DNA of 64,000 bases from Oscillospiraceae bacterium (GTDB lineage Bacteria; Bacillota; Clostridia; Lachnospirales; Lachnospiraceae). The stretch is taken from positions 248,001 to 312,000 of the forward strand of contig JAETOO010000001.1 in assembly GCA_021771715.1 (NCBI GenBank). Reading direction: 5' to 3'. The position numbers and the translations under genes are program-made. Position 1 is the first letter of the stretch. Every line of letters starts with the position of its first letter. Positions 1-64,000 of the stretch are shown here, one piece after another. The notes under the pieces are model-generated. The model ran no database searches and was not told the origin of the DNA. It saw only the letters and a program-made list of their open reading frames with translations.

Positions 1-243
1 TTTGTAGCCCTTCGTGTCCGCAACCGAGCCCAGCACCGGCCCGATCAGGGCTACCAGCACCGTCGCGACCGACGCCGCATACCCCCAGTACGCAAGATAA
101 TCCACCTCCGAGATCCCCGCGTTGCCCGCCAGATAATTGAAATAGATCGGGATGATCGTCGAGACCAGCAGAATAAATGCCGAGTTTCCCACGTCATATA
201 AGATCCAGTATTTCTCCAGCTTCGTCAATTTCGTCTTGTCCAT
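1..243 (-). CDS. MFS transporter, UMF1/Atg22-like family (N-terminal part only)
   Basis: Only the first 81 codons lie in the window; the gene runs off the left edge. The translation starts MDKTKLTKLEKYWILYDVGN and holds the YDVGNSAF signature at residues 16-23 that is typical of the UMF1 branch of the major facilitator superfamily, followed by two hydrophobic segments (about residues 22-42 and 52-72) separated by a short loop. The family are integral membrane permeases of poorly known substrate. The ATG is preceded by a strong GGAGGGAG ribosome binding site 8 nt upstream. The substrate cannot be judged from this fragment. Confidence 0.8.
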   Translation of the reverse strand, partial: MDKTKLTKLEKYWILYDVGNSAFILLVSTIIPIYFNYLAGNAGISEVDYLAYWGYAASVATVLVALIGPVLGSVADTKGYK

Positions 244-381
244 AGTTCCCGCTCCCTCCTTTTTCCGTTCATACCACGTTCGATTTTATTCTATCCGACC
301 ATGTCATTTCCGATTATGCTACATTCGATCGTACCTTTTTCGATGATATCCTTTTGAATCGTACCTTTTTAATCACACCTC
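244..381. other. Short AT-rich spacer with loose TTCGAT/ATCGTACC repeats
   Basis: The spacer between the phospholipase-like gene and the transporter contains degenerate copies of TTCGAT and ATCGTACCTTTTT (about 275-375). No gene is visible. It resembles the decayed tandem arrays found beside other genes in this window. Confidence 0.3.
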
Positions 382-1470
382 TCAGCTAAAGGTCCGGTCA
401 AAGCGCTCCGGCAGACGCGCTCCTGTGCACACGCTCTCATCCAGGCACGCGATCATGCGCAGCGCGATCTCCACCGACGCATCGTACCGCAGCTTCAATC
501 CCGCGTTTGACTCGGCACAGTTCGGATTGTCGAAGCGCTGCAGCATCACGCCGTTCAGCTGCGGGTACACACCGGCCAGCTTCATCACCGTGTTGATCAT
601 ATCCTGCTTCAGCGGCTGCGGGGCGGTCAGGAATTTTTTGATCGCCCTCAGATCCTTCAAGGAGCGCCGGATCGTCGCTACCGTCAGATATCGCCTGCCT
701 GTATTTTCGCATTCTCCCGGATCTTCGTTCTCCACAAAGTTTCGGCTGACTCCTTGTTTCCCACTCTCCTCCGGATTTCTGTCCATTCCGAATTCTCTGC
801 TCTCCTCCGCATCCAGGTCATACTCTACCCCCTGGACCTCTTCCTCGGCCCAGGCGCTCTTCTTTCGAAAACGCCTCCGGACCCTGCTCACCCCTGTGAT
901 CTGTGAATCGCGCAGCTGCCAATCCTTCCGCTGCTCCTTTAGCCGGTCTTTCAACCGCTCCACCGCCTCGGGCTCCCGCATTTTCACCGGGTAGAAGGGC
1001 TGGATCGACCGCGCCGTCTCCTCGTCGGTCGGCACGAGCGTATCGAGCGGAAACGCGACCGGATCACGGCCGTCGAGCCGCAGCAGGAGCTTCTCAAACT
1101 CCGCCTCGATTTCCAGATGCTGCACGCCGCTCTCCTGAATCATCTCCTCCACGTACGGATGACACTCGCTGTCGAGAACAAAATGGCACAGGAACCCCAG
1201 CAGGTACGCATACTCTCCGCTGTCCCGGCCCGTCTCCTGTATGACCTTTACCGCATGCCGGAAAAACGGGTATGCCGACACCTGATGCAGATGCTCCCCA
1301 AACCGCACAACCTTGTTGTTCGTGTGCGCTCCGTAGAAAAAGAAAATATCCGGTCCCTGCAGCCCGATCTGATACTGCCTGTCATATTTCTCTATGAGTT
1401 CTCTCAATTCCCCGTCCAGCCGTCCCGACACCTCACGGCCAAACCGCTCATGCGCATACAATGCCGGCAT
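382..1470 (-). CDS. Zinc-dependent phospholipase C family protein
   Basis: This 362-residue protein matches the zinc-dependent phospholipase C/S1-P1 nuclease-like fold by its N-terminal half: MPALYAHERFG, QGPDIFFFYGAH (about residues 38-49) and YLLGFLCHFVLDSECHPYV (about 88-106), which supply the expected spaced His and Asp ligands for zinc. No signal peptide is seen, so an intracellular role is likely and secretion as a toxin is not supported. The middle (about residues 190-260) is a charged, Glu/Arg-rich low-complexity stretch, probably an insertion. The start is supported by GGAGGTGGG just upstream. Substrate is unknown; members of this group in Clostridia are mostly uncharacterised. Confidence 0.7.
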   Translation of the reverse strand: MPALYAHERFGREVSGRLDGELRELIEKYDRQYQIGLQGPDIFFFYGAHTNNKVVRFGEHLHQVSAYPFFRHAVKVIQETGRDSGEYAYLLGFLCHFVLDSECHPYVEEMIQESGVQHLEIEAEFEKLLLRLDGRDPVAFPLDTLVPTDEETARSIQPFYPVKMREPEAVERLKDRLKEQRKDWQLRDSQITGVSRVRRRFRKKSAWAEEEVQGVEYDLDAEESREFGMDRNPEESGKQGVSRNFVENEDPGECENTGRRYLTVATIRRSLKDLRAIKKFLTAPQPLKQDMINTVMKLAGVYPQLNGVMLQRFDNPNCAESNAGLKLRYDASVEIALRMIACLDESVCTGARLPERFDRTFS

Positions 1471-1577
1471 ATTCCCACCTCCGTCTGTCTTTTTCTAACC
1501 AACTCATGCCACCTGGTCCTCATCACTTTTTGCAGGCTGGTTTCTATTTAAGCAATTTTCTCCTATGCCACCGCGTT

Positions 1578-2438
1578 TCAGCTCTCCCCGGCCTCCAGCA
1601 GTGCCGCGTAGATCTCCCGCTTCGACACGCCGCGGTCCTTCGCCGCCTGCTTCATCGCCTCCTTGCGGTCCATGCCCTGCGCGATGTACCGGTCGACGTG
1701 CTCCTGCACGGTCAGCTCCTCGAAGGCTCTGCGCGCCTCCTCCTGCAGCTGGGCACGGCTGCGGCCTTCCATGACAATCACACACTCGCCCTTCGGTTCG
1801 TTCGCCTCATAATACGCGGCCGCCTCCCGCAGCGTCGTCAGAAAAACCGTCTCATGCTTCTTCGTCAGCTCCCGGCAGACCGTGATCCGCCGGTCTCCCA
1901 GCGCTTCCAAAAGCTCACCGAGCGTCCGGACCAGCCGGTGCGGCGCCTCATACAGAATCGTCGTGCGCGTCTCTTCCTTCAGCTCCTCCAAAATCTGCTG
2001 CCGCTCCTTTTTCTCCGAGGGAAGAAACGCCTCGAAGCAGAAGCGCCTCGTCGCAAGCCCCGAGAGCGTCAGCGCCGTCACGCACGCGCACGCTCCCGGC
2101 AGCGACGTCACCTCGATCCCCGCCTCATAGGAAAGCCGCACCAGCTCCTCCCCCGGGTCGGAGATCCCCGGCGTCCCGGCGTCCGTGATCAGCGCCACGT
2201 TCTGCCCGGAGAGCATTTTTCCGATCAGCACATGCGCCTTCTCGATCTTATTATATTCATGGTAGCTCGTCATCGGCGTATGGATCTCAAAATGATTCAG
2301 CAGCCGGATGCTGTTGCGCGTATCCTCTGCCGCGATCAGATCGACCTCCTTCAAGGTGCGGATCACCCGCAGCGTGATATCCTCCAGATTCCCGATCGGA
2401 GTCGCACACAAGTACAGCCTTCCTCTCTCTTTGTCCAT
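1578..2438 (-). CDS. rsmI: 16S rRNA (cytidine(1402)-2'-O)-methyltransferase RsmI
   Basis: The 286-residue product has the tetrapyrrole-methylase-like fold of RsmI: LYLCATPIGNLEDITLR near the N-terminus, AAEDTRNSIRLLNHF (about 37-51) and LITDAGTPGISDPGEELV (about 85-102), then a C-terminal helical domain. RsmI transfers a methyl group from S-adenosylmethionine to the 2'-O of C1402 in the decoding centre of 16S rRNA. Length is normal for the family. The start has GGGAGG upstream. It is the last gene of a leftward operon holB-ricT-trmN6-rsmI, an arrangement well known in Firmicutes (Bacillus yabC beside yabB), and follows trmN6 by 16 bp. Confidence 0.96.
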   Translation of the reverse strand: MDKERGRLYLCATPIGNLEDITLRVIRTLKEVDLIAAEDTRNSIRLLNHFEIHTPMTSYHEYNKIEKAHVLIGKMLSGQNVALITDAGTPGISDPGEELVRLSYEAGIEVTSLPGACACVTALTLSGLATRRFCFEAFLPSEKKERQQILEELKEETRTTILYEAPHRLVRTLGELLEALGDRRITVCRELTKKHETVFLTTLREAAAYYEANEPKGECVIVMEGRSRAQLQEEARRAFEELTVQEHVDRYIAQGMDRKEAMKQAAKDRGVSKREIYAALLEAGES

Positions 2439-2454
2439 CTCATCCTCCCTGCCC

Positions 2455-3189
2455 TCAATACCCGTACAGCTCCGTGATCTCTCTGCAGTACACGCCCGGC
2501 CGCTCGTACACGATCAGCGGTTTCTCGACCGTCATCCGCGGCCTCCCGCCGCGCACGGCCTCGATCAGCACCATGTTCGGCTCCCGGTCGACGTACGGGT
2601 ACACGAGCTGCATCCGCTTCGGCTCCAGGTGGTAGTCCGAGAGCGTCCGGATAATCTCTGCGAGCCGGAACGGCCGGTGTACCAGATAAAACCGCCCGCC
2701 GCTCTTCACAAGTTTCGCCGCCGCGCGCACGACATCCTCGAAGGTGCACAGGATCTCATGGCGGGCCGCAGCCTTCTCCACGTCCGGATTCACCAGGCCA
2801 TGCTGTCCGATCATGTACGGAGGATTCGAGGTCACCACATCAAAGGAAGCCGGAGCAAACAGTTCTCCGGCCTCCTTAATGTCGCCCCGGACGATCTCCA
2901 GCCTCTCCTCCAGCCCATTCAAGGCCACACTTCTGCGCGCCATGTCCACACTCGTCTCCGAGATCTCCAGCCCCGTAAAATGCTTCCCTGCCGTCTTTGC
3001 CGCGAGCAGAATCGGAATGATGCCGGTCCCGGTCCCAAGGTCGAGCACACGCTCGCCCTCCTTCACCTTCGCGAAACCGGATAGCAGCACAGCATCCATC
3101 CCGAAGCAGAACAGTTTCTCATTCTGTATGATCCGGTACCCGTTTCTCTGCAGCTCGTCGATCCGCTCGCCCTCGCGCAGCTCTGTCAT
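2455..3189 (-). CDS. trmN6: tRNA1(Val) (adenine(37)-N6)-methyltransferase-like protein
   Basis: The 244-residue protein is a class I methyltransferase: motif I LDLGTGTGIIPILLA (about residues 50-64) binds S-adenosylmethionine and the NPPY tetrad (about 119-122) is the signature of enzymes methylating exocyclic amines such as adenine N6. It belongs to the TrmN6/YabB group, which modifies tRNA. Its position directly after ricT (8 bp) and before rsmI is the conserved Firmicute order. The ribosome binding site is weak (AGGGAC), consistent with translational coupling to ricT. The exact tRNA target in this organism is inferred from family membership only. Confidence 0.92.
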   Translation of the reverse strand: MTELREGERIDELQRNGYRIIQNEKLFCFGMDAVLLSGFAKVKEGERVLDLGTGTGIIPILLAAKTAGKHFTGLEISETSVDMARRSVALNGLEERLEIVRGDIKEAGELFAPASFDVVTSNPPYMIGQHGLVNPDVEKAAARHEILCTFEDVVRAAAKLVKSGGRFYLVHRPFRLAEIIRTLSDYHLEPKRMQLVYPYVDREPNMVLIEAVRGGRPRMTVEKPLIVYERPGVYCREITELYGY

Positions 3190-3197
3190 ATTCGTCC

Positions 3198-4502
3198 CTA
3201 TCCCTTCCGTTCCCGTTTTTCTGATACCTCAGAGCCCTTTTGCTCCTTCGCGCTCGAGCCGTTCCTCTCTCTGCGCTCGCCAGCACCGCCTCTCCTGCGC
3301 TCACGCTCACCGGCACTGCCTTTCTCTGCTCGCTCACGCTCACCGGCACTGCCTTTCTCTCTGCGCTCGCCTGATTCCTTCGCGAAACCGCCGCTCTTCT
3401 CTCCACGCTCGCCCGGCTCTTTCGAGGACGCACCGCCCTTCTCTCCACGCTCGCCCGGCTCTTTCGAGGACGCACCGCCCTTCTCTCCACGCTCGCCTGC
3501 CTCTTTTGCGGAACCGCCGCCGCGCTCTCCACGCTCGCCTGGCTCTTTTGAGGACACACCGCCCTTCTCTCCGCGCTCACCCGGCTCCTTTGCGGAACCG
3601 CCGCCCTTCTCTCCACGCTCGCTCGGCTCTTTCGAGGACGCACCGCCCTTCTCTGCTCGCTCGCCCTTGCCGCCCTTTTCCTTGCGGCGTCTCGGTTTGA
3701 ACTTCAATTCCTTCACATCGTACTCGCGCAGCTCCTTCTCATCCCCTGACTCGATGAGCACCTTCACCTTCTGGCGCAGCACATTGACACTGTGCACCTC
3801 GCCCTTGACTCCATCCGCCGTCAGCACCGCATCTCCGGGATTCGGGAGCTTGCTGTTGAGATACTCGTACGTGTCCTCCTCATTTTTCAGACAGCACATC
3901 AACCTGCCGCAAACGCCCGATATTTTCGTCGGGTTCAGAGAGAGATTCTGCTCCTTCGCCATCTTGATGGATACCGGCGCGAAATCCGAGAGAAACGAAT
4001 TGCAGCAGAGCACGCGCCCGCAGATTCCGATTCCTCCCAGGATCTTCGTCTCATCGCGCACCCCGATCTGCCGCAGCTCGATCCGCATCTTGAAGACCGC
4101 GGCGAGGTCCTTGACCAGATCGCGGAAATCAATCCGCCCGTCCGCCGTAAAATAGAAGAGCACCTTGTTGTTGTCAAACGTATATTCCGCGTCAATCAGC
4201 TTCATGTCCAGGTTGTGTCTGCGGATTTTCTCGTTGCAGATGCGCAGGGCCTCCCTCTCTCTGGCGCGGTTCTTCTGCGCGCGCGCGTCATCCTCCGGCG
4301 TAGCGACACGCAGGACGGACTTGAGCGGCTGAAACACCTTGTCCTCCCCGACCTCGCGGATCCCGCCGATCGCGGTCCCGTACTCGACCCCGCGCGCAGT
4401 CTCCACAATCACGTGGTCTCCCGCCTTGATCTTATAATTCTTCGGGTCAAAATAATATACCTTCCCCGCATTCCGAAACCTGACTCCAATTATTTTAACC
4501 AT
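3198..4502 (-). CDS. ricT: PSP1 domain protein RicT (YaaT) with repeat-expanded C-terminal tail
   Basis: Residues 1-270 match RicT/YaaT: the PSP1 domain (about 60-147) and the cysteine-rich segment with GICGRVLCC, SGVCGRLMCC and neighbouring Cys (about 157-205). In Bacillus RicT joins RicA and RicF in a complex carrying iron-sulfur clusters that aids RNase Y-dependent mRNA processing and affects sporulation. The gene overlaps holB by 8 bp and has AAGGAG before the ATG. The oddity is the tail: residues about 280-434 are low complexity, built of 42-bp (14-residue) units such as GERGEKGGASSKEP, repeated about eight times and then decaying to Glu/Arg-rich sequence. Typical RicT lacks such a tail. 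Confidence 0.93.
   Translation of the reverse strand: MVKIIGVRFRNAGKVYYFDPKNYKIKAGDHVIVETARGVEYGTAIGGIREVGEDKVFQPLKSVLRVATPEDDARAQKNRAREREALRICNEKIRRHNLDMKLIDAEYTFDNNKVLFYFTADGRIDFRDLVKDLAAVFKMRIELRQIGVRDETKILGGIGICGRVLCCNSFLSDFAPVSIKMAKEQNLSLNPTKISGVCGRLMCCLKNEEDTYEYLNSKLPNPGDAVLTADGVKGEVHSVNVLRQKVKVLIESGDEKELREYDVKELKFKPRRRKEKGGKGERAEKGGASSKEPSERGEKGGGSAKEPGERGEKGGVSSKEPGERGERGGGSAKEAGERGEKGGASSKEPGERGEKGGASSKEPGERGEKSGGFAKESGERREKGSAGERERAEKGSAGERERRRGGAGERRERNGSSAKEQKGSEVSEKRERKG
3290..3665 (-). repeat. In-frame 42-bp tandem array in the 3' part of ricT
   Basis: Between about 3290 and 3665 the coding sequence consists of consecutive 42-bp units (each carrying CTCTCCACGCTCGCC or a close variant on the plus strand), plus shorter decayed units toward the stop. 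The period is a multiple of three, so copy-number changes would lengthen or shorten a charged Gly/Glu/Lys/Ser tail without breaking the frame. Confidence 0.85.
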
Positions 4503-5493
4503 GTATATTCTCCTTTATGACGAGGAACAGAAGCTCCATCGTCAAATCAAAATTTACATTTGCGGCGAGGCGCGCCTTCGCGGTCTCGATCGCCTTCATG
4601 ACCTCCTCCACGCCTTCGTAGGAACAGATCTTCACGGTCTCGCGGATCGTGCGCAGCTCATCCTTGAAAATGATGCCGTTCACATCGCGCGTCGCCTTAA
4701 AATACACCATATCGCGATACCACAGAGCGAGAATGTCCAGATAGTCCTGTATGGATATCTTGTAATCCTGCACCTCCCGCACATAGTCGATGATCTCGCT
4801 GATCTCCATCCGCCCCGCGCTGCGGATCAGCTTCATCGCCGAGGACTTGATCGCATTGAAATCCTCCGACGAGGCGAGCCGCACCGCCTTTCCGATATTG
4901 CCCTGCGCAAACGCCGCGCAGATATCCGCCTCGTAATCCGGGATCTGAATCTCCTCCATCAGATACGCTTTGACCTGCGCATCCGGAACCGGCTTGAGCG
5001 AGAGCAATACACACCGCGAGCGGATTGTGTCGAGAAACACCTGCTCATTCGTGGCGAGCAGCAGGATCACCGCGTACTCAGGCGGCTCCTCGATCGTCTT
5101 GAGGATCGCGTTCTGCGCCTGCACGGTCAGCTTCTCGGCCTCCGGTATGATGTAGATCTTATATTTTCCATTGTAGGGACGAATCTGCACATCGCCCACA
5201 AGCTGCTCTCGGACGTCCTCGACGCCGATGCTGTTCGGCTTCTCATGCCTGACATGAATGATGTCCGGATGGTTGCCGCTCATGGCCTGGCGGCAGGAAT
5301 GACAGTGACCGCACGGCGGCTCCGATCCGTCCGTGCACTGCAGCGCCATCGCAAACGCATCCGCCAGCCGCTGCTTCCCGGTGCCCTTATCCCCGCTGAA
5401 AATATACGCGTGGCTCACCTTCCCGGTCCGCATCGCCTGCGTCAGATGCCCAATCTCACGCTCACGCCCGATAATATCCTTAAATCCTGCCAT
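4495..5493 (-). CDS. holB: DNA polymerase III delta' subunit
   Basis: The 332-residue protein is a clamp-loader AAA+ subunit: degenerate P-loop SGDKGTGKQRLA (about 34-45, with Gln where Ser/Thr is usual), four zinc-ligand cysteines in CTDGSEPPCGHCHSC (about 53-67), the TIEEPPEYAVILLLATNE segment (about 134-151) and the SRC motif (about 160). The altered P-loop agrees with delta' not hydrolysing ATP itself. In the replisome it helps load the beta sliding clamp. It is the first gene of the leftward holB-ricT-trmN6-rsmI operon and its promoter is visible at 5589-5617. The start has GGAGGG upstream. Confidence 0.95.
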   Translation of the reverse strand: MAGFKDIIGREREIGHLTQAMRTGKVSHAYIFSGDKGTGKQRLADAFAMALQCTDGSEPPCGHCHSCRQAMSGNHPDIIHVRHEKPNSIGVEDVREQLVGDVQIRPYNGKYKIYIIPEAEKLTVQAQNAILKTIEEPPEYAVILLLATNEQVFLDTIRSRCVLLSLKPVPDAQVKAYLMEEIQIPDYEADICAAFAQGNIGKAVRLASSEDFNAIKSSAMKLIRSAGRMEISEIIDYVREVQDYKISIQDYLDILALWYRDMVYFKATRDVNGIIFKDELRTIRETVKICSYEGVEEVMKAIETAKARLAANVNFDLTMELLFLVIKENIHG

Positions 5494-5588
5494 CCTTGTC
5501 CCTCCTTCATTGTCCCCGCGCGGACACCGAATGCCCGCCGCCCCAAAAGGGCTGCACTGCCGCAGAGGACTTTGGCAATACTCAAATT

Positions 5589-5617
5589 AGTATAGCATAA
5601 ATTCTATGGGCTGTGAA
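5589..5617 (-). promoter_or_regulatory. Sigma-A-type promoter of the holB operon
   Basis: On the minus strand TTCACA (5612-5617) is followed after 17 bp by TATACT (5589-5594), and the -10 is extended (TGCTATACT). It lies about 95 bp upstream of the holB start and nothing else on that strand intervenes. Confidence 0.7.
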
Positions 5618-5741
5618 GTTAAAAAACCAGCAGCGGAGCATTTCGGGCGGCAGAAAATTTCGGACAGCGGACTCTTCCGGGCGGCAAAGCAGGTGGGCTA
5701 TCCCGCTATTTAAATATGGTCTGGCCTTTGGCGCCGTAACC

Positions 5742-5750
5742 TGCTACAAT
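5742..5750 (+). promoter_or_regulatory. Extended -10 promoter for the PHP-domain gene
   Basis: The plus strand carries TGCTACAAT, an extended -10, about 80 bp upstream of the ATG at 5830. No convincing -35 was found. It is divergent from the holB promoter; the 336-bp spacer 5494-5829 otherwise shows no gene. Confidence 0.45.
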
Positions 5751-5829
5751 GACAGGAGAGTCAAATATCCATACAGGCTACCTGGCTCGTTGCTCGCGGA
5801 AATATACGTTGATTGATCGGAGGATCGCC

Positions 5830-6807
5830 ATGAGAAAAGAACTGTTTGCAAAAACCGGAAACTGGTACAAGGGAAATCTGCACTCGCACACGACCAACTC
5901 GGACGGAAGGCTGACGCCCGCGGAGGCCGTGAAGCTCTACAAGAGCTACGGCTACCACTTTCTGTGTCTCAGCGAGCACGATGTCTTCACTGATCTGAGG
6001 GCGCAGTTTGACAGCAGGGAGTTCATTCTGCTCCCGGGTGTGGAGGCGTCCGCGACGCTTCTCGGTGACAGCGGGGCAACCGCGAAAAAGACGCACCACA
6101 TCCACGGCATCCTGGGCACACAGTCCATGCAGAAAGCCGCGGGATCTCACGTGTTCCGGCACGGAGAGCGGCTCACTCCGCCGGTCTACACCGGGGAATG
6201 GAACGGGCTGGAGGTGGCGCAGCGCCTCAGTGACAGCCTGCGGGAAAAGGGCTGCTTTACGACGTACAATCACCCGGCGTGGTCTCGGGTGGAGACGGAC
6301 GAGGTCGTGGGGCTCCGGAATATCTGGGCCGTGGAAATCTACAATTACGGGACGGTCGTCGAATGCGGGGAGGGCTATGACAGCGTGTTCTGGGAGGCCA
6401 TGCTCCGCAAGGGCACGCACGTCTGCGGCTTCGCCTCGGACGACAACCACAATCCGGGCCGCTTCTTCGACAGCCTGGGCGGCTACGTCATGGTCCGCTC
6501 CGAGGAACTCTCCCACGAGGCGATCGTGAAACACCTGCTCGCGGGGGACTACTATTTTTCCGCGGGGCCGCGGATTTTCCAGTGGGGGATCGAGGAGAAC
6601 CGCGTCTTCGTGGAGTGCTCGGATGTGGCGCGAATCAATTTCATCGCGGGCGGTGCCGTGGGGCGCAGCGAGACGGTGCTCCGGCATGTGGACCCACTGA
6701 AGGGCGCGTACCACGAGCTGCGCGGCGATGAGACGTACGTGCGCGTCGAGTGTGTCGATGACAGAGGACAGACCGCCTGGACGAATCCGCTGTGGCTGCG
6801 CGACTGA
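5830..6807 (+). CDS. PHP-domain metal-dependent phosphoesterase
   Basis: The 325-residue protein opens with the PHP (polymerase and histidinol phosphatase) metal-binding signature NLHSHTTNSDGRLTPAEA (about residues 13-30; HxH plus Asp), followed by CLSEHDVF (about 47-54), LLPGVEAS (about 67-74), FTTYNHPAWS and FASDDNHNP (about 202-210), all expected ligand positions of this fold. Such enzymes hydrolyse phosphoesters, often nucleotides or sugar phosphates; the substrate here is unknown. No signal peptide is present. The ATG at 5830 is chosen because CGGAGG stands 6 nt upstream; an in-frame upstream ATG at 5749 has no ribosome binding site. Confidence 0.85.
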   Translation: MRKELFAKTGNWYKGNLHSHTTNSDGRLTPAEAVKLYKSYGYHFLCLSEHDVFTDLRAQFDSREFILLPGVEASATLLGDSGATAKKTHHIHGILGTQSMQKAAGSHVFRHGERLTPPVYTGEWNGLEVAQRLSDSLREKGCFTTYNHPAWSRVETDEVVGLRNIWAVEIYNYGTVVECGEGYDSVFWEAMLRKGTHVCGFASDDNHNPGRFFDSLGGYVMVRSEELSHEAIVKHLLAGDYYFSAGPRIFQWGIEENRVFVECSDVARINFIAGGAVGRSETVLRHVDPLKGAYHELRGDETYVRVECVDDRGQTAWTNPLWLRD

Positions 6808-6912
6808 CCTGAGAAACCCCGGCGCCCTGCGCGCCTTCCACCACGAATTTAGGACAAGCGGCACATGATTCTCGGATTTTTGGAAATGAATGAAATTATC
6901 GGAGGAAAGAGG
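6808..6912. other. Spacer downstream of the PHP gene
   Basis: This stretch ends in a strong GGAGG at 6901-6905, which sits 7 nt before a small open frame at 6913. No terminator with a T-run is evident after the PHP gene. Confidence 0.3.
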
Positions 6913-7017
6913 ATGGCCAAAATTCCGGCTCCATCTCCGGAAAATTCGTCTTTCAGACTAAATACTGGCACTCAGCAATATTTCTGTATCTCTGTGAGGA
7001 TTTCATATGTCAGATAA
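6913..7017 (+). CDS. Possible 34-residue leader peptide overlapping the next gene
   Basis: An ATG at 6913 with an excellent ribosome binding site (GGAGGAAAGAGG) opens a 34-codon frame, starting MAKIPAPSPENSS, whose stop codon at 7015-7017 lies just past the ATG of the exporter-like gene at 7007 in another frame (11-bp overlap). This geometry would couple translation of the two. No known family was recognised and the peptide is short, so it may be a chance frame; the strength of the Shine-Dalgarno sequence is the main support. Confidence 0.35.
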   Translation: MAKIPAPSPENSSFRLNTGTQQYFCISVRISYVR

Positions 7018-7975
7018 ATTAGAAAAAAAACTTCTGCTCGCCGGCAAGATTGCCCTGGGAAGCAGTCTTGCCATCTACACGGCGGAACTCCTGCAGCTTC
7101 AGTTCTCGGCCTCCGCGGGGATCGTCGCCATGCTGACGCTGATCACCACCAAAAAAGGGACGGTCCGGCTCTCCGCATTCCGGCTGCTCTCCTTCGCTCT
7201 GACCTCCGTTCTGGCCTGGGTCACTTTCGTGCCGATTCAATGCGAGTGGATCGCCTACGGCGTCTTCATCTTCGTCCTCGTCCTCCTGTCCGAGGCCGGC
7301 AACTGGCGCGCCACACTCTCCGTCAACGCGGTGATCGGCACCCACTTTCTGATGACCGGCACGTACACTCCGGCCTTTTTTCTGAATGAATTCCTGCTCG
7401 TGGCCATCGGCGTCCTCTTCGCGTTCGTGCTGAATCTCTTCCACAATAACTATGGGCAGAAGGAACGGCTTCAGGAGAGTATCCACGAGATCGAGGGGCA
7501 GATCCAGCGAATCCTCGAGGGAATCGCCGCGTACCTCTCGCAGACGCCCCAGGACAAAAGCGTGTGGACCGAGATCTCACGGCTGGAGCGGCGGCTCCAG
7601 ACGCTCATACAGGATGCCTGTGAGTACGAGGGAAATACCTTCGGGAAGGAGGCCGCATATTTTTCGAGATATTTTGAGATGCGCCTGAGTCAGTGCCAGA
7701 TTCTGCACAGCCTGCACCAGGAAATGGGCAAAATGAGGACGATGCCCCGGCAGGCCGAGATCATCGTCCAGTATATCCTCTATCTGACAGCTTTCGTCAC
7801 AGAGCTCAACGAGCCGACGCCCCAGCTGGCGTACCTCGAGGACCTGTTTGCGAAAATGAAGCGAGAGCCGCTCCCCACAAGCAGAGAAGAATTCGAGAGC
7901 CGCGCCATGCTCTACCACATCCTCATGGATCTGGAGGAGTTTCTGCTCGTCAAGGCGCGGTTTGTGAAGGAGTGA
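7007..7975 (+). CDS. Aromatic acid exporter family (ArAE-like) membrane protein
   Basis: The 322-residue protein has four to five membrane segments in the first 145 residues (for example ITTKKGTVRLSAFRLLSFAL about 45-64 and a hydrophobic run at 120-145) and a soluble, mostly helical C-terminal half of about 175 residues. This is the layout of the Gram-positive aromatic acid exporter family (ArAE_1 with its C-terminal domain, formerly DUF939). Transport substrate is unproven for most members. The start has GAGGA 8 nt upstream and overlaps a possible leader peptide. It is convergent with the guanylate kinase gene. Confidence 0.8.
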   Translation: MSDKLEKKLLLAGKIALGSSLAIYTAELLQLQFSASAGIVAMLTLITTKKGTVRLSAFRLLSFALTSVLAWVTFVPIQCEWIAYGVFIFVLVLLSEAGNWRATLSVNAVIGTHFLMTGTYTPAFFLNEFLLVAIGVLFAFVLNLFHNNYGQKERLQESIHEIEGQIQRILEGIAAYLSQTPQDKSVWTEISRLERRLQTLIQDACEYEGNTFGKEAAYFSRYFEMRLSQCQILHSLHQEMGKMRTMPRQAEIIVQYILYLTAFVTELNEPTPQLAYLEDLFAKMKREPLPTSREEFESRAMLYHILMDLEEFLLVKARFVKE

Positions 7976-7997
7976 GCGATCTCTTTTCCGTCACGGC

Positions 7998-8015
7998 AGG
8001 GCTTTCCGCAGCCCT
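7998..8015. terminator. Short hairpin between convergent genes
   Basis: AGGGCT (7998-8003) and AGCCCT (8010-8015) form a 6-bp stem with a 6-nt loop in the 39-bp gap between two converging genes. There is no clear T-run on either side, so this is a weak bidirectional terminator candidate. Confidence 0.35.
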
Positions 8016-8605
8016 TACAACTGCTCCCGGATATAGTGTTCGATTGCCCTGATGCAGTCCCGGCACTCTCCGTCGTTCGCGAACCGGCGCGTGATCCCGG
8101 CCTGCGCGATCTTCTCCTCGGTGAAATCTTCCTCATCCGCCACATATCTGCGGCAGACTTCCTTGTAGTTCGGCGTCGCCTGTGCCTCCTCCCGGCGGAT
8201 CGCGCGCAGCAGCCGCTCCCGGTCGCCGACCTCAATGTAGATCGGGAGCACGCGATCCTCCCCATAGTACGATTTCAGCTTGCGGAAGGATTCGAGCGTG
8301 CCGACCGCGAGGTAATTCTGTCGCGCAAGGTCGATCGCCTCCGTGTCCGCCGTAAAATAGTACCACGGGCCGCACACGGAAGGATACACGCGCAGCTCAA
8401 TCACGCTGCCCTCCTGCTGCATCCGGTGCAACGTGTCCTCTGTCACAAAATGGTACTGCACTCCGTCCGCCTCATTCGCGCGGATCGGGCGCGTCGTGTA
8501 TGTCACGACCGGTTCAAGGCCCAGATGTGCGCGGGCGAGCAGATCGGCGTAGATTGTGTCCTTTCCTGATGAACTTTTTCCCATAATATAAAATAGTTTT
8601 CCCAT
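8015..8605 (-). CDS. gmk: Guanylate kinase
   Basis: The 196-residue protein has the P-loop GKSSSGKDT (about residues 9-17), the TYTTRPIRANEADGVQYHFV GMP-binding segment (about 36-55, with the Arg and Tyr that contact GMP) and normal guanylate kinase length. It phosphorylates GMP to GDP. The P-loop reads SSSGKDT rather than the usual PSGxGKST, so it belongs to a divergent clostridial group often found with an Orn/Lys/Arg decarboxylase gene, as here. AGGAG precedes the ATG and a hairpin (8619-8645) stands immediately upstream of it. Confidence 0.85.
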   Translation of the reverse strand: MGKLFYIMGKSSSGKDTIYADLLARAHLGLEPVVTYTTRPIRANEADGVQYHFVTEDTLHRMQQEGSVIELRVYPSVCGPWYYFTADTEAIDLARQNYLAVGTLESFRKLKSYYGEDRVLPIYIEVGDRERLLRAIRREEAQATPNYKEVCRRYVADEEDFTEEKIAQAGITRRFANDGECRDCIRAIEHYIREQL

Positions 8606-8618
8606 TGTGTTCTCCTGA

Positions 8619-8645
8619 TTCTACGGTGATAAGCTTGCCGTAGAA
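8619..8645 (-). promoter_or_regulatory. Hairpin just upstream of the gmk ribosome binding site
   Basis: TTCTACGG (8619-8626) and CCGTAGAA (8638-8645) are perfect 8-bp inverted repeats with an 11-nt loop. In the transcript the hairpin ends only a few nt before the AGGAG of gmk, so it could affect translation or mRNA stability. Confidence 0.4.
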
Positions 8646-8654
8646 AATTTGAGG

Positions 8655-8757
8655 TTGTGCGGCGGATGCCTTAGTCACAGCGATAGTTGACATTGTATGG
8701 CGGACGTTCCAGTGCAGCGATAGTTGATGTTGTACGGCGGACGCCCCAGCCGCAGGG
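8655..8757. repeat. Three degenerate 37-38-bp tandem units
   Basis: Units begin with TTGTGCGGCGGATG at 8655, TTGTATGGCGGACG at 8693 and TTGTACGGCGGACG at 8730; the first two share CAGCGATAGTTGA. The third unit runs into the inverted repeat at 8744-8814. The array sits between the decarboxylase stop and gmk. Confidence 0.75.
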
Positions 8758-8814
8758 ATATCCTGGGGTGGACACCCCTACAGGTCCTTCCCCAGGATAT
8801 CCCTGCGGCTGGGG
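8744..8814. repeat. Perfect 25-bp inverted repeat
   Basis: Arms 8744-8768 and 8790-8814 are exact reverse complements (core CAGGGATATCCTGGGG) separated by 21 bp. There is no T-run beside the stem, so it is not a classical intrinsic terminator; it could be a palindromic mobile/REP-like unit or an RNA processing hairpin between the decarboxylase and gmk. Confidence 0.85.
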
Positions 8815-8872
8815 CTGATCACAACGTGCCATAGGAGCATAGGCAGAAAATATTCGCTTTTGCTTGTTCTAA

Positions 8873-10438
8873 TTATGATTTTTTGTGAGCATGCTCACCA
8901 TTTTTTTTGGAGGAAGAGGTGATTACGCGGATGTTCTGCGCCTGGTAATCGGCAAGTCCCTGTAGTTTCAGACCCATCCTCTGGTATTCGTGAAGCTGCG
9001 CGAGCAGTTTCTCTGTGATCCGTTCTCCTGGGACAAGCAAGGGAATACCGGGGGGATACAGGTAGGCAAACTCAGCGGATAGCTGACCGATGCTCTCAGA
9101 CAAAGGGACAGTGCGTGTCTCCGCCTCCTCCGCTTCCGCGATCCGCATCACGGCCTCCGCATGCGGCCAGCTTGTCCCATAGGTTTGATGTGATGCTGCT
9201 TCGCCTCCGCAGTACGTCTTTCCTGCCTTGCTCCTGCAGCCTTCTATCTCCGGCTGCATCTCTTTCGCAGCCTGCCGCGTCAGTTTCTCATCAATCGCAA
9301 GCAGCGCTTCCGCTAACCTGGACAGTCCTTCGTCCGTATCTGCGATTGTCGCGATCGCTGTCACGTAATGTGCTGCCTCCATCTCCATTTCCAGGTGATA
9401 CTGCTCGCGCAGTCTGCTGCACAGTTCTGCACCGCTTATTGTGCTGCGCTCGGTCGAGATCAGAAGCTTCGAGCGGTCGAACGCATAGCTGTACAGCTCC
9501 GGCTCCTGGCCGTCTACCAGATGGAGGGTCCGCAGCCCGGAAAGCTGCCGACGCAGATGCTCCAGCCTGGCCGCAAACGATTCGAACAGTGCCTCGCCCT
9601 GCTCCTCCAGGAGCCGGACGCAGCGGTCGATTCCTGCCATCAGCACGTAGCTCGGGCTGCTTGTCTGGTAGATGCTGAGATACCTTCTCAGCCGCTCCCG
9701 GTCCACGCGCGGCCCCTGCACATGCAGAAGGGCCGTCTGCGTCAGCGCAGGCAGCGTCTTGTGAACGCTGTTGATCACAAGGTCCGCACCGCACGCAATC
9801 GAGTGCTCCGGGAAGTACGGGTGCATTCCAAAATGCGCGCCGTGCGCCTCATCGACAATCAGGACGCCGCCGGCCTCGTGCACGATCCCGGCGATCGCCC
9901 GCACATCCGAGGCGACCCCGTCATAGGTCGGCGAGGTAATCAGCACTGCCCCGATTCCGGGATCCTCCTTCAGCGCGCTGCGCACGGATTCCGGATCGAT
10001 CGCCCCATTGATCCCGCGCACCATATCCGCCTGCGGGTAAAGGTACACCGCCTCCAGCTCCTGCAGCAGCACTGCATGGTACGCTGCCTTATGACAGTTG
10101 CGCGCCATCAGCAGTTTTCCGCCGCGCCGCGTCGCTGCAGAGACCGCCGCCAGAATGCCGCAGGTACTTCCGTTGACCAGAAAAAAACTCTCTTCCGCCC
10201 CGTACAGGCGGGCCGCCCGTCTCTGCGCCTCCAGCAAAATCCCCTCCGCGTGGTGCAGGTTGTCAAAGCCCTCGATCTCGGTGATATCCACCGCATACGG
10301 ATCTGAAAACAACTGCAGCCGCCGTTTGTGTCCCGGCATATGGAACGGATAAAAATCAGAGTTCCCATACGCCAAAAGGCGGTCATACAGCCCCGGTGTC
10401 TGCCCGCACTGCTCCGTCTTCTCCTGAATTTTCTCCAT
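8873..10438 (-). CDS. Orn/Lys/Arg decarboxylase-type PLP enzyme
   Basis: The 521-residue protein is a fold-type I PLP enzyme of the Orn/Lys/Arg decarboxylase group (Bacillus YaaO/SpeA-like). Visible features: FHMPGHKRR near residue 30 and EGFDNLHHAEGIL (about 55-67), the DEAHGAHFG segment that holds the Asp contacting the cofactor, and the PLP lysine in NSVHKTLPALTQT. A C-terminal domain ends with a His/Lys-rich tail. The reaction would be decarboxylation of a basic amino acid to a polyamine precursor; which one cannot be told. The start at 10438 is chosen because GGAGG lies upstream; the in-frame extension to 10507 has none. It likely shares a transcript with gmk, as in other Firmicutes. Confidence 0.88.
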   Translation of the reverse strand: MEKIQEKTEQCGQTPGLYDRLLAYGNSDFYPFHMPGHKRRLQLFSDPYAVDITEIEGFDNLHHAEGILLEAQRRAARLYGAEESFFLVNGSTCGILAAVSAATRRGGKLLMARNCHKAAYHAVLLQELEAVYLYPQADMVRGINGAIDPESVRSALKEDPGIGAVLITSPTYDGVASDVRAIAGIVHEAGGVLIVDEAHGAHFGMHPYFPEHSIACGADLVINSVHKTLPALTQTALLHVQGPRVDRERLRRYLSIYQTSSPSYVLMAGIDRCVRLLEEQGEALFESFAARLEHLRRQLSGLRTLHLVDGQEPELYSYAFDRSKLLISTERSTISGAELCSRLREQYHLEMEMEAAHYVTAIATIADTDEGLSRLAEALLAIDEKLTRQAAKEMQPEIEGCRSKAGKTYCGGEAASHQTYGTSWPHAEAVMRIAEAEEAETRTVPLSESIGQLSAEFAYLYPPGIPLLVPGERITEKLLAQLHEYQRMGLKLQGLADYQAQNIRVITSSSKKNGEHAHKKS

Positions 10439-10494
10439 ACGTCCTCCTGCCCTTGTACCCTCCGACACCCAGCTTAGCCGAATCACTGCCAGCC

Positions 10495-10748
10495 TACAGC
10501 GCCACAATTCGCTGCTCTAAGCGCTCATTCCGCCGTGTCGCCGCCCAGCCTATCTCGGTCACTGTCATCCCACAACGCCGCGATCAGTTATTCTACTCTC
10601 CGCTGTTACCACTCAGTCTGTCTCATCCGCCGCCATCCTACAGCGCTGCGATCAGCTGCTCTACGCTCTCCTCTGTCACCACTCAGTCTGTCTCATCCAC
10701 CGCCATCCTACAGCGCTGCGATCAACTGCTCTACGCTCTCCTCTGTCG
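10495..10748 (-). repeat. Tandem copies of the threonine aldolase gene end, spanning its stop codon
   Basis: The last codons and stop of the threonine aldolase gene (copy from 10708) are repeated downstream at 10638 (period 70, one mismatch over about 40 bp), 10570 (period 68, diverged) and 10495 (period 75, more diverged). Each copy carries a version of CAGCGCTGCGATCAGCTG and CTCTCCTCTGTCACC on the plus strand. Copies decay with distance from the gene. Confidence 0.85.
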
Positions 10749-11739
10749 TCGCCCAGCTTGTGCAGAACCGCACAGCGCTGTGCTCCTCGTCCACTTTCTC
10801 CCAGAATTCAAACGCAAACTGCTCTGAGAGCCGGTCGATCTCCTCCTTCGGAAGGATCGGGAACTGCTGATTGGTCCAGGAATCGACGAGCATCGGGTAT
10901 CCCTTCGCCGTGAATGCTTCCCGCAGCCGCAACGCAAGACGGTCCGCGTGCTCTGAGATGCGGAAATACAGGTCATCGCTCATCAGCGTGTCGAACTGCA
11001 GGCCGAGCAGCCTTCCTTTCGCGAGCATCCCGCCGCGCTGCTTGATCAGATAGCGGAAGTCCCGCGCCAGCTCCGGATTCGTGATCACAACTGCCTCGCC
11101 AAAGAGCGCGCCGCACTTCGTCCCGCCGATATAGAAGACATCGCACAGGTCCGCGATCTCCTCCAGCGACAGATCATTTTTACAGGACATCAGCCCGTAG
11201 CCAAGCCGTGCGCCGTCAATAAACAGCGGCAAATGGCAGGCGCGGCATACCCGGCTGATCTCCTGCAGCTCTGCCTTCGTGTAGAGTGTCCCGTACTCGG
11301 TTGGGAAGGAAATGTAGACCATTCCCGGCTGCACGATGTGCTCATGGCTGCCGTCCGCCCAGTGTGCGCGGTACAACTCCTCGATCTGCTGCGCGCAGAT
11401 CTTTCCCTCTTTTCCCGGCACCGCCAGCACCTTATGTCCGGTCGCCTCGACCGCTCCCGTCTCATGGGCATTGATATGCCCGGTCGTCGCGGCGACGACC
11501 CCTTGATGCGGGCGCAGGATCGAGCAGATCACTGTCATATTCGCCTGCGTTCCGCCAACGAGGAACTGCACCTCGGCCTCCGGCTTTTTGCACAGAGCGC
11601 GAATCCTCGCACGCGCACTCTCGCTGATCTCATCCATCCCGTAGCCCGGCGTCTGCATCAGGTTCGTCTTCATCATCCGGTCCATAATCTCCCAAACGGC
11701 GCCCTCGCCGTAATCGCATTCAAATCTGATCTTCTTCAT
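10708..11739 (-). CDS. Low-specificity L-threonine aldolase family protein
   Basis: The 343-residue protein is a fold-type I PLP enzyme of the threonine aldolase/beta-eliminating lyase group. It shows FLVGGTQANMTV (about 59-70), HINAHETGAVEATGHKV (about 87-103) and the PLP-binding lysine in YIGGTKCGALFGE (about 196-208). The family cleaves L-threonine or L-allo-threonine to glycine and acetaldehyde. The ATG at 11739 has AAGGAGGAAAGGACAT before it; a longer in-frame start at 11781 is less likely. A promoter is visible at 11790-11818. The 3' end of this gene is duplicated downstream several times. Confidence 0.88.
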   Translation of the reverse strand: MKKIRFECDYGEGAVWEIMDRMMKTNLMQTPGYGMDEISESARARIRALCKKPEAEVQFLVGGTQANMTVICSILRPHQGVVAATTGHINAHETGAVEATGHKVLAVPGKEGKICAQQIEELYRAHWADGSHEHIVQPGMVYISFPTEYGTLYTKAELQEISRVCRACHLPLFIDGARLGYGLMSCKNDLSLEEIADLCDVFYIGGTKCGALFGEAVVITNPELARDFRYLIKQRGGMLAKGRLLGLQFDTLMSDDLYFRISEHADRLALRLREAFTAKGYPMLVDSWTNQQFPILPKEEIDRLSEQFAFEFWEKVDEEHSAVRFCTSWATTEESVEQLIAAL

Positions 11740-11789
11740 ATGTCCTTTCCTCCTTGCACTCTGCTGTATCTGACAGGCCAATCCACCCT

Positions 11790-11818
11790 ATTATAATTCC
11801 TGCCTGCTCATTCGTAAA
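11790..11818 (-). promoter_or_regulatory. Sigma-A-type promoter of the threonine aldolase gene
   Basis: Minus strand TTTACG (11813-11818), 17-bp spacer, TATAAT (11790-11795), about 50 bp upstream of the start. It lies in the 103-bp gap after the polysaccharide deacetylase gene. Confidence 0.7.
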
Positions 11819-11842
11819 GAATCAGTTTTCCTGCATGAAAAA

Positions 11843-12862
11843 CTACTGTCCGCCGTCCGCCAGCTCCGACAGATCCTTAAAGGTATACCCCATCTCTTCC
11901 CACTTTGCAAGCAGCTCATCGAGAATCTCGCCGTTCGTCGATGAGGTATTGTGCAGCAGCACGATCGCTCCCGGATGGACGCGGCCCAGCAGTTTCTCGA
12001 ACGCCTCCTCCTTTGTGGGCTGCTGGTCCTGATACCAGTCCACATACGCAAGACTCCAGAAAAATGTCTTGTAGCCGAGCTCTTGTGCCATCTTCAGATT
12101 TGATTCGCTGTACTTGCCCTGCGGTGCGCGGTAGTATTTCGTCATCTCCTGGCCCGTCACCTCCCGGTACAACTCCTCGACCCCCTCCATCTCCCTGCGA
12201 AACGATTCCAGGTCCGCGATCTTTGTCATGTCCGGATGGTGAAGCGTATGATTGCCGACCGTATGCCCCTCCGCGACGATCTGCTTCACAAGCTCCGGAT
12301 TGTCCTGAATAAAATTTCCGACGCAGAAAAATGTGGCCGGCGCCTGGTGCTTCTTCAGCGCCGCGAGAATCTTCGGCGTATTTCCGTTCTCATATCCACA
12401 GTCAAACGTCAGATACAGCACTTTTTCCTCCGTGTTCTCCGCGTAGTAGGCATCGTACTGCGCCAGTTCCTCAAACGTCGCGTTCGCAACCGGCGGACGC
12501 CCCTCCTCCTGGAAGCTCAGCCCCCAGCCTCCTTCCGTCGCCTCGCTGACCAGCACATAGTCTGCGATCACCGGCGACTCCTGCACAAGACGTCTGACTG
12601 CCTCATAGCCGACATCCTCACCCGCAGAAGCCGCCACACTCTCAGATTCTGCCTCCCCTGAATCCACGACAGCCTCTGAGCCTGGCTGCACGTTTCCGTT
12701 CTCTGCCGCGACATTTCCGGGCTCTGCCGCCTGCCGTCCGTCCGCGCTCCCGCGCTCTCTGATCTCTCCCGCAAAATTTCCGACGAAAAAAGCCGCTAAA
12801 AGTATAAGAACTACCGCGGCATATTTCCTGATTCTCTGATATTTTTGTCTCATCGCACACAT
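11843..12862 (-). CDS. Membrane-anchored polysaccharide deacetylase (NodB domain)
   Basis: The 339-residue protein has an N-terminal membrane anchor (about residues 14-33), a Glu/Ala/Gly-rich linker to about 85, and a NodB homology domain in the C-terminal 200 residues. Motifs: LYLTFDCGYENG (metal-binding Asp), VGNHTLHHPDM (His pair), YYRAPQGKYS (Arg), FFWSLAYVDW and GAIVLLHNTS. Such enzymes remove acetyl groups from peptidoglycan or other glycans outside the cell and are common in spore formers. The second motif has two His at the expected spacing. Start is uncertain: neither the ATG at 12862 nor the one three codons later has a good ribosome binding site. Confidence 0.87.
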   Translation of the reverse strand: MCAMRQKYQRIRKYAAVVLILLAAFFVGNFAGEIRERGSADGRQAAEPGNVAAENGNVQPGSEAVVDSGEAESESVAASAGEDVGYEAVRRLVQESPVIADYVLVSEATEGGWGLSFQEEGRPPVANATFEELAQYDAYYAENTEEKVLYLTFDCGYENGNTPKILAALKKHQAPATFFCVGNFIQDNPELVKQIVAEGHTVGNHTLHHPDMTKIADLESFRREMEGVEELYREVTGQEMTKYYRAPQGKYSESNLKMAQELGYKTFFWSLAYVDWYQDQQPTKEEAFEKLLGRVHPGAIVLLHNTSSTNGEILDELLAKWEEMGYTFKDLSELADGGQ

Positions 12863-13206
12863 CCCGGCTTTTCGTTATCCAAAATGTATGCTCCTGTTGT
12901 CCTTTTTATTCCCGCGAGCGGCGAGCCAGGTGGCAATGCGAAGTGCCCTGTGGGGATACATGGATATTTGGCAACTGCGGACAACCGGCCATGCAGCCAT
13001 GCGAAGTGCCCTTTGGAGATGCATGAATATCTGACAACTGCGGACAACCGGTCATGCAGCCATGCGAAATGCCCTGTGAGTGTGCATGAATATCTGACAA
13101 CTGCGGACCACCCGCCATACGGCCATGCGAAATGCCCTGTGGGTATGCGCGGATATCCACACAGTAACTGGATATCGGGCTGCAGAAGCGGAAAACCAGA
13201 TGCTCA
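12863..13206. repeat. Intergenic 63-bp tandem array (four units, core 12936-13160)
   Basis: The marker ATGCGAAGTGCCC (or ATGCGAAATGCCC) occurs at 12936, 12999, 13062 and 13125, giving a period of exactly 63 bp; neighbouring units also share CAACTGCGGACAACCGG. The period is a multiple of three and both strands remain open, but no start with a ribosome binding site or known protein is seen, so I treat it as noncoding. It lies between an EamA-like gene and the deacetylase gene. Confidence 0.85.
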
Positions 13207-13542
13207 CTACAGCGTGTATACCAGTATCCCTGTGATGATGATCAGATTCCCGATCAGCTGTCCCCTCGAGAAATGCTCCTTCAGCACCAGGTACGACAGC
13301 ACCATCACAAATACATAAGTGAACGTGTCAATCACCGCGCCATACCGCATCGGCACGACCGTATACGCCCAGGTGTTCAGCAGCAGCACCGAAAAGGAGA
13401 TCCCATACGACAGAATCACCCGCCAGTTCAGATATTCATAGATGACACTTTTGTGCTTTTTCCCCGCACTCTGCTTCAGAAGAAGCTGCGCGGCCGCCGA
13501 AAAAAAGGTCGCCGCAAACATTACCAGTAAATATGGAAGCAT
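13207..13542 (-). CDS. Half-size EamA/SMR-type transporter subunit (first of two)
   Basis: The 111-residue protein has four hydrophobic segments (about 3-21, 36-54, 60-80 and 90-109) and the small multidrug resistance/EamA half-transporter size of ArnE/ArnF. It starts MLPYLLVMFAATFFSAAAQ. The ATG at 13542 is preceded by AAGGAGG; longer frames lack this. A second small transporter gene lies 293 bp upstream on the same strand, so the two probably pair as a heterodimer. Next to a polyprenyl-phosphate-type glycosyltransferase, a role in flipping a lipid-linked sugar is a reasonable inference but not proven. Confidence 0.75.
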   Translation of the reverse strand: MLPYLLVMFAATFFSAAAQLLLKQSAGKKHKSVIYEYLNWRVILSYGISFSVLLLNTWAYTVVPMRYGAVIDTFTYVFVMVLSYLVLKEHFSRGQLIGNLIIITGILVYTL

Positions 13543-13682
13543 CTCTTCCTCCTTCGCCGCACACGACAGCGCGCAGCTGTTTTTAAAAACTCTCATCGGT
13601 GACATTCCGCCCAGGTTATCCCAATATCTCTCCAGATCAGTCACCGGATATTTCTATCCGCCTGCTCAGACATCCGCTCTTC

Positions 13683-13850
13683 CTGCTCAGTCCTTCCGAT
13701 TCTCCCGTTCGCCTGCTCAAGCTTCTGTTCTTCCTGCTCGACCCATCCGATCCTATCTATTCATCTGCTCAAGCACCCGTTCTTTCTGCTCAGCCATCCG
13801 ATCTATTCGTCTATTCAGGCATCCGTTCTTCCTGCTCAGCCCATCCGATC
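13683..13850 (-). repeat. Tandem repeats spanning the stop codon of the second EamA gene
   Basis: CTGCTC plus the following TCAGCCCATCCGATC-like sequence recurs at 13832 (in the gene end), 13786, 13734 and 13683, so periods are 46, 52 and 51 bp. The unit contains the last codons and the TGA of the gene at 13836-14222. The remainder of 13543-13835 shows no gene. Confidence 0.75.
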
Positions 13851-14222
13851 TTTCCCGTCCACCTGCTCCTGCTGTGCGCTCAGGGAGACGACGATCACTC
13901 CGACCAGGACAATCAGGATCCCGATCACGTTGCGCGCGGACAGCTGCTCTCCGAAAATCAGCACTGCCCATACCTGGCTCCAGAGCAGGTACACGCTGCG
14001 GTTCGCGTAGCCGATGTTCAGGTCGAACCGCTTGATCATCTTCTGCCAGCAGATTGCATAGACAAAGCAGTCGAAAAACATCAGGAAAATGAACACGTAC
14101 AACAGCGGATTTTTCAGGCCGCCCTCATTGAACTGGATGGACGCGGATTTGGAAAACACGCTCGTAAACGAAAACAGCACCACACAAAAATGCAGAAACA
14201 GGTAGTCCTTTATCCTTCCCAT
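13836..14222 (-). CDS. Half-size EamA/SMR-type transporter subunit (second of two)
   Basis: The 128-residue protein has four predicted membrane segments (about 7-24, 38-58, 68-91 and 98-115), with the loop NIGYANRSVYLLWSQVWAVL that resembles the conserved SMR/EamA third helix. It starts inside the end of the ATP-grasp gene (13-bp overlap), indicating co-translation. With the neighbouring 111-residue protein it matches the two-subunit ArnE/ArnF type of undecaprenyl-phosphate-aminosugar flippase in size and genomic partner, although sequence identity cannot be judged here. The stop codon lies in a tandem-repeat array. Confidence 0.75.
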   Translation of the reverse strand: MGRIKDYLFLHFCVVLFSFTSVFSKSASIQFNEGGLKNPLLYVFIFLMFFDCFVYAICWQKMIKRFDLNIGYANRSVYLLWSQVWAVLIFGEQLSARNVIGILIVLVGVIVVSLSAQQEQVDGKDRMG

Positions 14223-15421
14223 AATTCCTCCAGAGATTTGCCGTCCACATAGATGCAGCCGTACACACTGGCGATAATCGCGTCCAGATCCTCCACGCAG
14301 CCTGCCCCGGCAACCACATGCCCGATGCGCGTCGTGCCATTCACCATCCGCTCCACTGCGTGGCCGACCGGATAATCCAGCGCGACGACCGCGCTCTGGC
14401 GGCGGATCGCGGCGAGCCGCTCCTCGTCAATCCAGGTGATCGTCCCGTCCACCGGGCTCATCAGCAGCTTTGCCATGCAGGGGACACGCCGCTGCTTTGG
14501 CGCAAAGCTGACCGTCTCGCCAAACGCGTTCTGCAAAATTTTTTCATAAAAATTGAAGCCGTAGTACAGAGAAATCAGCTCCGGGATGCAGGTCGCCCCC
14601 GTTCTTCCGCCGATCTCGACCACGTACGCCCGGTCACCGTCGACAAACACATCCGCGTTGACCGAACAGTTATTGAGTCCCAGCGCCTTCACCGCGCGGC
14701 GCAGCTGCGTGTGCAGCTCCTCCAGCAGCGCGTCGCTCCCACGGTACGGGAACCCGTGTCCCGCAGGGATCGTGATGCTGTCCGTCTGATAGACAAACTT
14801 ATCGTGCGGGGCGAAAAAGACAAGCTCTCCGTTCTGCACCATACCGTCCACGCCGATCTCCGTACCCCTGAGCATCTGCTCGACCAGCACATACGGCTTG
14901 CCGGACCGCGCCAGCGCGTTGTCGTAGGCCTCCCGCAATCCGGATGGATCCCGCACGATCGTGATTCCGCGGCTGCCCGAACTGTCCACCCGCTTGACGA
15001 CGACGGGGAACCCGATCTCCTGCGCCGCCGCGCACACCTCCTCAAAGCTCTCCGCCCGCCGGAAATCAGACGCTGTCACGCCGCCCGCTCGAAAGGCCTC
15101 TTTCATCTGCGCCTTGTCCGTCGCGCGAAGCGCCGCTGTCTCCGATATGCCGGCAAGCCCCATGTGCTCGCACACATAGCCGATCGTGGCGACCGCGACA
15201 TCCGTCCCCGTCGTGCAGATCCCGTCCACCTGCTCCTCCTCGCAGACGGCGAGAATCGCTTCCTTATCTGTCGTATTGATCTCATACACCTTGTCCGCAA
15301 TCGCAAAGCCCGGGTATTCCCCCGGAATGCTTGCCACGATGGTGTAGATTCCCAGCTGCTTTGCAGTCCGGATCAGCGGAACCTGGTAGATGCTGGCTCC
15401 AAGTATCATGATCTTCTTCAC
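14210..15421 (-). CDS. ATP-grasp domain ligase
   Basis: The 403-residue protein starts with a Rossmann-like preATP-grasp domain (KKIMILGASIYQVPLIRTA), continues with the ATP-grasp core: VVVKRVDSSGSRGI (Gly-rich loop, about 140-153), VLVEQMLRGTEIGVDGMV (about 172-189), and VVEIGGRTGATCIPEL (metal-binding Glu, about 280-295). Such enzymes join a carboxylate to an amine or thiol using ATP. The start is GTG at 15421 with AAGGAG 8 nt upstream. It overlaps the downstream EamA gene and lies between it and a glycosyltransferase, suggesting that it modifies a sugar or lipid precursor with an acyl or aminoacyl group. The substrate is unknown. Confidence 0.8.
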   Translation of the reverse strand: MKKIMILGASIYQVPLIRTAKQLGIYTIVASIPGEYPGFAIADKVYEINTTDKEAILAVCEEEQVDGICTTGTDVAVATIGYVCEHMGLAGISETAALRATDKAQMKEAFRAGGVTASDFRRAESFEEVCAAAQEIGFPVVVKRVDSSGSRGITIVRDPSGLREAYDNALARSGKPYVLVEQMLRGTEIGVDGMVQNGELVFFAPHDKFVYQTDSITIPAGHGFPYRGSDALLEELHTQLRRAVKALGLNNCSVNADVFVDGDRAYVVEIGGRTGATCIPELISLYYGFNFYEKILQNAFGETVSFAPKQRRVPCMAKLLMSPVDGTITWIDEERLAAIRRQSAVVALDYPVGHAVERMVNGTTRIGHVVAGAGCVEDLDAIIASVYGCIYVDGKSLEELWEG

Positions 15422-15548
15422 GTAGCTACTCCTTCTGCGCCTGCCGGCACACTGCTGCCATCCTGCCCGGTCCGGCAGAACGGCCCATGTCTCCGACGGC
15501 ACGGTTCATTTGTGTATCACAACTCCGCCGGATTCTCATATCCGGCGG

Positions 15549-15665
15549 CAGACTTCTTTACTGCAGCCGGCTCTTTCTCTGCATCAGATTTCCGTACCGC
15601 GGCTGGCTCTTCTCTGCGGCAGATTTTCTCACCGCGGCTGGCCCTTCTCCACAGCAGACTTCTTC
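15549..15665 (-). repeat. 35-36-bp tandem repeats at and beyond the glycosyltransferase stop codon
   Basis: CAGACT/CAGATT followed by a CCGCGGCTGGC-like segment recurs at 15655 (inside the gene), 15620, 15585 and 15549, giving periods of 35, 35 and 36 bp. The gene's TGA falls at a unit boundary where the period is one base short of a codon multiple, as if an in-frame C-terminal repeat had been truncated by slippage. Confidence 0.7.
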
Positions 15666-16684
15666 ACTTCGGCCGACTCCTTCTCCACATCCGGTTCCAT
15701 CACCGCGGCGGCCTGGATCGTCGTCTCGCGGATCAGCGCTTTCACCCGCTCCTCCATGTCCACATCCGCATTCATCGTCTCGCGGACAATGTACTGCGGG
15801 GTATTGTTCAGGATCAGGATAATTTTTCCGAGGTATTCCCCGATGATCCCGAGCACCATCAGGACAAGGCCGAGCATCACGACCATCACGCACAGCGTCG
15901 ACGACCAGCCGACCGGGATATCCGGGTAGATCAGCTTGTTGATAATCACAAGGATCGCAATGATCACTCCCGCAACCGCCGAGCACACTCCGAGGAAGAA
16001 GGATACCCGCAGCGGGATCACAGAGAAATTCCAGTAGCGAAGCCAGAGGTTGATCAATTTTTTCAGGGTATAGCCCGAGGTGCCGACTTCGCGCTTGAAG
16101 TGCTCGACCGGAACATTTCCGATATTATGAGTCACGCGGTAAAAAATCCCGTCTATGTAGGGGTTGAAGCTCTCGTACTTTACGACTTCCTGCTGCACCG
16201 CCCGCGTGATGATCCAGAAATTGCTCGAGACAATCTCCTTTGGCCGGTTCAGCATGATGCGCGAGGTCACCTCGTTCAGCTTGCTCGTCAGATTCTTCGC
16301 CCACGAGTTTTTCTTCTGCGGGTAGGTCCCGTAGACGAGGTCGTACCCCTCCTCGATCTTGTGAATCAGCTTGAACATTTGCGACGGATGCGTCTGCATG
16401 TCGTCATCCATCCCGAGCACATACTCTCCCTTCGCGTAGTGCAACGCCGCCATCAGCGCATTGTGCTGCCCGAAATTCCGCATCAGATTCACGCCGCGGA
16501 CGTTCGGATACTGCTCTCCGAGCCGTTTGATCTCCGCGTACGTGCCATCGGTCGAGCCGTCGTTGACCAGCACAAACTCGCACGTGTAGCCCTCATTTTT
16601 CTCGAACTCTGCCATCACCAGCTCGACGACCTTGCGGATCGTCTTCTCCGAATAATAGCAGGGAATCACAACTGAAACCGTCAT
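15629..16684 (-). CDS. Family 2 glycosyltransferase, polyprenyl-phosphate type (ArnC/GtrB-like)
   Basis: The 351-residue protein starts MTVSVVIPCYYSEKTIRKVV and carries the GT-A motifs FVLVNDGSTDGTY (about 39-51), and VLGMDDDMQTHPSQM (DxD-type metal site, about 89-103), then two membrane segments at about 230-255 and 268-295 as in ArnC, GtrB and dolichyl-phosphate mannose synthase relatives. These enzymes move a sugar from a nucleotide to undecaprenyl phosphate on the inner face of the membrane. GGGAG precedes the ATG. A Lys/Ala/Glu-rich tail (last 25 residues) belongs to a tandem-repeat array. Its partners downstream are an ATP-grasp ligase and two flippase-like subunits. Confidence 0.87.
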   Translation of the reverse strand: MTVSVVIPCYYSEKTIRKVVELVMAEFEKNEGYTCEFVLVNDGSTDGTYAEIKRLGEQYPNVRGVNLMRNFGQHNALMAALHYAKGEYVLGMDDDMQTHPSQMFKLIHKIEEGYDLVYGTYPQKKNSWAKNLTSKLNEVTSRIMLNRPKEIVSSNFWIITRAVQQEVVKYESFNPYIDGIFYRVTHNIGNVPVEHFKREVGTSGYTLKKLINLWLRYWNFSVIPLRVSFFLGVCSAVAGVIIAILVIINKLIYPDIPVGWSSTLCVMVVMLGLVLMVLGIIGEYLGKIILILNNTPQYIVRETMNADVDMEERVKALIRETTIQAAAVMEPDVEKESAEVKKSAVEKGQPR

Positions 16685-16950
16685 TTTTCTCTCCCTGTAT
16701 AATATGATGATGTTGTTGGGGTCAAATAAAATTTTTGCTGTGAATTTCGTCTTTCTTGCGCACATTTTCCAAACGATTAATGCAATTTAAGTAAATTCCT
16801 TTATTTGCCCCTGACATCATAGTATCTATGACACTTTTGCCGCAGCGTCGGTCTCCAAAGCCCGGAAATTTGCATCAAACGGATAAACCGTACTGTCATC
16901 TTCCCGGCTTCTTTGCATGGCCATAGTTACAGTTAAACCATATCCGCTCT
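16685..16950. other. Spacer between glycosyltransferase and PLP enzyme genes
   Basis: About 265 bp with no gene. On the minus strand TTGACC (16720-16725), 17 bp, TTATAC (16697-16702) resembles a promoter, but transcription would begin about at the ribosome binding site of the glycosyltransferase, so its role is doubtful. Confidence 0.3.
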
Positions 16951-17904
16951 TCAGATATGCGTCAGATAATCAAAGAACAGCGGTGTCCCGCCGGTGTGCA
17001 GGAACAGGATCCTGCTGCCCGTGATTCCTGCCTCTCTCAGGTACTCGGTCATCCCCCAGAACGCCTTGCCCGTGTAGATCGGGTCAAGCGGGATGCTGTT
17101 TGTGACGTACTGCTCCCGGATCACCCGCTCGATCCGCTCATCGTACCTGCCATAGCCCTCCTGCCGGTACGCATCGAGCAGCCGAATCTCCTCCTGGTAG
17201 CCCGCAGGCAGCTCTGCTCCTCTTCGCGCAAAATAATCGCGGATGCCGCCGTCGATCACTTCGCGCGCCCGCTTAGTCTCCCGCGAGGAGATCATGACAC
17301 CGAAAATCCGCTTGCGATCCCCGACGAGCAGATGTCCGCAGATCAGACCGGTCTGTGTCGCTCCTGTGCCCGACGGACAGAACATCGCGTCAAACTCCCA
17401 CCCCTGCTCTGCCTCATATGCCCGGATCTCTGCGTAGGCGTCCGCGTAGGCTGCCGCAGCCGTGCCCTCATTTCCGACGCCGAACTTATTTCCATATATA
17501 TAGTAGGGCTTCCCGCCCCTGGCCGTGATGTCTCCCATCACGCGCTCCACGGTCTGCGCGATCTCACTCTTTTTGCAGTGCACGATCCTCGTCCCGGTCC
17601 AGTCGATCAGGTACGTGTTGTTGGTCGCCGCATCCTCCTCCCCGTCCTCGTGGGAACAGATCATGACACAGCCCGTCCCGCGGCTCGCACAGAGATTCGA
17701 GAGCACGCGGCACAGGTTCGAATGCCTGCTGCCGTAGATGATCATCGTGTCGCAGCCCTTCGCCGCCATATCCGCATAGAACGCTTCCGAAATCCGCACC
17801 TTATTGCCTCCGATGGAGAACGGCAGCAGGTCGTCCCGCTTGATGTACAGCTCATTCCCGTCCCCGGATGTCGTCTTTAACCTCTGAATCACTGTCGCTG
17901 CCAT
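16951..17904 (-). CDS. D-cysteine desulfhydrase / ACC deaminase family PLP enzyme
   Basis: The 317-residue protein is a fold-type II PLP enzyme. It starts near IQRLKTTSGDGNELYIKRDDLL and has the PLP-lysine motif SIGGNKVRISEAFYADM (about 31-47), and the phosphate-binding FCPSGTGATQTGL (about 175-187). It groups with D-cysteine desulfhydrase and 1-aminocyclopropane-1-carboxylate deaminase; either activity (D-cysteine to pyruvate, sulfide and ammonia, or ring opening of ACC) is possible and cannot be resolved by reading. AAGGAG lies before the ATG and a good promoter is at 17997-18025. It appears monocistronic. Confidence 0.85.
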   Translation of the reverse strand: MAATVIQRLKTTSGDGNELYIKRDDLLPFSIGGNKVRISEAFYADMAAKGCDTMIIYGSRHSNLCRVLSNLCASRGTGCVMICSHEDGEEDAATNNTYLIDWTGTRIVHCKKSEIAQTVERVMGDITARGGKPYYIYGNKFGVGNEGTAAAAYADAYAEIRAYEAEQGWEFDAMFCPSGTGATQTGLICGHLLVGDRKRIFGVMISSRETKRAREVIDGGIRDYFARRGAELPAGYQEEIRLLDAYRQEGYGRYDERIERVIREQYVTNSIPLDPIYTGKAFWGMTEYLREAGITGSRILFLHTGGTPLFFDYLTHI

Positions 17905-17996
17905 AGAATACGCTCCTTATCACATTTCCCGTGCCGTATGTTGCCAGGAAAGAAAGGCATTTGTCGCCTTTGCACGAAAAATCTACTTCCCGTATG

Positions 17997-18025
17997 ATTA
18001 TAAAGCATTTCCCGGCATGGCGCAA
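17997..18025 (-). promoter_or_regulatory. Sigma-A-type promoter of the D-cysteine desulfhydrase-like gene
   Basis: Minus strand TTGCGC (18020-18025), 17-bp spacer, TATAAT (17997-18002), giving a leader of roughly 85 nt. Confidence 0.75.
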
Positions 18026-18119
18026 TACACATTTCTACTTGAGCTTCCGCAGTTCTTCCCACAGAGCCACTCATCGCCGACGCCCACTATACACCGTTTC
18101 CAAAAACTACCAAAAATAC

Positions 18120-18155
18120 AAAAATATCCCCGGCGGCTTTAAATGCTCACCGGGG
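18120..18155 (-). terminator. Intrinsic terminator after the Rpn-like gene
   Basis: CCCCGG (18128-18133) and CCGGGG (18150-18155) form a stem; on the minus strand it is followed by ATATTTTTG. It lies 15 bp beyond the stop codon of the Rpn-like nuclease gene. Confidence 0.75.
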
Positions 18156-18170
18156 TGAATCCAGACAACA

Positions 18171-19121
18171 CTATTTATTTAGCTTGCTGGCATATTTGGC
18201 TTTCTCATTTTCCGGCACCTTCAATGCTGCCATCGCCTGCTCCGCCGTCAGCTTCAGTGTATCCATCAGGTTCTCTATGGCTCTCAGCATACCTATCTCA
18301 ATCCCTTTCTCCTCTACACCTTTACTCAGGTTACACATGCTCAGCACCTCACTCTCCAATGTTTTTGTCATCTCAATATCAAAATCTTCCTGCAGGATTT
18401 TCTTTTTTTCTTCCGGCTCCTTCTCAGAAGAAAGAAGAACATCCAGTAATTTTAGTATGCCGGTATATTTTTCATCTCCGGAATGCCCGAGACAGATCAT
18501 GACTGCTGTAAGCAGGTCATAGTCTGACTTTCTCTCTTTCACCTCTCCAATCAGGTTTTCCTCCTGCATCGTATATCGTGTTACAGTATTTTCCCGGTAT
18601 TTTGGCGGATTTGCGCATATCCAAATCGAATAGACCTTTTTAATCTTCTCATAATGGGAATCGGTGAACTCCACCCCATACTGCGACGAAACCATACGGC
18701 TGCAATAATAGATTCCCCTTTTGACGATCGGATATCCGGGATAAAAGTCATTCTGGGCCTCCACATTTATGATCAACCTTATCATTTCTCCGGTCTGCGG
18801 AGCGGTTGCATAAAAACGGATATCATAGGTAACCGTCCCTTCCTTTATGGTACTGTCCTCCGTTTTTGCTCCTTTAATCTGCTCGCCGCTGCTGTCCGTC
18901 TCTTCATCCGAATGTACCGCTGCCTGTGCGATTTGTGGTTCACCTTCTATATAGTTCTGCGCAATCTCATTTATGGCAAAATCCCGGTATTCTTCCATGC
19001 AGCTCTTCATGATCCATGCAAGGATGATCTTGTTGGCAAGCAGTCGTTTACAGGCTGCATCGTAAGCTGCCTTATCTCCAGCTGCTGTAATACTTTTTGC
19101 AAGTGTATTTTCAACCTCCAT
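18171..19121 (-). CDS. Rpn/PD-(D/E)XK family nuclease (transposase-like, PDDEXK_2 type)
   Basis: The product of about 316 residues matches Rpn family recombination-promoting nuclease/PD-(D/E)XK transposase-like proteins: a conserved N-terminal helix region ANKIILAWIMKSCMEEYRDF, then YDIRF with the acidic residue and LIINVEAQNDF, where the usual E-x-K is E-x-Q (VEAQ), as common in this family. The C-terminal half is helical with a Glu/Lys-rich tail. These proteins are numerous in gut Clostridia and promote recA-independent recombination in the best studied case. The ATG at 19121 is chosen for its AAGGA; a GTG at 19190 would add 23 residues. Base composition is more AT-rich than its neighbours, suggesting acquisition. 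Confidence 0.78.
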   Translation of the reverse strand: MEVENTLAKSITAAGDKAAYDAACKRLLANKIILAWIMKSCMEEYRDFAINEIAQNYIEGEPQIAQAAVHSDEETDSSGEQIKGAKTEDSTIKEGTVTYDIRFYATAPQTGEMIRLIINVEAQNDFYPGYPIVKRGIYYCSRMVSSQYGVEFTDSHYEKIKKVYSIWICANPPKYRENTVTRYTMQEENLIGEVKERKSDYDLLTAVMICLGHSGDEKYTGILKLLDVLLSSEKEPEEKKKILQEDFDIEMTKTLESEVLSMCNLSKGVEEKGIEIGMLRAIENLMDTLKLTAEQAMAALKVPENEKAKYASKLNK

Positions 19122-19255
19122 CCGCTGCACATCCTTCCTGGCTTTCCTGTTCTTGAGTCCATCATACCACGGATCTCCCAGATATTCCACAGCTTATTAT
19201 TCAAGAAAATCGAAACCATTTCCGAATCAAAAGAGTACTTCAATGTAAGGAAGAA

Positions 19256-19292
19256 GCCGCCGCGGAAGCATCCTTCTGCCTCCCGCGGCGGC
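19256..19292 (-). terminator. Intrinsic terminator after the GH18 gene
   Basis: GCCGCCGCGG (19256-19265) and CCGCGGCGGC (19283-19292) form a perfect 10-bp GC-rich stem; the minus strand then continues with T-rich TTCTTCCTT. It lies 10 bp after the stop codon of the GH18 gene. Confidence 0.8.
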
Positions 19293-19301
19293 CGTTCGCC
19301 A

Positions 19302-21002
19302 TTATGCAATATTCTCACTGATCACAGTCCACACCCAGTCCTGCTCATTGCCGAGCACCCAGGCGGCGATGCCGCCGAGGTCGTACTGCTTTACGAGCGA
19401 CGCGCGCGCGGTCACGGAGGCCTCATCCTCGATCCAGATCTGGCAGAGCTTGCCCTCCGCGTTCGTCCACTCCCCGTACTGCTGTCCCGTCGACTCGTCC
19501 AGCGAGGTCGTCACGCCGTTCTGGGCGAGCACCTGCTGCGCGCCGTCCATGCCGAGCGCCTCGCTCGTGACGCTCGTCGTGCCGTCCGAGAGCGTCTCGG
19601 TGTACCAGAGCCGCGTGTAGAACGGGATGCCGCTGACCAACTTCTCCTTGGGCACCTCGGTCAGCATATTCTCGATTCCCGTGGTCTCAAAGCTCATCGA
19701 CGCCACGGTCCCCGCCAGCTCGCAGCCCGCATAGTGCTCGTCATAGCCCATCACCATCACGTAGTCGCACACGACGCCCAGCTCTCTTCGGTTGTAATGC
19801 CGCGAAAAATCCATCGGCACCGGCACGTCCACAGACAGGATAATCCCGTTCTTCCTGCACAGGATCGACAGCTCGCGCATGAACTGCACGTAGTCGTAGC
19901 CCGCCTCCTGCGCAATCCCCTCAAAGTCAATGTTGATCCCGTCGAAGCCGAGCTCCTGCGCCTGCGCGACCAGGTAATTCTGCACCTTCTGCCGCGCCGC
20001 GCGCGAGGAAAGCAGCGTCGTGGTGCTCACGTCCGGGCTGAAATTGCTGATCAGAGCCCAGACCTGCATATTCTTCGCGTGCGCCTCCTCGACGTATGCG
20101 GCACTCGCGAAGGAATCAATCTCCCCGGTATTGTCCTTCAGATAGTACCAGGTCGGCGAGATCACATTCACCCCGGACACATTCGCCGTGTCCTGCGCAA
20201 ACTGGCTGTTCATCTCGGGGTAATTGATCTGATGCCACACAAGATTCACCCTCCCGTCGACGTGGATGCTCGTGTATTCCGGCTCCGTGTAGTACGTCTC
20301 CCGCACCGTCTGCGCGACTCCCTTCAGACGACCGTTCTTCACGTAACCGATATAGCCGTCCGGCGTGAGGATCCGCGACCAGTTCTCCATCTGCTCCAGC
20401 ACGGTGACGATCGTCCCCTTTGACACCTCGGTCAGGATCGGACTCTTAATCCCGCCCTGGTAGCGCACTGCGGTGTCCCGTTTCATCTCCGCCGTCGTGA
20501 TCTCCGTGCTGCCGTGTGTGATCACGACGCGCGACGGCGCATCGAACACCTCGCACTTCAGATTCGAATACTGCTGCATAAAGTTCATCGAAAGGAACAT
20601 GCCTGACGATGTCGTCTTCAAAATCTCATACCCCGCGTCGAAGCTCTCCCCGTCCACCGTGTAGGCCGGGCTGTTCGGCGCAATCTCAAAGATCTGTGTC
20701 GGCGTCGCAAAGAGCAGAAGCCCCACGGACGCGTCCCAGTGAAACCTCGCATTCAGATCACGCTGCACCAGCGTGTAATCAATGTAAACATTCCCCTCAA
20801 AAATCAAAGCGCGCTCCGTGGCGACGTGATCCTCCACCACAACTGCCGCCTCATTCTCCCCGAGCCCGCCGAAATACTCCTCCCATCTCATGTGCTCCCG
20901 CGACGGCATGAATTTGATCACGCAGACCACTGCGATCGCCAGCAGGCCGCTCCCTGCGAGCAGTGCCCCGAGCAGTCTGAACCGTCTTCTCTTATCTTTC
21001 AT
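19302..21002 (-). CDS. Secreted/membrane-anchored GH18 family glycosidase with SH3-like domain
   Basis: The 566-residue protein has an N-terminal signal anchor (about residues 9-28), a copper-amine-oxidase-like/SH3-type region (about 60-230, including VSKGTIVTVLEQ and TPDGYIGYVKNG) and a C-terminal GH18 barrel from about 250. The catalytic signature DGINIDFEG (about 355-363) has the DxxDxDxE acidic residues intact. Related proteins include the spore-cortex enzymes YaaH/SleL that hydrolyse N-acetylglucosamine-containing glycans, so a role in the cell wall or spore cortex is plausible. A promoter is seen at 21080-21107. Confidence 0.87.
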   Translation of the reverse strand: MKDKRRRFRLLGALLAGSGLLAIAVVCVIKFMPSREHMRWEEYFGGLGENEAAVVVEDHVATERALIFEGNVYIDYTLVQRDLNARFHWDASVGLLLFATPTQIFEIAPNSPAYTVDGESFDAGYEILKTTSSGMFLSMNFMQQYSNLKCEVFDAPSRVVITHGSTEITTAEMKRDTAVRYQGGIKSPILTEVSKGTIVTVLEQMENWSRILTPDGYIGYVKNGRLKGVAQTVRETYYTEPEYTSIHVDGRVNLVWHQINYPEMNSQFAQDTANVSGVNVISPTWYYLKDNTGEIDSFASAAYVEEAHAKNMQVWALISNFSPDVSTTTLLSSRAARQKVQNYLVAQAQELGFDGINIDFEGIAQEAGYDYVQFMRELSILCRKNGIILSVDVPVPMDFSRHYNRRELGVVCDYVMVMGYDEHYAGCELAGTVASMSFETTGIENMLTEVPKEKLVSGIPFYTRLWYTETLSDGTTSVTSEALGMDGAQQVLAQNGVTTSLDESTGQQYGEWTNAEGKLCQIWIEDEASVTARASLVKQYDLGGIAAWVLGNEQDWVWTVISENIA

Positions 21003-21079
21003 TGCTGTACCTCCCCATTGTTCTGAAATCCTGTGTCATGCTGATTCCTATGCACCGGTCTGGCCTGCATATGCCCGTC

Positions 21080-21107
21080 ATTATAACAGTTCTTTCAGAA
21101 ATCGTCA
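21080..21107 (-). promoter_or_regulatory. Promoter of the GH18 gene
   Basis: On the minus strand TGACGA (21102-21107), 16-bp spacer, TATAAT (21080-21085) with an extended TGTTATAAT. It sits about 80 bp upstream of the start. Confidence 0.6.
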
Positions 21108-21285
21108 TTAGCTTCCGCGGATATTTATAAAAAAAATAAGAAACTGCACCGCTGGGAACCGCAGGCAAAGGCTGTTCTCCTTTCCTTATAAGTATCCTCG
21201 CATACAGACACCACGCTGACCCTAAGGAAAAAACTGTCCGTGATATATTTTTATGTGATGTCTCATATGTTCATAATGATTTTAC

Positions 21286-21314
21286 TTGCGTTCAAAATAG
21301 AAATTGATTATAAT
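21286..21314 (+). promoter_or_regulatory. Upstream sigma-A promoter of mecA
   Basis: TTGCGT (21286-21291), exactly 17 bp, TATAAT (21309-21314). It would give a leader of about 260 nt. The rest of the 579-bp divergent spacer 21003-21581 is AT-rich and shows no gene. Confidence 0.65.
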
Positions 21315-21514
21315 GCGTAAAAAGAAGCTGTGAAAGGATGTCCGGAGACGGAAGTACAGCGTTCCTTTGGCGATGGCGGTGTGCATCCCTCCTTTCTGTT
21401 TTCCGTATATCCTTTCTGTTGCCTATTATATATAATATGAGTCCGATTTGCAAGTGTTTTTTCAACTTTTATACAGGATTCCCAGCGTTTTTTTGCCGGG
21501 AGTCTCTCATTCGC

Positions 21515-21544
21515 TTTACAGATCTGCGAAAATCAGTGTATACT
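21515..21544 (+). promoter_or_regulatory. Proximal promoter of mecA
   Basis: TTTACA (21515-21520), 18 bp, TATACT (21539-21544), about 37 bp before the ATG of mecA. Confidence 0.65.
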
Positions 21545-21581
21545 GATAAGGTAAAAGGGACTTAGGTAAGGATGTGAGAAA

Positions 21582-22364
21582 ATGAAGATAGAAAAAATTA
21601 ATGACCGGCAAATTCGCTGCACCCTGACAAAGGAGGATCTGGCCAACCGCGAGATCAAGCTGAGCGAGCTGGCCTATGGTTCAGATAAAGCAAAGGCGCT
21701 GTTTCAGGATATGATGCAGGTAGCTGCCGAGGATTTTGGATTTGAGGCGGACGACATGCCGCTCGTGATCGAGGCGATTCCCGTGTCGATGGACGCAATC
21801 GTGCTCATCATCACGAAGGTGGACGATCCGGAGGAGCTCGACACCCGGTTCGCACGGTTCTCCCCGGAGGCGGAGGGCTCAGGCGGTGATTTCTCCTTCT
21901 CCGATCTGAAACATAAGATCGAGGGCGCCGACGATGTCCTCGGGCTGATTAAAAAAATCTCCGAGGCCAAGAAGCGTGCCGCAAAGGACGCCGCAGGGAA
22001 CGGCACAGCCAAGCCGCAGCAGAGCTCTGCCGGCCAGGAGTCTGCCTCCGACGACGAGGATCTGCGGAATCTGACGCGCCTCTACCTGTTCCACTCGCTC
22101 GACGACGCCATCCGCGCCGCCGCGGTGCTCGGCTCCGTCTACGACGGCCCGAACGCCCTCTACAAGAACCCGGAGAACGGCCAGTACTATCTGATCCTCA
22201 AAAAGGCCACCAGCTCCGCCGAGCAGTTCAACAAGGTCTGCAACGTGCTCTCAGAATACGCCGTCTCCTGCAAGTTCACGCTGGGTATGGACGCCTACTT
22301 TGCAGAGCACATGGAGGTCATCCTCGCAGAAAAGGCACTGCAGAATCTGTTTCTTCTGAGCTGA
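21582..22364 (+). CDS. mecA: Adaptor protein MecA
   Basis: The 260-residue protein has the MecA layout: N-terminal substrate-binding domain MKIEKINDRQIRCTLTKEDL with DDMPLVIEAIPVSMDAIVLI (about 59-78), an acidic Ser/Gly-rich linker (about 95-160) and a C-terminal domain FHSLDDAIRAAAVLGSVYDG (about 170-189) that binds ClpC. MecA delivers proteins to the ClpCP protease; in Bacillus it controls competence and adaptor-mediated turnover. It is monocistronic, with two promoter candidates and a terminator at 22441-22482. Start context is AAGGATGTGAG. Confidence 0.93.
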   Translation: MKIEKINDRQIRCTLTKEDLANREIKLSELAYGSDKAKALFQDMMQVAAEDFGFEADDMPLVIEAIPVSMDAIVLIITKVDDPEELDTRFARFSPEAEGSGGDFSFSDLKHKIEGADDVLGLIKKISEAKKRAAKDAAGNGTAKPQQSSAGQESASDDEDLRNLTRLYLFHSLDDAIRAAAVLGSVYDGPNALYKNPENGQYYLILKKATSSAEQFNKVCNVLSEYAVSCKFTLGMDAYFAEHMEVILAEKALQNLFLLS

Positions 22365-22440
22365 CAGCCTGCGGAGATCCTTTTTCGGGATGTTTTAATG
22401 CAAATACATCTGTCCTCCATTCTTATAGGAAATTCTTCTA

Positions 22441-22482
22441 AAAATACCGTGGTCGCCGTAAAAATGGCTGCCACGGTATTTT
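22441..22482 (+). terminator. Intrinsic terminator of mecA
   Basis: AAAATACCGTGG (from 22441) pairs with CCACGGTATTTT (ending 22482); the loop region is short and the stem ends in T residues on both strands, so it could also stop minus-strand transcription. Confidence 0.75.
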
Positions 22483-22658
22483 AATGTGAAACTGCTTTAT
22501 CAGATTTTTAAGGGCTGAAAATAGAGGGTACCGCAAAATGCGGCAAATCCACAATGACTGATATCCGTGCGATTGATCGTATACCAGTAGTGATAGTTGC
22601 CGGCAATTTGGCAACATACTTTTTGTGCTGTCAAGCGTTAGTTTGATCTGCTATTAAA

Positions 22659-22688
22659 GGTAGGCCGTTTCTCTGGCCTCCCGTTTTT
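22659..22688 (+). terminator. Second terminator-like hairpin in the convergent spacer
   Basis: GGTAGGCC (22659-22666) pairs with GGCCTCCC (22675-22682) with one mismatch, followed by GTTTTT. It lies 180 bp beyond the mecA terminator. The spacer 22365-22779 holds no convincing gene; why it ends with a second terminator-like element is unexplained. Confidence 0.5.
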
Positions 22689-22779
22689 ATATCTCAAATA
22701 TAGCGTATCCGGCAGAGAGTTGAAAGATGTTTTCGATGCGTTTTGCGGTTCAGGCGGTGATTATCCGGCCTCTATGCCC

Positions 22780-23343
22780 TCAAAATGTCAGATTCCAGCA
22801 TCTCAGCGCACGCTCGGTCTGCCAGATGCCACCGGTGGGGGTATGGCTGATCTTCAGTGAAACCTGAAGCACGTCCGCGCTCTCTGCGGATTGCTCCACA
22901 TGCAGATCTGTGATCGCACAGCCGCCGTAAAAGGATTCCGGATAGCTCCATACCTCTGCAGGCGCACCGGAATCTTCCGGGTACGCCAGTACCAGCTGTC
23001 CGTCGGCATCAATATACAGCTGCACTGCTCTGCCATCCGCATCCGTATACCAGAGTGTATCGCAGCCGCTTATCTGCCGGTCCGCTTCCGTTTCGCCCGC
23101 GCGGCTCGCGGTTTGAGCGGATTCTACTTCCAGGTTCTCCGCCGCCGCCAGCTCGTTTACAATCCGCCGCATCACAGCCTGGGAGACGGACTGTGCGCGG
23201 GCATTGCCCTCCAGGCGCACGAAAATCCGCGTGGACACCACCAGCACCGTCACGATCGCCGCGATCAGCACCGTCGTCAGCCCAAAGGCCACGATCACCT
23301 CCACCAGCGTAAAGCCGTCTCTCTTTTTCAGCAAGCTCCTCAT
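22780..23343 (-). CDS. Type IV pilin-like protein with prepilin cleavage motif
   Basis: The 187-residue protein begins MRSLLKKRDGFTLVEVIVAF: a short basic leader, Gly10 before the cleavage site, Phe at +1 and Glu at +5, followed by a hydrophobic helix to about residue 35. This is the class III signal read by prepilin peptidase. The C-terminal domain is not recognisable. AGGAGGTGG precedes the ATG at 23343. It ends a three-gene set with two other pilin-like genes (23487-24469), but no pilus ATPase, membrane platform or peptidase is in the window, so assembly proteins would have to be encoded elsewhere. Confidence 0.82.
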   Translation of the reverse strand: MRSLLKKRDGFTLVEVIVAFGLTTVLIAAIVTVLVVSTRIFVRLEGNARAQSVSQAVMRRIVNELAAAENLEVESAQTASRAGETEADRQISGCDTLWYTDADGRAVQLYIDADGQLVLAYPEDSGAPAEVWSYPESFYGGCAITDLHVEQSAESADVLQVSLKISHTPTGGIWQTERALRCWNLTF

Positions 23344-23486
23344 ACAGTCCACCTCCTCTCCACGCTTATCATAATCCGCATCTCCATAAAACGGCGACCA
23401 TCCTGACATCAAACAGCGGCTGTCCCGACATCGAGCAACCACCATTCTGACAGCGGACGAAACCTTCTGTCATGCCGCCAGAACGC

Positions 23487-23879
23487 TCACGGCACCGCAT
23501 AATAGCCAAAAGAAAGCACAGCGCCATCATCCTCCGCCGCGTTCTCCCATCCGGTGTACGCCGCCTCGATTCCAAATCGCCCTGATCCATCCTTTTCTAT
23601 AAAAGAGACTCGTTCTTTTTCGTTCTCCCTAGCAGCCGCACCACCAGTACCTGCCGCACTGCCTCCTGCCGACAGCTCCTCATAATAGCACTCCAATAGT
23701 CTCTGTGCCGCCTGGTCCATCCTGCGGGCCTCCTGCTCCAGCCGCAGGGAAATGCGGATTGCGCCGTAGAACATGGAAATCCCGATCAGCAAAATCACAA
23801 ATGCGCAGAGCACCGAGACGATCGTAAAGCCGCCGTTCCCGGCCAGCACACGTCTTATCTTCTTGACACACGCGCCCAT
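23487..23879 (-). CDS. Pilin-like protein with atypical +5 residue
   Basis: The 130-residue protein has the leader and helix of a prepilin: AGNGGFTIVSVLCAFVILL at about residues 13-31. Cleavage after Gly17 would put Phe at +1, but +5 is Ser rather than the near-invariant Glu. Pseudopilins lacking Glu+5 (GspK-type) exist and can sit at the tip of the fibre. The C-terminal half is Gly/Ala-rich. The start overlaps the upstream gene by 25 bp, so the genes are co-translated. Function is inferred only from the N-terminal motif. Confidence 0.7.
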   Translation of the reverse strand: MGACVKKIRRVLAGNGGFTIVSVLCAFVILLIGISMFYGAIRISLRLEQEARRMDQAAQRLLECYYEELSAGGSAAGTGGAAARENEKERVSFIEKDGSGRFGIEAAYTGWENAAEDDGAVLSFGYYAVP

Positions 23880-24469
23880 GTCCAGCTCACCTCCCCGGCA
23901 TCCTCCGGCCCTCTGGCCCTGTTCAAATCATATTCCGAGACAAGCTCACAGCTGTCCCTCTCCGAACTGCAGGTCACCGCCACCGTCAGGCGCACAACCT
24001 CCCTCATCTGACTGCCGTCCGCGCCTGCATGCGCCGCACCTTGCATCACACGACTTGTCTCTGATGTAACTGTATCTGCCTGCTCCTCCGGCACAGATTC
24101 CCATGACAGCTCCACCGTCAGGCTGCCGGCCGGGCGCGACATTTGGTCCTCGCCGTCCCGTTCCTCCGCCACGAAACACTTCTTCTCCCCGGCTTTCCAC
24201 ACATTGCCGCCGATCTGTGCCTTCAGATACCTGCTCAGCTCGCTCCCCTCGTCCGCCAGCGCCTCATCGAGACGATCCGAGAAACTCTCCGCCTCGACCC
24301 TGCAGCGGCTGCGGTCCAGCTCCCTGCGGGACGCGCGCACCATCCGGGCGCCCATCGTCAAAAAAAGAAGTGCAAGCACGAAAAAGACAGCAGTAACGCA
24401 GAGCACGACTGCCATTGCAGCGCCGCTGCGGTCCTCCTTCATTTTCTCATACCTGCACTTCATATCCAT
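23855..24469 (-). CDS. Single-span membrane protein of the pilin-like cluster
   Basis: The 204-residue protein has a basic N-terminus with Cys5, then a hydrophobic helix (about 17-40, GAAMAVVLCVTAVFFVLALL) and a polar C-terminal domain. It resembles PilX/GspK-like minor pilins in size and layout but lacks the clear GFTLVE motif. It is first in the three-gene set with the two prepilin-like genes and overlaps the next one. I do not recognise a family with confidence. Confidence 0.6.
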   Translation of the reverse strand: MDMKCRYEKMKEDRSGAAMAVVLCVTAVFFVLALLFLTMGARMVRASRRELDRSRCRVEAESFSDRLDEALADEGSELSRYLKAQIGGNVWKAGEKKCFVAEERDGEDQMSRPAGSLTVELSWESVPEEQADTVTSETSRVMQGAAHAGADGSQMREVVRLTVAVTCSSERDSCELVSEYDLNRARGPEDAGEVSWTWARVSRR

Positions 24470-24541
24470 TCTCCTATATACGTTTCATGGCCGCCGCACA
24501 TCTGTCATTCTCAGACACGCTCCCAAACGCTTCCGCCGAAA

Positions 24542-25690
24542 TCAGTTCCGCCCGCCGTCTGCGATATAACTCGCATCCTCCTTCGGCAGCAGCGCGACCG
24601 TCCCGGTCGACTCGTACTCTGCCCGCAGCGTCTCGTAATCCTGCTGCCGCTGCTGCAGATACGCCTCAATGTTGTCCTGCGTGAGCAGTACGCCAAAGCC
24701 CTCCTTGCTCGCCTTCCCGTACATCGTATTGACAATCAGATCCGCCACCACATTTTTGTAATGGCCCTCGTTGACGAAATTGTACGGGTTCCGGTTCTCC
24801 GGGATAAAGCCGCTGAAATCCCAGAGGTCCGTGATCGTTACCAGCTCGCGCAGATAGTCGTAGTATGCCTGCCCCTCGAACTTGTACATCTCGGCAAGGA
24901 AGGTCGGGCCGATCACCACCTTCAGGGTCACGCCCTTCTCCTCGCACAGCGCCTTGAGCTGCCGCATCGCGGTGAGATTGTCCGCGATTGCCGGAGTGTT
25001 CGGCGCCTTTCCGTCAAACAGATTCTTCAGATTCTTCTCGTAGCGCGGCAGCACGTACTTTTGCACGTAGCCCTCCTCGTCCGCCTCCATCAGGCTGTAC
25101 GGATAGCTGTAGTTCCGCTCTCCGGTCGCCAGGCTGTCCATGCCCTTCTCCTGATTTTCCGAGCCGTCCCGCGCGTACTCGAGCGTCGAGGTGAGATTCC
25201 GGCACAGATAATTCAGATTCTCCAGCAGGACATCCACCGCGCTCCCCTTCACGAACGCAGGCACCTCATAGACCTCATTCGTGGAGGAACGGTCGTACTT
25301 CTGCACCTCGATGCTGCTCAGATGCAGCGTGATCTCCTCGATTCCCGCCGTCCGGATCAGATAGTCTGCATACGTCAGGAAATCGGCGAAACATCCGTAG
25401 GAGACGTAGAAATTGTAATACTTCTTTCCTGTATACTCCGAGAGCAGCTCCGTGCTCAGGACGCCCGACTTGGAACCGCCCAGCACGACCGCCTGATACT
25501 CGTACGCATGCTTTTTAAGATATTTGCTCTTCGCGGCACGCGTATAGCCGTTCGCGTCCACCTCGGCCGCCCCGCGCTCCACCGAAAAATACCCGGTCGG
25601 ATCTACCGTATAATTGACTGCCATAAAGACGGCAATGCCGACCGCCACCACCGCAAAGAAAATAATCAGCCACCGCTTGCCTTGTTTCAT
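24542..25690 (-). CDS. SGNH-like/DltD-like partner of the MBOAT acyltransferase
   Basis: The 382-residue protein starts MKQGKRWLIIFFAVVAVGI with one N-terminal membrane anchor and an extracytoplasmic domain. AVVLGGSKSGVLSTELL (about 67-83) supplies a nucleophile-type Gly-Ser, and PYNFVNEGHYKNVVADLI (about 320-337) supplies the His of an SGNH-type triad. Such proteins finish O-acetyl transfer to a polysaccharide or wall polymer after the MBOAT protein moves the acyl group across the membrane. It follows the MBOAT gene by 41 bp. The start at 25690 has AAAGGA; a much longer in-frame extension is a shadow of the MBOAT gene. Confidence 0.75.
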   Translation of the reverse strand: MKQGKRWLIIFFAVVAVGIAVFMAVNYTVDPTGYFSVERGAAEVDANGYTRAAKSKYLKKHAYEYQAVVLGGSKSGVLSTELLSEYTGKKYYNFYVSYGCFADFLTYADYLIRTAGIEEITLHLSSIEVQKYDRSSTNEVYEVPAFVKGSAVDVLLENLNYLCRNLTSTLEYARDGSENQEKGMDSLATGERNYSYPYSLMEADEEGYVQKYVLPRYEKNLKNLFDGKAPNTPAIADNLTAMRQLKALCEEKGVTLKVVIGPTFLAEMYKFEGQAYYDYLRELVTITDLWDFSGFIPENRNPYNFVNEGHYKNVVADLIVNTMYGKASKEGFGVLLTQDNIEAYLQQRQQDYETLRAEYESTGTVALLPKEDASYIADGGRN

Positions 25691-25731
25691 CCCGTATCCT
25701 TTCTCCAATCGCGCAAAATGCGCGTCGCTCC

Positions 25732-27159
25732 TCAAAACTGAAAATAAAGAAACTGTACGACCTGGTTCATCTGCATGATGCAGGCGGCAAGCAACACCGC
25801 CGCGTACACCGCCGTCCGCCACGTCGGGCGGAACTTCTCCTGCAGCTGCTTCGAGTTCGGCAGCAGCCAGCAGATCGCCAGGCCGACGAGCAGCAGCGCC
25901 GTGCAGCCCGCGTTCGCCTTCACAAAGCCCCAGCACTGGCGCAGCAGGCTGTAGAGGCCGGTCTCCAGCGACCCGAAATTGAACATCCCGCGGTACACAT
26001 TCCAGGCGTCCGTGAAGCTGCTCGACACAAACAGCACGCGCGCGCACACGACGCCGACCGCCGTCAGCGCGTAAGCGAGCGGCGCCGGGAACTTCCAGCC
26101 CTTCCGCTTCATCCAGCTCGCCGTGCAGACGAAAAAGCCGTTCACGACGCCCCACACCACGAACGTCCAGCCGGCCCCGTGCCAGAAGCCCGACACAAAG
26201 AACGTCGCCATCGTCGCGATGTAGTAGTTGCGCCATTTACAGTTCTTCTTGTAGACAGACCGGAAAATATAGTTGCTCAGAAAGCGCGACAGCGTCATAT
26301 GCCATCTGCGCCAGTAATCCTGAAAATTCCGCGCCTTGTACGGCGAGTCGAAATTGTGCGGGATCGCGATGTTGAACATCATGCCAAGCCCGATCGCCAT
26401 GTCCGCGTAGCCGGACAGATCAAAGTAGTACGACACCGTGTACTCCACGGAGTGGAACCACGAGCTGATCATCGGAAGCACATCCGTGACATTCCCGAAA
26501 AATGCCTGCGCATCGGTCGTCAGCGGATCCGCGAGCAGAATCTTTTTCGCACAGCCGATCGAGAACAGAAACAGCCCTGCCGCGACGTGCTCCGCGTTCA
26601 GCTTCAGGTTCTCCTCATCCTCAAACTGCGGCACTACCTCCGCGTGGTGGATGATCGGCCCCACGATCAGCTGCGGGAAAAACGTGATGAACAGCAGATA
26701 GTTGATAATGTCATATTCCTTCGTCTCCTGGCGGTACGAATCCACGAGAAACGCGATCAGCTGGAACGTGAAAAACGAAATGCCGATCGGCAGCACGATA
26801 TGCTTCAGTGCGTAGTCGCTGCCGCTGATCGCATTCCAGTTCTCAATAAAGAAATCCGTGTACTTGTAATACCCCAGCAGCCCGACGTTCGCCAGGATGC
26901 CGATCAGAAGCAGCAGCTTCCGCTGGGTGCGCTGCTCGCCGTCCATCCGGGTCAGGCAAGTGCCGACCACGTAGTTCCCCACCACGCTGCCAAGAAAGAA
27001 CGGAAAGAAATCCGGACTGCCCTGCCCGTAGAAATACAGGGAGGCGAGCACCAGCCAAATTTTTGCAATCGAATAGTACCGGAACCGGTTCAGCAGAAAA
27101 TAGATGCCGAACGTCACCGGAAGAAACAAGAAAATAAAACGGTAGGTTGAAAAAATCAT
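25732..27159 (-). CDS. MBOAT family membrane O-acyltransferase (AlgI/DltB-like)
   Basis: The 475-residue protein has about ten membrane segments and the MBOAT signatures: DYWRRWHMTLSRFLSNYIF (about 290-308) and the active-site region VSGFWHGAGWTFVVWG with the catalytic His (about 331-346). AlgI, DltB and PatA relatives pass acyl groups to an extracytoplasmic acceptor. The adjacent downstream gene encodes an SGNH-like partner, so together they likely O-acetylate a surface glycan or teichoic polymer; the acceptor is unknown. Weak GGGAA precedes the start. Confidence 0.9.
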   Translation of the reverse strand: MIFSTYRFIFLFLPVTFGIYFLLNRFRYYSIAKIWLVLASLYFYGQGSPDFFPFFLGSVVGNYVVGTCLTRMDGEQRTQRKLLLLIGILANVGLLGYYKYTDFFIENWNAISGSDYALKHIVLPIGISFFTFQLIAFLVDSYRQETKEYDIINYLLFITFFPQLIVGPIIHHAEVVPQFEDEENLKLNAEHVAAGLFLFSIGCAKKILLADPLTTDAQAFFGNVTDVLPMISSWFHSVEYTVSYYFDLSGYADMAIGLGMMFNIAIPHNFDSPYKARNFQDYWRRWHMTLSRFLSNYIFRSVYKKNCKWRNYYIATMATFFVSGFWHGAGWTFVVWGVVNGFFVCTASWMKRKGWKFPAPLAYALTAVGVVCARVLFVSSSFTDAWNVYRGMFNFGSLETGLYSLLRQCWGFVKANAGCTALLLVGLAICWLLPNSKQLQEKFRPTWRTAVYAAVLLAACIMQMNQVVQFLYFQF

Positions 27160-27309
27160 TGCGGATTCCCTCTCAGCTAAATTCTCATAGTAATCTGTAT
27201 GGTTTCACCGTTACGGTTCACAGCCATCCTGACCGCGCACAGTAACACGCTTCGCGATGCATGAACAGGGACGTTTCACCGGCTTTGCTGCGGCGTGCAG
27301 CATTTCGCT

Positions 27310-27460
27310 CAAACAGCAGCCCTGAATATCCTTCGTCCTCACTTGCAGAACACGACAAGCTTCGCACAGCCCGGAGAGTCAAACGGCAGTCCTGGATATT
27401 CTTCGTCCTCACAGCGGAATATTGTCGTGCTTCCTGTATGCCTCCGTCCTCACAGCGGAA
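27310..27460 (-). repeat. Tandem copies of the carboxyltransferase gene end
   Basis: The gene end with its stop (TCA at 27450) is followed by copies: TTCGTCCTCACAGCGGAAT recurs from about 27402 (period 41) and a diverged CTTCGTCCTCACTTGCAG copy near 27331 (period about 70). The remainder of the 290-bp spacer 27160-27449 has no gene. Confidence 0.75.
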
Positions 27461-29210
27461 TGTTGCCATGCTTCCTGTGCACCGTCATCCGCTGCTCCTT
27501 GCCTGCGAGCAGTCGGAACGTCCCGCGCAGCCGCTCTGTCGTCTCCCCTGGCAGGATGATCTCGTCGACGTAGCCCTTTTTCGCGGCAATGAAGGGATTC
27601 GAGAACTGGTTCTCGTAAGCCTGCTTGCAGCGCTCATACTCCTGCTGCGGGTCGGCAGCGCCTTCGATGCGGCGGCGGTCGATGATGCGCACAGCGCCCT
27701 CCGCCCCCATCACCGCGATCTCTGCGATCGGCCACGCGTAGACGACATCGGCGCTCATCATCTTGCAGTTCATCGCGATGAACGCGCCCCCGTAGGCCTT
27801 CCGCATAATCAGCGTCACCTTCGGGACGGTCGCCTCAGAGTAGGCGTAGAGCAGCTTCGCGCCGTGCCGGATGATGCCGCTCTGCTCCTGCTTTGGCCCC
27901 GGGAAAAAGGCCGGGACGTCCACGAGCGTCAGCAGCGGAATGCGGAAGCAGTCGCAGAACCGGATGAACCGCGCCATCTTGTCCGCCGCGTCGTAGTCGA
28001 TCGCGCCGCCCATGTACATCGGCTGGTTCGCGACGATCCCAAGCACCCCTCCGTCAAAAATCCCGAATCCGACCACGGCATTCGGGGCAAACTCTCTGTG
28101 TATCTCGTAAAAACTCTCATTCTGCAGAATATTTGTAATCACCGCATGCACGTCGTAGGCATGGCGCGCATTGTCCGGGACAAGCTCCTCGAAGGGGCGC
28201 GCCGCCACCGGACGGCGCTGATTCCGCAGAATATCATGCAGCTCATGGCAGTGACCGTCTTCCTCGCGATTCGGGTTCCCTTTTCCCAGCAGTCCGGCCA
28301 TTTCGCCCCGCTCTCTCCCGGCTCCCTCCGATTGCCCGCGCACCGCGCCATACGGTCCTTCCGCAGCTCCCGTCTGCGCATCTGCCCCGCGGTGCAGTCT
28401 CCCGAGCTCCACATCTGCCTCGCGGTGCAGCCTCCCAAGCTCCGCAGCCGCCTCCCCGGAAGCATTCTGCGGCAGGTACGTCAGCAGCGTCCGGATGCCG
28501 TCCAGGCAGGAACGCTCGTCCTCGCAGACCACGTGCGCGACGCCGCTCTTTTTTCCGTGCACCTCAGTGCTCCCGAGCTCGTCGAGCGTCGTCCGGATCC
28601 CGAGCACCGACTCCACGACGGCGGGCCCGGTCAGACACATCTTGCTCAGATCCTTCACCATAAACACAAAATCGCACAGCGCCGGGGAGTAGCTCGCACC
28701 GCCCGAGCACGGCCCGAGAATCGCCGCGATCTGCGGGATGACTCCCGACGCGCGCACATGGCGCGAGAACATCCCGCCGTAGCCGCTCAGCGAGAGAATC
28801 CCCTCCTCGATCCGCGCGCCGCCGCTGTCATTGAGCAGGATCAGCGGCACCCGCATGTCCAGGGCGAGGTCCTGCAGCTCACAGATCTTCTGCGCGTGGA
28901 CCTCCCCGAGCGTCCCGCCGACCACGGTAAAGTCCTCCGACGCGACGCACACGCTCCTGCCGTGAATCGTCCCCCAGCCCGTCACCACGCCGTCCCCCGG
29001 GAACACCTCCTTCTGCAGCGAGGCGCTGTCCTCCCGCGTCTGAAACAAACTCTCCAGCGGGTGGAACGAGCCCTCATCCAGCAAATATTCCACGCGCTCC
29101 AGCGCGGTCATCTTCCCCTTCGCATGCTGCCTGTCGATCCGCTCCTGCCCGCCGCCCATCCGGTGCAGCTCCCGCAGCCTCTCCGTCTCTTCTATTCGAT
29201 CTGACCACAT
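27450..29210 (-). CDS. Acyl-CoA carboxylase carboxyltransferase subunit
   Basis: The 586-residue protein has both crotonase-like halves of a biotin-dependent carboxyltransferase (PccB/MmdA/AccD5 type): SGGARIEEGI and GPCSGGASYSPALCDFVF (about 137-165) in the N-half, YMGGAIDYDAADKMARFI and the SEATVPKVTLIMRKAYGGAF segment in the C-half, ending near VMGAEGAVRIIDRRR. The enzyme moves CO2 from carboxybiotin to an acyl-CoA, or the reverse in decarboxylase complexes. No biotin carboxylase or biotin carrier gene is adjacent. Residues about 250-310 form a low-complexity Leu/Gly/Arg-rich insertion with internal repeats (LGRLHREADVELGRLHRGAD), absent from typical members. GGAGG precedes the ATG. Confidence 0.88.
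   Translation of the reverse strand: MWSDRIEETERLRELHRMGGGQERIDRQHAKGKMTALERVEYLLDEGSFHPLESLFQTREDSASLQKEVFPGDGVVTGWGTIHGRSVCVASEDFTVVGGTLGEVHAQKICELQDLALDMRVPLILLNDSGGARIEEGILSLSGYGGMFSRHVRASGVIPQIAAILGPCSGGASYSPALCDFVFMVKDLSKMCLTGPAVVESVLGIRTTLDELGSTEVHGKKSGVAHVVCEDERSCLDGIRTLLTYLPQNASGEAAAELGRLHREADVELGRLHRGADAQTGAAEGPYGAVRGQSEGAGRERGEMAGLLGKGNPNREEDGHCHELHDILRNQRRPVAARPFEELVPDNARHAYDVHAVITNILQNESFYEIHREFAPNAVVGFGIFDGGVLGIVANQPMYMGGAIDYDAADKMARFIRFCDCFRIPLLTLVDVPAFFPGPKQEQSGIIRHGAKLLYAYSEATVPKVTLIMRKAYGGAFIAMNCKMMSADVVYAWPIAEIAVMGAEGAVRIIDRRRIEGAADPQQEYERCKQAYENQFSNPFIAAKKGYVDEIILPGETTERLRGTFRLLAGKEQRMTVHRKHGNIPL
28290..28470 (-). repeat. In-frame repeat insertion within the carboxyltransferase
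   Basis: Two copies of a 33-bp unit (GAGCTCCACATCTGCC and GAGCTCCACATCTGCCTCGC-like on the plus strand) plus further Arg/Gly/Glu-rich sequence split the two halves of the carboxyltransferase. The reading frame is kept. Confidence 0.6.
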
Positions 29211-29452
29211 GGCGGTCCTCCAATCCGACTATAACTATTGCCTTACTGTTGCATATTGCCCTCGTTCCCATCGCGTCCCTCCACTGGCGAAAGCCCCAGA
29301 TTGCTCCGCACTGCGTGCTCCCGCAATCTGACACGTATTCGCAATCCGGGCTACCGCCCTCCTTGCTCATACGTGTTAGCGTCTCTAATGGAAAGCCTGC
29401 CTTGCGTGCAAGCACGCAGTCCGGCTCCCCATTGAGACTGGGCTTTCTTTCG
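29211..29452. other. Spacer with two dyads between cardiolipin synthase and carboxyltransferase genes
   Basis: The stretch contains inverted repeats CAGATTGC/GCAATCTG (29297-29304 and 29323-29330) and GCGTGC/GCACGC (29404-29409 and 29412-29417). A reading frame of about 65 codons on the minus strand runs into the carboxyltransferase out of frame; no start signal or family supports it. I see no gene. Confidence 0.35.
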
Positions 29453-31216
29453 TTACATGAGCGGCGCCACGAGCCGCATGAGCTGTCCGGCGAATTTCCG
29501 CGTCCATTTGTCGTGCCGGACGTCGAACGGCGTGATCAGCTGGCACTTTGGCAGCGTCGCCCGGAAGTCGTCCTCGACCGCATGGATCTCCGACAGCCCG
29601 TAGAGAAACACGGCGCACTCGAAGTGCAGGTACAGGCTCCGGAAATCGAGGTTGATCGCGCCGACCACCGCGCGGACGTCATCGCTCACAAACACCTTCG
29701 AATGCACAAAACCGGGTGTGAACTCATAGATGCGCACCCCCGCCTTCATCAGTCTCTTATAATAGGAATGCGCCAGCGCGAACGCATACTTTTTGTCCGG
29801 GATGTGCGGGAGGATCAGCTTGACGTCGATCCCGCGCTTCGCCGCGTACGTCATCGCCTGTATCAGCTCCTGATCCGGCACCAGATACGGCGTCATGATG
29901 TGCACGTACCTCGTCGCACTGTTCAGGATCTCGAGGTAGACCCGCTCCGCCGTCCGGTCCGCCGCAAACGGATTCTCCGCGTACGGCATCACAAAGCCGT
30001 TCTCCGGCAGCGCATACGAAGCGCCGCCCTGCCCCAACGATGCCTCCTGCTCCTTGGAGCGCTGCACCTTCTGCTCTGCCTGCGCTTCCGCCCCGGAAGT
30101 CTGTCTCTCCTGCTCCTCCGCGCCTTGCACCTTCTGCTCCGCCTGCGCTTCCGCCCCGGAAGTCTGTCCCTCCTGCTCCCGCGCACGATCCGGCGCCACA
30201 GGGCGCAGATAGATCGCGATATTCTCCGTCTTCTCGGAGACCGCCCACATCCGCAGGAACATCACGGTAAAGCTCCTGACCGCGTCCCCCTGCAGCATGA
30301 TCGCGGCATCCTTCCAGTAGCCGAAGCGCTCCTTCCGGTGGATATACTCGTCCGCGAGGTTCACACCCCCCGTGAAGGCCGTCCGCCCGTCGATCACGGC
30401 GATCTTCCGGTGGTCGCGGTTGTTATAATGCGTAGAAAAAAGAGGATAAATCGGAGAAAAAACCTTGCAGCGAATCCCCATCCCCTTCAGCTTGTCCGGA
30501 TAGTGGTGCGGCAGGTTGAACAGCTCGTTCGTGCCGTCGTACATGACGCGCACCTCGACCCCCTCATCGACCTTCCGCTTCAGAATATCCAGTATGTGGT
30601 CCCACATACTTCCCTCTGAGATGATAAAATACTCCAGAAAGATAAACCGCTGCGCGCACTCCAGCTGCCGCACCAGCTCCTCGTACTTTGCCTCCCCGTC
30701 GGGGAAATACTTCACCGTCGTGTTTTTGTACGTCGGGTACCCGTTTTTCCGGACATAATTTGCCAGCTGTGCCGTCTGAAAATCGGTCTCGCCCAGCTCG
30801 ATCAGCACCTGCGCATCCTGCCTGAGCGCCTGCTCCGTCTCCTTCTCGATCTCATCGAGGCGGCTGCTCAGCAGCGTCGTGCCAGGCTGCAGTTCAAAGT
30901 ACAGGTACAAGAGGCCCCCGACGACCGGAAACAGCAGCACCAGCGAGGCCCACGCCAGCTGGAAGGACGGGTTCTCCGTCCGGTTCAGGATAATCAGCAG
31001 GATCACAAGCCCGAAAGCCAGGTAGCTTCCGAAGAACACATAGACATATCGCGAGAGCACGCCGAGGCCAAGGAAGATCAGCAGAATCTGCAGCAGAATA
31101 CACGCGATCAGAATCCCGGTCCTGCCGAAGATCACATGCTTGATCCCTCTCTTTCCTTTATTAATCGAAGCGTCCTTGATATTCCGAATATCCACATCCT
31201 GAAAATGTTTTTTCAT
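29453..31216 (-). CDS. cls: Cardiolipin synthase (phospholipase D family)
   Basis: The 587-residue protein has two N-terminal membrane segments (about 30-50 and 60-80) and two PLD catalytic motifs: HRKIAVIDGRTAFTGG (first HxKxxxxD, about 265-280) and GFVHSKVFVSDDVRAVVG (second, about 505-522). It condenses two phosphatidylglycerols into cardiolipin and glycerol. A low-complexity insertion of 20-residue repeats (GAEAQAEQKVQ, about residues 344-390) separates the two halves; most homologues have only a short linker here. AGGAGG is 7 nt before the ATG and a consensus-like promoter is at 31238-31266. Confidence 0.92.
   Translation of the reverse strand: MKKHFQDVDIRNIKDASINKGKRGIKHVIFGRTGILIACILLQILLIFLGLGVLSRYVYVFFGSYLAFGLVILLIILNRTENPSFQLAWASLVLLFPVVGGLLYLYFELQPGTTLLSSRLDEIEKETEQALRQDAQVLIELGETDFQTAQLANYVRKNGYPTYKNTTVKYFPDGEAKYEELVRQLECAQRFIFLEYFIISEGSMWDHILDILKRKVDEGVEVRVMYDGTNELFNLPHHYPDKLKGMGIRCKVFSPIYPLFSTHYNNRDHRKIAVIDGRTAFTGGVNLADEYIHRKERFGYWKDAAIMLQGDAVRSFTVMFLRMWAVSEKTENIAIYLRPVAPDRAREQEGQTSGAEAQAEQKVQGAEEQERQTSGAEAQAEQKVQRSKEQEASLGQGGASYALPENGFVMPYAENPFAADRTAERVYLEILNSATRYVHIMTPYLVPDQELIQAMTYAAKRGIDVKLILPHIPDKKYAFALAHSYYKRLMKAGVRIYEFTPGFVHSKVFVSDDVRAVVGAINLDFRSLYLHFECAVFLYGLSEIHAVEDDFRATLPKCQLITPFDVRHDKWTRKFAGQLMRLVAPLM
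30045..30190 (-). repeat. In-frame 60-bp repeats inside cardiolipin synthase
   Basis: CTTCTGCTCTGCCTGCGCTT and close variants repeat at about 60-bp spacing, encoding tandem Glu/Gln/Ala-rich blocks with GAEAQAEQKVQ. The period keeps the frame. Confidence 0.7.
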
Positions 31217-31237
31217 ATAAAACCTCCTGATCTGCAC

Positions 31238-31266
31238 ATTATAGCAGACCGGAATACGCGAAACAA
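31238..31266 (-). promoter_or_regulatory. Sigma-A-type promoter of cardiolipin synthase
   Basis: Minus strand TTGTTT (31261-31266), 17 bp, TATAAT (31238-31243) with extended TGCTATAAT; the start codon is about 20 bp downstream of the -10. Confidence 0.75.
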
Positions 31267-31345
31267 GGATAAAAACGAAAATTCATCCACACAAACCATC
31301 AAATTTGGGACGTCACGGCCGATTTCCGGAAAGAACTGAACGGCG

Positions 31346-34873
<3,528 letters not shown>

Positions 34874-34932
34874 AATTGCTCCTGTCAAACAGATTCAGAT
34901 TCCAAAACAATTCCAACTTTTTTCATCGTTAA

Positions 34933-34941
34933 AGTATACCA
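34933..34941 (-). promoter_or_regulatory. Extended -10 promoter of mfd
   Basis: Minus strand TGGTATACT, 60 bp before the mfd start; no strong -35 at the right distance (TAGTAA). The 209-bp spacer 34874-35082 holds no gene. Confidence 0.45.
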
Positions 34942-35082
34942 CACTCGCGGAATCCTTACTACCAGTTTTTGTTCTGAGCACATATAGAGACAAGAGGATG
35001 CGTGAACAGCAACCTCACACCGTATAAAAAGAAGCCAGGAGCACTTGCTTAGTCTCCCAGCCACTTTTTTGTAATACACAAA

Positions 35083-35937
35083 TTAAATTTCCAAATTCTG
35101 CCTCGTCAGATGCCCCGCATAATACTCCTGCAGAAAGTCATCATACAGCTTCTCCGCGCTCTGGCGGGCCTTCACGGCATCCTCGATCCTCTTATAGCAG
35201 CCCAGATAATACGTCTTTCCCTTGAATGTGATCTGCGCCCTCCATTTTCCGCTCTTTTTCTCCTGATAAACGCCGTTGTAGCCGCTGGTATTGCTGGCGA
35301 TCACACGGTCCTTCGCGGACTCCAGGATGGTCACGGAGGTCCCGTCCACCAGGCGGAGGTTGTCCACGATCTGCCTTCTCTGCAGGCAGCCGCAGCTTTT
35401 CGTGCGGCCCGACTGCAGCAGCGTCTGGCCGACTACGGTCTCCCGGCCGCAGTCGCACCGACAGCGCCAGCGATGCATCCCGCCCTGCTTGCCCGCATAC
35501 TCCAGCACGGTCAGCATCCCGAACCGTTTACCGACAAAGTCCTTCAGGGGCGGATGTCCCAGACAGCCGCAGCTCTTCTTGTAGCCCTGCGTCAGCTGGG
35601 TGCCGACTGCCAGACATTCCTTCCCGCAGTCACAGCGGCACCGCCAAATAGTGCTGCCGTTGGAACTTCGCTGTGGTTCCGGCTCTATGCAGACCAGACG
35701 TCCAAACCGCATCCCGGTCAGATCCCTCTGCCCGGGCCTGACGACCGTCTCGCAGCCGCAGTCCCTGACGGTCCCGCGCTGCAGGCAGCGGGTGTCCAGC
35801 AAACGCTCGTTTCCGCAGTCGCACCGGCAGCGCCAGACCATGTAGCCGTTCTTGCGCTGCGCGGTGGGCGCGGTCACGGTCAGCTTGCCCACTCGATAAC
35901 CGATCTCGATTTTTTGTTTTTGCTGTTTTTCGGTCAT
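35083..35937 (-). CDS. AP2-domain protein with three Cys-rich modules
   Basis: The 284-residue protein has three tandem modules with the pattern WRCRCDCG...SCGC (residues about 35-62, 98-125 and 157-184), each a four- or five-cysteine unit likely to bind zinc, and a C-terminal AP2/ERF-type DNA-binding domain (about 218-272: SGYNGVYQEKKSGKWRAQIT and KTYYLGCYKRIEDAVKA). This architecture occurs in proteins of phages and mobile elements of Firmicutes, some related to homing endonucleases, though no nuclease domain is visible here. It likely binds DNA; targets are unknown. It is the left border gene of the island inserted between mfd and pth. Confidence 0.8.
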   Translation of the reverse strand: MTEKQQKQKIEIGYRVGKLTVTAPTAQRKNGYMVWRCRCDCGNERLLDTRCLQRGTVRDCGCETVVRPGQRDLTGMRFGRLVCIEPEPQRSSNGSTIWRCRCDCGKECLAVGTQLTQGYKKSCGCLGHPPLKDFVGKRFGMLTVLEYAGKQGGMHRWRCRCDCGRETVVGQTLLQSGRTKSCGCLQRRQIVDNLRLVDGTSVTILESAKDRVIASNTSGYNGVYQEKKSGKWRAQITFKGKTYYLGCYKRIEDAVKARQSAEKLYDDFLQEYYAGHLTRQNLEI

Positions 35938-35964
35938 CCGGTCTGTACCTCGCTATCTGTTGCT

Positions 35965-36170
35965 GTCTGATGCTCTGTTGCTATCTTTCACTGTCAGCTA
36001 TCCGCTGTTTCTATCTGTTATTCCCTGTCACTCTCAGTCATCTTCTGTTACTATCGTCACTCTCAACCATCCTCTGTTACTATCTGTCACCCTCAGCCAT
36101 CCCTGTCACTCTCTGTTACTCTCAGCCATCCCTGTCACTTTCTGTTCTTCTCTGATACCCTCTGCTCTCC
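35965..36170 (-). repeat. Degenerate tandem repeats between sortase stop and AP2 gene
   Basis: A TGTTACTCTCAGCCATCC-like unit recurs roughly every 29-40 bp from 35965 to 36170 in the 280-bp gap 35938-36217. It follows the sortase gene, like the arrays behind other genes in this window. No gene is present. Confidence 0.7.
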
Positions 36171-36217
36171 TGTTGGCCTCTGCTTCAGCATTGATTTCTA
36201 CTACTCTCTCTACCTGC

Positions 36218-37072
36218 TTACAAACAACTGCTCCCACGTCTGCGTCGGCCACGGTGCCGGAAGGCCGGCGCAATCAGCAGAGCAATCAGCAAAATCAGCA
36301 GCATCGGAGCCGCCACAAACGGGGCGACGATCTTCGGGTCGACCAGCGAGGCGTCAGCGGTGACACGAATATTTTTCGCATCCGCCTCGTTCTCTACCCG
36401 ATGTCCCCGCACCAGCAGCCGGTGAGAGTTGATCCCATAAGGTGTGCAGGTGACCAGCGTACAGTAGTCTTTCTTCGGGTCGATCTGCAAATCGTCAATC
36501 TCATGGGGCAGCACGATGTGGATCTGATCCACCTCATAGGTCAGCGTCTCATCCAGAATCCGCAGCACAAACGTGTCGCCCTCCACCAGCTTGTCCAGAT
36601 TCGTGAAGAGCTTGGCGCTGGGCAGACCTCTGTGGCCTGAGAGGACGCAGTGCGTCCCCACTCCGCCGGTCGGCAGCGAGCTCCCCTCGATGTGGCCCAC
36701 GGCGATCTGCAGTACTGCCTCGTCGGTGCCGTGATAGATCGGCAGAGAACACTCGATCATGGGAATTTCGATATAACCGATGATGCCGTTGCCCGAGACG
36801 TTCAGCAGGCTCTCATACTCCTCCCGCTCCTCGTCCGAGAGCTCGTGTGGGCCTCCTGTCTTGATCAGCCCCCGATTGTACCTGCGGGCATCCCGCCACA
36901 TCTGCTCATAGCTCTCCGTATCCAGCTTTGCCACCTCGTCGGCATACTGGGCGATCGCGCGCGACTGGTGCAGAGAATTCCAGTAATCACTGACCGTGGG
37001 ATACAGCAGCAGGGACAGTCCTGCAACAAGAATCAGTATTAAGATAATTGTAGAAAGACTACCTTTCTTCAT
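36218..37072 (-). CDS. Class C (pilus-type) sortase
   Basis: The 284-residue protein has an N-terminal membrane anchor (about 8-26), the sortase barrel with His147 in LSGHRGLPSA, the catalytic Cys209 in TLVTCTPYG and Arg218 in SHRLLVRG, and a C-terminal hydrophobic tail. The C-terminal membrane segment and its place beside pilin genes mark it as the class C type that polymerises pilins through lysine isopeptide bonds. The N-terminal lid normally has a DP(F/W/Y) tripeptide; I find none around residues 60-90, so the lid may differ. AAGGAG precedes the ATG at 37072. It is third in the operon tip-backbone-sortase. Confidence 0.9.
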   Translation of the reverse strand: MKKGSLSTIILILILVAGLSLLLYPTVSDYWNSLHQSRAIAQYADEVAKLDTESYEQMWRDARRYNRGLIKTGGPHELSDEEREEYESLLNVSGNGIIGYIEIPMIECSLPIYHGTDEAVLQIAVGHIEGSSLPTGGVGTHCVLSGHRGLPSAKLFTNLDKLVEGDTFVLRILDETLTYEVDQIHIVLPHEIDDLQIDPKKDYCTLVTCTPYGINSHRLLVRGHRVENEADAKNIRVTADASLVDPKIVAPFVAAPMLLILLIALLIAPAFRHRGRRRRGSSCL

Positions 37073-37135
37073 GCAGAGTTCTCCTTGCGGCTGTGGAAAT
37101 CGCTCACAGCTCATTTACCGTTCCGATTTGATTGG

Positions 37136-37163
37136 AATGCCGGGGAGAAGTCTCCCCGGCATT
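37136..37163 (-). promoter_or_regulatory. Strong hairpin between backbone pilin and sortase genes
   Basis: AATGCCGGGGAGA (37136-37148) and TCTCCCCGGCATT (37151-37163) are a perfect 13-bp inverted repeat with a 2-nt centre. On the minus strand no T-run follows, so it may protect the pilin transcript or lower sortase expression rather than stop all transcription. A direct repeat of TTTGTCAAAGCAT lies just beside it (about 37185-37212). Confidence 0.6.
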
Positions 37164-37249
37164 CTATGTGGTCAGGCATTGCGTTTTGTCAAAGCATATC
37201 TCTTTGTCAAAGCATGCGCGACGGCTGTCGGCTCTCCGGCAACTCATTC

Positions 37250-38959
37250 TTACTGCTCAGAGTTCATGCGCTCCTTAGTCACAAGCAGCACCACCGCACT
37301 GATCAGCAGGATGGAGCCGAGTACATAGAAGATCGTCGTACCGATACCACCGGTAGACGGGAGCTCAACCCCCTGAACATTTTTGATCTTACCTTTATCA
37401 CCATCTGTGCCTACAACCGTATCACCTTGCGTCTGCTCAGTGATTTTTGTGGTTGTTGCATCATTTGTAATGGTATAATTTGCTGTTTCCACATCGTCGA
37501 TTTTTACCGTATAAGACTTCAGAACATTGGTTTTGTAGGTGATTGCATCATTACCAGTCCCTTCAGTAACCGTGACTTCTTCAATATCCGCAATAATCTC
37601 AATACTGTGAGCACTTGTATCAGCGACATAACCATCCGGAGCCTTCGTCTCCTTGATCCAATATTTACCTGCGTCAAGGCCTTTAATCGTCATACGTCCC
37701 TGTTCATCAGTAATAATCGGATTGGTAAATACTGTATTGCTGTACTCCTCTTCGCACTTCTCATCTTTATAAAGTTTAAATTCAGCTCCCTGAAGAGCAC
37801 CCACTGTATTACCATTTGCAAGTTCTTTGGTCTCGGTAATCTCTTTTCCGTCTTTATCTACACCAACCTTAACAACTTCCGTTGCCTTATACGGCGTATC
37901 GCCAAACAAATCTCCATCAATATCAAACGTATAATGGTTGGTCTTGTCTTTAAGAGTTCCACGCCCTGTCGTATCATCAGGACTATTAGAATAGTTCACT
38001 GTTACTGTATTGTCTTCCTGATTAACAGACTTTGGAGCATCACTGGTAACCTTTGCATCGTAAGTAATTACCACCTCGGTAGCCTTCTTCACTGTCTTAA
38101 GATAAGTTTCTGTGAATGCAATTTCAAACCCTGACGTTCCATTAACTGTTACCGTATAGTCCGTCTCCTTTGTAAGACCTGTTGGTTCGGTAAGTGCAAT
38201 AGTATCACTGTCTAATTGAAGACCTGTAGATAATGTATCGCTTACTTTAAAGACGGGCTTTGTATAGTTATCTGCAAAGCCAGGTATTGTTGTCTTAATT
38301 GTAAACGTCACCGTATCTCCTACACCTACTGTTTCCTTATCATTAGTATCAACAGTAGTATTATCCTTGGCTGTCTTGTCTACTCCTACATCACTTTTCT
38401 TAGCGATTGCTTGATCGGAATAAGAAAGATCGGTCGTCACATCCCATACATTCGTATCCGGATCACCACTTGTTCTGCTGTAATCAGCAGCTACAAATAC
38501 CGGATTGTAGGTATATCCAGGCTTCGCAGGCGTAATAATTGCAATGTAAAGTCCGGCATCCGGTGCGTTCTGAGTAACTTTCCCGTCTGCGCCTGCTGTC
38601 AACGTGCCATACTTTACACTCGCAGAAGCCGTTTGTGCTCCTAATTTTCCAGCTACAGCTGAGCTAATTTGTCCCATTGTACTGTTGGTTCCTTTGACAG
38701 CAGCGAATTCGTCATCTGTAAGGGTAAATCCTTCCGCTACCTTCCAGTCCCCATCCCATTTTAATACTTTGTAAAATTTTACGGTGTCTCCCTCCTGAAG
38801 ACCTGTAATTTCAATTTTTTCATCAACGGTTCTTCCGCCAGCCGGAGTATTCGGAACAGTCGGAGTATCCGAAGAATCCACCGCAAACGCAGTCACCGCC
38901 ATAGCCAATACCATGACCATAGCAAGTGCCAAAGCCATAATCTTTTTTACACACTTCAT
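37250..38959 (-). CDS. SpaH/EbpB-type LPXTG backbone pilin
   Basis: The 569-residue protein has a signal peptide (1-26, ends TAFA), D2-type fimbrial isopeptide domains (for example DTVTFTIKTTIPGFADNY), an E-box YWIKETKAPDGYV (about 445-457) typical of Cna-B/pilin isopeptide domains, and a C-terminal sorting signal LPSTG at residues 533-537 with hydrophobic segment and charged tail. Such pilins are linked into a fibre by the class C sortase. It lies 177 bp upstream of the sortase gene and 69 bp downstream of the tip gene. The gene is clearly more AT-rich than housekeeping genes nearby. Confidence 0.92.
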   Translation of the reverse strand: MKCVKKIMALALAMVMVLAMAVTAFAVDSSDTPTVPNTPAGGRTVDEKIEITGLQEGDTVKFYKVLKWDGDWKVAEGFTLTDDEFAAVKGTNSTMGQISSAVAGKLGAQTASASVKYGTLTAGADGKVTQNAPDAGLYIAIITPAKPGYTYNPVFVAADYSRTSGDPDTNVWDVTTDLSYSDQAIAKKSDVGVDKTAKDNTTVDTNDKETVGVGDTVTFTIKTTIPGFADNYTKPVFKVSDTLSTGLQLDSDTIALTEPTGLTKETDYTVTVNGTSGFEIAFTETYLKTVKKATEVVITYDAKVTSDAPKSVNQEDNTVTVNYSNSPDDTTGRGTLKDKTNHYTFDIDGDLFGDTPYKATEVVKVGVDKDGKEITETKELANGNTVGALQGAEFKLYKDEKCEEEYSNTVFTNPIITDEQGRMTIKGLDAGKYWIKETKAPDGYVADTSAHSIEIIADIEEVTVTEGTGNDAITYKTNVLKSYTVKIDDVETANYTITNDATTTKITEQTQGDTVVGTDGDKGKIKNVQGVELPSTGGIGTTIFYVLGSILLISAVVLLVTKERMNSEQ

Positions 38960-39028
38960 GATTTGTTTTCCTTCTTTCCTTTCTTATTTTTTGAATATTT
39001 AAATGTATGAACGAAATTGCTGTGCGTC

Positions 39029-42000
39029 TCAGGACGCAAAACCCTCCTTTCTGCGTTTTTTATCGTTATACAATAGAAGTAAGCCTGCAATTCCTGTCAG
39101 CAGCCCTCCTATGGTATACAGTGTTGTTGTACCGGATCCTCCGGTTGCCGGGAGCTCGTAGCTCGGCTTGGCGGTATTCGTTATAGTGATCTCGCCATCT
39201 GGTACGTTGCCATTTTTATCGTACGAATCAGGAGCATACGTATCGGTCGGATTGTAGTCCGACTTGTAGGTCGTCTCATACCCCTCGATCGGAATCTCCT
39301 CCACCCTGTACGAATACTTCACTTCGCGTCCGTCTTTCCTTCCCTTCAACGGAAGATGCTCAATCGTATAGCTCCATTCGCTCTTCATGCAAATTCTGTA
39401 AGTTCCATATACAACAGGAGTATTCTGCGCAGTTGTACCTTGTCCGCCGCCAGCCGTCGCACCTTCCCCGCTGCCGGTCGTCGTGTCATCCATACCGCCG
39501 GTCGCAGTACCTTCCCCACCGCCGGTCGTCGCATCTGCAGCAATATTGACCGGATTCGCGATCTGCATAAGCTTGAACTGGATTTCCTGGTTGGGCAATG
39601 TCGGTGTAAAAGGCTTTCCGTCAGCATCGAGCCACTCCTTCGTTACCTTCAGGCTGCAATCAGACACCTGGATCACCGGATGCTTATAATCTTCTGTCAT
39701 CGCCCTGTTGCGTATGGTATACGTTACCGACGCCTTTTCATTCGAGTGAAATCCTGCTTGATCCGAGCTGGTCTTATTACCCGGATAGTCAGTTCCAGAA
39801 TCTCCTTTCGTATTGTTGTATCCATCCTCCCCTGCTTTGCGATCCCCGGCATACTCCATATATGCCTCCGGCGTCGCTTTGATATTGAAGGACAGGATGT
39901 ACCTGTACTCCGGGCGCAGCATATAATTGTCTGCGAACTTGGCCGTCACTGTCTTGGTCTCTGGATTATAGGTCACGCTCTGTATGACGCCCTTTCCATC
40001 TGCCGTTATATAACTGCCATCCTCCTGTTCTTTACTGCTGTCATACAACGTCTTTTTCTCTCCATCAGTCCCTTCCACAGGCTCCATGACCACCTTGTAA
40101 TCCGGCTGATCAGTATAGACCTCCGTGTACGCACTCAGCGTGTCTCTGATGGTAACATTGCCCGGCATAAAGATAGCCTCCAGCTCTGTCCGCAGCGCGT
40201 CCATATCCTGCTCAATGCCGATGAATTTGCCATTCCCTTTCGTCGCCATGTACTGCAGGACCTCCGGGCTCGACCTCCAGCTATCTGTCGTGATATCTGC
40301 TGAAAGACCTATCGTGTAGACAATAACATTCGGATTCTGCTGCTTAAACCAGTCAAATGTTTGCATTGCATATTTTTTACAGTCTTCAACATTTCTCTGA
40401 TTCCAATAATTTCCATTGCCGCCGCGACTCCAATTTTTGTCCTTATCCAAATACAACGTCGGGACACCATCACTCAGGAAAATCATTACCTTTTTGTTAT
40501 TGTCGTTTGCCACCTGTTGAAACATATCATTGGCTGTGCGGATGCCGGCACAGTAATTCGTTCGATAGTCAAACCAAGGTGTTCCCGGTTTAGAAAGAGA
40601 AAAACTATTTAGTTCTCCGCTTATCCAGTTCTGAATGACTGTGCTATCTGTTTGATAAGTAGCATTCCAGTTTGGATACATGCCGCTGAAAGAGCATACA
40701 GCAATTTTATTTGCCGAATTTTGGCTCAGAATATATTTTATGAATCCATTATTTCCACCCAAAAACTCCTGTACCGCCGCCAGTCGCTGTTGATTTGGCT
40801 GCTTATTTATCGTGATATCACGCTCATCCATGCTGTACGACCGGTCTACCACAAACAGCACATCCATTGGCTCCGTCTTTCCCGTGATGTCCAGATACAG
40901 CCGATAAAGATCTGTCTTATCCACATCTTTATTATTATCCAGATTCGTATCCGGATTTTCTGCGCCGTCCCGGAAGGCATCTATCGTCTTATAGTGGTCA
41001 ATGGTCGGCGTATCTGTCGTGCCACCTCCGCTCGGCTTGGGCTTAAGAATATTCTTTATGATAATTTCGCCATTCTTTATGCCGCCGTTATTCTCGTACA
41101 TTGTATCGTACGAGCTGTCGCCGTGCTCCTCGACCTTGTAGGTATACTGAATATCCTTCCCATCGACTGTGCCGCTGGCCGGAAGATCAGAAATAATCTT
41201 TCTCCAGCTGTCTCCGCTCCCGATCGTGTACTCGCCATATACGACTGGTTCACCGAACTGATTGAGCACTTCGCCGGGCTCAATCGGCTCATAGTCTACG
41301 CTCCAACCAGTTGGTTTTTTATTAATCAATATATAAATATCAGATACACCGGATACACGAGTAGAATAAGAATATTCCGAACCATTTAATTCCAGTTCCT
41401 CCTTCTTAATCTCCCTATCACCAATCTGTAATCCCTCAAAAGTAGCACCATTAGCTGGCGTAACTTTAATGATAACCTGGCTTCCGGCCTGCACCACTTT
41501 TGATCCAAGCGGCTGATAAACTGGATGAGAAAACGGATACACATATATCCGTTCATTATATTTATAGTAGACATCCAAATCTACCATTCCCGGCGCTTCA
41601 GTCATCTTTGCCTGATTTCCTATCTGAATCAGGTCAAAGGTGATGCTGTCATCCGTCTTCTGCGCCGTAACATCCGTGAGTGTGCCGTTATTCTCCTCAA
41701 ACCACTTTTTCTGTACCGTCACCTCCGTATTCTTCACCTGGATCACAGGATACGGATAAGAGTCTTCTATGATGTCCGTCGCCCCCGGCACCTTGTACTT
41801 CAGCGATGCCGAATCATTGGAGTGGAAGCCGGGCTGATCGGAGCTTGTCTTATTCGTTCCGTAATCCGTATCTTTAGCGCCTACAACGTCGCCATAGGCT
41901 ACGACACCCTTTTCTGCAAACTCATTATGAGCCTGCTGGGATGCAATCACGTTGAAGGATAGTGTATACGTCCATCCCGTTTGCAGTACATAATCATCCC

Positions 42001-45000
42001 GGAATATGGCAGACACTGTTTTACTCGATGCATCATATCCAACACTGGACAACACTCCCTCGCCAGAATCCGTGATCTTTTCTCCATCATACAGAGTCAC
42101 CGTGTATCCATCGCTCGCACGCTTCATTGTGACCTTATAGTCGGGCTGATTCTCATACAGATCCGCATAGGCGCTCAGAGTATCTGAAATACTAACATTG
42201 CTAACCGACACCGACATGGTCTGTTTCAATGTCTCCAGCAGTCCATCCGCCGATTCTGTGTGGTTGTATGTGCCCCCATTCTGTATCATAGCCTTCAAGG
42301 CATAATTTGCATTCTCGCTGCCCATACTGGATGAGAAGGAAATCGAATAAATCGGTAAATTCGGATGGCTGCGCTTGAAGCTTTCAACAGCCTTCTGCGT
42401 TGGTTCCTTGCAAGCCTTCTCATTAGCCTCTGCCACCTTTATCCACTTCTCTGGTTGCCCCTCTACAGTAAGACCATTTCCTCCTCGTCCTAAATACTCC
42501 TCATATGGTGGCCGAGATGACCGGTAGGTCTTAATATAATGCGTTGGGATACCATCGCTCAGAAACACCATGCTCACGTTAGAGTTCGTCGCAGTGCCCA
42601 GGATCTCTTGCGCCTGATTTAATCCAGCTGCATAATTTGTACCGGCAGTGTTAGCAGATGGCGCATTCTTACATTCCGTTAACAAAGACCCGATCGCTTT
42701 ACTTGAATCGCTCGTCCAATTACATGCCGTCCATGCATCATTTTTATAATTTCCTATGGTATAATCTGGGTCCACATAATTACTATTAGAATATTGCACC
42801 GCCGGACCGGAAAAATAGACTATACTAATTCTGTTTTCTTCGCAAGCTCCCAGAAATTTTGGAATAAACTGCGCCAGAGCTTCATTCATCGACTCGTATC
42901 GGTATTTTCCGCTCTCTGTCTGCTGCTTAAACATACTGCCGGAATTATCCAGCACCAACAGAAGATCCATCGGTTTCTGTATCGTGGGCGGCGCTACATC
43001 GAGGTACAGGCGGTAGAGGTTGGACTGGTCCGTCACACCGTCATCCAAGGTCGTATCCGGATTGTCTTCCTGATCCCGAAAAGCATCAATGGTCTTATGA
43101 TGCGGGAGAGTGATATCTGAGAGATCCGCTCCTGCGTACATAACAGAGGTGTCGAGAGCCGCCACACGGGCCATCTCGGCGATCTGCATGACCGGCTTGT
43201 CATAAGTTTCCGAATACGAGGTTCCGCCAACCTGATAGCTCACGAAAGCCTCGTCATCCGCATAAAATCCCATCTGTCCAGAGCTGGTCCGGTTCTCCGC
43301 ATAATCCGTGTCCGCATCGCCCTGAGACGGATACCCGCTCTCGCAATACTCTTCATATGCCTGGCCGGACACCGTGGTATTGAAGGACAGGGTGTACCTG
43401 TATCCCGGCTGCAGCCGGTAATCCTCACAGAACAGCGCGGATACCGTTCTGGTCTCTTCGTCGAAGATGACCTCCTTCAGGATACCGTCTCCGGTGTCAG
43501 TGACTGCACCGCTCTCGTACAGTACGGTCACCACACCGCCTGCGTCCTCCATTGTGACCTTGTAGTCGGTCTGCTCATCACAGAGCTCTGTGTACGCGCT
43601 GAGCCGGCCTGTGATGGAAACCGCCTCCGGCATAGAGAGATCCTGCAGCCAGGTGGTCAGGCTCTCCCTGTCGTCCGCAGCTGCGTCAAAATAGCTGACG
43701 TTGTTTACTCTGTCTGCGTCCAGGACATCGGCCAGTGTGTCACTGTCAAGGAACACCACTACTTTCCTGTGGCCGTTCTCCTTCACCTCATCCGCCAGAA
43801 ACAGCTCCTCCGCACGTCCGATGGCTGCGCTGCCGTCTGATGCCTGCTCACGCTCCTCCTTCGCTGCCGCAAGGGAAAGCTCCTCCGGCAGCCCCTCTCC
43901 TGTCCAGTCCACAAGGACGGTGCCGCCCGCTACCGCAGCAGCCCCTGTCTGAGCGGCTGGCTTCTCTGCTTCCGCCTGTCCCTGTGTGGCTGCTGAATCC
44001 TCTGTCACCGCTGGCTCCTCCGAAACCGCTGGCTTCGGTGCAGATGCCGGATCCTCTGCTTCCTGATTCAAAGAAGCTCCGCTATTCTGAGAGGCATCCT
44101 GATTTGCTGAAGCTACTGCCTCTGGTGAACCAGTCGGTTCCGGTGCCGCTACATCCTGTACGGCTTCTGCATCCGGCTGCGCCGCTGTATTCTGCGCAGC
44201 TCCCTCGCTCGGCTGTGCCGCTGTATCCTGTACGGCTCCCGCATCCGGCAATGTCACTGTATCCTGTACAGCTCCTTCTTCCGGTTGTGCCACCGTATCC
44301 TGCACGTCTCCCTCTTCCGGCTGTACCTCTGCATCCTGTACGGTTCCCTCGTCCGGCAGTGCGGCTGGATCCGGCGAAGCTACTCCGTTCGGTAATGCGA
44401 TTAAGCCCTGCACCATTCCCACATTCGGCAGAACGGTCGGCTCTGCCGCCGCAGGATTCGATGCAGCCGCAGGATCGGTTATCCCCGCAGGCAGCTGTGC
44501 CGGGCTCTCCTCTCCGGCTGCCTTGCCGTCGATCGCGCACACTGCGATTCTGTTCTCCGCATTCTGCGCAAGGATACAGGCTGCGAGGCCATCCTCTCCC
44601 TTTAAATATGCCTCCGCCGCTTCCAGCCGGGCAGCCTGCCCATCGGCTGCCGTGCCGTCTGCCGCCACACCACCGTCCGCTGTGCCGTCGCCTGCCGTGC
44701 CGCCGTTCGCTGTTCCGCCGACTGCCGTGCCGTCGCCTGCGACTGCATCGTCGGAGCAGTCTACCACAAACAGTACATCCATCGGCTCTGCCGCTCCGGT
44801 GACATCCAGGTACTGCCGGTAGAGATTCGAATGATCCTCTGCCGTATTGTCATCCACTGTCGTATCCGGATTGTCCACGCCATCCCCAAAGGCGTCGATC
44901 GTCCTCCGGTGCGCAAGGCTCGGGTCGGAAGCTGCAGGTACGGATATCGCAGCCCCAGCGCTCTGGTTCCGATTCGCGAGGCTCGCCAGATTTCCGGCGA

Positions 45001-46876
45001 TTCCCGCATGGCTCAATCCCCCGGCCAGTCCAGCCAGCTCTGCCACACTCTGCGTGTACTCGAGCACACTGTCCGTCTCTGTCTCTGTTTCTGTCTCCGT
45101 CTCTGTCTCCGATTCCTCCTCCGCAATCCTATCCTCTGTCTCCGCAATTACATCCCCGTTCTCTGATTCCTTCTCTGAGTCAGCGGTCGGGTCTGTCTCC
45201 TCCGTCTCTTCTGTCGCGGCCTCCGGCTCCGGCTCTCCGCTCGGGTCTGTCTCCTCCGTCTCTTCTGTCGCAGCTTCCGTCTCCGGCTCTCCGCTCGGGT
45301 CTGTCTCCTCCGTCTCTTTTATCACGGTTTCCGGCTCCGGCTTCTCCGCAGGTGTCTCTCCAATCGTATCTGCCTCCGGCTTCTCCGCAGGTGTCTCTCC
45401 CATCATATCTGCCTCCGGCTTCTCCGCAGGTGTCTCTCCCGCCGTATCCGTGTCCGGCTTCTTTGCAGGCGTCTCCTCCGCTGCCTCCAGCACATCTACC
45501 TCGAAAGTCTCCATATGCAGTTCGTCGCCCACCTTGTAGTTGTGGACCAGAAATACCTTGCCTGCCGTCAGCGGCATGATCCTTGCTGTGTTCCCGCTGC
45601 CGTCCTCAATGCGGATAATCTCCTGGGCGTCAAGCGTCTGCCAGGAATGGTCGGTTCCTTCCGCACCCATCACCCAGTGCGCGACGCCGTCTGCCGCCAT
45701 CCTTACCGCCGTGAACTCCGGCGCTCCGGCAGACTCTCCCGCCACATCCGCAGATCCGGATTCCTCTGCCGCACTGTCAGACACAATCTCACCCTGTACA
45801 TCCTCAGGACCGGATTCTGCACCCACCGGCTCAGACTCCCCCTGCGTATCGGTGGACTCCGGGTCTACCGTCTGATCCGCAAAGCATTCCTGCGTGTGAG
45901 TATGCTCCTCTATCTCACAGATCAATGTCTTCGCATCTGCCGCCTCCTCCGCGGCCTGGAAACAGTCATCCGTATGTACATGTTCCAGCACCTGCATCTG
46001 ACCGCAGATCACATTGCCGTCCGCATCAAAACAGGTGTCCGTGTGCTCATGGAGCAGAACCTCCTCCTTCCCGCAGATCAGCTCCGGCTGGGCGGACTCG
46101 GCGGAGAATCCGCAGACCGGCTCCATAATCCAGGTGTAGCACTCGTCCGTATGCTGGTGCGCCGCCTCCCCATACGCGCAGACCAGCTCTCTGGTCGTCT
46201 CATAGCATTCTGCACCGTGTATATGTCCGTTATCCTCCTCTACTCCGCAGACCATAACGCCGTTCTCGTCAAAGCAGCTCTCATCATGCTTGTGACCCTC
46301 CAGCACAGGGCACACCAAAGTCTCCTTCTCCTCGTAACACTCGTCCGTGTGAACGTGACCTTCCGCGGCATACCCGCAGATCAGATCGCCCCGTTTCTGA
46401 CCGTAGCACGCTTCCGTGTGCGTATGAGCGCTCACCGAATCTGTCTTCGGACTGCTATAACAACTTTCATCGTGGATATGTACCTCTATTTCCGGCAATG
46501 GACACCAGAGCGTTCCATCCTCGTCATAGCACGAAGCATCGTGCTGATGAACCACAAAATCGCTGTATCCGCAGATCAGATCTCCGTTTTCATTCCGACA
46601 TGCTTCCGTGTGCTGGTGCAGCCCGAGGCGCTCCGGCGTACATACCGGCACAGTTTTTCCTGCACCATCTTCCAAAGCATAGCAATCTTCTGTGTGTATG
46701 TGCTCAATCTGCCCGCACTCCGTTCTCTTCTCCAGCGTCAGCGCCGGATGAGCCAGCATGCTGCCAGTGGCAACTACCACAGCACAAGCCAGTGCGCCGA
46801 CCCTCCTCCTCCAACTTCGGCGGCGGCGGTTCTGTACAAGAATCTCCGATATCGCTTGCAATCGTTTTTTCTGCAA
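39029..46876 (-). CDS. Giant LPXTG tip adhesin with Cys/His repeats and three VWA modules
   Basis: The 2615-residue protein has: an N-terminal signal peptide after a basic stretch (to about 45); twelve HxHxxxC repeats (about 52-345, for example GHVHTDECYEEKETLVCPV); a Pro/Glu/Thr-rich region (about 345-640) with 13-residue units; then three related modules, each opening with KTIDAFRDGxDNPDTT and a LYRLYLDV segment, a von Willebrand A domain and a Cna-like isopeptide domain (DTLSAYxxxYxxQPDYKV). The modules start near residues 655, 1255 and 1958. MIDAS motifs: degenerate VDCSDD in the first, LDNSGSM in the second, VDRSYSM in the third. The first VWA is split by repeat-rich insertions. Sorting signal LPATG at 2575-2579. 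The start is TTG with GGAGG 9 nt upstream. It is the first gene of the pilus operon and the likely tip protein. Confidence 0.93.
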   Translation of the reverse strand: MQKKRLQAISEILVQNRRRRSWRRRVGALACAVVVATGSMLAHPALTLEKRTECGQIEHIHTEDCYALEDGAGKTVPVCTPERLGLHQHTEACRNENGDLICGYSDFVVHQHDASCYDEDGTLWCPLPEIEVHIHDESCYSSPKTDSVSAHTHTEACYGQKRGDLICGYAAEGHVHTDECYEEKETLVCPVLEGHKHDESCFDENGVMVCGVEEDNGHIHGAECYETTRELVCAYGEAAHQHTDECYTWIMEPVCGFSAESAQPELICGKEEVLLHEHTDTCFDADGNVICGQMQVLEHVHTDDCFQAAEEAADAKTLICEIEEHTHTQECFADQTVDPESTDTQGESEPVGAESGPEDVQGEIVSDSAAEESGSADVAGESAGAPEFTAVRMAADGVAHWVMGAEGTDHSWQTLDAQEIIRIEDGSGNTARIMPLTAGKVFLVHNYKVGDELHMETFEVDVLEAAEETPAKKPDTDTAGETPAEKPEADMMGETPAEKPEADTIGETPAEKPEPETVIKETEETDPSGEPETEAATEETEETDPSGEPEPEAATEETEETDPTADSEKESENGDVIAETEDRIAEEESETETETETETETDSVLEYTQSVAELAGLAGGLSHAGIAGNLASLANRNQSAGAAISVPAASDPSLAHRRTIDAFGDGVDNPDTTVDDNTAEDHSNLYRQYLDVTGAAEPMDVLFVVDCSDDAVAGDGTAVGGTANGGTAGDGTADGGVAADGTAADGQAARLEAAEAYLKGEDGLAACILAQNAENRIAVCAIDGKAAGEESPAQLPAGITDPAAASNPAAAEPTVLPNVGMVQGLIALPNGVASPDPAALPDEGTVQDAEVQPEEGDVQDTVAQPEEGAVQDTVTLPDAGAVQDTAAQPSEGAAQNTAAQPDAEAVQDVAAPEPTGSPEAVASANQDASQNSGASLNQEAEDPASAPKPAVSEEPAVTEDSAATQGQAEAEKPAAQTGAAAVAGGTVLVDWTGEGLPEELSLAAAKEEREQASDGSAAIGRAEELFLADEVKENGHRKVVVFLDSDTLADVLDADRVNNVSYFDAAADDRESLTTWLQDLSMPEAVSITGRLSAYTELCDEQTDYKVTMEDAGGVVTVLYESGAVTDTGDGILKEVIFDEETRTVSALFCEDYRLQPGYRYTLSFNTTVSGQAYEEYCESGYPSQGDADTDYAENRTSSGQMGFYADDEAFVSYQVGGTSYSETYDKPVMQIAEMARVAALDTSVMYAGADLSDITLPHHKTIDAFRDQEDNPDTTLDDGVTDQSNLYRLYLDVAPPTIQKPMDLLLVLDNSGSMFKQQTESGKYRYESMNEALAQFIPKFLGACEENRISIVYFSGPAVQYSNSNYVDPDYTIGNYKNDAWTACNWTSDSSKAIGSLLTECKNAPSANTAGTNYAAGLNQAQEILGTATNSNVSMVFLSDGIPTHYIKTYRSSRPPYEEYLGRGGNGLTVEGQPEKWIKVAEANEKACKEPTQKAVESFKRSHPNLPIYSISFSSSMGSENANYALKAMIQNGGTYNHTESADGLLETLKQTMSVSVSNVSISDTLSAYADLYENQPDYKVTMKRASDGYTVTLYDGEKITDSGEGVLSSVGYDASSKTVSAIFRDDYVLQTGWTYTLSFNVIASQQAHNEFAEKGVVAYGDVVGAKDTDYGTNKTSSDQPGFHSNDSASLKYKVPGATDIIEDSYPYPVIQVKNTEVTVQKKWFEENNGTLTDVTAQKTDDSITFDLIQIGNQAKMTEAPGMVDLDVYYKYNERIYVYPFSHPVYQPLGSKVVQAGSQVIIKVTPANGATFEGLQIGDREIKKEELELNGSEYSYSTRVSGVSDIYILINKKPTGWSVDYEPIEPGEVLNQFGEPVVYGEYTIGSGDSWRKIISDLPASGTVDGKDIQYTYKVEEHGDSSYDTMYENNGGIKNGEIIIKNILKPKPSGGGTTDTPTIDHYKTIDAFRDGAENPDTNLDNNKDVDKTDLYRLYLDITGKTEPMDVLFVVDRSYSMDERDITINKQPNQQRLAAVQEFLGGNNGFIKYILSQNSANKIAVCSFSGMYPNWNATYQTDSTVIQNWISGELNSFSLSKPGTPWFDYRTNYCAGIRTANDMFQQVANDNNKKVMIFLSDGVPTLYLDKDKNWSRGGNGNYWNQRNVEDCKKYAMQTFDWFKQQNPNVIVYTIGLSADITTDSWRSSPEVLQYMATKGNGKFIGIEQDMDALRTELEAIFMPGNVTIRDTLSAYTEVYTDQPDYKVVMEPVEGTDGEKKTLYDSSKEQEDGSYITADGKGVIQSVTYNPETKTVTAKFADNYMLRPEYRYILSFNIKATPEAYMEYAGDRKAGEDGYNNTKGDSGTDYPGNKTSSDQAGFHSNEKASVTYTIRNRAMTEDYKHPVIQVSDCSLKVTKEWLDADGKPFTPTLPNQEIQFKLMQIANPVNIAADATTGGGEGTATGGMDDTTTGSGEGATAGGGQGTTAQNTPVVYGTYRICMKSEWSYTIEHLPLKGRKDGREVKYSYRVEEIPIEGYETTYKSDYNPTDTYAPDSYDKNGNVPDGEITITNTAKPSYELPATGGSGTTTLYTIGGLLTGIAGLLLLYNDKKRRKEGFAS
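43900..44460 (-). repeat. In-frame low-complexity repeats inside the first VWA domain of the tip protein
   Basis: Runs of 13- to 14-codon units such as QPEEGDVQDTV and QPSEGAAQNTA, plus GGTADG-type repeats, interrupt the first VWA domain. A similar block with EKPEADTIGETPA-type units lies at about 45170-45450 in the linker region. Confidence 0.8.
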
Positions 46877-46956
46877 TTCGAATGCCTCCTATCTCAATTC
46901 ACATGTTCTACTCATTCAAAGAATCAACTGCGAAACAACAACTTCCAGCTCAATCG

Positions 46957-46985
46957 AAAAAAGAGCAGCGGATCCTGCTCCTTCT
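46957..46985 (-). terminator. Intrinsic-terminator-like hairpin in the pilus operon leader
   Basis: On the minus strand GAGCAG, loop GATCCG, CTGCTC is followed at once by TTTTTT (46957-46980); the stem can extend through five A/G residues pairing with the T-run to 46985. It lies 80 bp upstream of the tip gene start and downstream of the invertible segment, so any transcript from the switch must read through it. Confidence 0.6.
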
Positions 46986-47071
46986 GCTCAAGACTCTTCT
47001 TCCACAACGACAGCGGAATCATTTTACAGACCGTGCCGTGCTTCTATTACATCCCTGATGCAGCTGCTGGT

Positions 47072-47094
47072 ACATAGTTCCCACTATGTAGTAA
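47072..47094 (+). repeat. Left inverted repeat / recombination site
   Basis: A 23-bp site with perfect internal dyad ACATAGT-TCCC-ACTATGT. It matches the right site in inverse orientation at 21 of 23 positions. Confidence 0.85.
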
Positions 47095-47276
47095 ATCGCC
47101 TGACTCAGAGAGCTTCCAATCTGAAAAAATAGGCGATTTGTTCACATACAGCTGCACTCTCAGCATCTTTTTCTAAAAAAAAATACTCTGAGGGTGTACT
47201 TATTCTGCCCACTTTCAGCCCTGTTCTGCTTGCAAAAAAATATTGCCTCTAATCGTGTCATTTTTTTCAGAGGTAC

Positions 47277-47305
47277 TTGTTTTTTTGCATTCTTTGTGAT
47301 AAAAT
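47277..47305 (+). promoter_or_regulatory. Promoter inside the invertible segment
   Basis: TTGTTT (47277-47282), 17 bp, TAAAAT (47300-47305) on the plus strand. It is the only convincing promoter in the segment; no equally good one was found on the minus strand. Confidence 0.6.
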
Positions 47306-47348
47306 TCTAGTACGTATGGATTGAATATGTATATTTGTAGAAAACGGA

Positions 47349-47371
47349 TTACAACATAGTGGGAATTATGT
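47349..47371 (-). repeat. Right inverted repeat / recombination site
   Basis: A 23-bp site containing ACATAGTGGGAA, the reverse complement of the left-site core, with internal dyad ACATA..TATGT. It lies 19 bp from the stop codon of the recombinase gene. Confidence 0.85.
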
Positions 47372-47390
47372 TGTTTTTTTATTGCATTCA

Positions 47391-48230
47391 CTATACCACC
47401 AGCCCAAGACGCTCAATTTTCTCCCGGTGTTCCGTGCCGGTAGACATAATATAGATACGAGTGGTATCTATGCTGCTGTGCCCCAGAATATCGGCGAGCT
47501 TGGCGATATCCTTCTCGAACCCGTAAAACGTCCGGGCGAACAGCTTGCGCAGATTGTGAGGAAAGACCTTGCTGGCCCGGACGCCTGCTTCCTCACAGAG
47601 CTGTTTCATCTGAGCCCAGATGTTGCTCCGATTCAGGGGCTTGCCGTTGCGGGTGATGAAGACTGCGCCGGATTGAATGCTGTTTTTCCGGGCGTAGTCC
47701 AGCAGCCTCTTTTGGAGCTTTTTGGGCAGCAGAATCGTCCGGGTTTTTGCCTTGCAGTTCACAGTCACTTCTCCGTGTCTTACAGCTTCCACCGTAAAAT
47801 AGCGCAGTTCAGAGACACGAATTCCCGTCCCGCAGATCGTCTCCATGATGAGGCGCAGCTGCGGTTTTTCCTTTGCCGCTTCCAGCAGGCGCAGATACTC
47901 TGCCTTCGTCAGCTCCTTCTCCTCGGCACAGTAGATCTGCCGCTGCTGGCGGATGGCTTTCACCCTGCAGTCCGGGCGGCCCAGATACTCCAACAGACTG
48001 TTGACGCTGACCAGCATAGAATTGATGGAGCGGACCGCATACTGCCGCTCGATCAGCTGCTGCTTGTAGGCCATAACCAGCTCCTTCGTCAGCGCTGCCG
48101 ATCCGACAAACGCAAAGAAAGCACGGACATCCCGGAGATATTTCTCCACGGTTGCCGTGCTCTTTTCTTCCTGAATCAGTTTTCGGCGGTAATCGCCGAT
48201 CCGTTCTTCTGTTATGATTCTTTCTTTCAT
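47391..48230 (-). CDS. Tyrosine recombinase (probable invertase of the pilus switch)
   Basis: The 279-residue protein has the SAM-like core-binding domain (about 15-85) and the catalytic domain with R138 (GTGIRVSEL), H225 and R228 (HNLRK), H251 (LGHSS) and Y260 (RIYIM): the complete RHRHY set. Its size and lack of an extended N-terminal arm-binding domain fit XerC/D-like or FimB-like invertases rather than phage integrases. AGGAGGG precedes the ATG. Its gene stops 20 bp from one of two inverted sites that bracket the predicted invertible promoter, so it is the obvious candidate to act on them. This link is inferred from position and site structure. Confidence 0.9.
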   Translation of the reverse strand: MKERIITEERIGDYRRKLIQEEKSTATVEKYLRDVRAFFAFVGSAALTKELVMAYKQQLIERQYAVRSINSMLVSVNSLLEYLGRPDCRVKAIRQQRQIYCAEEKELTKAEYLRLLEAAKEKPQLRLIMETICGTGIRVSELRYFTVEAVRHGEVTVNCKAKTRTILLPKKLQKRLLDYARKNSIQSGAVFITRNGKPLNRSNIWAQMKQLCEEAGVRASKVFPHNLRKLFARTFYGFEKDIAKLADILGHSSIDTTRIYIMSTGTEHREKIERLGLVV

Positions 48231-48345
48231 ATAAAATCCCTCCTGATCGTTGAATTGGTCTTTTCTTATTGTACCCCAATTCGTGTGCTATTTGCACAGG
48301 ACAAAGGAAGGGAAACAAAAATCTGTGATGCTCTGTCTATTTCAT
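48231..48345. other. Spacer before HipA-like gene end
   Basis: On the minus strand TACAAT (about 48273-48278) with a weak TGCAAA 17 bp upstream could serve the recombinase. Nothing else is seen. Confidence 0.3.
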
Positions 48346-49605
48346 TTACGTATAGCAGACGCCGAATGCAGGTCTCATCTCTTCGATCTGTCCACGGGAT
48401 AAACCATACTTTGACGCAAACGCTACCCAGTTATTTTTAACAATTGTTGTAAGCTCCTTCGCACAATTTTTCGCCTCCGTTTCCGGGATTCCGAAACGAG
48501 GCGCTATTCGCACTGCGAGATCAATCGAAATACGGTTGTCCTCTTCATCTACAAGGAGGGACAATTCATCACCATACGGAACCGGATTCACATCATACAG
48601 CGGCGAAAGAATCCACCCCTTTTTCGTGAGCAAAAACGCGTGATTGCGCAGGTGATCGTCTGTGTTCGTCACCGCCATATTAAATACGATCCGCTTCCAG
48701 AGCTCTGCCAGATCCGATTTTGGCTTTGCTCCGTTTGCTTTGATGAATCCTGCGATATCCAGATAGCTTGTACCGTCTGCCGCTGAAGCTCCGTCTGTTT
48801 TTCCCAGCAGTGTCATGGCAGAAGCAAAATGAACTCTTCTTTCTCCATCACGGTCAAATCGCTTTACCAAAAACGTACTTCCAAGCCTGGAAAATTTTTC
48901 AAGTCTGGACTCCGGCACGTTCAGCCCGCACAGCCTTGCGAGATCATGAACCACTTTTTCCCACGCACCAGTATCATTTTCATCATTCTTTGACGGAAAT
49001 TTCGCAATCCAAAGCTGACCCTTTGTATCAACGACGGTTGCTTTCGGCCTTGCCCCGCCAAGAGATGAACCTGGTCTGATCAGTTGATTCAGCCACTTTT
49101 CGGAAAGTCCACTCTCATTCTTTTCAAAATTTCTAGATGCTTCCTCTAATATGCGAAGCTGAGCCCAGGGAGGTACCGCTGTCTCTTTATCATCAGACAT
49201 GAATGGTCCGTCTGGATCTTCTTTGAAACGGATTCCACCCATTCTTGTTCTGTCGTAAACTCCCAACAGATAGTCGCTGTCATACAATTTTCTCGGCTTC
49301 CGACCATCCTTTTCAGCGAGCATACGCTCTCGCCTATTCATAAGGACGCGGCCCCAGCGGTCCGGCGACGCATCGGCAAATAGCCCAAATATTTTTTTCC
49401 CGGACGGGAACTGCCTTCCCCTAAATGCCATAAGTTCCGGATCAAGACCTACGGAGAACGGATTTTTTTTCAGCCAGTCTTCATCGTATTCGAAAGAATA
49501 ACTTTCTCCCCCTTTTATGACGCTCACATAAAGATTCCCAAGCAGCACCGGTGTGTTGAAACTGAAATCATCATACACATAGATTTTTTTCTGACCTTCG
49601 GACAT
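48346..49605 (-). CDS. HipA-like serine/threonine kinase
   Basis: The 419-residue protein has the HipA N-terminal subdomain with FADASPDRWGRVLMNRR (about 75-91), the phosphate-loop motif GSSLGGARPKATV (about 183-195), and the catalytic NTDDHLRNHAFLL (about 315-327) followed by SPLYDVNPVPY (about 333-343), all typical of HipA kinases. In Escherichia coli HipA phosphorylates glutamyl-tRNA synthetase and induces dormancy; HipB neutralises it. The start overlaps the stop codon of the hipB-like gene by one base, so both are made from one transcript. Confidence 0.9.
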   Translation of the reverse strand: MSEGQKKIYVYDDFSFNTPVLLGNLYVSVIKGGESYSFEYDEDWLKKNPFSVGLDPELMAFRGRQFPSGKKIFGLFADASPDRWGRVLMNRRERMLAEKDGRKPRKLYDSDYLLGVYDRTRMGGIRFKEDPDGPFMSDDKETAVPPWAQLRILEEASRNFEKNESGLSEKWLNQLIRPGSSLGGARPKATVVDTKGQLWIAKFPSKNDENDTGAWEKVVHDLARLCGLNVPESRLEKFSRLGSTFLVKRFDRDGERRVHFASAMTLLGKTDGASAADGTSYLDIAGFIKANGAKPKSDLAELWKRIVFNMAVTNTDDHLRNHAFLLTKKGWILSPLYDVNPVPYGDELSLLVDEEDNRISIDLAVRIAPRFGIPETEAKNCAKELTTIVKNNWVAFASKYGLSRGQIEEMRPAFGVCYT

Positions 49606-49931
49606 TACTCCTTCCTCCTTGTCGCGCGCTTTCTCGTCATTAGCTGCAAATCCTGCATTTTTCTTCCCATTGCGTCATCCTTCGCTACCAGGAGAAGATC
49701 TCTATCCATATTACTGAGTGCATGCAAAACGGCAGCATAGATTCCCATAGCAACCGCCGGATTCCCCGACTCGACCTTCCAAAGAGACGCACGGCTGATT
49801 CCGGCACGTTCCGCTACCAATTCGGCCGGAAGATCACGCCTCAGCCTGGCCAGCTTGATCTGTTCCCCCATAGTCCTTAGAATCTCTTCTGTTGACGGTA
49901 CGATATTATACGCCGCTTTTTTCATTTTCAT
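49605..49931 (-). CDS. HipB-like antitoxin, Xre-type helix-turn-helix
   Basis: The 108-residue protein has an Xre-type helix-turn-helix at about residues 20-75 (IKLARLRRDLPAELVAERAG, then ISRASLWKVESGNPAVAMG). It is the first gene of the hipBA-like operon and would bind and inhibit the kinase and repress its own promoter, which has perfect consensus -35 and -10 elements at 49962-49990. No ribosome binding site of note is visible at the start. Confidence 0.87.
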   Translation of the reverse strand: MKMKKAAYNIVPSTEEILRTMGEQIKLARLRRDLPAELVAERAGISRASLWKVESGNPAVAMGIYAAVLHALSNMDRDLLLVAKDDAMGRKMQDLQLMTRKRATRRKE

Positions 49932-49961
49932 TCACCATCTCTCTGCCGTTTTACGTTTTTT

Positions 49962-49990
49962 ATTATATACATTAACTATGTTTATGTCAA
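49962..49990 (-). promoter_or_regulatory. Perfect-consensus promoter of the hipBA-like operon
   Basis: On the minus strand TTGACA (49985-49990), exactly 17 bp, TATAAT (49962-49967). TAATGTAT occurs twice around it (spacing about 34 bp), a possible HipB operator. A full consensus promoter with a linked repressor fits an autoregulated toxin-antitoxin locus. Confidence 0.85.
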
Positions 49991-50075
49991 TAATTGAATA
50001 CATTATAAAAGTCAGAAACCACGCATCCAAGCTGCGTGGCTCCTGACCCTTTCCGGAAATCAAATTCCCCCATTT

Positions 50076-50669
50076 TTAAGCCTCGTTCTGCGCCGCGGCG
50101 CTGCCGCGCGTATTGTACTCGTTCATGACGCGCTCCGCGTCCTCGGTCAGAAGCGCGGCCGCTGCCTGTCCGGCGCGGTCAAAGGCCTCCGCCATCTGCT
50201 CCTGCTCGCCCTTTGAAAAATGGCCCAGTACGTAGTCGGCGAGATCCCAGCCGGACGGCTTCTCGCCCACGCCGACCTTGACGCGCAGGAAATTCTGCGT
50301 GCCAAGGTGCGCGATGATGCTCTTGATCCCGTTGTGGCCACCTGCGCTGCCCTTCTTGCGGATGCGCAGCTGCCCCGGCGCCAGGCTGACATCGTCATAG
50401 ATCACGATCAGCTCCGTCTCCGGATCGATCTTGTAAAAATCGCACGCCGCGCGCAGGCTCTCGCCGCTCGCGTTCATGTACGTCTGCGGCTTCACAAGCA
50501 GCACCTTCTGCCCCTCGATATAGCCGCTGCCTGTCAGCGCATGAAATTTCTTCGTGTCAATCTCAATCCGATACCGGTCCGCGAGGCGATCCAGCGAGCA
50601 AAAGCCCGCGTTGTGCCGCGTATTCGCGTACTCCCGGCCCGGATTTCCAAGTCCTGCTATGATGTACAT
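50076..50669 (-). CDS. pth: Peptidyl-tRNA hydrolase
   Basis: The 197-residue protein begins MYIIAGLGNPGREYANTRHN with the catalytic His of NTRHNAGF (about 18-25), and contains YDDVSLAPGQLRIR with the conserved Asp (about 92-105) and GGHNGIKSI (about 110-118). It frees tRNA from peptidyl-tRNA that drops off ribosomes. The ATG at 50669 has GGGAG upstream; a 17-residue longer frame lacks support. Downstream (leftward) one would expect mfd, but the accessory island starts here. Confidence 0.96.
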   Translation of the reverse strand: MYIIAGLGNPGREYANTRHNAGFCSLDRLADRYRIEIDTKKFHALTGSGYIEGQKVLLVKPQTYMNASGESLRAACDFYKIDPETELIVIYDDVSLAPGQLRIRKKGSAGGHNGIKSIIAHLGTQNFLRVKVGVGEKPSGWDLADYVLGHFSKGEQEQMAEAFDRAGQAAAALLTEDAERVMNEYNTRGSAAAQNEA

Positions 50670-50787
50670 CTCTGTTCTCCCCGTGCAAGTTCTATTGTAA
50701 CAGTTCAGCCCAAATGCCATGCAAGCCGCAGATCTACGCTCCGCCCCGGTCGCTCCAAACGAATCCCAAACTCAGCACCGCTCATTC

Positions 50788-50844
50788 AAAAACGGGAAGA
50801 TCGTCCATAACCAGCAAGCTTGCATGGTCTGTCTTCCCATTTTT
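50788..50844 (-). terminator. Intrinsic terminator after murF
   Basis: On the minus strand a stem of AATGGGAAGA pairing with TCTTCCCGTTTTT (50788-50800 and 50831-50844) encloses a palindromic GCAAGCTTGC. The T-run follows the stem in the direction of murF transcription. Confidence 0.75.
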
Positions 50845-50857
50845 GTACATGGCTGAA

Positions 50858-52237
50858 CTATCTCTCCTCCAAATTCTCGAGCGCCTCGACAATCTTCTCG
50901 AAGTGCATGAAATGCGACGCCTTCACGAGCACCGTATCGCCCTTCTGCAACTCGCCGGCCAGAGCGTGCAAAAGCTCCTGCAGGCTGCCGTAACAGGTCA
51001 CGTCCGCCTCCGGGTGCACCGACAGAAGGCCGTCCGCGATGTTCCGGCTCAGCGGTCCGGCCAGCAGGAAGCGGTCGACGTCGAGCGTCCCCGCGTACTC
51101 GCCGACCTCGCGGTGCAGCGCCGCCTCATCCGGCCCGAGCTCGCCCATGTCCCCGAGGATCGCGACTTTTCTGCCGAGCGCATCCGCGAGGACGCCCAGC
51201 GACGATTTCATCGACATGGGATTCGCATTGTAGCAGTCGTCGATGACCGTGCAGTACTCCGTCCGGACGATGTGGAACCGCCCATCGACCGCCTGCAGGC
51301 TCTCGATCCCTGCCCGGATCTCGTCGAGTGACAGCCCGTAGTGCAGGCCGACCGCCGTCCCCGCCAGCGCGTTCTGCACCATGTGCAGTCCCGGGATCGG
51401 CACGGTTACGTCGAACGCGCCTTTTTCCGTATGGATCCGGCAGGCTACGCCAAGGAGCCCCTGCGGCTTTACCTGATCCGCCCAGACCGCATGTTCCTTT
51501 CCGAACCCAAAGAACACGGGGCGAATTCCCTTCACCTCGTCAATGGTCTCGAGCTTATCATCCTCGCCATTCAGAATAATATACCCGTCTTCCTTCAGGA
51601 AGTCAAAAATCTCCGACTTCGCGCGCAGCACGCCGTCGCGGTCACCCAGAAATTCCAGATGGCACTGTCCGATATTTGTGATCACGCAGGTGTCCGGCTT
51701 CGCAATCCCGGCGAGCACATGCATCTCCCCGAAATGGCTGATCCCCATCTCAAGCACTGCGATCTCGTCCTCCTCGCGCAGCCGGAAGATCGTGAGCGGC
51801 AGGCCGAGGTCGTTGTTGAAATTGCCCGCCGTCTTCAGGGTGCGGTACTTCTGGGAGAGAACTGCGGCGATCATCTCCTTTGTGCTCGTCTTGCCGACGC
51901 TGCCTGTGATTCCGACCACTGGGATCTGCAGTTGCTCCAGATAGTACGCGGCGATCGCGCCGAGCGCCCGGATCGTGTGGTCGACCAGGATATAATTTCC
52001 GCTGCCCTCCGGCAGCCGCTTCTCGGAGATGACACCGAGCACCCCCTTCTCAAAAACGCTTGGGATAAAGTCGTGCCCGTCCACCCGCGCACCCGGGATG
52101 GCCGCGAACAGGCCGCCCGGTTCCGCCTTGCGGCTGTCCGTGGTGATCGACACCACCTCCCGGTCCGCGTCCTCGTTTCTTCCTATATATATACCGCCGC
52201 ACGCCTGCGCCATGCGCGCCAAGGTCATATGTTTCAT
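50858..52237 (-). CDS. murF: UDP-N-acetylmuramoyl-tripeptide--D-alanyl-D-alanine ligase
   Basis: The 459-residue protein has the Mur ligase layout: N-terminal UDP-binding domain (TDSRKAEPGGLFAAIPGAR), the ATP-binding P-loop GITGSVGKTSTKEMI (about 105-119), the metal-binding ITNIGQCHLEFLG segment (about 183-195), and the C-terminal Rossmann domain (VIDDCYNANPMSMK). It adds D-Ala-D-Ala to the peptidoglycan precursor. The start at 52237 has GGAGG. It lies directly downstream of ddl (67 bp), which supplies its substrate; the two form a cell-wall operon. Confidence 0.97.
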   Translation of the reverse strand: MKHMTLARMAQACGGIYIGRNEDADREVVSITTDSRKAEPGGLFAAIPGARVDGHDFIPSVFEKGVLGVISEKRLPEGSGNYILVDHTIRALGAIAAYYLEQLQIPVVGITGSVGKTSTKEMIAAVLSQKYRTLKTAGNFNNDLGLPLTIFRLREEDEIAVLEMGISHFGEMHVLAGIAKPDTCVITNIGQCHLEFLGDRDGVLRAKSEIFDFLKEDGYIILNGEDDKLETIDEVKGIRPVFFGFGKEHAVWADQVKPQGLLGVACRIHTEKGAFDVTVPIPGLHMVQNALAGTAVGLHYGLSLDEIRAGIESLQAVDGRFHIVRTEYCTVIDDCYNANPMSMKSSLGVLADALGRKVAILGDMGELGPDEAALHREVGEYAGTLDVDRFLLAGPLSRNIADGLLSVHPEADVTCYGSLQELLHALAGELQKGDTVLVKASHFMHFEKIVEALENLEER

Positions 52238-52304
52238 CCTGCTCCTCCTTTTCCATGACATGCGCTACCGCTGCTGTTCTTTGGAACCTCTTTATTTAGG
52301 GCTC

Positions 52305-53357
52305 TCACTCCTGCCGCCGCGCCTTCCTCAGCGACACCTCGATCAGCAGCTCACACAGCGACGGGTAATCAATTCCGACCGCCGCCGCCTCCTGCGGGAG
52401 CAGACTCGTCGGGGTCATGCCGGGAAGGGTGTTCGCCTCGAGGCAGTACAGGTTCTCCTGCGCATCCATCATAAAGTCCATCCGCGCGTAGCCGTCCAGC
52501 CGAAGCGCCTCGTACGCCAGCAGCGCGTACCGCTGCATCTCCTCGGTCTTCTCCGGGGAAATGTGGGCCGGGCACGTCTCCACCGCCGCGCCGGCAGTGT
52601 ACTTATTCTTGTAATCGTAGAAGCCCTCGACCGGAGCGATCTCGATCACCGGATACGGCTTTCCGTCAATCACACCGGCTGAGAACTCCCGCCCCTCGAT
52701 GTACTGCTCCACGATGACCTCCTCCTCATAGCTAAAGGCCGTCTCGAGCGCTTCCTCATACTCTGACTCGGTCCGGGCGATCGTCACGCCGACGCTCGAG
52801 CCTCCGCAGCACGGCTTCACAATGCAGGGCAGGCCGATCCCGTTCTCATCGGCACGTTTTTTCTCATCCTGCCGTTTCAGCGTCATGCCCTCCGCCATCG
52901 GCACGCCGTACTCGCGGAAGATTTCTCTGGAGAGTCCTTTGTCCATCGCCAGCGCGCTCCCGAGGTGGCCTGCACCCGTATACGGGATCCGCATCAGTTC
53001 CAGCACCGCCTGCACGGTGCCGCCCTCCCCGTCCGCGCCGTGCAGCGCGAGGAAGACCACGTCCGCCATCCGGCACAGCTCCAGCACCTTCGGTCCGAAA
53101 AACGATCTGCCGGACGCTTTGATCTCCTCAATCCGGTCATTCATCGACCGGATCTTTCCGGCCGCCTGCTCCACGTCATACTCCTCCGGGAACGCCACAT
53201 CCTCATCGGCCAGGCGCGCCTTCTCATCCCCGCAGAATACATCCACGAGGATCGCCCGGTGCCCCTTCTGGCGCAGCGCCTTGCACACACCCGTGCCGGA
53301 GACGATCGACACCTCCCGCTCCGTACTGATCCCACCTGCAAGAACTACAATCTTCAT
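52305..53357 (-). CDS. ddl: D-alanine--D-alanine ligase
   Basis: The 350-residue protein has the Ddl ATP-grasp features: AGGISTEREVSIVSG (about 7-21), HGADGEGGTVQAVLELM (about 104-120), PCIVKPCCGGSSVGV (about 176-190) and ARMDFMMDAQENLYCLEANT (about 294-313). It joins two D-alanines for the peptidoglycan stem peptide. The arrangement before murF is sensible for a shared pathway. No VanA-type features are evident; the family distinction between VanA-like and Ddl cannot be made certain by reading. Confidence 0.95.
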   Translation of the reverse strand: MKIVVLAGGISTEREVSIVSGTGVCKALRQKGHRAILVDVFCGDEKARLADEDVAFPEEYDVEQAAGKIRSMNDRIEEIKASGRSFFGPKVLELCRMADVVFLALHGADGEGGTVQAVLELMRIPYTGAGHLGSALAMDKGLSREIFREYGVPMAEGMTLKRQDEKKRADENGIGLPCIVKPCCGGSSVGVTIARTESEYEEALETAFSYEEEVIVEQYIEGREFSAGVIDGKPYPVIEIAPVEGFYDYKNKYTAGAAVETCPAHISPEKTEEMQRYALLAYEALRLDGYARMDFMMDAQENLYCLEANTLPGMTPTSLLPQEAAAVGIDYPSLCELLIEVSLRKARRQE

Positions 53358-53479
53358 ATTTTTGCTCCTTTTCCTGTCTCCTGTTCGAACAAAACCAATT
53401 CATCGCCGTCGGTTTTCACTTTCCACCCGGCACGCTGCAGTCATCTGCCAGGGGCACTTATCGCGACCGCTATCCGTTC

Positions 53480-55219
53480 TCACGGAATGTCAAACGTCGA
53501 CTCGCCAAGGATCTCCACATCCTGCAGGTCCTCGCCCGTATACGGCACGCCGTTATCCGTAACTCCCTGCGTCACGCCGCCGCTTGTGCCGCCTGCGCCA
53601 TTGCCGCCGTTGCCGCCGTTGTCGCTTCCGCCGTCCAGGATCACAATATCGCCTGAACCGCCGCTGTTTACTGCTCCATTTCCTGCCGCACCGCTGCCGT
53701 CACCGCCGTTTGCCGCTCCATTTCCTGCCGCGCCGCTGCCGTCGCCGCCGTTCGCTGCTCCATTTCCTGCCGCGCCGCTGCCGCCATTCGCCGCACCGCC
53801 GCCGCTCACCTGCTGGTATCCGTAATTAATCCCTGAGCTGTAGCACACGATCGGCGTTCCGATCTCAATATTCTGGTAGATCACGGCCACCTGTGCCGTC
53901 GGCGTGTTGATGCAGCCGTGGGAGCCGCCCCACTGGTAAATGTCCCCGCCGTATGTATCCCGCCACGTGTCCGCGTCGTGGATGCCGACGCCTCCGTAGA
54001 ACGGCATCCAGTACTCGACCGGCGTGCTGTAGCCCTCGCCCTTGAGCGTCTCATCCTCCGACTTGCCCACCAGGCAGAAGATTCCCTCCGGGGACGCATG
54101 CCCGGCGCTGACGTTTCCGGTCACCACCGGCGTCTCGACGAGCAGCACGCCGTCCTTGTAGTACCACAGCCGCTGGTTCGTGTAGTCGATCTCCACGTAC
54201 GTATTGCCGATATCATTCTGTCCGCGCGACGCTGCGCCCTCATACCACACAGGCGACCGCTCTCCGGACTCCCCAGCGCACAGCATCTGGTAGAGCGCCT
54301 CCGTCTCGGATTCCCGGTCCATCTGCCAGCCGTACGTCCGCGCCTCCACGTAGACCGTCTCCCCGTTCGACGTCACGAACGGCTCCGATTTCCCGATCGT
54401 ATCATAGTTGTCCGCCAGCTGGTTCACCCACGCGCCGACGGCGCTGCGGTCGAATACCGGCTGCTTATTCTCATCGAGTGAGAACCATGCGGCGATCGTG
54501 GCCGCGTCCAGAATCTCCTGCACGCCTCCGCCCAGGTTGTAGGTCACGGTCAGCGAGCTGTATTTATTCCGCACAGCCGCCTCCGCCTTCAGCTCTCCAT
54601 CCTCCGCGCGCACCTGCGGCAGGAGATAGCAGTTTTTCTCCTGCAGATCGACCTGCGTCTCGCCCGCCTCGACCGCAGTCCGGAGCGTCTGCTCCACCTT
54701 GGCGCCGTCGAGCTGGTTGCCCTCGACCTCCGGGACGATCACATACTGGCCGTTCTGCTGTTCCAGATGCGCGTCTGCGGGCGGCGTCACCTGGTCCGCC
54801 TGCATACACGCAAGCCCGGCAGCCGCCTCTGTGAGCAGCGTTTCGTCATACGTGACGGAGGCGGTCATCGTGTACAGATTCGGCCCTCCGAAATACTTCG
54901 GCAGCCAGGCCAGATACGCCTGCCCGTCCAGAAAGCCCTGCACCTCTCCCTTCGAGACAAACCGGTAGCCGATCGCATCGCCCCGGATCTGCTCTTCCGT
55001 TCCTTCCTTCGTCCTGACCGTCAGCGTGTAGTCCTCTGCCTCTGTGCGGATCAGCGATTCCGCCTCCTCCGCCGTCAGATCCGACACGTCGATCCCGTTG
55101 ATCGTCGTGTACTCAAAGAAATGGGTCTGGTAATACAGGCCAATTCCCGCATACACTCCCGTGACAATAATCAGCAGCAGCACTACCCCCGCCAATATGA
55201 TTCCCGTACGTTTTCTCAT
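53480..55219 (-). CDS. L,D-transpeptidase (YkuD) with Gly-rich repeat tail
   Basis: The 579-residue protein has an N-terminal membrane anchor (about 5-27), a long peptidoglycan-binding-like region (about 35-330), and the YkuD catalytic domain (about 345-470) with the signature HDADTWRDTYGG...GGSHGCINTP: catalytic Cys in SHGCIN. Such enzymes cross-link the cell wall through 3-3 meso-diaminopimelate bonds outside the membrane. After the domain there is a Gly/Asn/Ala tail built of 13-residue units GAANGGDGSGAAGN (about 490-545), absent in most members. The gene lies upstream of ddl-murF on the same strand. Confidence 0.9.
   Translation of the reverse strand: MRKRTGIILAGVVLLLIIVTGVYAGIGLYYQTHFFEYTTINGIDVSDLTAEEAESLIRTEAEDYTLTVRTKEGTEEQIRGDAIGYRFVSKGEVQGFLDGQAYLAWLPKYFGGPNLYTMTASVTYDETLLTEAAAGLACMQADQVTPPADAHLEQQNGQYVIVPEVEGNQLDGAKVEQTLRTAVEAGETQVDLQEKNCYLLPQVRAEDGELKAEAAVRNKYSSLTVTYNLGGGVQEILDAATIAAWFSLDENKQPVFDRSAVGAWVNQLADNYDTIGKSEPFVTSNGETVYVEARTYGWQMDRESETEALYQMLCAGESGERSPVWYEGAASRGQNDIGNTYVEIDYTNQRLWYYKDGVLLVETPVVTGNVSAGHASPEGIFCLVGKSEDETLKGEGYSTPVEYWMPFYGGVGIHDADTWRDTYGGDIYQWGGSHGCINTPTAQVAVIYQNIEIGTPIVCYSSGINYGYQQVSGGGAANGGSGAAGNGAANGGDGSGAAGNGAANGGDGSGAAGNGAVNSGGSGDIVILDGGSDNGGNGGNGAGGTSGGVTQGVTDNGVPYTGEDLQDVEILGESTFDIP
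53590..53800 (-). repeat. In-frame 39-bp repeats at the L,D-transpeptidase C-terminus
   Basis: GCCGCACCGCTGCC/GCCGCGCCGCTGCC plus GCTCCATTTCCT recur with a period near 39 bp, giving Gly/Asn/Ala-rich repeats. The frame is kept up to a final ordinary C-terminal sequence. Confidence 0.8.
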
Positions 55220-55334
55220 AAGACATCATCCTCTTCCGTGATTTTGTCCAGTGTACCGTAATTCTCTGAAAATGTATCTCATATCCCGCTTAAAGAAAAA
55301 TGAATACTTTCTTAACGCAAGGCTGCCCGTGCAG

Positions 55335-57911
55335 TCAGTTCGTTTTCAGGGGGCGCGCTGCCAGCACCGCCGCCGCCGTCCCCGGCAGACGGATCACGAT
55401 GTTGCCCGAGCTCACCTTGTAGAATACCGGCAGATGATCCTTCCATCTCAACTCGCCCTCCAGCTCATAGAACGCCCACGAGGGAGCCGGCTCTTCCATC
55501 TCATGGCTGACCCACGCTGTCCCATGCTCCTGCGCCGCCCACGAGTGCACCGACGAATCCCACTCCCGGCTGGCCCACGCTGTCGACTCTGATGTGCCTG
55601 GCTCCCGACCGGTCCACGGTGTCGGCTCCGATGTGCCCGACTCCCGGCCGGCCCACGATGACCGCTCCGACGCGCCCGGCTCTCGACCGGTCCACGCTGT
55701 TTCACTCATCAGCCGCTCATCCGGAACCTGATCCGCTCCCATAAACCACGGGAGACTCTCATCCGGCGTCTGGGAAGGTGTCTCGTCCGCAGCCGCACAG
55801 AAGGACTGCATCAGACACTCCTCGCACGACCCGGACGCCGCAGCCGCCGCTGCCTTCTTCCAGCAGACGGCCTCCTCGTGCTCCAGCAGCCTGCCGTCCC
55901 CCGAGAAGCCCTGCCGGTCCGTGTAGAACACGCGCTCCAGCACCTGCTGCTTCGTCACTCCGGCAATCCACACCGGTATTTTCAGCTCGCGCTCTTCTTC
56001 ATTATTGTTGAACACGACGATAATCTGCTCCCTGCGGCTGAACCTCGCATACGCCAGACAGTTGTAGTCCGTGTACAGGAACCGCACGGAGCCCGTTTTC
56101 AGCACCGGAAAGCTCTTGTGCATCCGGATCGCAGCCCGGTGGAACTCGATCATCTGCCGGTCTTCGTGATTCCACGGATACGTCCTGCGGTTGTCCGGGT
56201 CCGTAAAGCCGCAGACGCCCGCCTCATCCCCGTAGTACAGCGTCGGAGCGCCCGGCCACGTCATCTGCATGACGACCGCCTCCCGCATGATCTCCGGGCG
56301 CACATGCTCACTCGCCGCATGGCTGCCAAGCCGGTCGACCCGTCCGACCTTGTGGTTCGTCCTGGTCAAGAAGCGGGAATGGTCATGGTTCGACAGCTCG
56401 TTCATCGCGGTCTGCAGAGATGGCGCAAGAAACGACGCCATGTGGTACGTCATCGCCCCCTTGAAGCTCTCCGCATTTCCCAGCATCCCCTGCTGGAAGT
56501 CATCGCTGTGCTTCTCCATCCCGGTGAAAAACCAGGTCAGCGGCTCCATGAACGCGTCATAGTTCATCACGGTATCCCACTGATCCCCGCGCAGCCAGCC
56601 GGTCGCATCCCCGTAATGCTCCGCCAAGATCAGCGCGTCCGGGTTGGCCTCCTTGACCACCCTGCGGAATTTCCGCCAGAATTCGTGGTTGTACTCCTGG
56701 CTGAAGCCAAGGTCAGCCGCCACGTCAAGCCGCCACCCGTCCACGTTGTACGGCGGCGACACCCACTTTTTTGCAATCTGTAAAATATAGTTTTCGAGCT
56801 TCGGCGAATCCTCATAGTTGAGCTTCGGCAGCGTCTCGTGTCCCCACCAGCCGTCGTAAAAGCGGTTGTACGGCCACTCGTGCTCATTGTGGAACCGGAA
56901 AAAGCTGCGGTACGGGCTGTCCCCCGCCACGTACGCGCCCGGCTCGTAGCCCGGCTGATTCTCGTAGATCCGCTCCCGGTCCATCCATTTGTTGAAGGAA
57001 CCGCAGTGGTTAAAGACCCCGTCCAATATCACCTTCATCCCGCGCGCGTGCAGCTCCTCGACCAGGCGGATGAACAGCCGGTTCGACGCCTCCAGATTCT
57101 CCTGCGCCGTCACGCGCGTGATGTAGCGCGACGCATATTTATTTTCCGCCTCATAGTCCTTCAGGAGCACCCCTTCATCCCGGACGATCTTCCCGAAATG
57201 CGGGTCGATATAGTCGTAGTCCTGGATATCGTACTTGTGGTTCGAGGGCGACACGAACAGCGGGTTGAAATACACCACCTCGACGCCCAGCTCCTGCAGA
57301 TAATCCAGCTTGTCGAGCACGCCCTGCAGATCTCCGCCGTAGAACTCGCGGATTCCCATCGAGACCTCCGGCAGCTTATCCCAGCTGCGCACACGCTTCG
57401 TCTTCTCACCGATATAAATATATTCGTTGTTCTCCACATCATTCGTCAGATCACCGTTGTAAAAACGGTCCGTAAAGATCTGGTACATGACGGCTCCCTT
57501 CGCCCACTTCGGCGTCGAGAATCCCGGCACGATGCAGAATGACCGGCTCTGCTGCAGGTCCCGCGACACGCCGAGCTTGTTGTAGAAGCAGCGCGTCTGG
57601 CCCGCCTGAATCTCAAAATAGTAGTAGATCGGCTCATCTCCCGCCCGGATCTGGATCCTGTAGTAGTCAAAACGGCCCTCCGTCTCCTCCCGCTCCATCT
57701 CCTGCTTCGTCGCACCGCTGATGAAGTACACACGGTCCACGTTGTCACGCGCCGTGCGGAACCGGATGGTCACCAGATCGCCCGCCGAGGGCTCCATCGG
57801 GGACACATAGTCCTCCGTCTCATCAGAAAAAAGTGCGTCCATCTTAAACACCGGACGCATCCAGATAATATATTTTAAAGTCTGCATCATTGACCGAAAT
57901 TCCTGATCCAC
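55335..57911 (-). CDS. GH13 alpha-amylase family (neopullulanase-like) with repeat insertion
   Basis: The 858-residue protein has an N-terminal immunoglobulin-like domain (about 20-130), then the GH13 barrel with conserved regions I DGVFNHCG (about 298-305), II GWRLDVAADLG (about 397-407, nucleophile Asp), III LILAEHYGDATG (about 428-439, acid Glu) and IV NHDHSRF (about 508-514). It is likely intracellular, since no signal peptide is seen, and hydrolyses maltodextrins or pullulan-type glucans. A repeat-rich block of Trp/Thr/Gly/Glu units (TSEPTPWTGREPG) at about 735-815 interrupts the C-terminal domain. The exact start is uncertain; ATGs at 57911 and 57890 are both possible. Confidence 0.9.
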   Translation of the reverse strand: MDQEFRSMMQTLKYIIWMRPVFKMDALFSDETEDYVSPMEPSAGDLVTIRFRTARDNVDRVYFISGATKQEMEREETEGRFDYYRIQIRAGDEPIYYYFEIQAGQTRCFYNKLGVSRDLQQSRSFCIVPGFSTPKWAKGAVMYQIFTDRFYNGDLTNDVENNEYIYIGEKTKRVRSWDKLPEVSMGIREFYGGDLQGVLDKLDYLQELGVEVVYFNPLFVSPSNHKYDIQDYDYIDPHFGKIVRDEGVLLKDYEAENKYASRYITRVTAQENLEASNRLFIRLVEELHARGMKVILDGVFNHCGSFNKWMDRERIYENQPGYEPGAYVAGDSPYRSFFRFHNEHEWPYNRFYDGWWGHETLPKLNYEDSPKLENYILQIAKKWVSPPYNVDGWRLDVAADLGFSQEYNHEFWRKFRRVVKEANPDALILAEHYGDATGWLRGDQWDTVMNYDAFMEPLTWFFTGMEKHSDDFQQGMLGNAESFKGAMTYHMASFLAPSLQTAMNELSNHDHSRFLTRTNHKVGRVDRLGSHAASEHVRPEIMREAVVMQMTWPGAPTLYYGDEAGVCGFTDPDNRRTYPWNHEDRQMIEFHRAAIRMHKSFPVLKTGSVRFLYTDYNCLAYARFSRREQIIVVFNNNEEERELKIPVWIAGVTKQQVLERVFYTDRQGFSGDGRLLEHEEAVCWKKAAAAAASGSCEECLMQSFCAAADETPSQTPDESLPWFMGADQVPDERLMSETAWTGREPGASERSSWAGRESGTSEPTPWTGREPGTSESTAWASREWDSSVHSWAAQEHGTAWVSHEMEEPAPSWAFYELEGELRWKDHLPVFYKVSSGNIVIRLPGTAAAVLAARPLKTN
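55490..55705 (-). repeat. In-frame repeats inside the amylase C-terminal domain
   Basis: Repeated GTGCCCGACTCCCGG/GTGCCTGGCTCCCGA-type units (period near 45-54 bp) encode Thr/Ser/Glu/Trp-rich blocks. The frame is maintained on both sides. Confidence 0.7.
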
Positions 57912-57960
57912 TTTTTTTACCCCTATGTACTCTTATTTCGCTGCTGTTCAGCTGTACCTT

Positions 57961-57989
57961 ATTTTATAATAAAAACACGGATTCCACAA
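57961..57989 (-). promoter_or_regulatory. Promoter of the amylase gene
   Basis: Minus strand TTGTGG (57984-57989), 17 bp, TAAAAT (57961-57966), 50 bp before the ATG at 57911. Confidence 0.55.
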
Positions 57990-58050
57990 TCGGTTAATCT
58001 CCCGAATTTCCCTTCGATCTTGGGTAATTATTTTCCAATCTACGTGTACG

Positions 58051-58082
58051 AAAACAGGCAGCCATCACTGGCTGCCTGTTTT
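58051..58082 (-). terminator. Bidirectional intrinsic terminator after ftsH
   Basis: AAAACAGGCAGCCA (58051-58064), loop TCAC, TGGCTGCCTGTTTT (58069-58082): a perfect 14-bp stem with A/T runs on both sides. It ends the hpt-ftsH transcript before the amylase promoter. The 376-bp spacer 57912-58287 otherwise has no gene. Confidence 0.85.
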
Positions 58083-58177
58083 GGAGAAGGTATTTCTTCT
58101 AATGGGGTGTAGCAAAAACTATATAATGTATTGGGGGGTTTTACGATGATTATTATAGCATCGAGTTCGAAATCAGT

Positions 58178-58218
58178 GTGCACAAAGTTCACAAATTCGG
58201 CACTTCATTTTTGTGCAC
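58178..58218. promoter_or_regulatory. GTGCACAAA/TTTGTGCAC dyad upstream of the amylase gene
   Basis: A perfect 9-bp inverted repeat (58178-58186 and 58210-58218) followed by a T-run on the plus strand. It may be a regulator site or a second terminator. A minus-strand extended -10 (TGCTATAAT, 58152-58160) stands next to it. Confidence 0.4.
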
Positions 58219-58287
58219 TTTTTTATTTCGTGAAAAGTTCCCGGTGTTTTTTATCCATCAGGTTTTACAAATGAGGTGCTCCGCGGC

Positions 58288-60087
58288 CTAAAACAGCGCC
58301 TCGAACTCCTCTCTTCCGATCTTTTCTTTCTCGATCAGCAGCTTCGCGCAGTCATGGAGCACGCTCTCATGCGATTTGATCAGCTCGCGCGCCTTCCCGT
58401 GCGCCTCGTCGATCAAGCGCTTCACTTCCTCGTCGATCGCCGCCGCAATCTCCTCGCCGTACGCCCGCGTGTGCGCAAGGTCGCGGCCGATAAAGACCTC
58501 GTTGTCATCGTTGTCGTAATTGATCAGCCCGATGCGCTCGGACATGCCGTACTTCGTCACCATCGCGCGCGCCAACGCCGTCGCCTGCTTGATATCCTGC
58601 GAAGCGCCGGTCGTCACGTCCCCGATCACCAGCTCCTCCGCCACGCGGCCGCCCAGGTCGACGATCAGCTCCTGCATCATCCGGCCTCTCGTGTTGAACA
58701 TCTCATCCTTCTCCGGCAGCGGCATCGTGTAGCCCGCAGCGCCGCGCCCGGTCGGTATGATCGAGACGGTGTGTACCGGGCCGACGTCCGGCAGCAGGTG
58801 GAACAGAATCGCGTGCCCCGCCTCATGGTAGGCGGTGATCCGCTTCTCCCGCTCGGAGATCACGCGGCTCTTCTTCTCCGCACCGATCCCCACCTTCACA
58901 AAGGCGTGGTTGATATCGCTCTGCTTGATGAAAATCCGCTTTTCCTTCGCGGCAAGAATCGCCGCCTCATTCATCAGGTTCTCGAGGTCCGCACCGGTAA
59001 AGCCCGCCGTCGTGCGCGCGACCTCCTGCAGATTCACGTCGTCCGCGAGCGGCTTGCCCTTCGAGTGCACCGCGAGGATCTCCTCTCTGCCCTTCACGTC
59101 CGGGCGTCCTACCGCGACCTGACGGTCAAACCGGCCCGGGCGCAGGATCGCGGGGTCCAGAATGTCGACACGGTTCGTGGCCGCCATCACGATGATTCCC
59201 TCGTTCACGCCGAAGCCGTCCATCTCGACAAGCAGCTGATTGAGCGTCTGCTCGCGCTCGTCGTGTCCGCCGCCCATGCCGGTGCCTCTGCGCCTCGCCA
59301 CGGCGTCGATCTCATCGATAAACACGATACACGGCTGATGCTTCTTCGCCTCCTCGAACAAGTCGCGGACGCGGGAAGCGCCGACTCCGACGAACATCTC
59401 GACGAAATCGGAGCCGGAGATGCTGAAAAACGGCACGCCGGCCTCGCCGGCGATCGCCTTCGCGAGCAGTGTCTTTCCGGTGCCCGGCGGTCCCACGAGG
59501 ATCACGCCCTTGGGGATGCGCGCGCCCACCTGTGTAAATTTGGACGGCTCCTTCAGGAAATCGACGATCTCCTCGAGATCCTCCTTCTCCTCCTGCAGCC
59601 CCGCCACATCCTTAAAGGTGACGCGCTTTGCGTCCGGGGTGATCATCCGCGCGCGGCTCCTGCCAAAGTTCATCATCTTGTTGTTGCCGCCGCCGCTCTG
59701 GCGGTTCATCATCGAAAAGATGAAGACCAGCACGATGCCGATCAGAAGCGTCGGGATCAGCGATATCCAGACGCTGTCCCGCGCGACGCCCTCGATCTCC
59801 AGGTCGACCTTCTCGTACGTGCGAATCTCCTCCTCCGCCTCGCCGATGTCGGTCACATTCACATACTTGATATTGCCATCCGAGAGCACGACCTTCAGGC
59901 TTCCGGTCGGAACCTCCTGGTTCGGCGTGATCTCTACCCTGACCACGTCGCCCGCAGTCAGCGCATCTTCAAATTCGCGGTAATTCCAGCTCTGGCTCGC
60001 CTCCAGACCTCCGCGAAAGGTCATCAGAAGCAGCAAAATCAGCAGGACAACAATCAGATAAAATCCAAGTCCCTTAGTTCTGTTCAA
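58288..60087 (-). CDS. ftsH: ATP-dependent zinc metalloprotease FtsH
   Basis: The roughly 599-residue protein has an N-terminal membrane anchor (about 8-28), a short periplasmic-side domain, a second membrane segment (about 108-128), the AAA+ module with Walker [14 protein letters not shown] (about 199-211) and SRH region, and the zinc-protease motif HEAGHAI (about 425). It degrades membrane and regulatory proteins. I choose the TTG at 60087 because AAAGGAG lies 8 nt before it; a TTG at 60105 overlaps that site. It follows hpt after a large repeat array. Length is typical of Clostridia FtsH. Confidence 0.96.
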
Positions 60088-60168
60088 TCCGGTTTCTCCT
60101 TTCAAACCTTGGGGTGTCGTTTTCGTTGCAGGATTCTACTCGTAGGTCTGCGCTGTTTTTCCGTTGAG

Positions 60169-60470
60169 GCAGACGCGGAAAAATACTTCGCGTTTTTCCC
60201 GTTGAGCAGACTCGGAAAAATGCTTCGCGTTTTTCCCGTTGAGCAGACTCGGAAAAATGCTTCGCGTTTTTCCCGTTGAGCAGACTCGGAAAAATGCTGT
60301 GCGTTTTTCCCGTTGAGCAGACTCGAAAAAATGCTGCGCGTTTTTCCCGTTGAGCAGACTCGAAAAAATGCTTCGCATTTTTCCTCGTTGAGGCAGACTC
60401 GAAAAAATGCTTCGCATTTTTCCTCGTTGAGGCAGACTCGAAAAAATGCTTCGCATTTTTCCTCGTTGAG
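60169..60470 (-). repeat. Array of eight hairpin-forming 37-39-bp repeats between hpt and ftsH
   Basis: GCAGACTCGAAAAAATGCTT or variants start at 60169, 60206, 60243, 60280, 60317, 60354, 60393 and 60432. Each unit carries an AAAAATGC/GCATTTTT (or GCGTTTTT) dyad with a TTC or TGT centre, so the transcript could fold into eight small stem-loops. Nearby at 60468-60502 a perfect 16-bp dyad has the same TTC centre. The 403-bp gap otherwise has no gene. Confidence 0.9.
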
Positions 60471-60502
60471 AACGAGTGAGAACTTCGTTCTCACTCGTTC
60501 TC
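60468..60502 (-). terminator. Perfect 16-bp dyad overlapping the hpt stop codon
   Basis: GAGAACGAGTGAGAAC (60468-60483), TTC, GTTCTCACTCGTTCTC (60487-60502). The TGA of hpt lies inside the right arm. There is no T-run after it, so it may stabilise or process the transcript between hpt and ftsH rather than end it. Confidence 0.6.
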
Positions 60503-61021
60503 AAACTCTACGATTCCGACGAAGGGGAGGTTGCGGTATTTTTGGGCGTAGTCGAGGCCGTAGCCGACTACGAACTCATCCGGGATGTTGAAGCAGGTGT
60601 AGTCCACGGATACCTGGGTCACGCGGCGCTCTGGTTTGTCGAGCAGAGTGCACAGGCGCAGCGATTTGGGGTTCCTGTGGCTGAGGATATCCAGCAGGTA
60701 GCTCAGGGTGCGGCCGGAATCTACGATGTCCTCGATTACCAGCACATCCTTGCCCTCGAGCGGCTCGTCAAGATCCTTGATGATCTTCACCACACCGCTT
60801 GACTTCGTGTCATTTCCATAGCTGCTGACCGACATAAAGTCCATCGTCACGGGCACTGTGATCCGCTTTGCGAGCTCACACATGAAAAACACACTGCCCT
60901 TCAGCACACAAATCAGATGCACCTCTTTGCCTGCGTAATCTGCGCTGATCTGCTTTGCGATCTCTGCAATCCTGGCATTTACCTTTTCCTCCGGCAAAAA
61001 AATTCTGACCTTTTCCTTCAT
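60491..61021 (-). CDS. hpt: Hypoxanthine phosphoribosyltransferase
   Basis: The 176-residue protein has the phosphoribosyl pyrophosphate motif VLVIEDIVDSGRTLSYL (about 92-108), ICVLKGSVFFMCELA (about 35-49) and the expected length. It salvages hypoxanthine and guanine to nucleotides. The ATG at 61021 has GGAGG upstream and overlaps the tilS stop (ATGA), so the two are co-translated. The order tilS-hpt-ftsH is the classical Firmicute arrangement. Confidence 0.96.
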   Translation of the reverse strand: MKEKVRIFLPEEKVNARIAEIAKQISADYAGKEVHLICVLKGSVFFMCELAKRITVPVTMDFMSVSSYGNDTKSSGVVKIIKDLDEPLEGKDVLVIEDIVDSGRTLSYLLDILSHRNPKSLRLCTLLDKPERRVTQVSVDYTCFNIPDEFVVGYGLDYAQKYRNLPFVGIVEFENE

Positions 61022-62700
61022 CTCATATCCTCCTCCAGCCGTATTTTCAAAATTTTTTGCGTATTCCATGTCACCTTCGCGGCCTCGCTGATCCGCCATC
61101 CGACTACCCACAGGATGTGTGATCCATCCGCGAGCAGCCACAGACTGTCCCGCATCGCGCGGGGGATCTTCTGCTCGATCAGGTAATCCTTCAGCTTCTT
61201 CCGGCCGCCATCCGCATTCACCACGAGATAATCTCCCGCGCGACGCTTCCGGAAACAGACATTACTATATATTGTATCATAAGATAGCCATTTCGTATAC
61301 TTTTTTTCTTGACGAATTTCACTCATAATGTCTGGAGAATTCGGCAGGATCGCCGCATACGCCGTAAACCGGCCGAGCTTCCTTGCGCGCTCTGTGTCCA
61401 CCGGGAACTCCGGATTATCCTGTTGCCACGGCTGCAGTCCCGCCGCCGGATATCTGTCCGGCTGGCTAACCTGCTCGCAGCGTCTGTCCTGCTCACCGAT
61501 CCGCTCCTGGCATCCGCCCGGCTGATCTGCCGACACACATGGCCTGCCGTTCGGATCTCCCAGGTCCAAGCTCTCGTCTCCCCACCCCGGCACTGCCCTA
61601 TTCGATGTAAACCGGACGTACTCGCCTTCCCGAACAGCCGTCATCCTGCCCGGAAGGGAACAGGCCTTCCCGCAGGGCTGCTCACACAACGCCTGCAGCG
61701 ATTCCAAATGCACGCTCCCGACATCCTTCAACCCGCTGCCGCCGCCAGCCAGCCTCAGACAATATTTCAGCAGTTCCTTTTGAATCAGGGGCGATTCTCT
61801 TCGATATTCGGGAAGATATAGGAAGAACGAATCCCGACCTCGGTTCTCTGTTTTTGTCGTATGACTCTCCGCCACATCGCCTTCTGTTCCCTTCGCCGCA
61901 TGATCCTCCGGCAGCTCCGCCACAGGTTTCTCTGCCGCCCTGCCGGCAGGCACAATCCCGGTCTCCCAGCTTCCCGCAAACACGCTCCGCTGTGCTGCCT
62001 GCGCCGTCTGTGCTTCCAGGTAGTCCTGCACCTCCCAGAGACGCTGCGCTGCCTGCGCGATATGGTCGACTGCCTGTGCGTTCAGCCGCTCCGTGAGCCA
62101 CGGCAGAAGCTCCAGGCGGATCCGGTTGCGCGTGTACGCAGTCTCCAGATTGGTCCGGTCCGTCCGCCAGCGGATGCCCTGAGTCCTCAGATATGCTTCG
62201 ATCTCGCTGCGCTCCGTAAAAAGCAGCGGCCGGATGATCCTGCCGCGCACCGGCCGGATGCCGCCGAGCCCTTTTACGCCGCTGCCGCGCGCGAGGTTCC
62301 AGAGCACCGTCTCTGCCTGGTCATTCCGGTTGTGCGCGACTGCGATCCGGTCCGCACTCTGCTCCTGCGCAATGCGCGCGAACACTTCGTACCGCACCGT
62401 GCGGCCTGCCTCCTCCACCGTCAGTCCGCGCTCCCGCGCGACCGCCTCCACATCAATGCGCTCCACAGACAGCTTCACATTCCATCGCTCACAGAGCTCT
62501 GCCACGTACGCCGCGTCCGCCAGGCTCTCCTCCCCGCGGATGCCGTGCTCGACGTGCACCGCAACCAGCGAAATCCCCAGCTCCTCCCGCAGGCTGACCA
62601 GACCGGCCAGCAGGCAGACTGAGTCTGCTCCGCCCGACACGCCAACCACTACCTTCATGCCGCGCCCGATCATCCGGTACGCCCGGATCGCATCCCGCAT
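61018..62700 (-). CDS. tilS: tRNA(Ile)-lysidine synthase
   Basis: The catalytic part has the PP-loop KVVVGVSGGADSVCLLAGL near residues 16-34, VHVEHGIRGEESLADAAYV (about 47-65) and LARGSGVKGLGGIRPVRGRI (about 135-154), and a TilS C-terminal domain. TilS changes the wobble cytidine of the AUA-reading tRNA(Ile) to lysidine, an essential step. The start is uncertain: the ATG at 62700 gives a protein of normal length (560) but lacks a clear ribosome binding site. The frame stays open upstream through a 30-bp repeat array to about 63006, with an ATG at 62919 preceded by AGAGGT. Residues about 335-370 also hold a low-complexity linker. Confidence 0.93.
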   Translation of the reverse strand: MRDAIRAYRMIGRGMKVVVGVSGGADSVCLLAGLVSLREELGISLVAVHVEHGIRGEESLADAAYVAELCERWNVKLSVERIDVEAVARERGLTVEEAGRTVRYEVFARIAQEQSADRIAVAHNRNDQAETVLWNLARGSGVKGLGGIRPVRGRIIRPLLFTERSEIEAYLRTQGIRWRTDRTNLETAYTRNRIRLELLPWLTERLNAQAVDHIAQAAQRLWEVQDYLEAQTAQAAQRSVFAGSWETGIVPAGRAAEKPVAELPEDHAAKGTEGDVAESHTTKTENRGRDSFFLYLPEYRRESPLIQKELLKYCLRLAGGGSGLKDVGSVHLESLQALCEQPCGKACSLPGRMTAVREGEYVRFTSNRAVPGWGDESLDLGDPNGRPCVSADQPGGCQERIGEQDRRCEQVSQPDRYPAAGLQPWQQDNPEFPVDTERARKLGRFTAYAAILPNSPDIMSEIRQEKKYTKWLSYDTIYSNVCFRKRRAGDYLVVNADGGRKKLKDYLIEQKIPRAMRDSLWLLADGSHILWVVGWRISEAAKVTWNTQKILKIRLEEDMR

Positions 62701-62757
62701 CCCGGGAGGCGCAGAATCACGGCTAGCCCGCTCCTGCTCTCCCCCCGCCGCATGCTG

Positions 62758-63120
62758 TCTATCCAATGTCTGTGCCCCTCGTTCCTGTCCGCCCAACGTC
62801 CGTGCCTCCCGTTCCTGTCCATTCAACGTCCGTTTTTCTCGTTTTTGTCCATCCAACGTCCGTACCTCTCGTTCCTGTCCACTCAACGTCCGTTTCTCTC
62901 GTTTTTGTCCATCCAACATCCGTACCTCTCGTTCCTGTCCACTCAACGTCCGTTTCTCTCGTTTCTGTCCATCCAACGTCCGTACCTCTTGTTCCTGTCC
63001 ACTCAACGTCTGTTTCTTTCGTTTCTATCCATCCACGTCCGTACCTCTCGTTCCTGTCCATCCAACGTCCGTTTCTCTCGTTTCTATCCATCCAACGTCT
63101 GTTTCTCCCGTTTCTCCTTC
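62758..63120 (-). repeat. Twelve-copy 30-bp tandem array upstream of tilS
   Basis: CAACGTCCGT (or CAATGTCTGT and close variants) recurs every 30 bp, alternating between two types (ending TACCTCTCG or TTTCTCTCG) so that 60-bp blocks are clear. One unit near 63031 is one base short, breaking the frame. It fills the gap between spoIIE and the conserved tilS start. Confidence 0.9.
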
Positions 63121-63227
63121 TCCACGCTCTGTATCTCCCGCACTCTCCTATGTATCTCTCCACTGCCCTCATGCTTCCGCTCATCGCATCTGCAGCTCTC
63201 ACCTTTTCCGCGGGCAATTCTCTATTC

Positions 63228-64000
63228 TCACTTCTTCCACACTCTCCCGATCAGTATCGTCATGTCATCCCGCGCATTCATCTTCTGCAGCAGATAGACG
63301 CGCTCCATCAGGCGCTGCGCGTGCTCCTTCGCGTTTGGCGTCTCGGTGCGCCGGATCAGCTCGATCATCTGCTCCTCGCGGCCCTCCTCCGGCAGCGCCT
63401 CCAGCACGCCGTCCGTCATCATGATAATCGTGTCCGACTCCCCGAGCTGCCGGTGCATGCTCTCATAGTCCGAGCGCTGCATCACACCCACCGGCATCGC
63501 CCCGGGCCGGATCACCTCGACCGTGTCCCCGTGCTTTAAAAACGTCGCCGCCGCCCCCGACTTGATCAGGTCACATCTCGCCGTGTACAGATCCACCATG
63601 CACAGGTCAATCGTCGAGAACATCTGGTCCTGGCTCTGCAGCAGCATGCAGGAGTTGATCATCCGCACAGCCGTCTCCTGCGGAAACCCCGCCTCGAGAA
63701 ACTGCTCCAGAAGCTCGATCACTTTCTCACTCTCCCGGCACGCCCCGACTCCAGAGCCCATCCCGTCCGCCAGGCTCATCACGACCTGCCCGGTCTCCTT
63801 CTGCAAAAACGCAAAATTATCCCCGGACACCAGCTCCCCGCTCTTTGTGATCCGCGAGATGCCGCAGAGCATCTGATAGCGCGTCTCAGGCACGAAATGA
63901 AAACTCCCCGGATCCTCACTGACCACCGCCCTGCAGTTCCACGCCGGCCTCATTTTCTCCCCGCAGCACTCCGTGAGAATCTCCGCGACCGTCTTCACCG
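63228..64000 (-). CDS. spoIIE: Stage II sporulation protein E, C-terminal phosphatase domain (partial)
   Basis: The frame is open to the right edge; the window holds about 257 residues of the PP2C-type phosphatase domain: SLADGMGSGVGA (about 74-85), STIDLCMVDLYTARCDLIKSG (about 130-150), IMMTDGVLEAL (about 193-203) and ARDDMTILIG near the C-terminus, with the metal-binding Asp residues in place. SpoIIE dephosphorylates SpoIIAA to start forespore sigma-F activity and acts at the asymmetric septum. Its position upstream of tilS-hpt-ftsH is conserved in Firmicutes. The N-terminal membrane part is outside the window. Confidence 0.92.
   Translation of the reverse strand, partial: VKTVAEILTECCGEKMRPAWNCRAVVSEDPGSFHFVPETRYQMLCGISRITKSGELVSGDNFAFLQKETGQVVMSLADGMGSGVGACRESEKVIELLEQFLEAGFPQETAVRMINSCMLLQSQDQMFSTIDLCMVDLYTARCDLIKSGAAATFLKHGDTVEVIRPGAMPVGVMQRSDYESMHRQLGESDTIIMMTDGVLEALPEEGREEQMIELIRRTETPNAKEHAQRLMERVYLLQKMNARDDMTILIGRVWKK

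Follow-up and report, generated by a model that had tools for sequence, protein, structure and literature searches.

The window, by which we mean the whole 64,000-nucleotide stretch of DNA analysed, contains a pilus operon, a tyrosine recombinase gene and, between them, a short segment bounded by two facing repeats (Table 1). A class C sortase, a major pilin and an LPXTG tip occur together, the combination that marks a sortase-assembled pilus operon. The tip gene has a TTG start with AGGAGG 8 nt before it, and its protein scored 20.4 against TIGR01167 (cut-off 15.9). By eye, the N-terminal 350 residues of the tip hold many HIHDESCY / HTEDCY ... CG repeats, which look metal-binding; the paralogous tip at locus L007 (see below) is similar. 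Directly upstream of the recombinase gene (48346–49931, minus strand) lie genes for a 419-aa HipA-like kinase and a 108-aa HTH protein, likely a HipBA toxin–antitoxin pair, with a perfect TTGACA-17-TATAAT promoter at 49990–49962. Elsewhere in the window, a Clostridiales-1 RNA was detected at 29289–29447 (minus strand, 125 bits), and a search of the switch region for riboswitches and known RNAs found none.

Table 1. Genes and sequence elements of the pilus locus and its predicted switch (window positions)
Feature	Position	Strand	Description
Class C sortase, 298 aa	36218..37114	-	NF033745, 279.9 bits (cut-off 160)
Backbone pilin, SpaH/EbpB type, 569 aa	37250..38959	-	NF033902, 97.1 bits (cut-off 95)
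Pilus tip/adhesin, 2615 aa	39029..46876	-	VWA, DUF7604 and Cna_B domains; LPXTG-type end
Terminator-like leader hairpin	46957..46980	-	GAGCAG-GATCCG-CTGCTC + T6; between switch and tip gene
Operon-side crossover site (predicted)	47072..47094	+	Core ACATAGTTCCCACTATGT, 47072-47089
Invertible segment (predicted)	47095..47348	.	254 nt between sites; paralogous segment homologous, same orientation
Predicted sigma-A type promoter TTGTTT-17-TAAAAT	47277..47305	+	Away from pilus operon (OFF); position conserved across loci
Recombinase-side crossover site (predicted)	47349..47371	-	Core on minus strand ACATAATTCCCACTATGT, 47354-47371
Terminator-like element	47351..47380	+	Stem ACAACATAGT / ATTATGTTGT, loop GGGA (4-bp centre), 7 T at 47374-47380
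Tyrosine recombinase, presumed invertase	47391..48230	-	279 aa; Pfam Phage_integrase 6e-26

The initial annotation had described two facing 23-nt sites, each with an inner dyad, and both points held. The sites match at 21 of 23 positions, with both mismatches outside the central four bases, and the dyad can be read directly in the two cores. Facing repeats of this kind beside a recombinase gene are one hallmark of a phase switch. The pair was the sole match in the window (at least 23 nt, at most two mismatches, arms within 1 kb), and no comparable pair appeared in 10 simulated Markov windows or in 200 simulated local 1-kb stretches, which rules out a chance origin. In the 4.18-Mb assembly, the 18-nt arms pattern occurred without mismatch at four places only, two in the window and two at the paralogous locus, and a fifth place had two mismatches; the assembly therefore holds no extra contigs with copies in the other orientation. 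The core may resemble the chromosomal dif site; a dif-like pattern gave 11 matches in this genome versus 11 for the control.

The recombinase gene adjoins the right site as had been claimed, with 19 nt between its stop codon and the site. It is intact, again as described, and its stretches TGIRVSEL, KAKT, HNLR and GHSS..Y, within which we take the catalytic residues to lie, align with solved Xer proteins. Its scores fall below the NCBIfam equivalog cut-offs for XerA (135 bits; cut-off 220), XerD (105.9; 329.6) and XerC (103.6; 335.15), and a housekeeping XerC/XerD identity was rejected on these grounds. Spread of the module by phages or viruses was likewise rejected, as the exact site pattern had no match in viral contigs and the 57 phage records that match the recombinase are all less than 60% identical (best 44.9%, in an unannotated 10-kb record); an unannotated phage-labelled record checked for the repeat pair had none.

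Relatives were collected by genus, order, family and class searches and by a scan of named genomes (4 loci). The genus of the window counts at least 47 species in the genomes searched, and its family spans 334 genera in a sample of 397 genomes, which points to Lachnospiraceae. The searches gave even samples or capped lists of matches, and a subset of the places listed was taken up; those passed over were chiefly low-scoring matches and, in some genomes, a second or third place. Tblastn pieces below 150 bits were also set aside (8 of 68 in the first batch, with the same limit in the second). Altogether 113 recombinase genes (60 + 53, the window's three included), 43–100% identical, were examined. 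The expectation that the sites be conserved where the recombinase is present was borne out, since 97 of these genes (50 + 47) have an adjacent inverted repeat, starting −26 to +166 nt from the recombinase stop. For 11 of the 16 genes without one, the contig breaks off no more than 430 nt from the stop codon, and the other five are true misses (L038, two genes of L040, L059 and L124). By comparison, 5 of 24 control integrases had a repeat of that score anywhere in 2.6–3.8 kb (within about 1.5 kb). The canonical pair was also present in Monoglobus pectinilyticus and on two Subdoligranulum variabile replicons (−5, +40 and +4 nt from the stop), and a Pusillibacter faecalis plasmid gene has a repeat without the canonical core before an S-layer-domain gene.

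Several individual loci depart from this pattern. L038, whose recombinase is 72% identical, has a single core site (10856–10873) with the partner missing, and is perhaps a locked or decayed switch. At L207 of Subdoligranulum variabile (7886–8187), three core copies lie beside one recombinase, and two different segments could therefore invert. At L125, the segment after position 1181 (recombinase strand) has 86-nt repeat arms that contain a tRNA-like stretch, GGTTCAAGTCCCATG, besides the core site. In 12 of 113 cases (L049, L060, L097, L105, L112, L117, L128, L139, L140, L141, L170 and L174) the contig breaks off less than 450 nt beyond the recombinase stop, compared with four in which it does so over the same distance ahead of the gene; the presence of both orientations may disrupt assembly at the switch.

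When the pairs were compared, 96 distinct ones (one of the 97 was not counted) aligned on the core ACATAAT-NNNN-ATTATGT. The 4-bp centre is identical within the pair in 96/96 cases, an agreement partly built in because the pairs were found as inverted repeats; it is never palindromic (0/96) and takes 55 different forms, with only 0.01–0.16 bits of shared information at the central four positions between loci. Mismatches within pairs sit on the arms and beyond. The sites behave in this as crossover regions of tyrosine recombinases do, in which the centre must match and its asymmetry sets the direction. Such a site rule, pairs of this core beside one recombinase family, would let phase-variable surface operons be located straight from the genomes of Clostridia, which make up much of the gut flora.

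The predicted promoter, TTGTTT (47277–47282) and TAAAAT (47300–47305) separated by 17 nt, is present in the sequence where the initial annotation had placed it, pointing away from the pilus genes and ending 43 nt before the right site, which is also the median promoter-to-site distance across loci. A predicted promoter within the segment is a second hallmark of a phase switch, here judged by sequence. With 8/12 consensus bases it is weak and was absent from threshold promoter scans because it falls below their threshold. A 9/12 match facing the operon lies on the opposite strand of the segment (TATACA-18-TAGAAT, 47333–47304), but matches of this type average 1.3 in shuffles, which puts it at shuffle level, and its weighted score is 8.0 compared with 13.2 for TTGTTT-17-TAAAAT. 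In a switch of the cwpV type the target promoter would lie outside the segment; a scan of the minus strand of 46877–47071 listed no promoter, and the best match by sequence is inside the segment. Position is conserved in relatives: in a zone 25–60 nt from the site, with spacing 17, a score of 11 was reached by 34/50 segments and by 4.1% of shuffles, and 39/50 segments had their best promoter in this zone, compared with 14.5% of shuffles.

The promoter faces the recombinase (OFF) in 61 of the 97 segments and the operon (ON) in 19, with 17 undecided; shuffled segments were undecided in 89.5%, ON in 4.8% and OFF in 5.6%. Assembled genomes therefore favour OFF (binomial p 3e-6, with loci that are not independent). 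Comparison of the 97 segments with each other gave 58 homologous pairs (E<=1e-8), 20 inverted and 38 not inverted. The segments of L054 and L057, from two species of the window's genus, align (85% over 426 nt) only when one is inverted, and the alignment ends at the repeats, while the flanks align in the same orientation on the recombinase side (93%) and on the operon side (81%). Two L113 loci of one genome likewise have inverted segments (81% over 170 nt). Both flanks were co-oriented in all five inverted pairs with aligned flanks (L054/L057, L055/L057, L053/L057, L050/L056 and the two L113 loci), four of which belong to the window's genus; L168/L169 is a further inverted pair in the segment comparison. 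Promoter direction changes accordingly, facing the recombinase in L050, L053, L054 and L055 and the operon in L051, L056, L057 and L058. The recombinases of these loci are about half identical to that of the window. Comparing orientation in related genomes, as the initial annotation had suggested, thus revealed inverted segments in related loci, the same genus included, but none in the window's own clade, and no inverted copy of the window's segment was found among the relatives. In the clade with at least 68% recombinase identity, 7/7 decided loci are OFF, the window included, and the homologous pairs (window/L007, L127/L129 and L130/L131) have the same orientation. As the window's locus and its six closest decided relatives are all OFF, its flipping is an inference rather than an observation.

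The sites, the position of the promoter, the conservation of the module and the inversion of homologous segments in relatives can all be read from the DNA, and they lead us to propose that 47072–47371 is very probably an invertible promoter, flipped by the adjoining recombinase, that switches the pilus operon. The recombinase, which we presume to be the actor, would join the two facing sites and flip the 254-nt segment; as the 4-bp centre is identical in both sites and not palindromic, the outcome would be inversion. In the ON state, the promoter would read through the operon-side site into the operon (tip, pilin and sortase); the assembled orientation would be the OFF state, with the promoter reading toward the 3′ end of the recombinase gene. 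Pili may thereby be on in some cells and off in others. The earlier proposal of an ON/OFF pilus switch that is now OFF agrees with the position of the promoter and with inversion in relatives, although this very segment was not found inverted. The leader hairpin folds no better than shuffles (z −0.23) and is not among the hairpins listed by the terminator scans; attenuation by it is possible, because it would act on ON transcripts too.

The OFF state throughout the clade could also mean that the switch is a fossil, its sites and recombinase being relics locked OFF. The two mismatches between the sites and the lone site of L038 would fit such decay. However, the recombinase is complete and has its motif stretches, the two sites agree at their central bases, and the paralog retains the same arms with a matched centre of its own; we regard a fossil as unlikely.

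The genes that follow the repeats are consistent with a switch acting on the neighbouring operon. Longer stretches were taken for 70 of the 97 loci, and 13 of these with less than 3 kb after the repeat were left out. In all of the remaining 57, the recombinase and the longest ORF of the 3 kb beyond the repeat run in the same direction, and in 42 the largest same-strand ORF within 9 kb is at least 800 aa. Pfam matches in the last 500 residues of these ORFs, counted among 25 of 51 families listed, included SLH (10 of 57), Listeria-Bacteroides repeats (10), SpaA (6) and LPXTG anchor (3). Matches to ABC transporter or helicase-associated models in a few cases show that not all targets are surface proteins. 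A relative from another genus (68%) stands ahead of genes for an LPXTG protein, a pilin-like protein and a sortase that shares 67% identity with that of the paralog. The nearest foreign relative among the matches listed (75%, L180 4819–14150, minus strand) precedes a signal peptidase and three camelysin-model proteins, of which one exceeds the Pfam cut-off and two fall short of it; these may form a TasA-like fibre operon.

The same genome has further pilus operons, among which the module recurs. A recombinase paralog (82% identical, L007), 180 kb away, has the same site arms, ACATARTTCYCACTATGT, with the centre TCTC compared with TCCC at the window's locus. Downstream come signal peptidase I, a tip of 1968 aa (fimbrial isopeptide domain, LPXTG-type end), a pilin-like LPXTG protein that passes the cut-off for the isopeptide domain but not for the SpaH/EbpB model, and lastly a class C sortase. 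The segments of the two loci match in the same orientation (score 7.5, compared with −28 when inverted and −31, sd 6.3, for shuffles), and that of the paralog has a TTGCAT-17-TATCAT promoter at the same place as the window's; the flanks align on the recombinase side (41) but not on the operon side (−26.5). A third recombinase (55%) lies ahead of another, different repeat pair, beyond which come two small ORFs, a giant adhesin with the end LPSSG, an LPXTG pilin of SpaH/EbpB type and two class C sortases. The fourth operon comprises signal peptidase I, a 3385-aa LPETG protein, a pilin and a sortase, and in the 18 kb taken there was no repeat scoring at least 15 and no relative of the recombinase. 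Of the four sortase-pilus operons that this genome yielded, three therefore have the module; the set was defined by class C sortase matches at E<=1e-60 and so covers close sortases only. As each of the three switches has a centre of its own, the three pili could occur in up to eight combinations among cells. The idea that different centres insulate paralogous loci was dropped: 0/20 within-genome pairs and 90/4540 between-genome pairs share a centre, and the test is without power because sharing between genomes is so rare.

The recombinase-side site has an additional property. Its fold in the direction of the recombinase has −10.9 kcal/mol (z −4.2) and that of the corresponding site of the paralog −8.1 kcal/mol (z −4.3), whereas the operon-side site with its own flank gave z −0.8. 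Of 95 loci (95 of the 96 pairs could be placed), 46 have a T-tract (6 of 8) beyond the core at the recombinase-side exit, compared with 6 at the operon exit, 2 and 7 at the inward exits, 3 on the other strand of the same flank, and 6, 9 and 5 at shifts of 15, 30 and 60 nt. Because of this excess, the recombinase-side site looks like a one-way terminator. The tract is absent in 49/95 loci, in 28 of which the core lies within 8 nt of the stop, where a tract would be coding; where the core lies at least 12 nt past the stop, it is present in 26/44. The simplest reading is that the crossover site would end the OFF-oriented transcript before the recombinase gene, the dyad and the flanking T-tract together forming the terminator that this transcript should meet. 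More tentatively, and with a likelihood a little short of even, the site may act as a one-way valve, in which the dyad provides the stem, the 4-bp centre the loop, and the chromosomal T-tract on the recombinase side completes the terminator; the OFF promoter would be stopped before antisense is read through the recombinase, while the operon-side site, without a tract, would let the ON promoter pass. Recombinase supply would then be equal in both states, and such an element, if real, would combine a recombination site and a transcription insulator in about 30 bp.

These observations also bear on whether the pilus genes are mere neighbours, the sites serving another system, such as integration or deletion, and the promoter giving rise to a small RNA or an antisense transcript of the recombinase. 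The assembled promoter does aim at the recombinase gene, as in 61/80 decided loci, and the leader hairpin stands between the switch and the tip gene. However, the sites are inverted and not direct, a co-directional gene follows in 57/57 loci, operon-facing promoters occur in 19 loci and homologous segments are inverted, and in 46/95 loci antisense transcripts would be halted by the T-tract ahead of the recombinase, which together make this explanation very unlikely. Least probable of all is switching by transcription termination, as at cwpV of Clostridioides difficile, from a promoter outside the segment (e.g. recombinase read-through): terminator-like hairpins are indeed present at the right site and in the leader and the recombinase is co-directional with the operon, but the promoter occupies a conserved position within the segment and, in relatives, changes direction along with it, and the T-tract faces the recombinase, not the operon.

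An invertible promoter for the pilus operon thus remains the preferred reading, and it has several published counterparts. The locus and its sites had been held to be undescribed, and a literature search, with most subscription journals outside its scope, found no account of the locus or of a switch of this kind at a sortase-pilus operon and, among the papers listed, no report of a one-way terminator at a recombinase-side crossover site; yet both a group of Clostridia invertons (PMC11892184) and an invertible promoter of an LPXTG protein (PMC2654543) are in print. Jin et al. 2025 described 33 invertons (32 in Clostridia) with one repeat group and one tyrosine recombinase group, and read-level orientation shifts, found in Clostridium sp. 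D5 and Intestinimonas butyriciproducens (PMC11892184). Like the window's module, inverton group 139 with invertase group 35 consists of small Clostridia segments, nearly all beside a tyrosine-type recombinase, and it probably includes the present kind, a likeness drawn from the main text of that paper; the words pilus, pili and sortase are absent from that main text (PMC11892184).

In enteric bacteria, the fim switch (314 bp, FimB/FimE) and the mrp switch (252 bp, MrpI) resemble the window's in having a promoter on a 250–300 bp segment beside tyrosine recombinase genes and a pilus operon, and the mrp switch sits between a sole recombinase gene and the pilin gene (PMC9820224). Unlike the window's operon, they control chaperone-usher fimbriae, and the fim repeats are 9 bp (PMC9820224). 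The window's recombinase also differs from fim-type invertases, falling far below the cut-offs of the FimB/FimE-like DNA invertase models PRK09870 (22.9; cut-off 221) and PRK09871 (24.5; 222).

The nearest Gram-positive surface-protein precedent found is SZO08560 of Streptococcus zooepidemicus, whose invertible promoter was in reverse orientation in five reads (PMC2654543). Here too a promoter segment and an adjacent recombinase accompany an LPXTG surface protein, but the segment spans −170 to −55, has 10-bp repeats, GTAGACTTTA, and controls one surface protein with no pilus operon (PMC2654543). In Clostridioides difficile, the RecV switches (cwpV and flg) and pdcB share with the window the class Clostridia, surface structures and a tyrosine recombinase (that of pdcB is not identified in the sources), and at pdcB, as at the window, the promoter is invertible (PMC2784873, PMC5386303, PMC9286219). 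RecV acts on several distant switches, in contrast with the window's adjoining recombinase; at cwpV, the promoter is outside and a terminator at the repeat is proposed to silence the target, whereas the window's faces the recombinase (same sources). Promoter inversion and a Clostridia inverton–invertase group have therefore already been published, and the module in the window is a variant on these.
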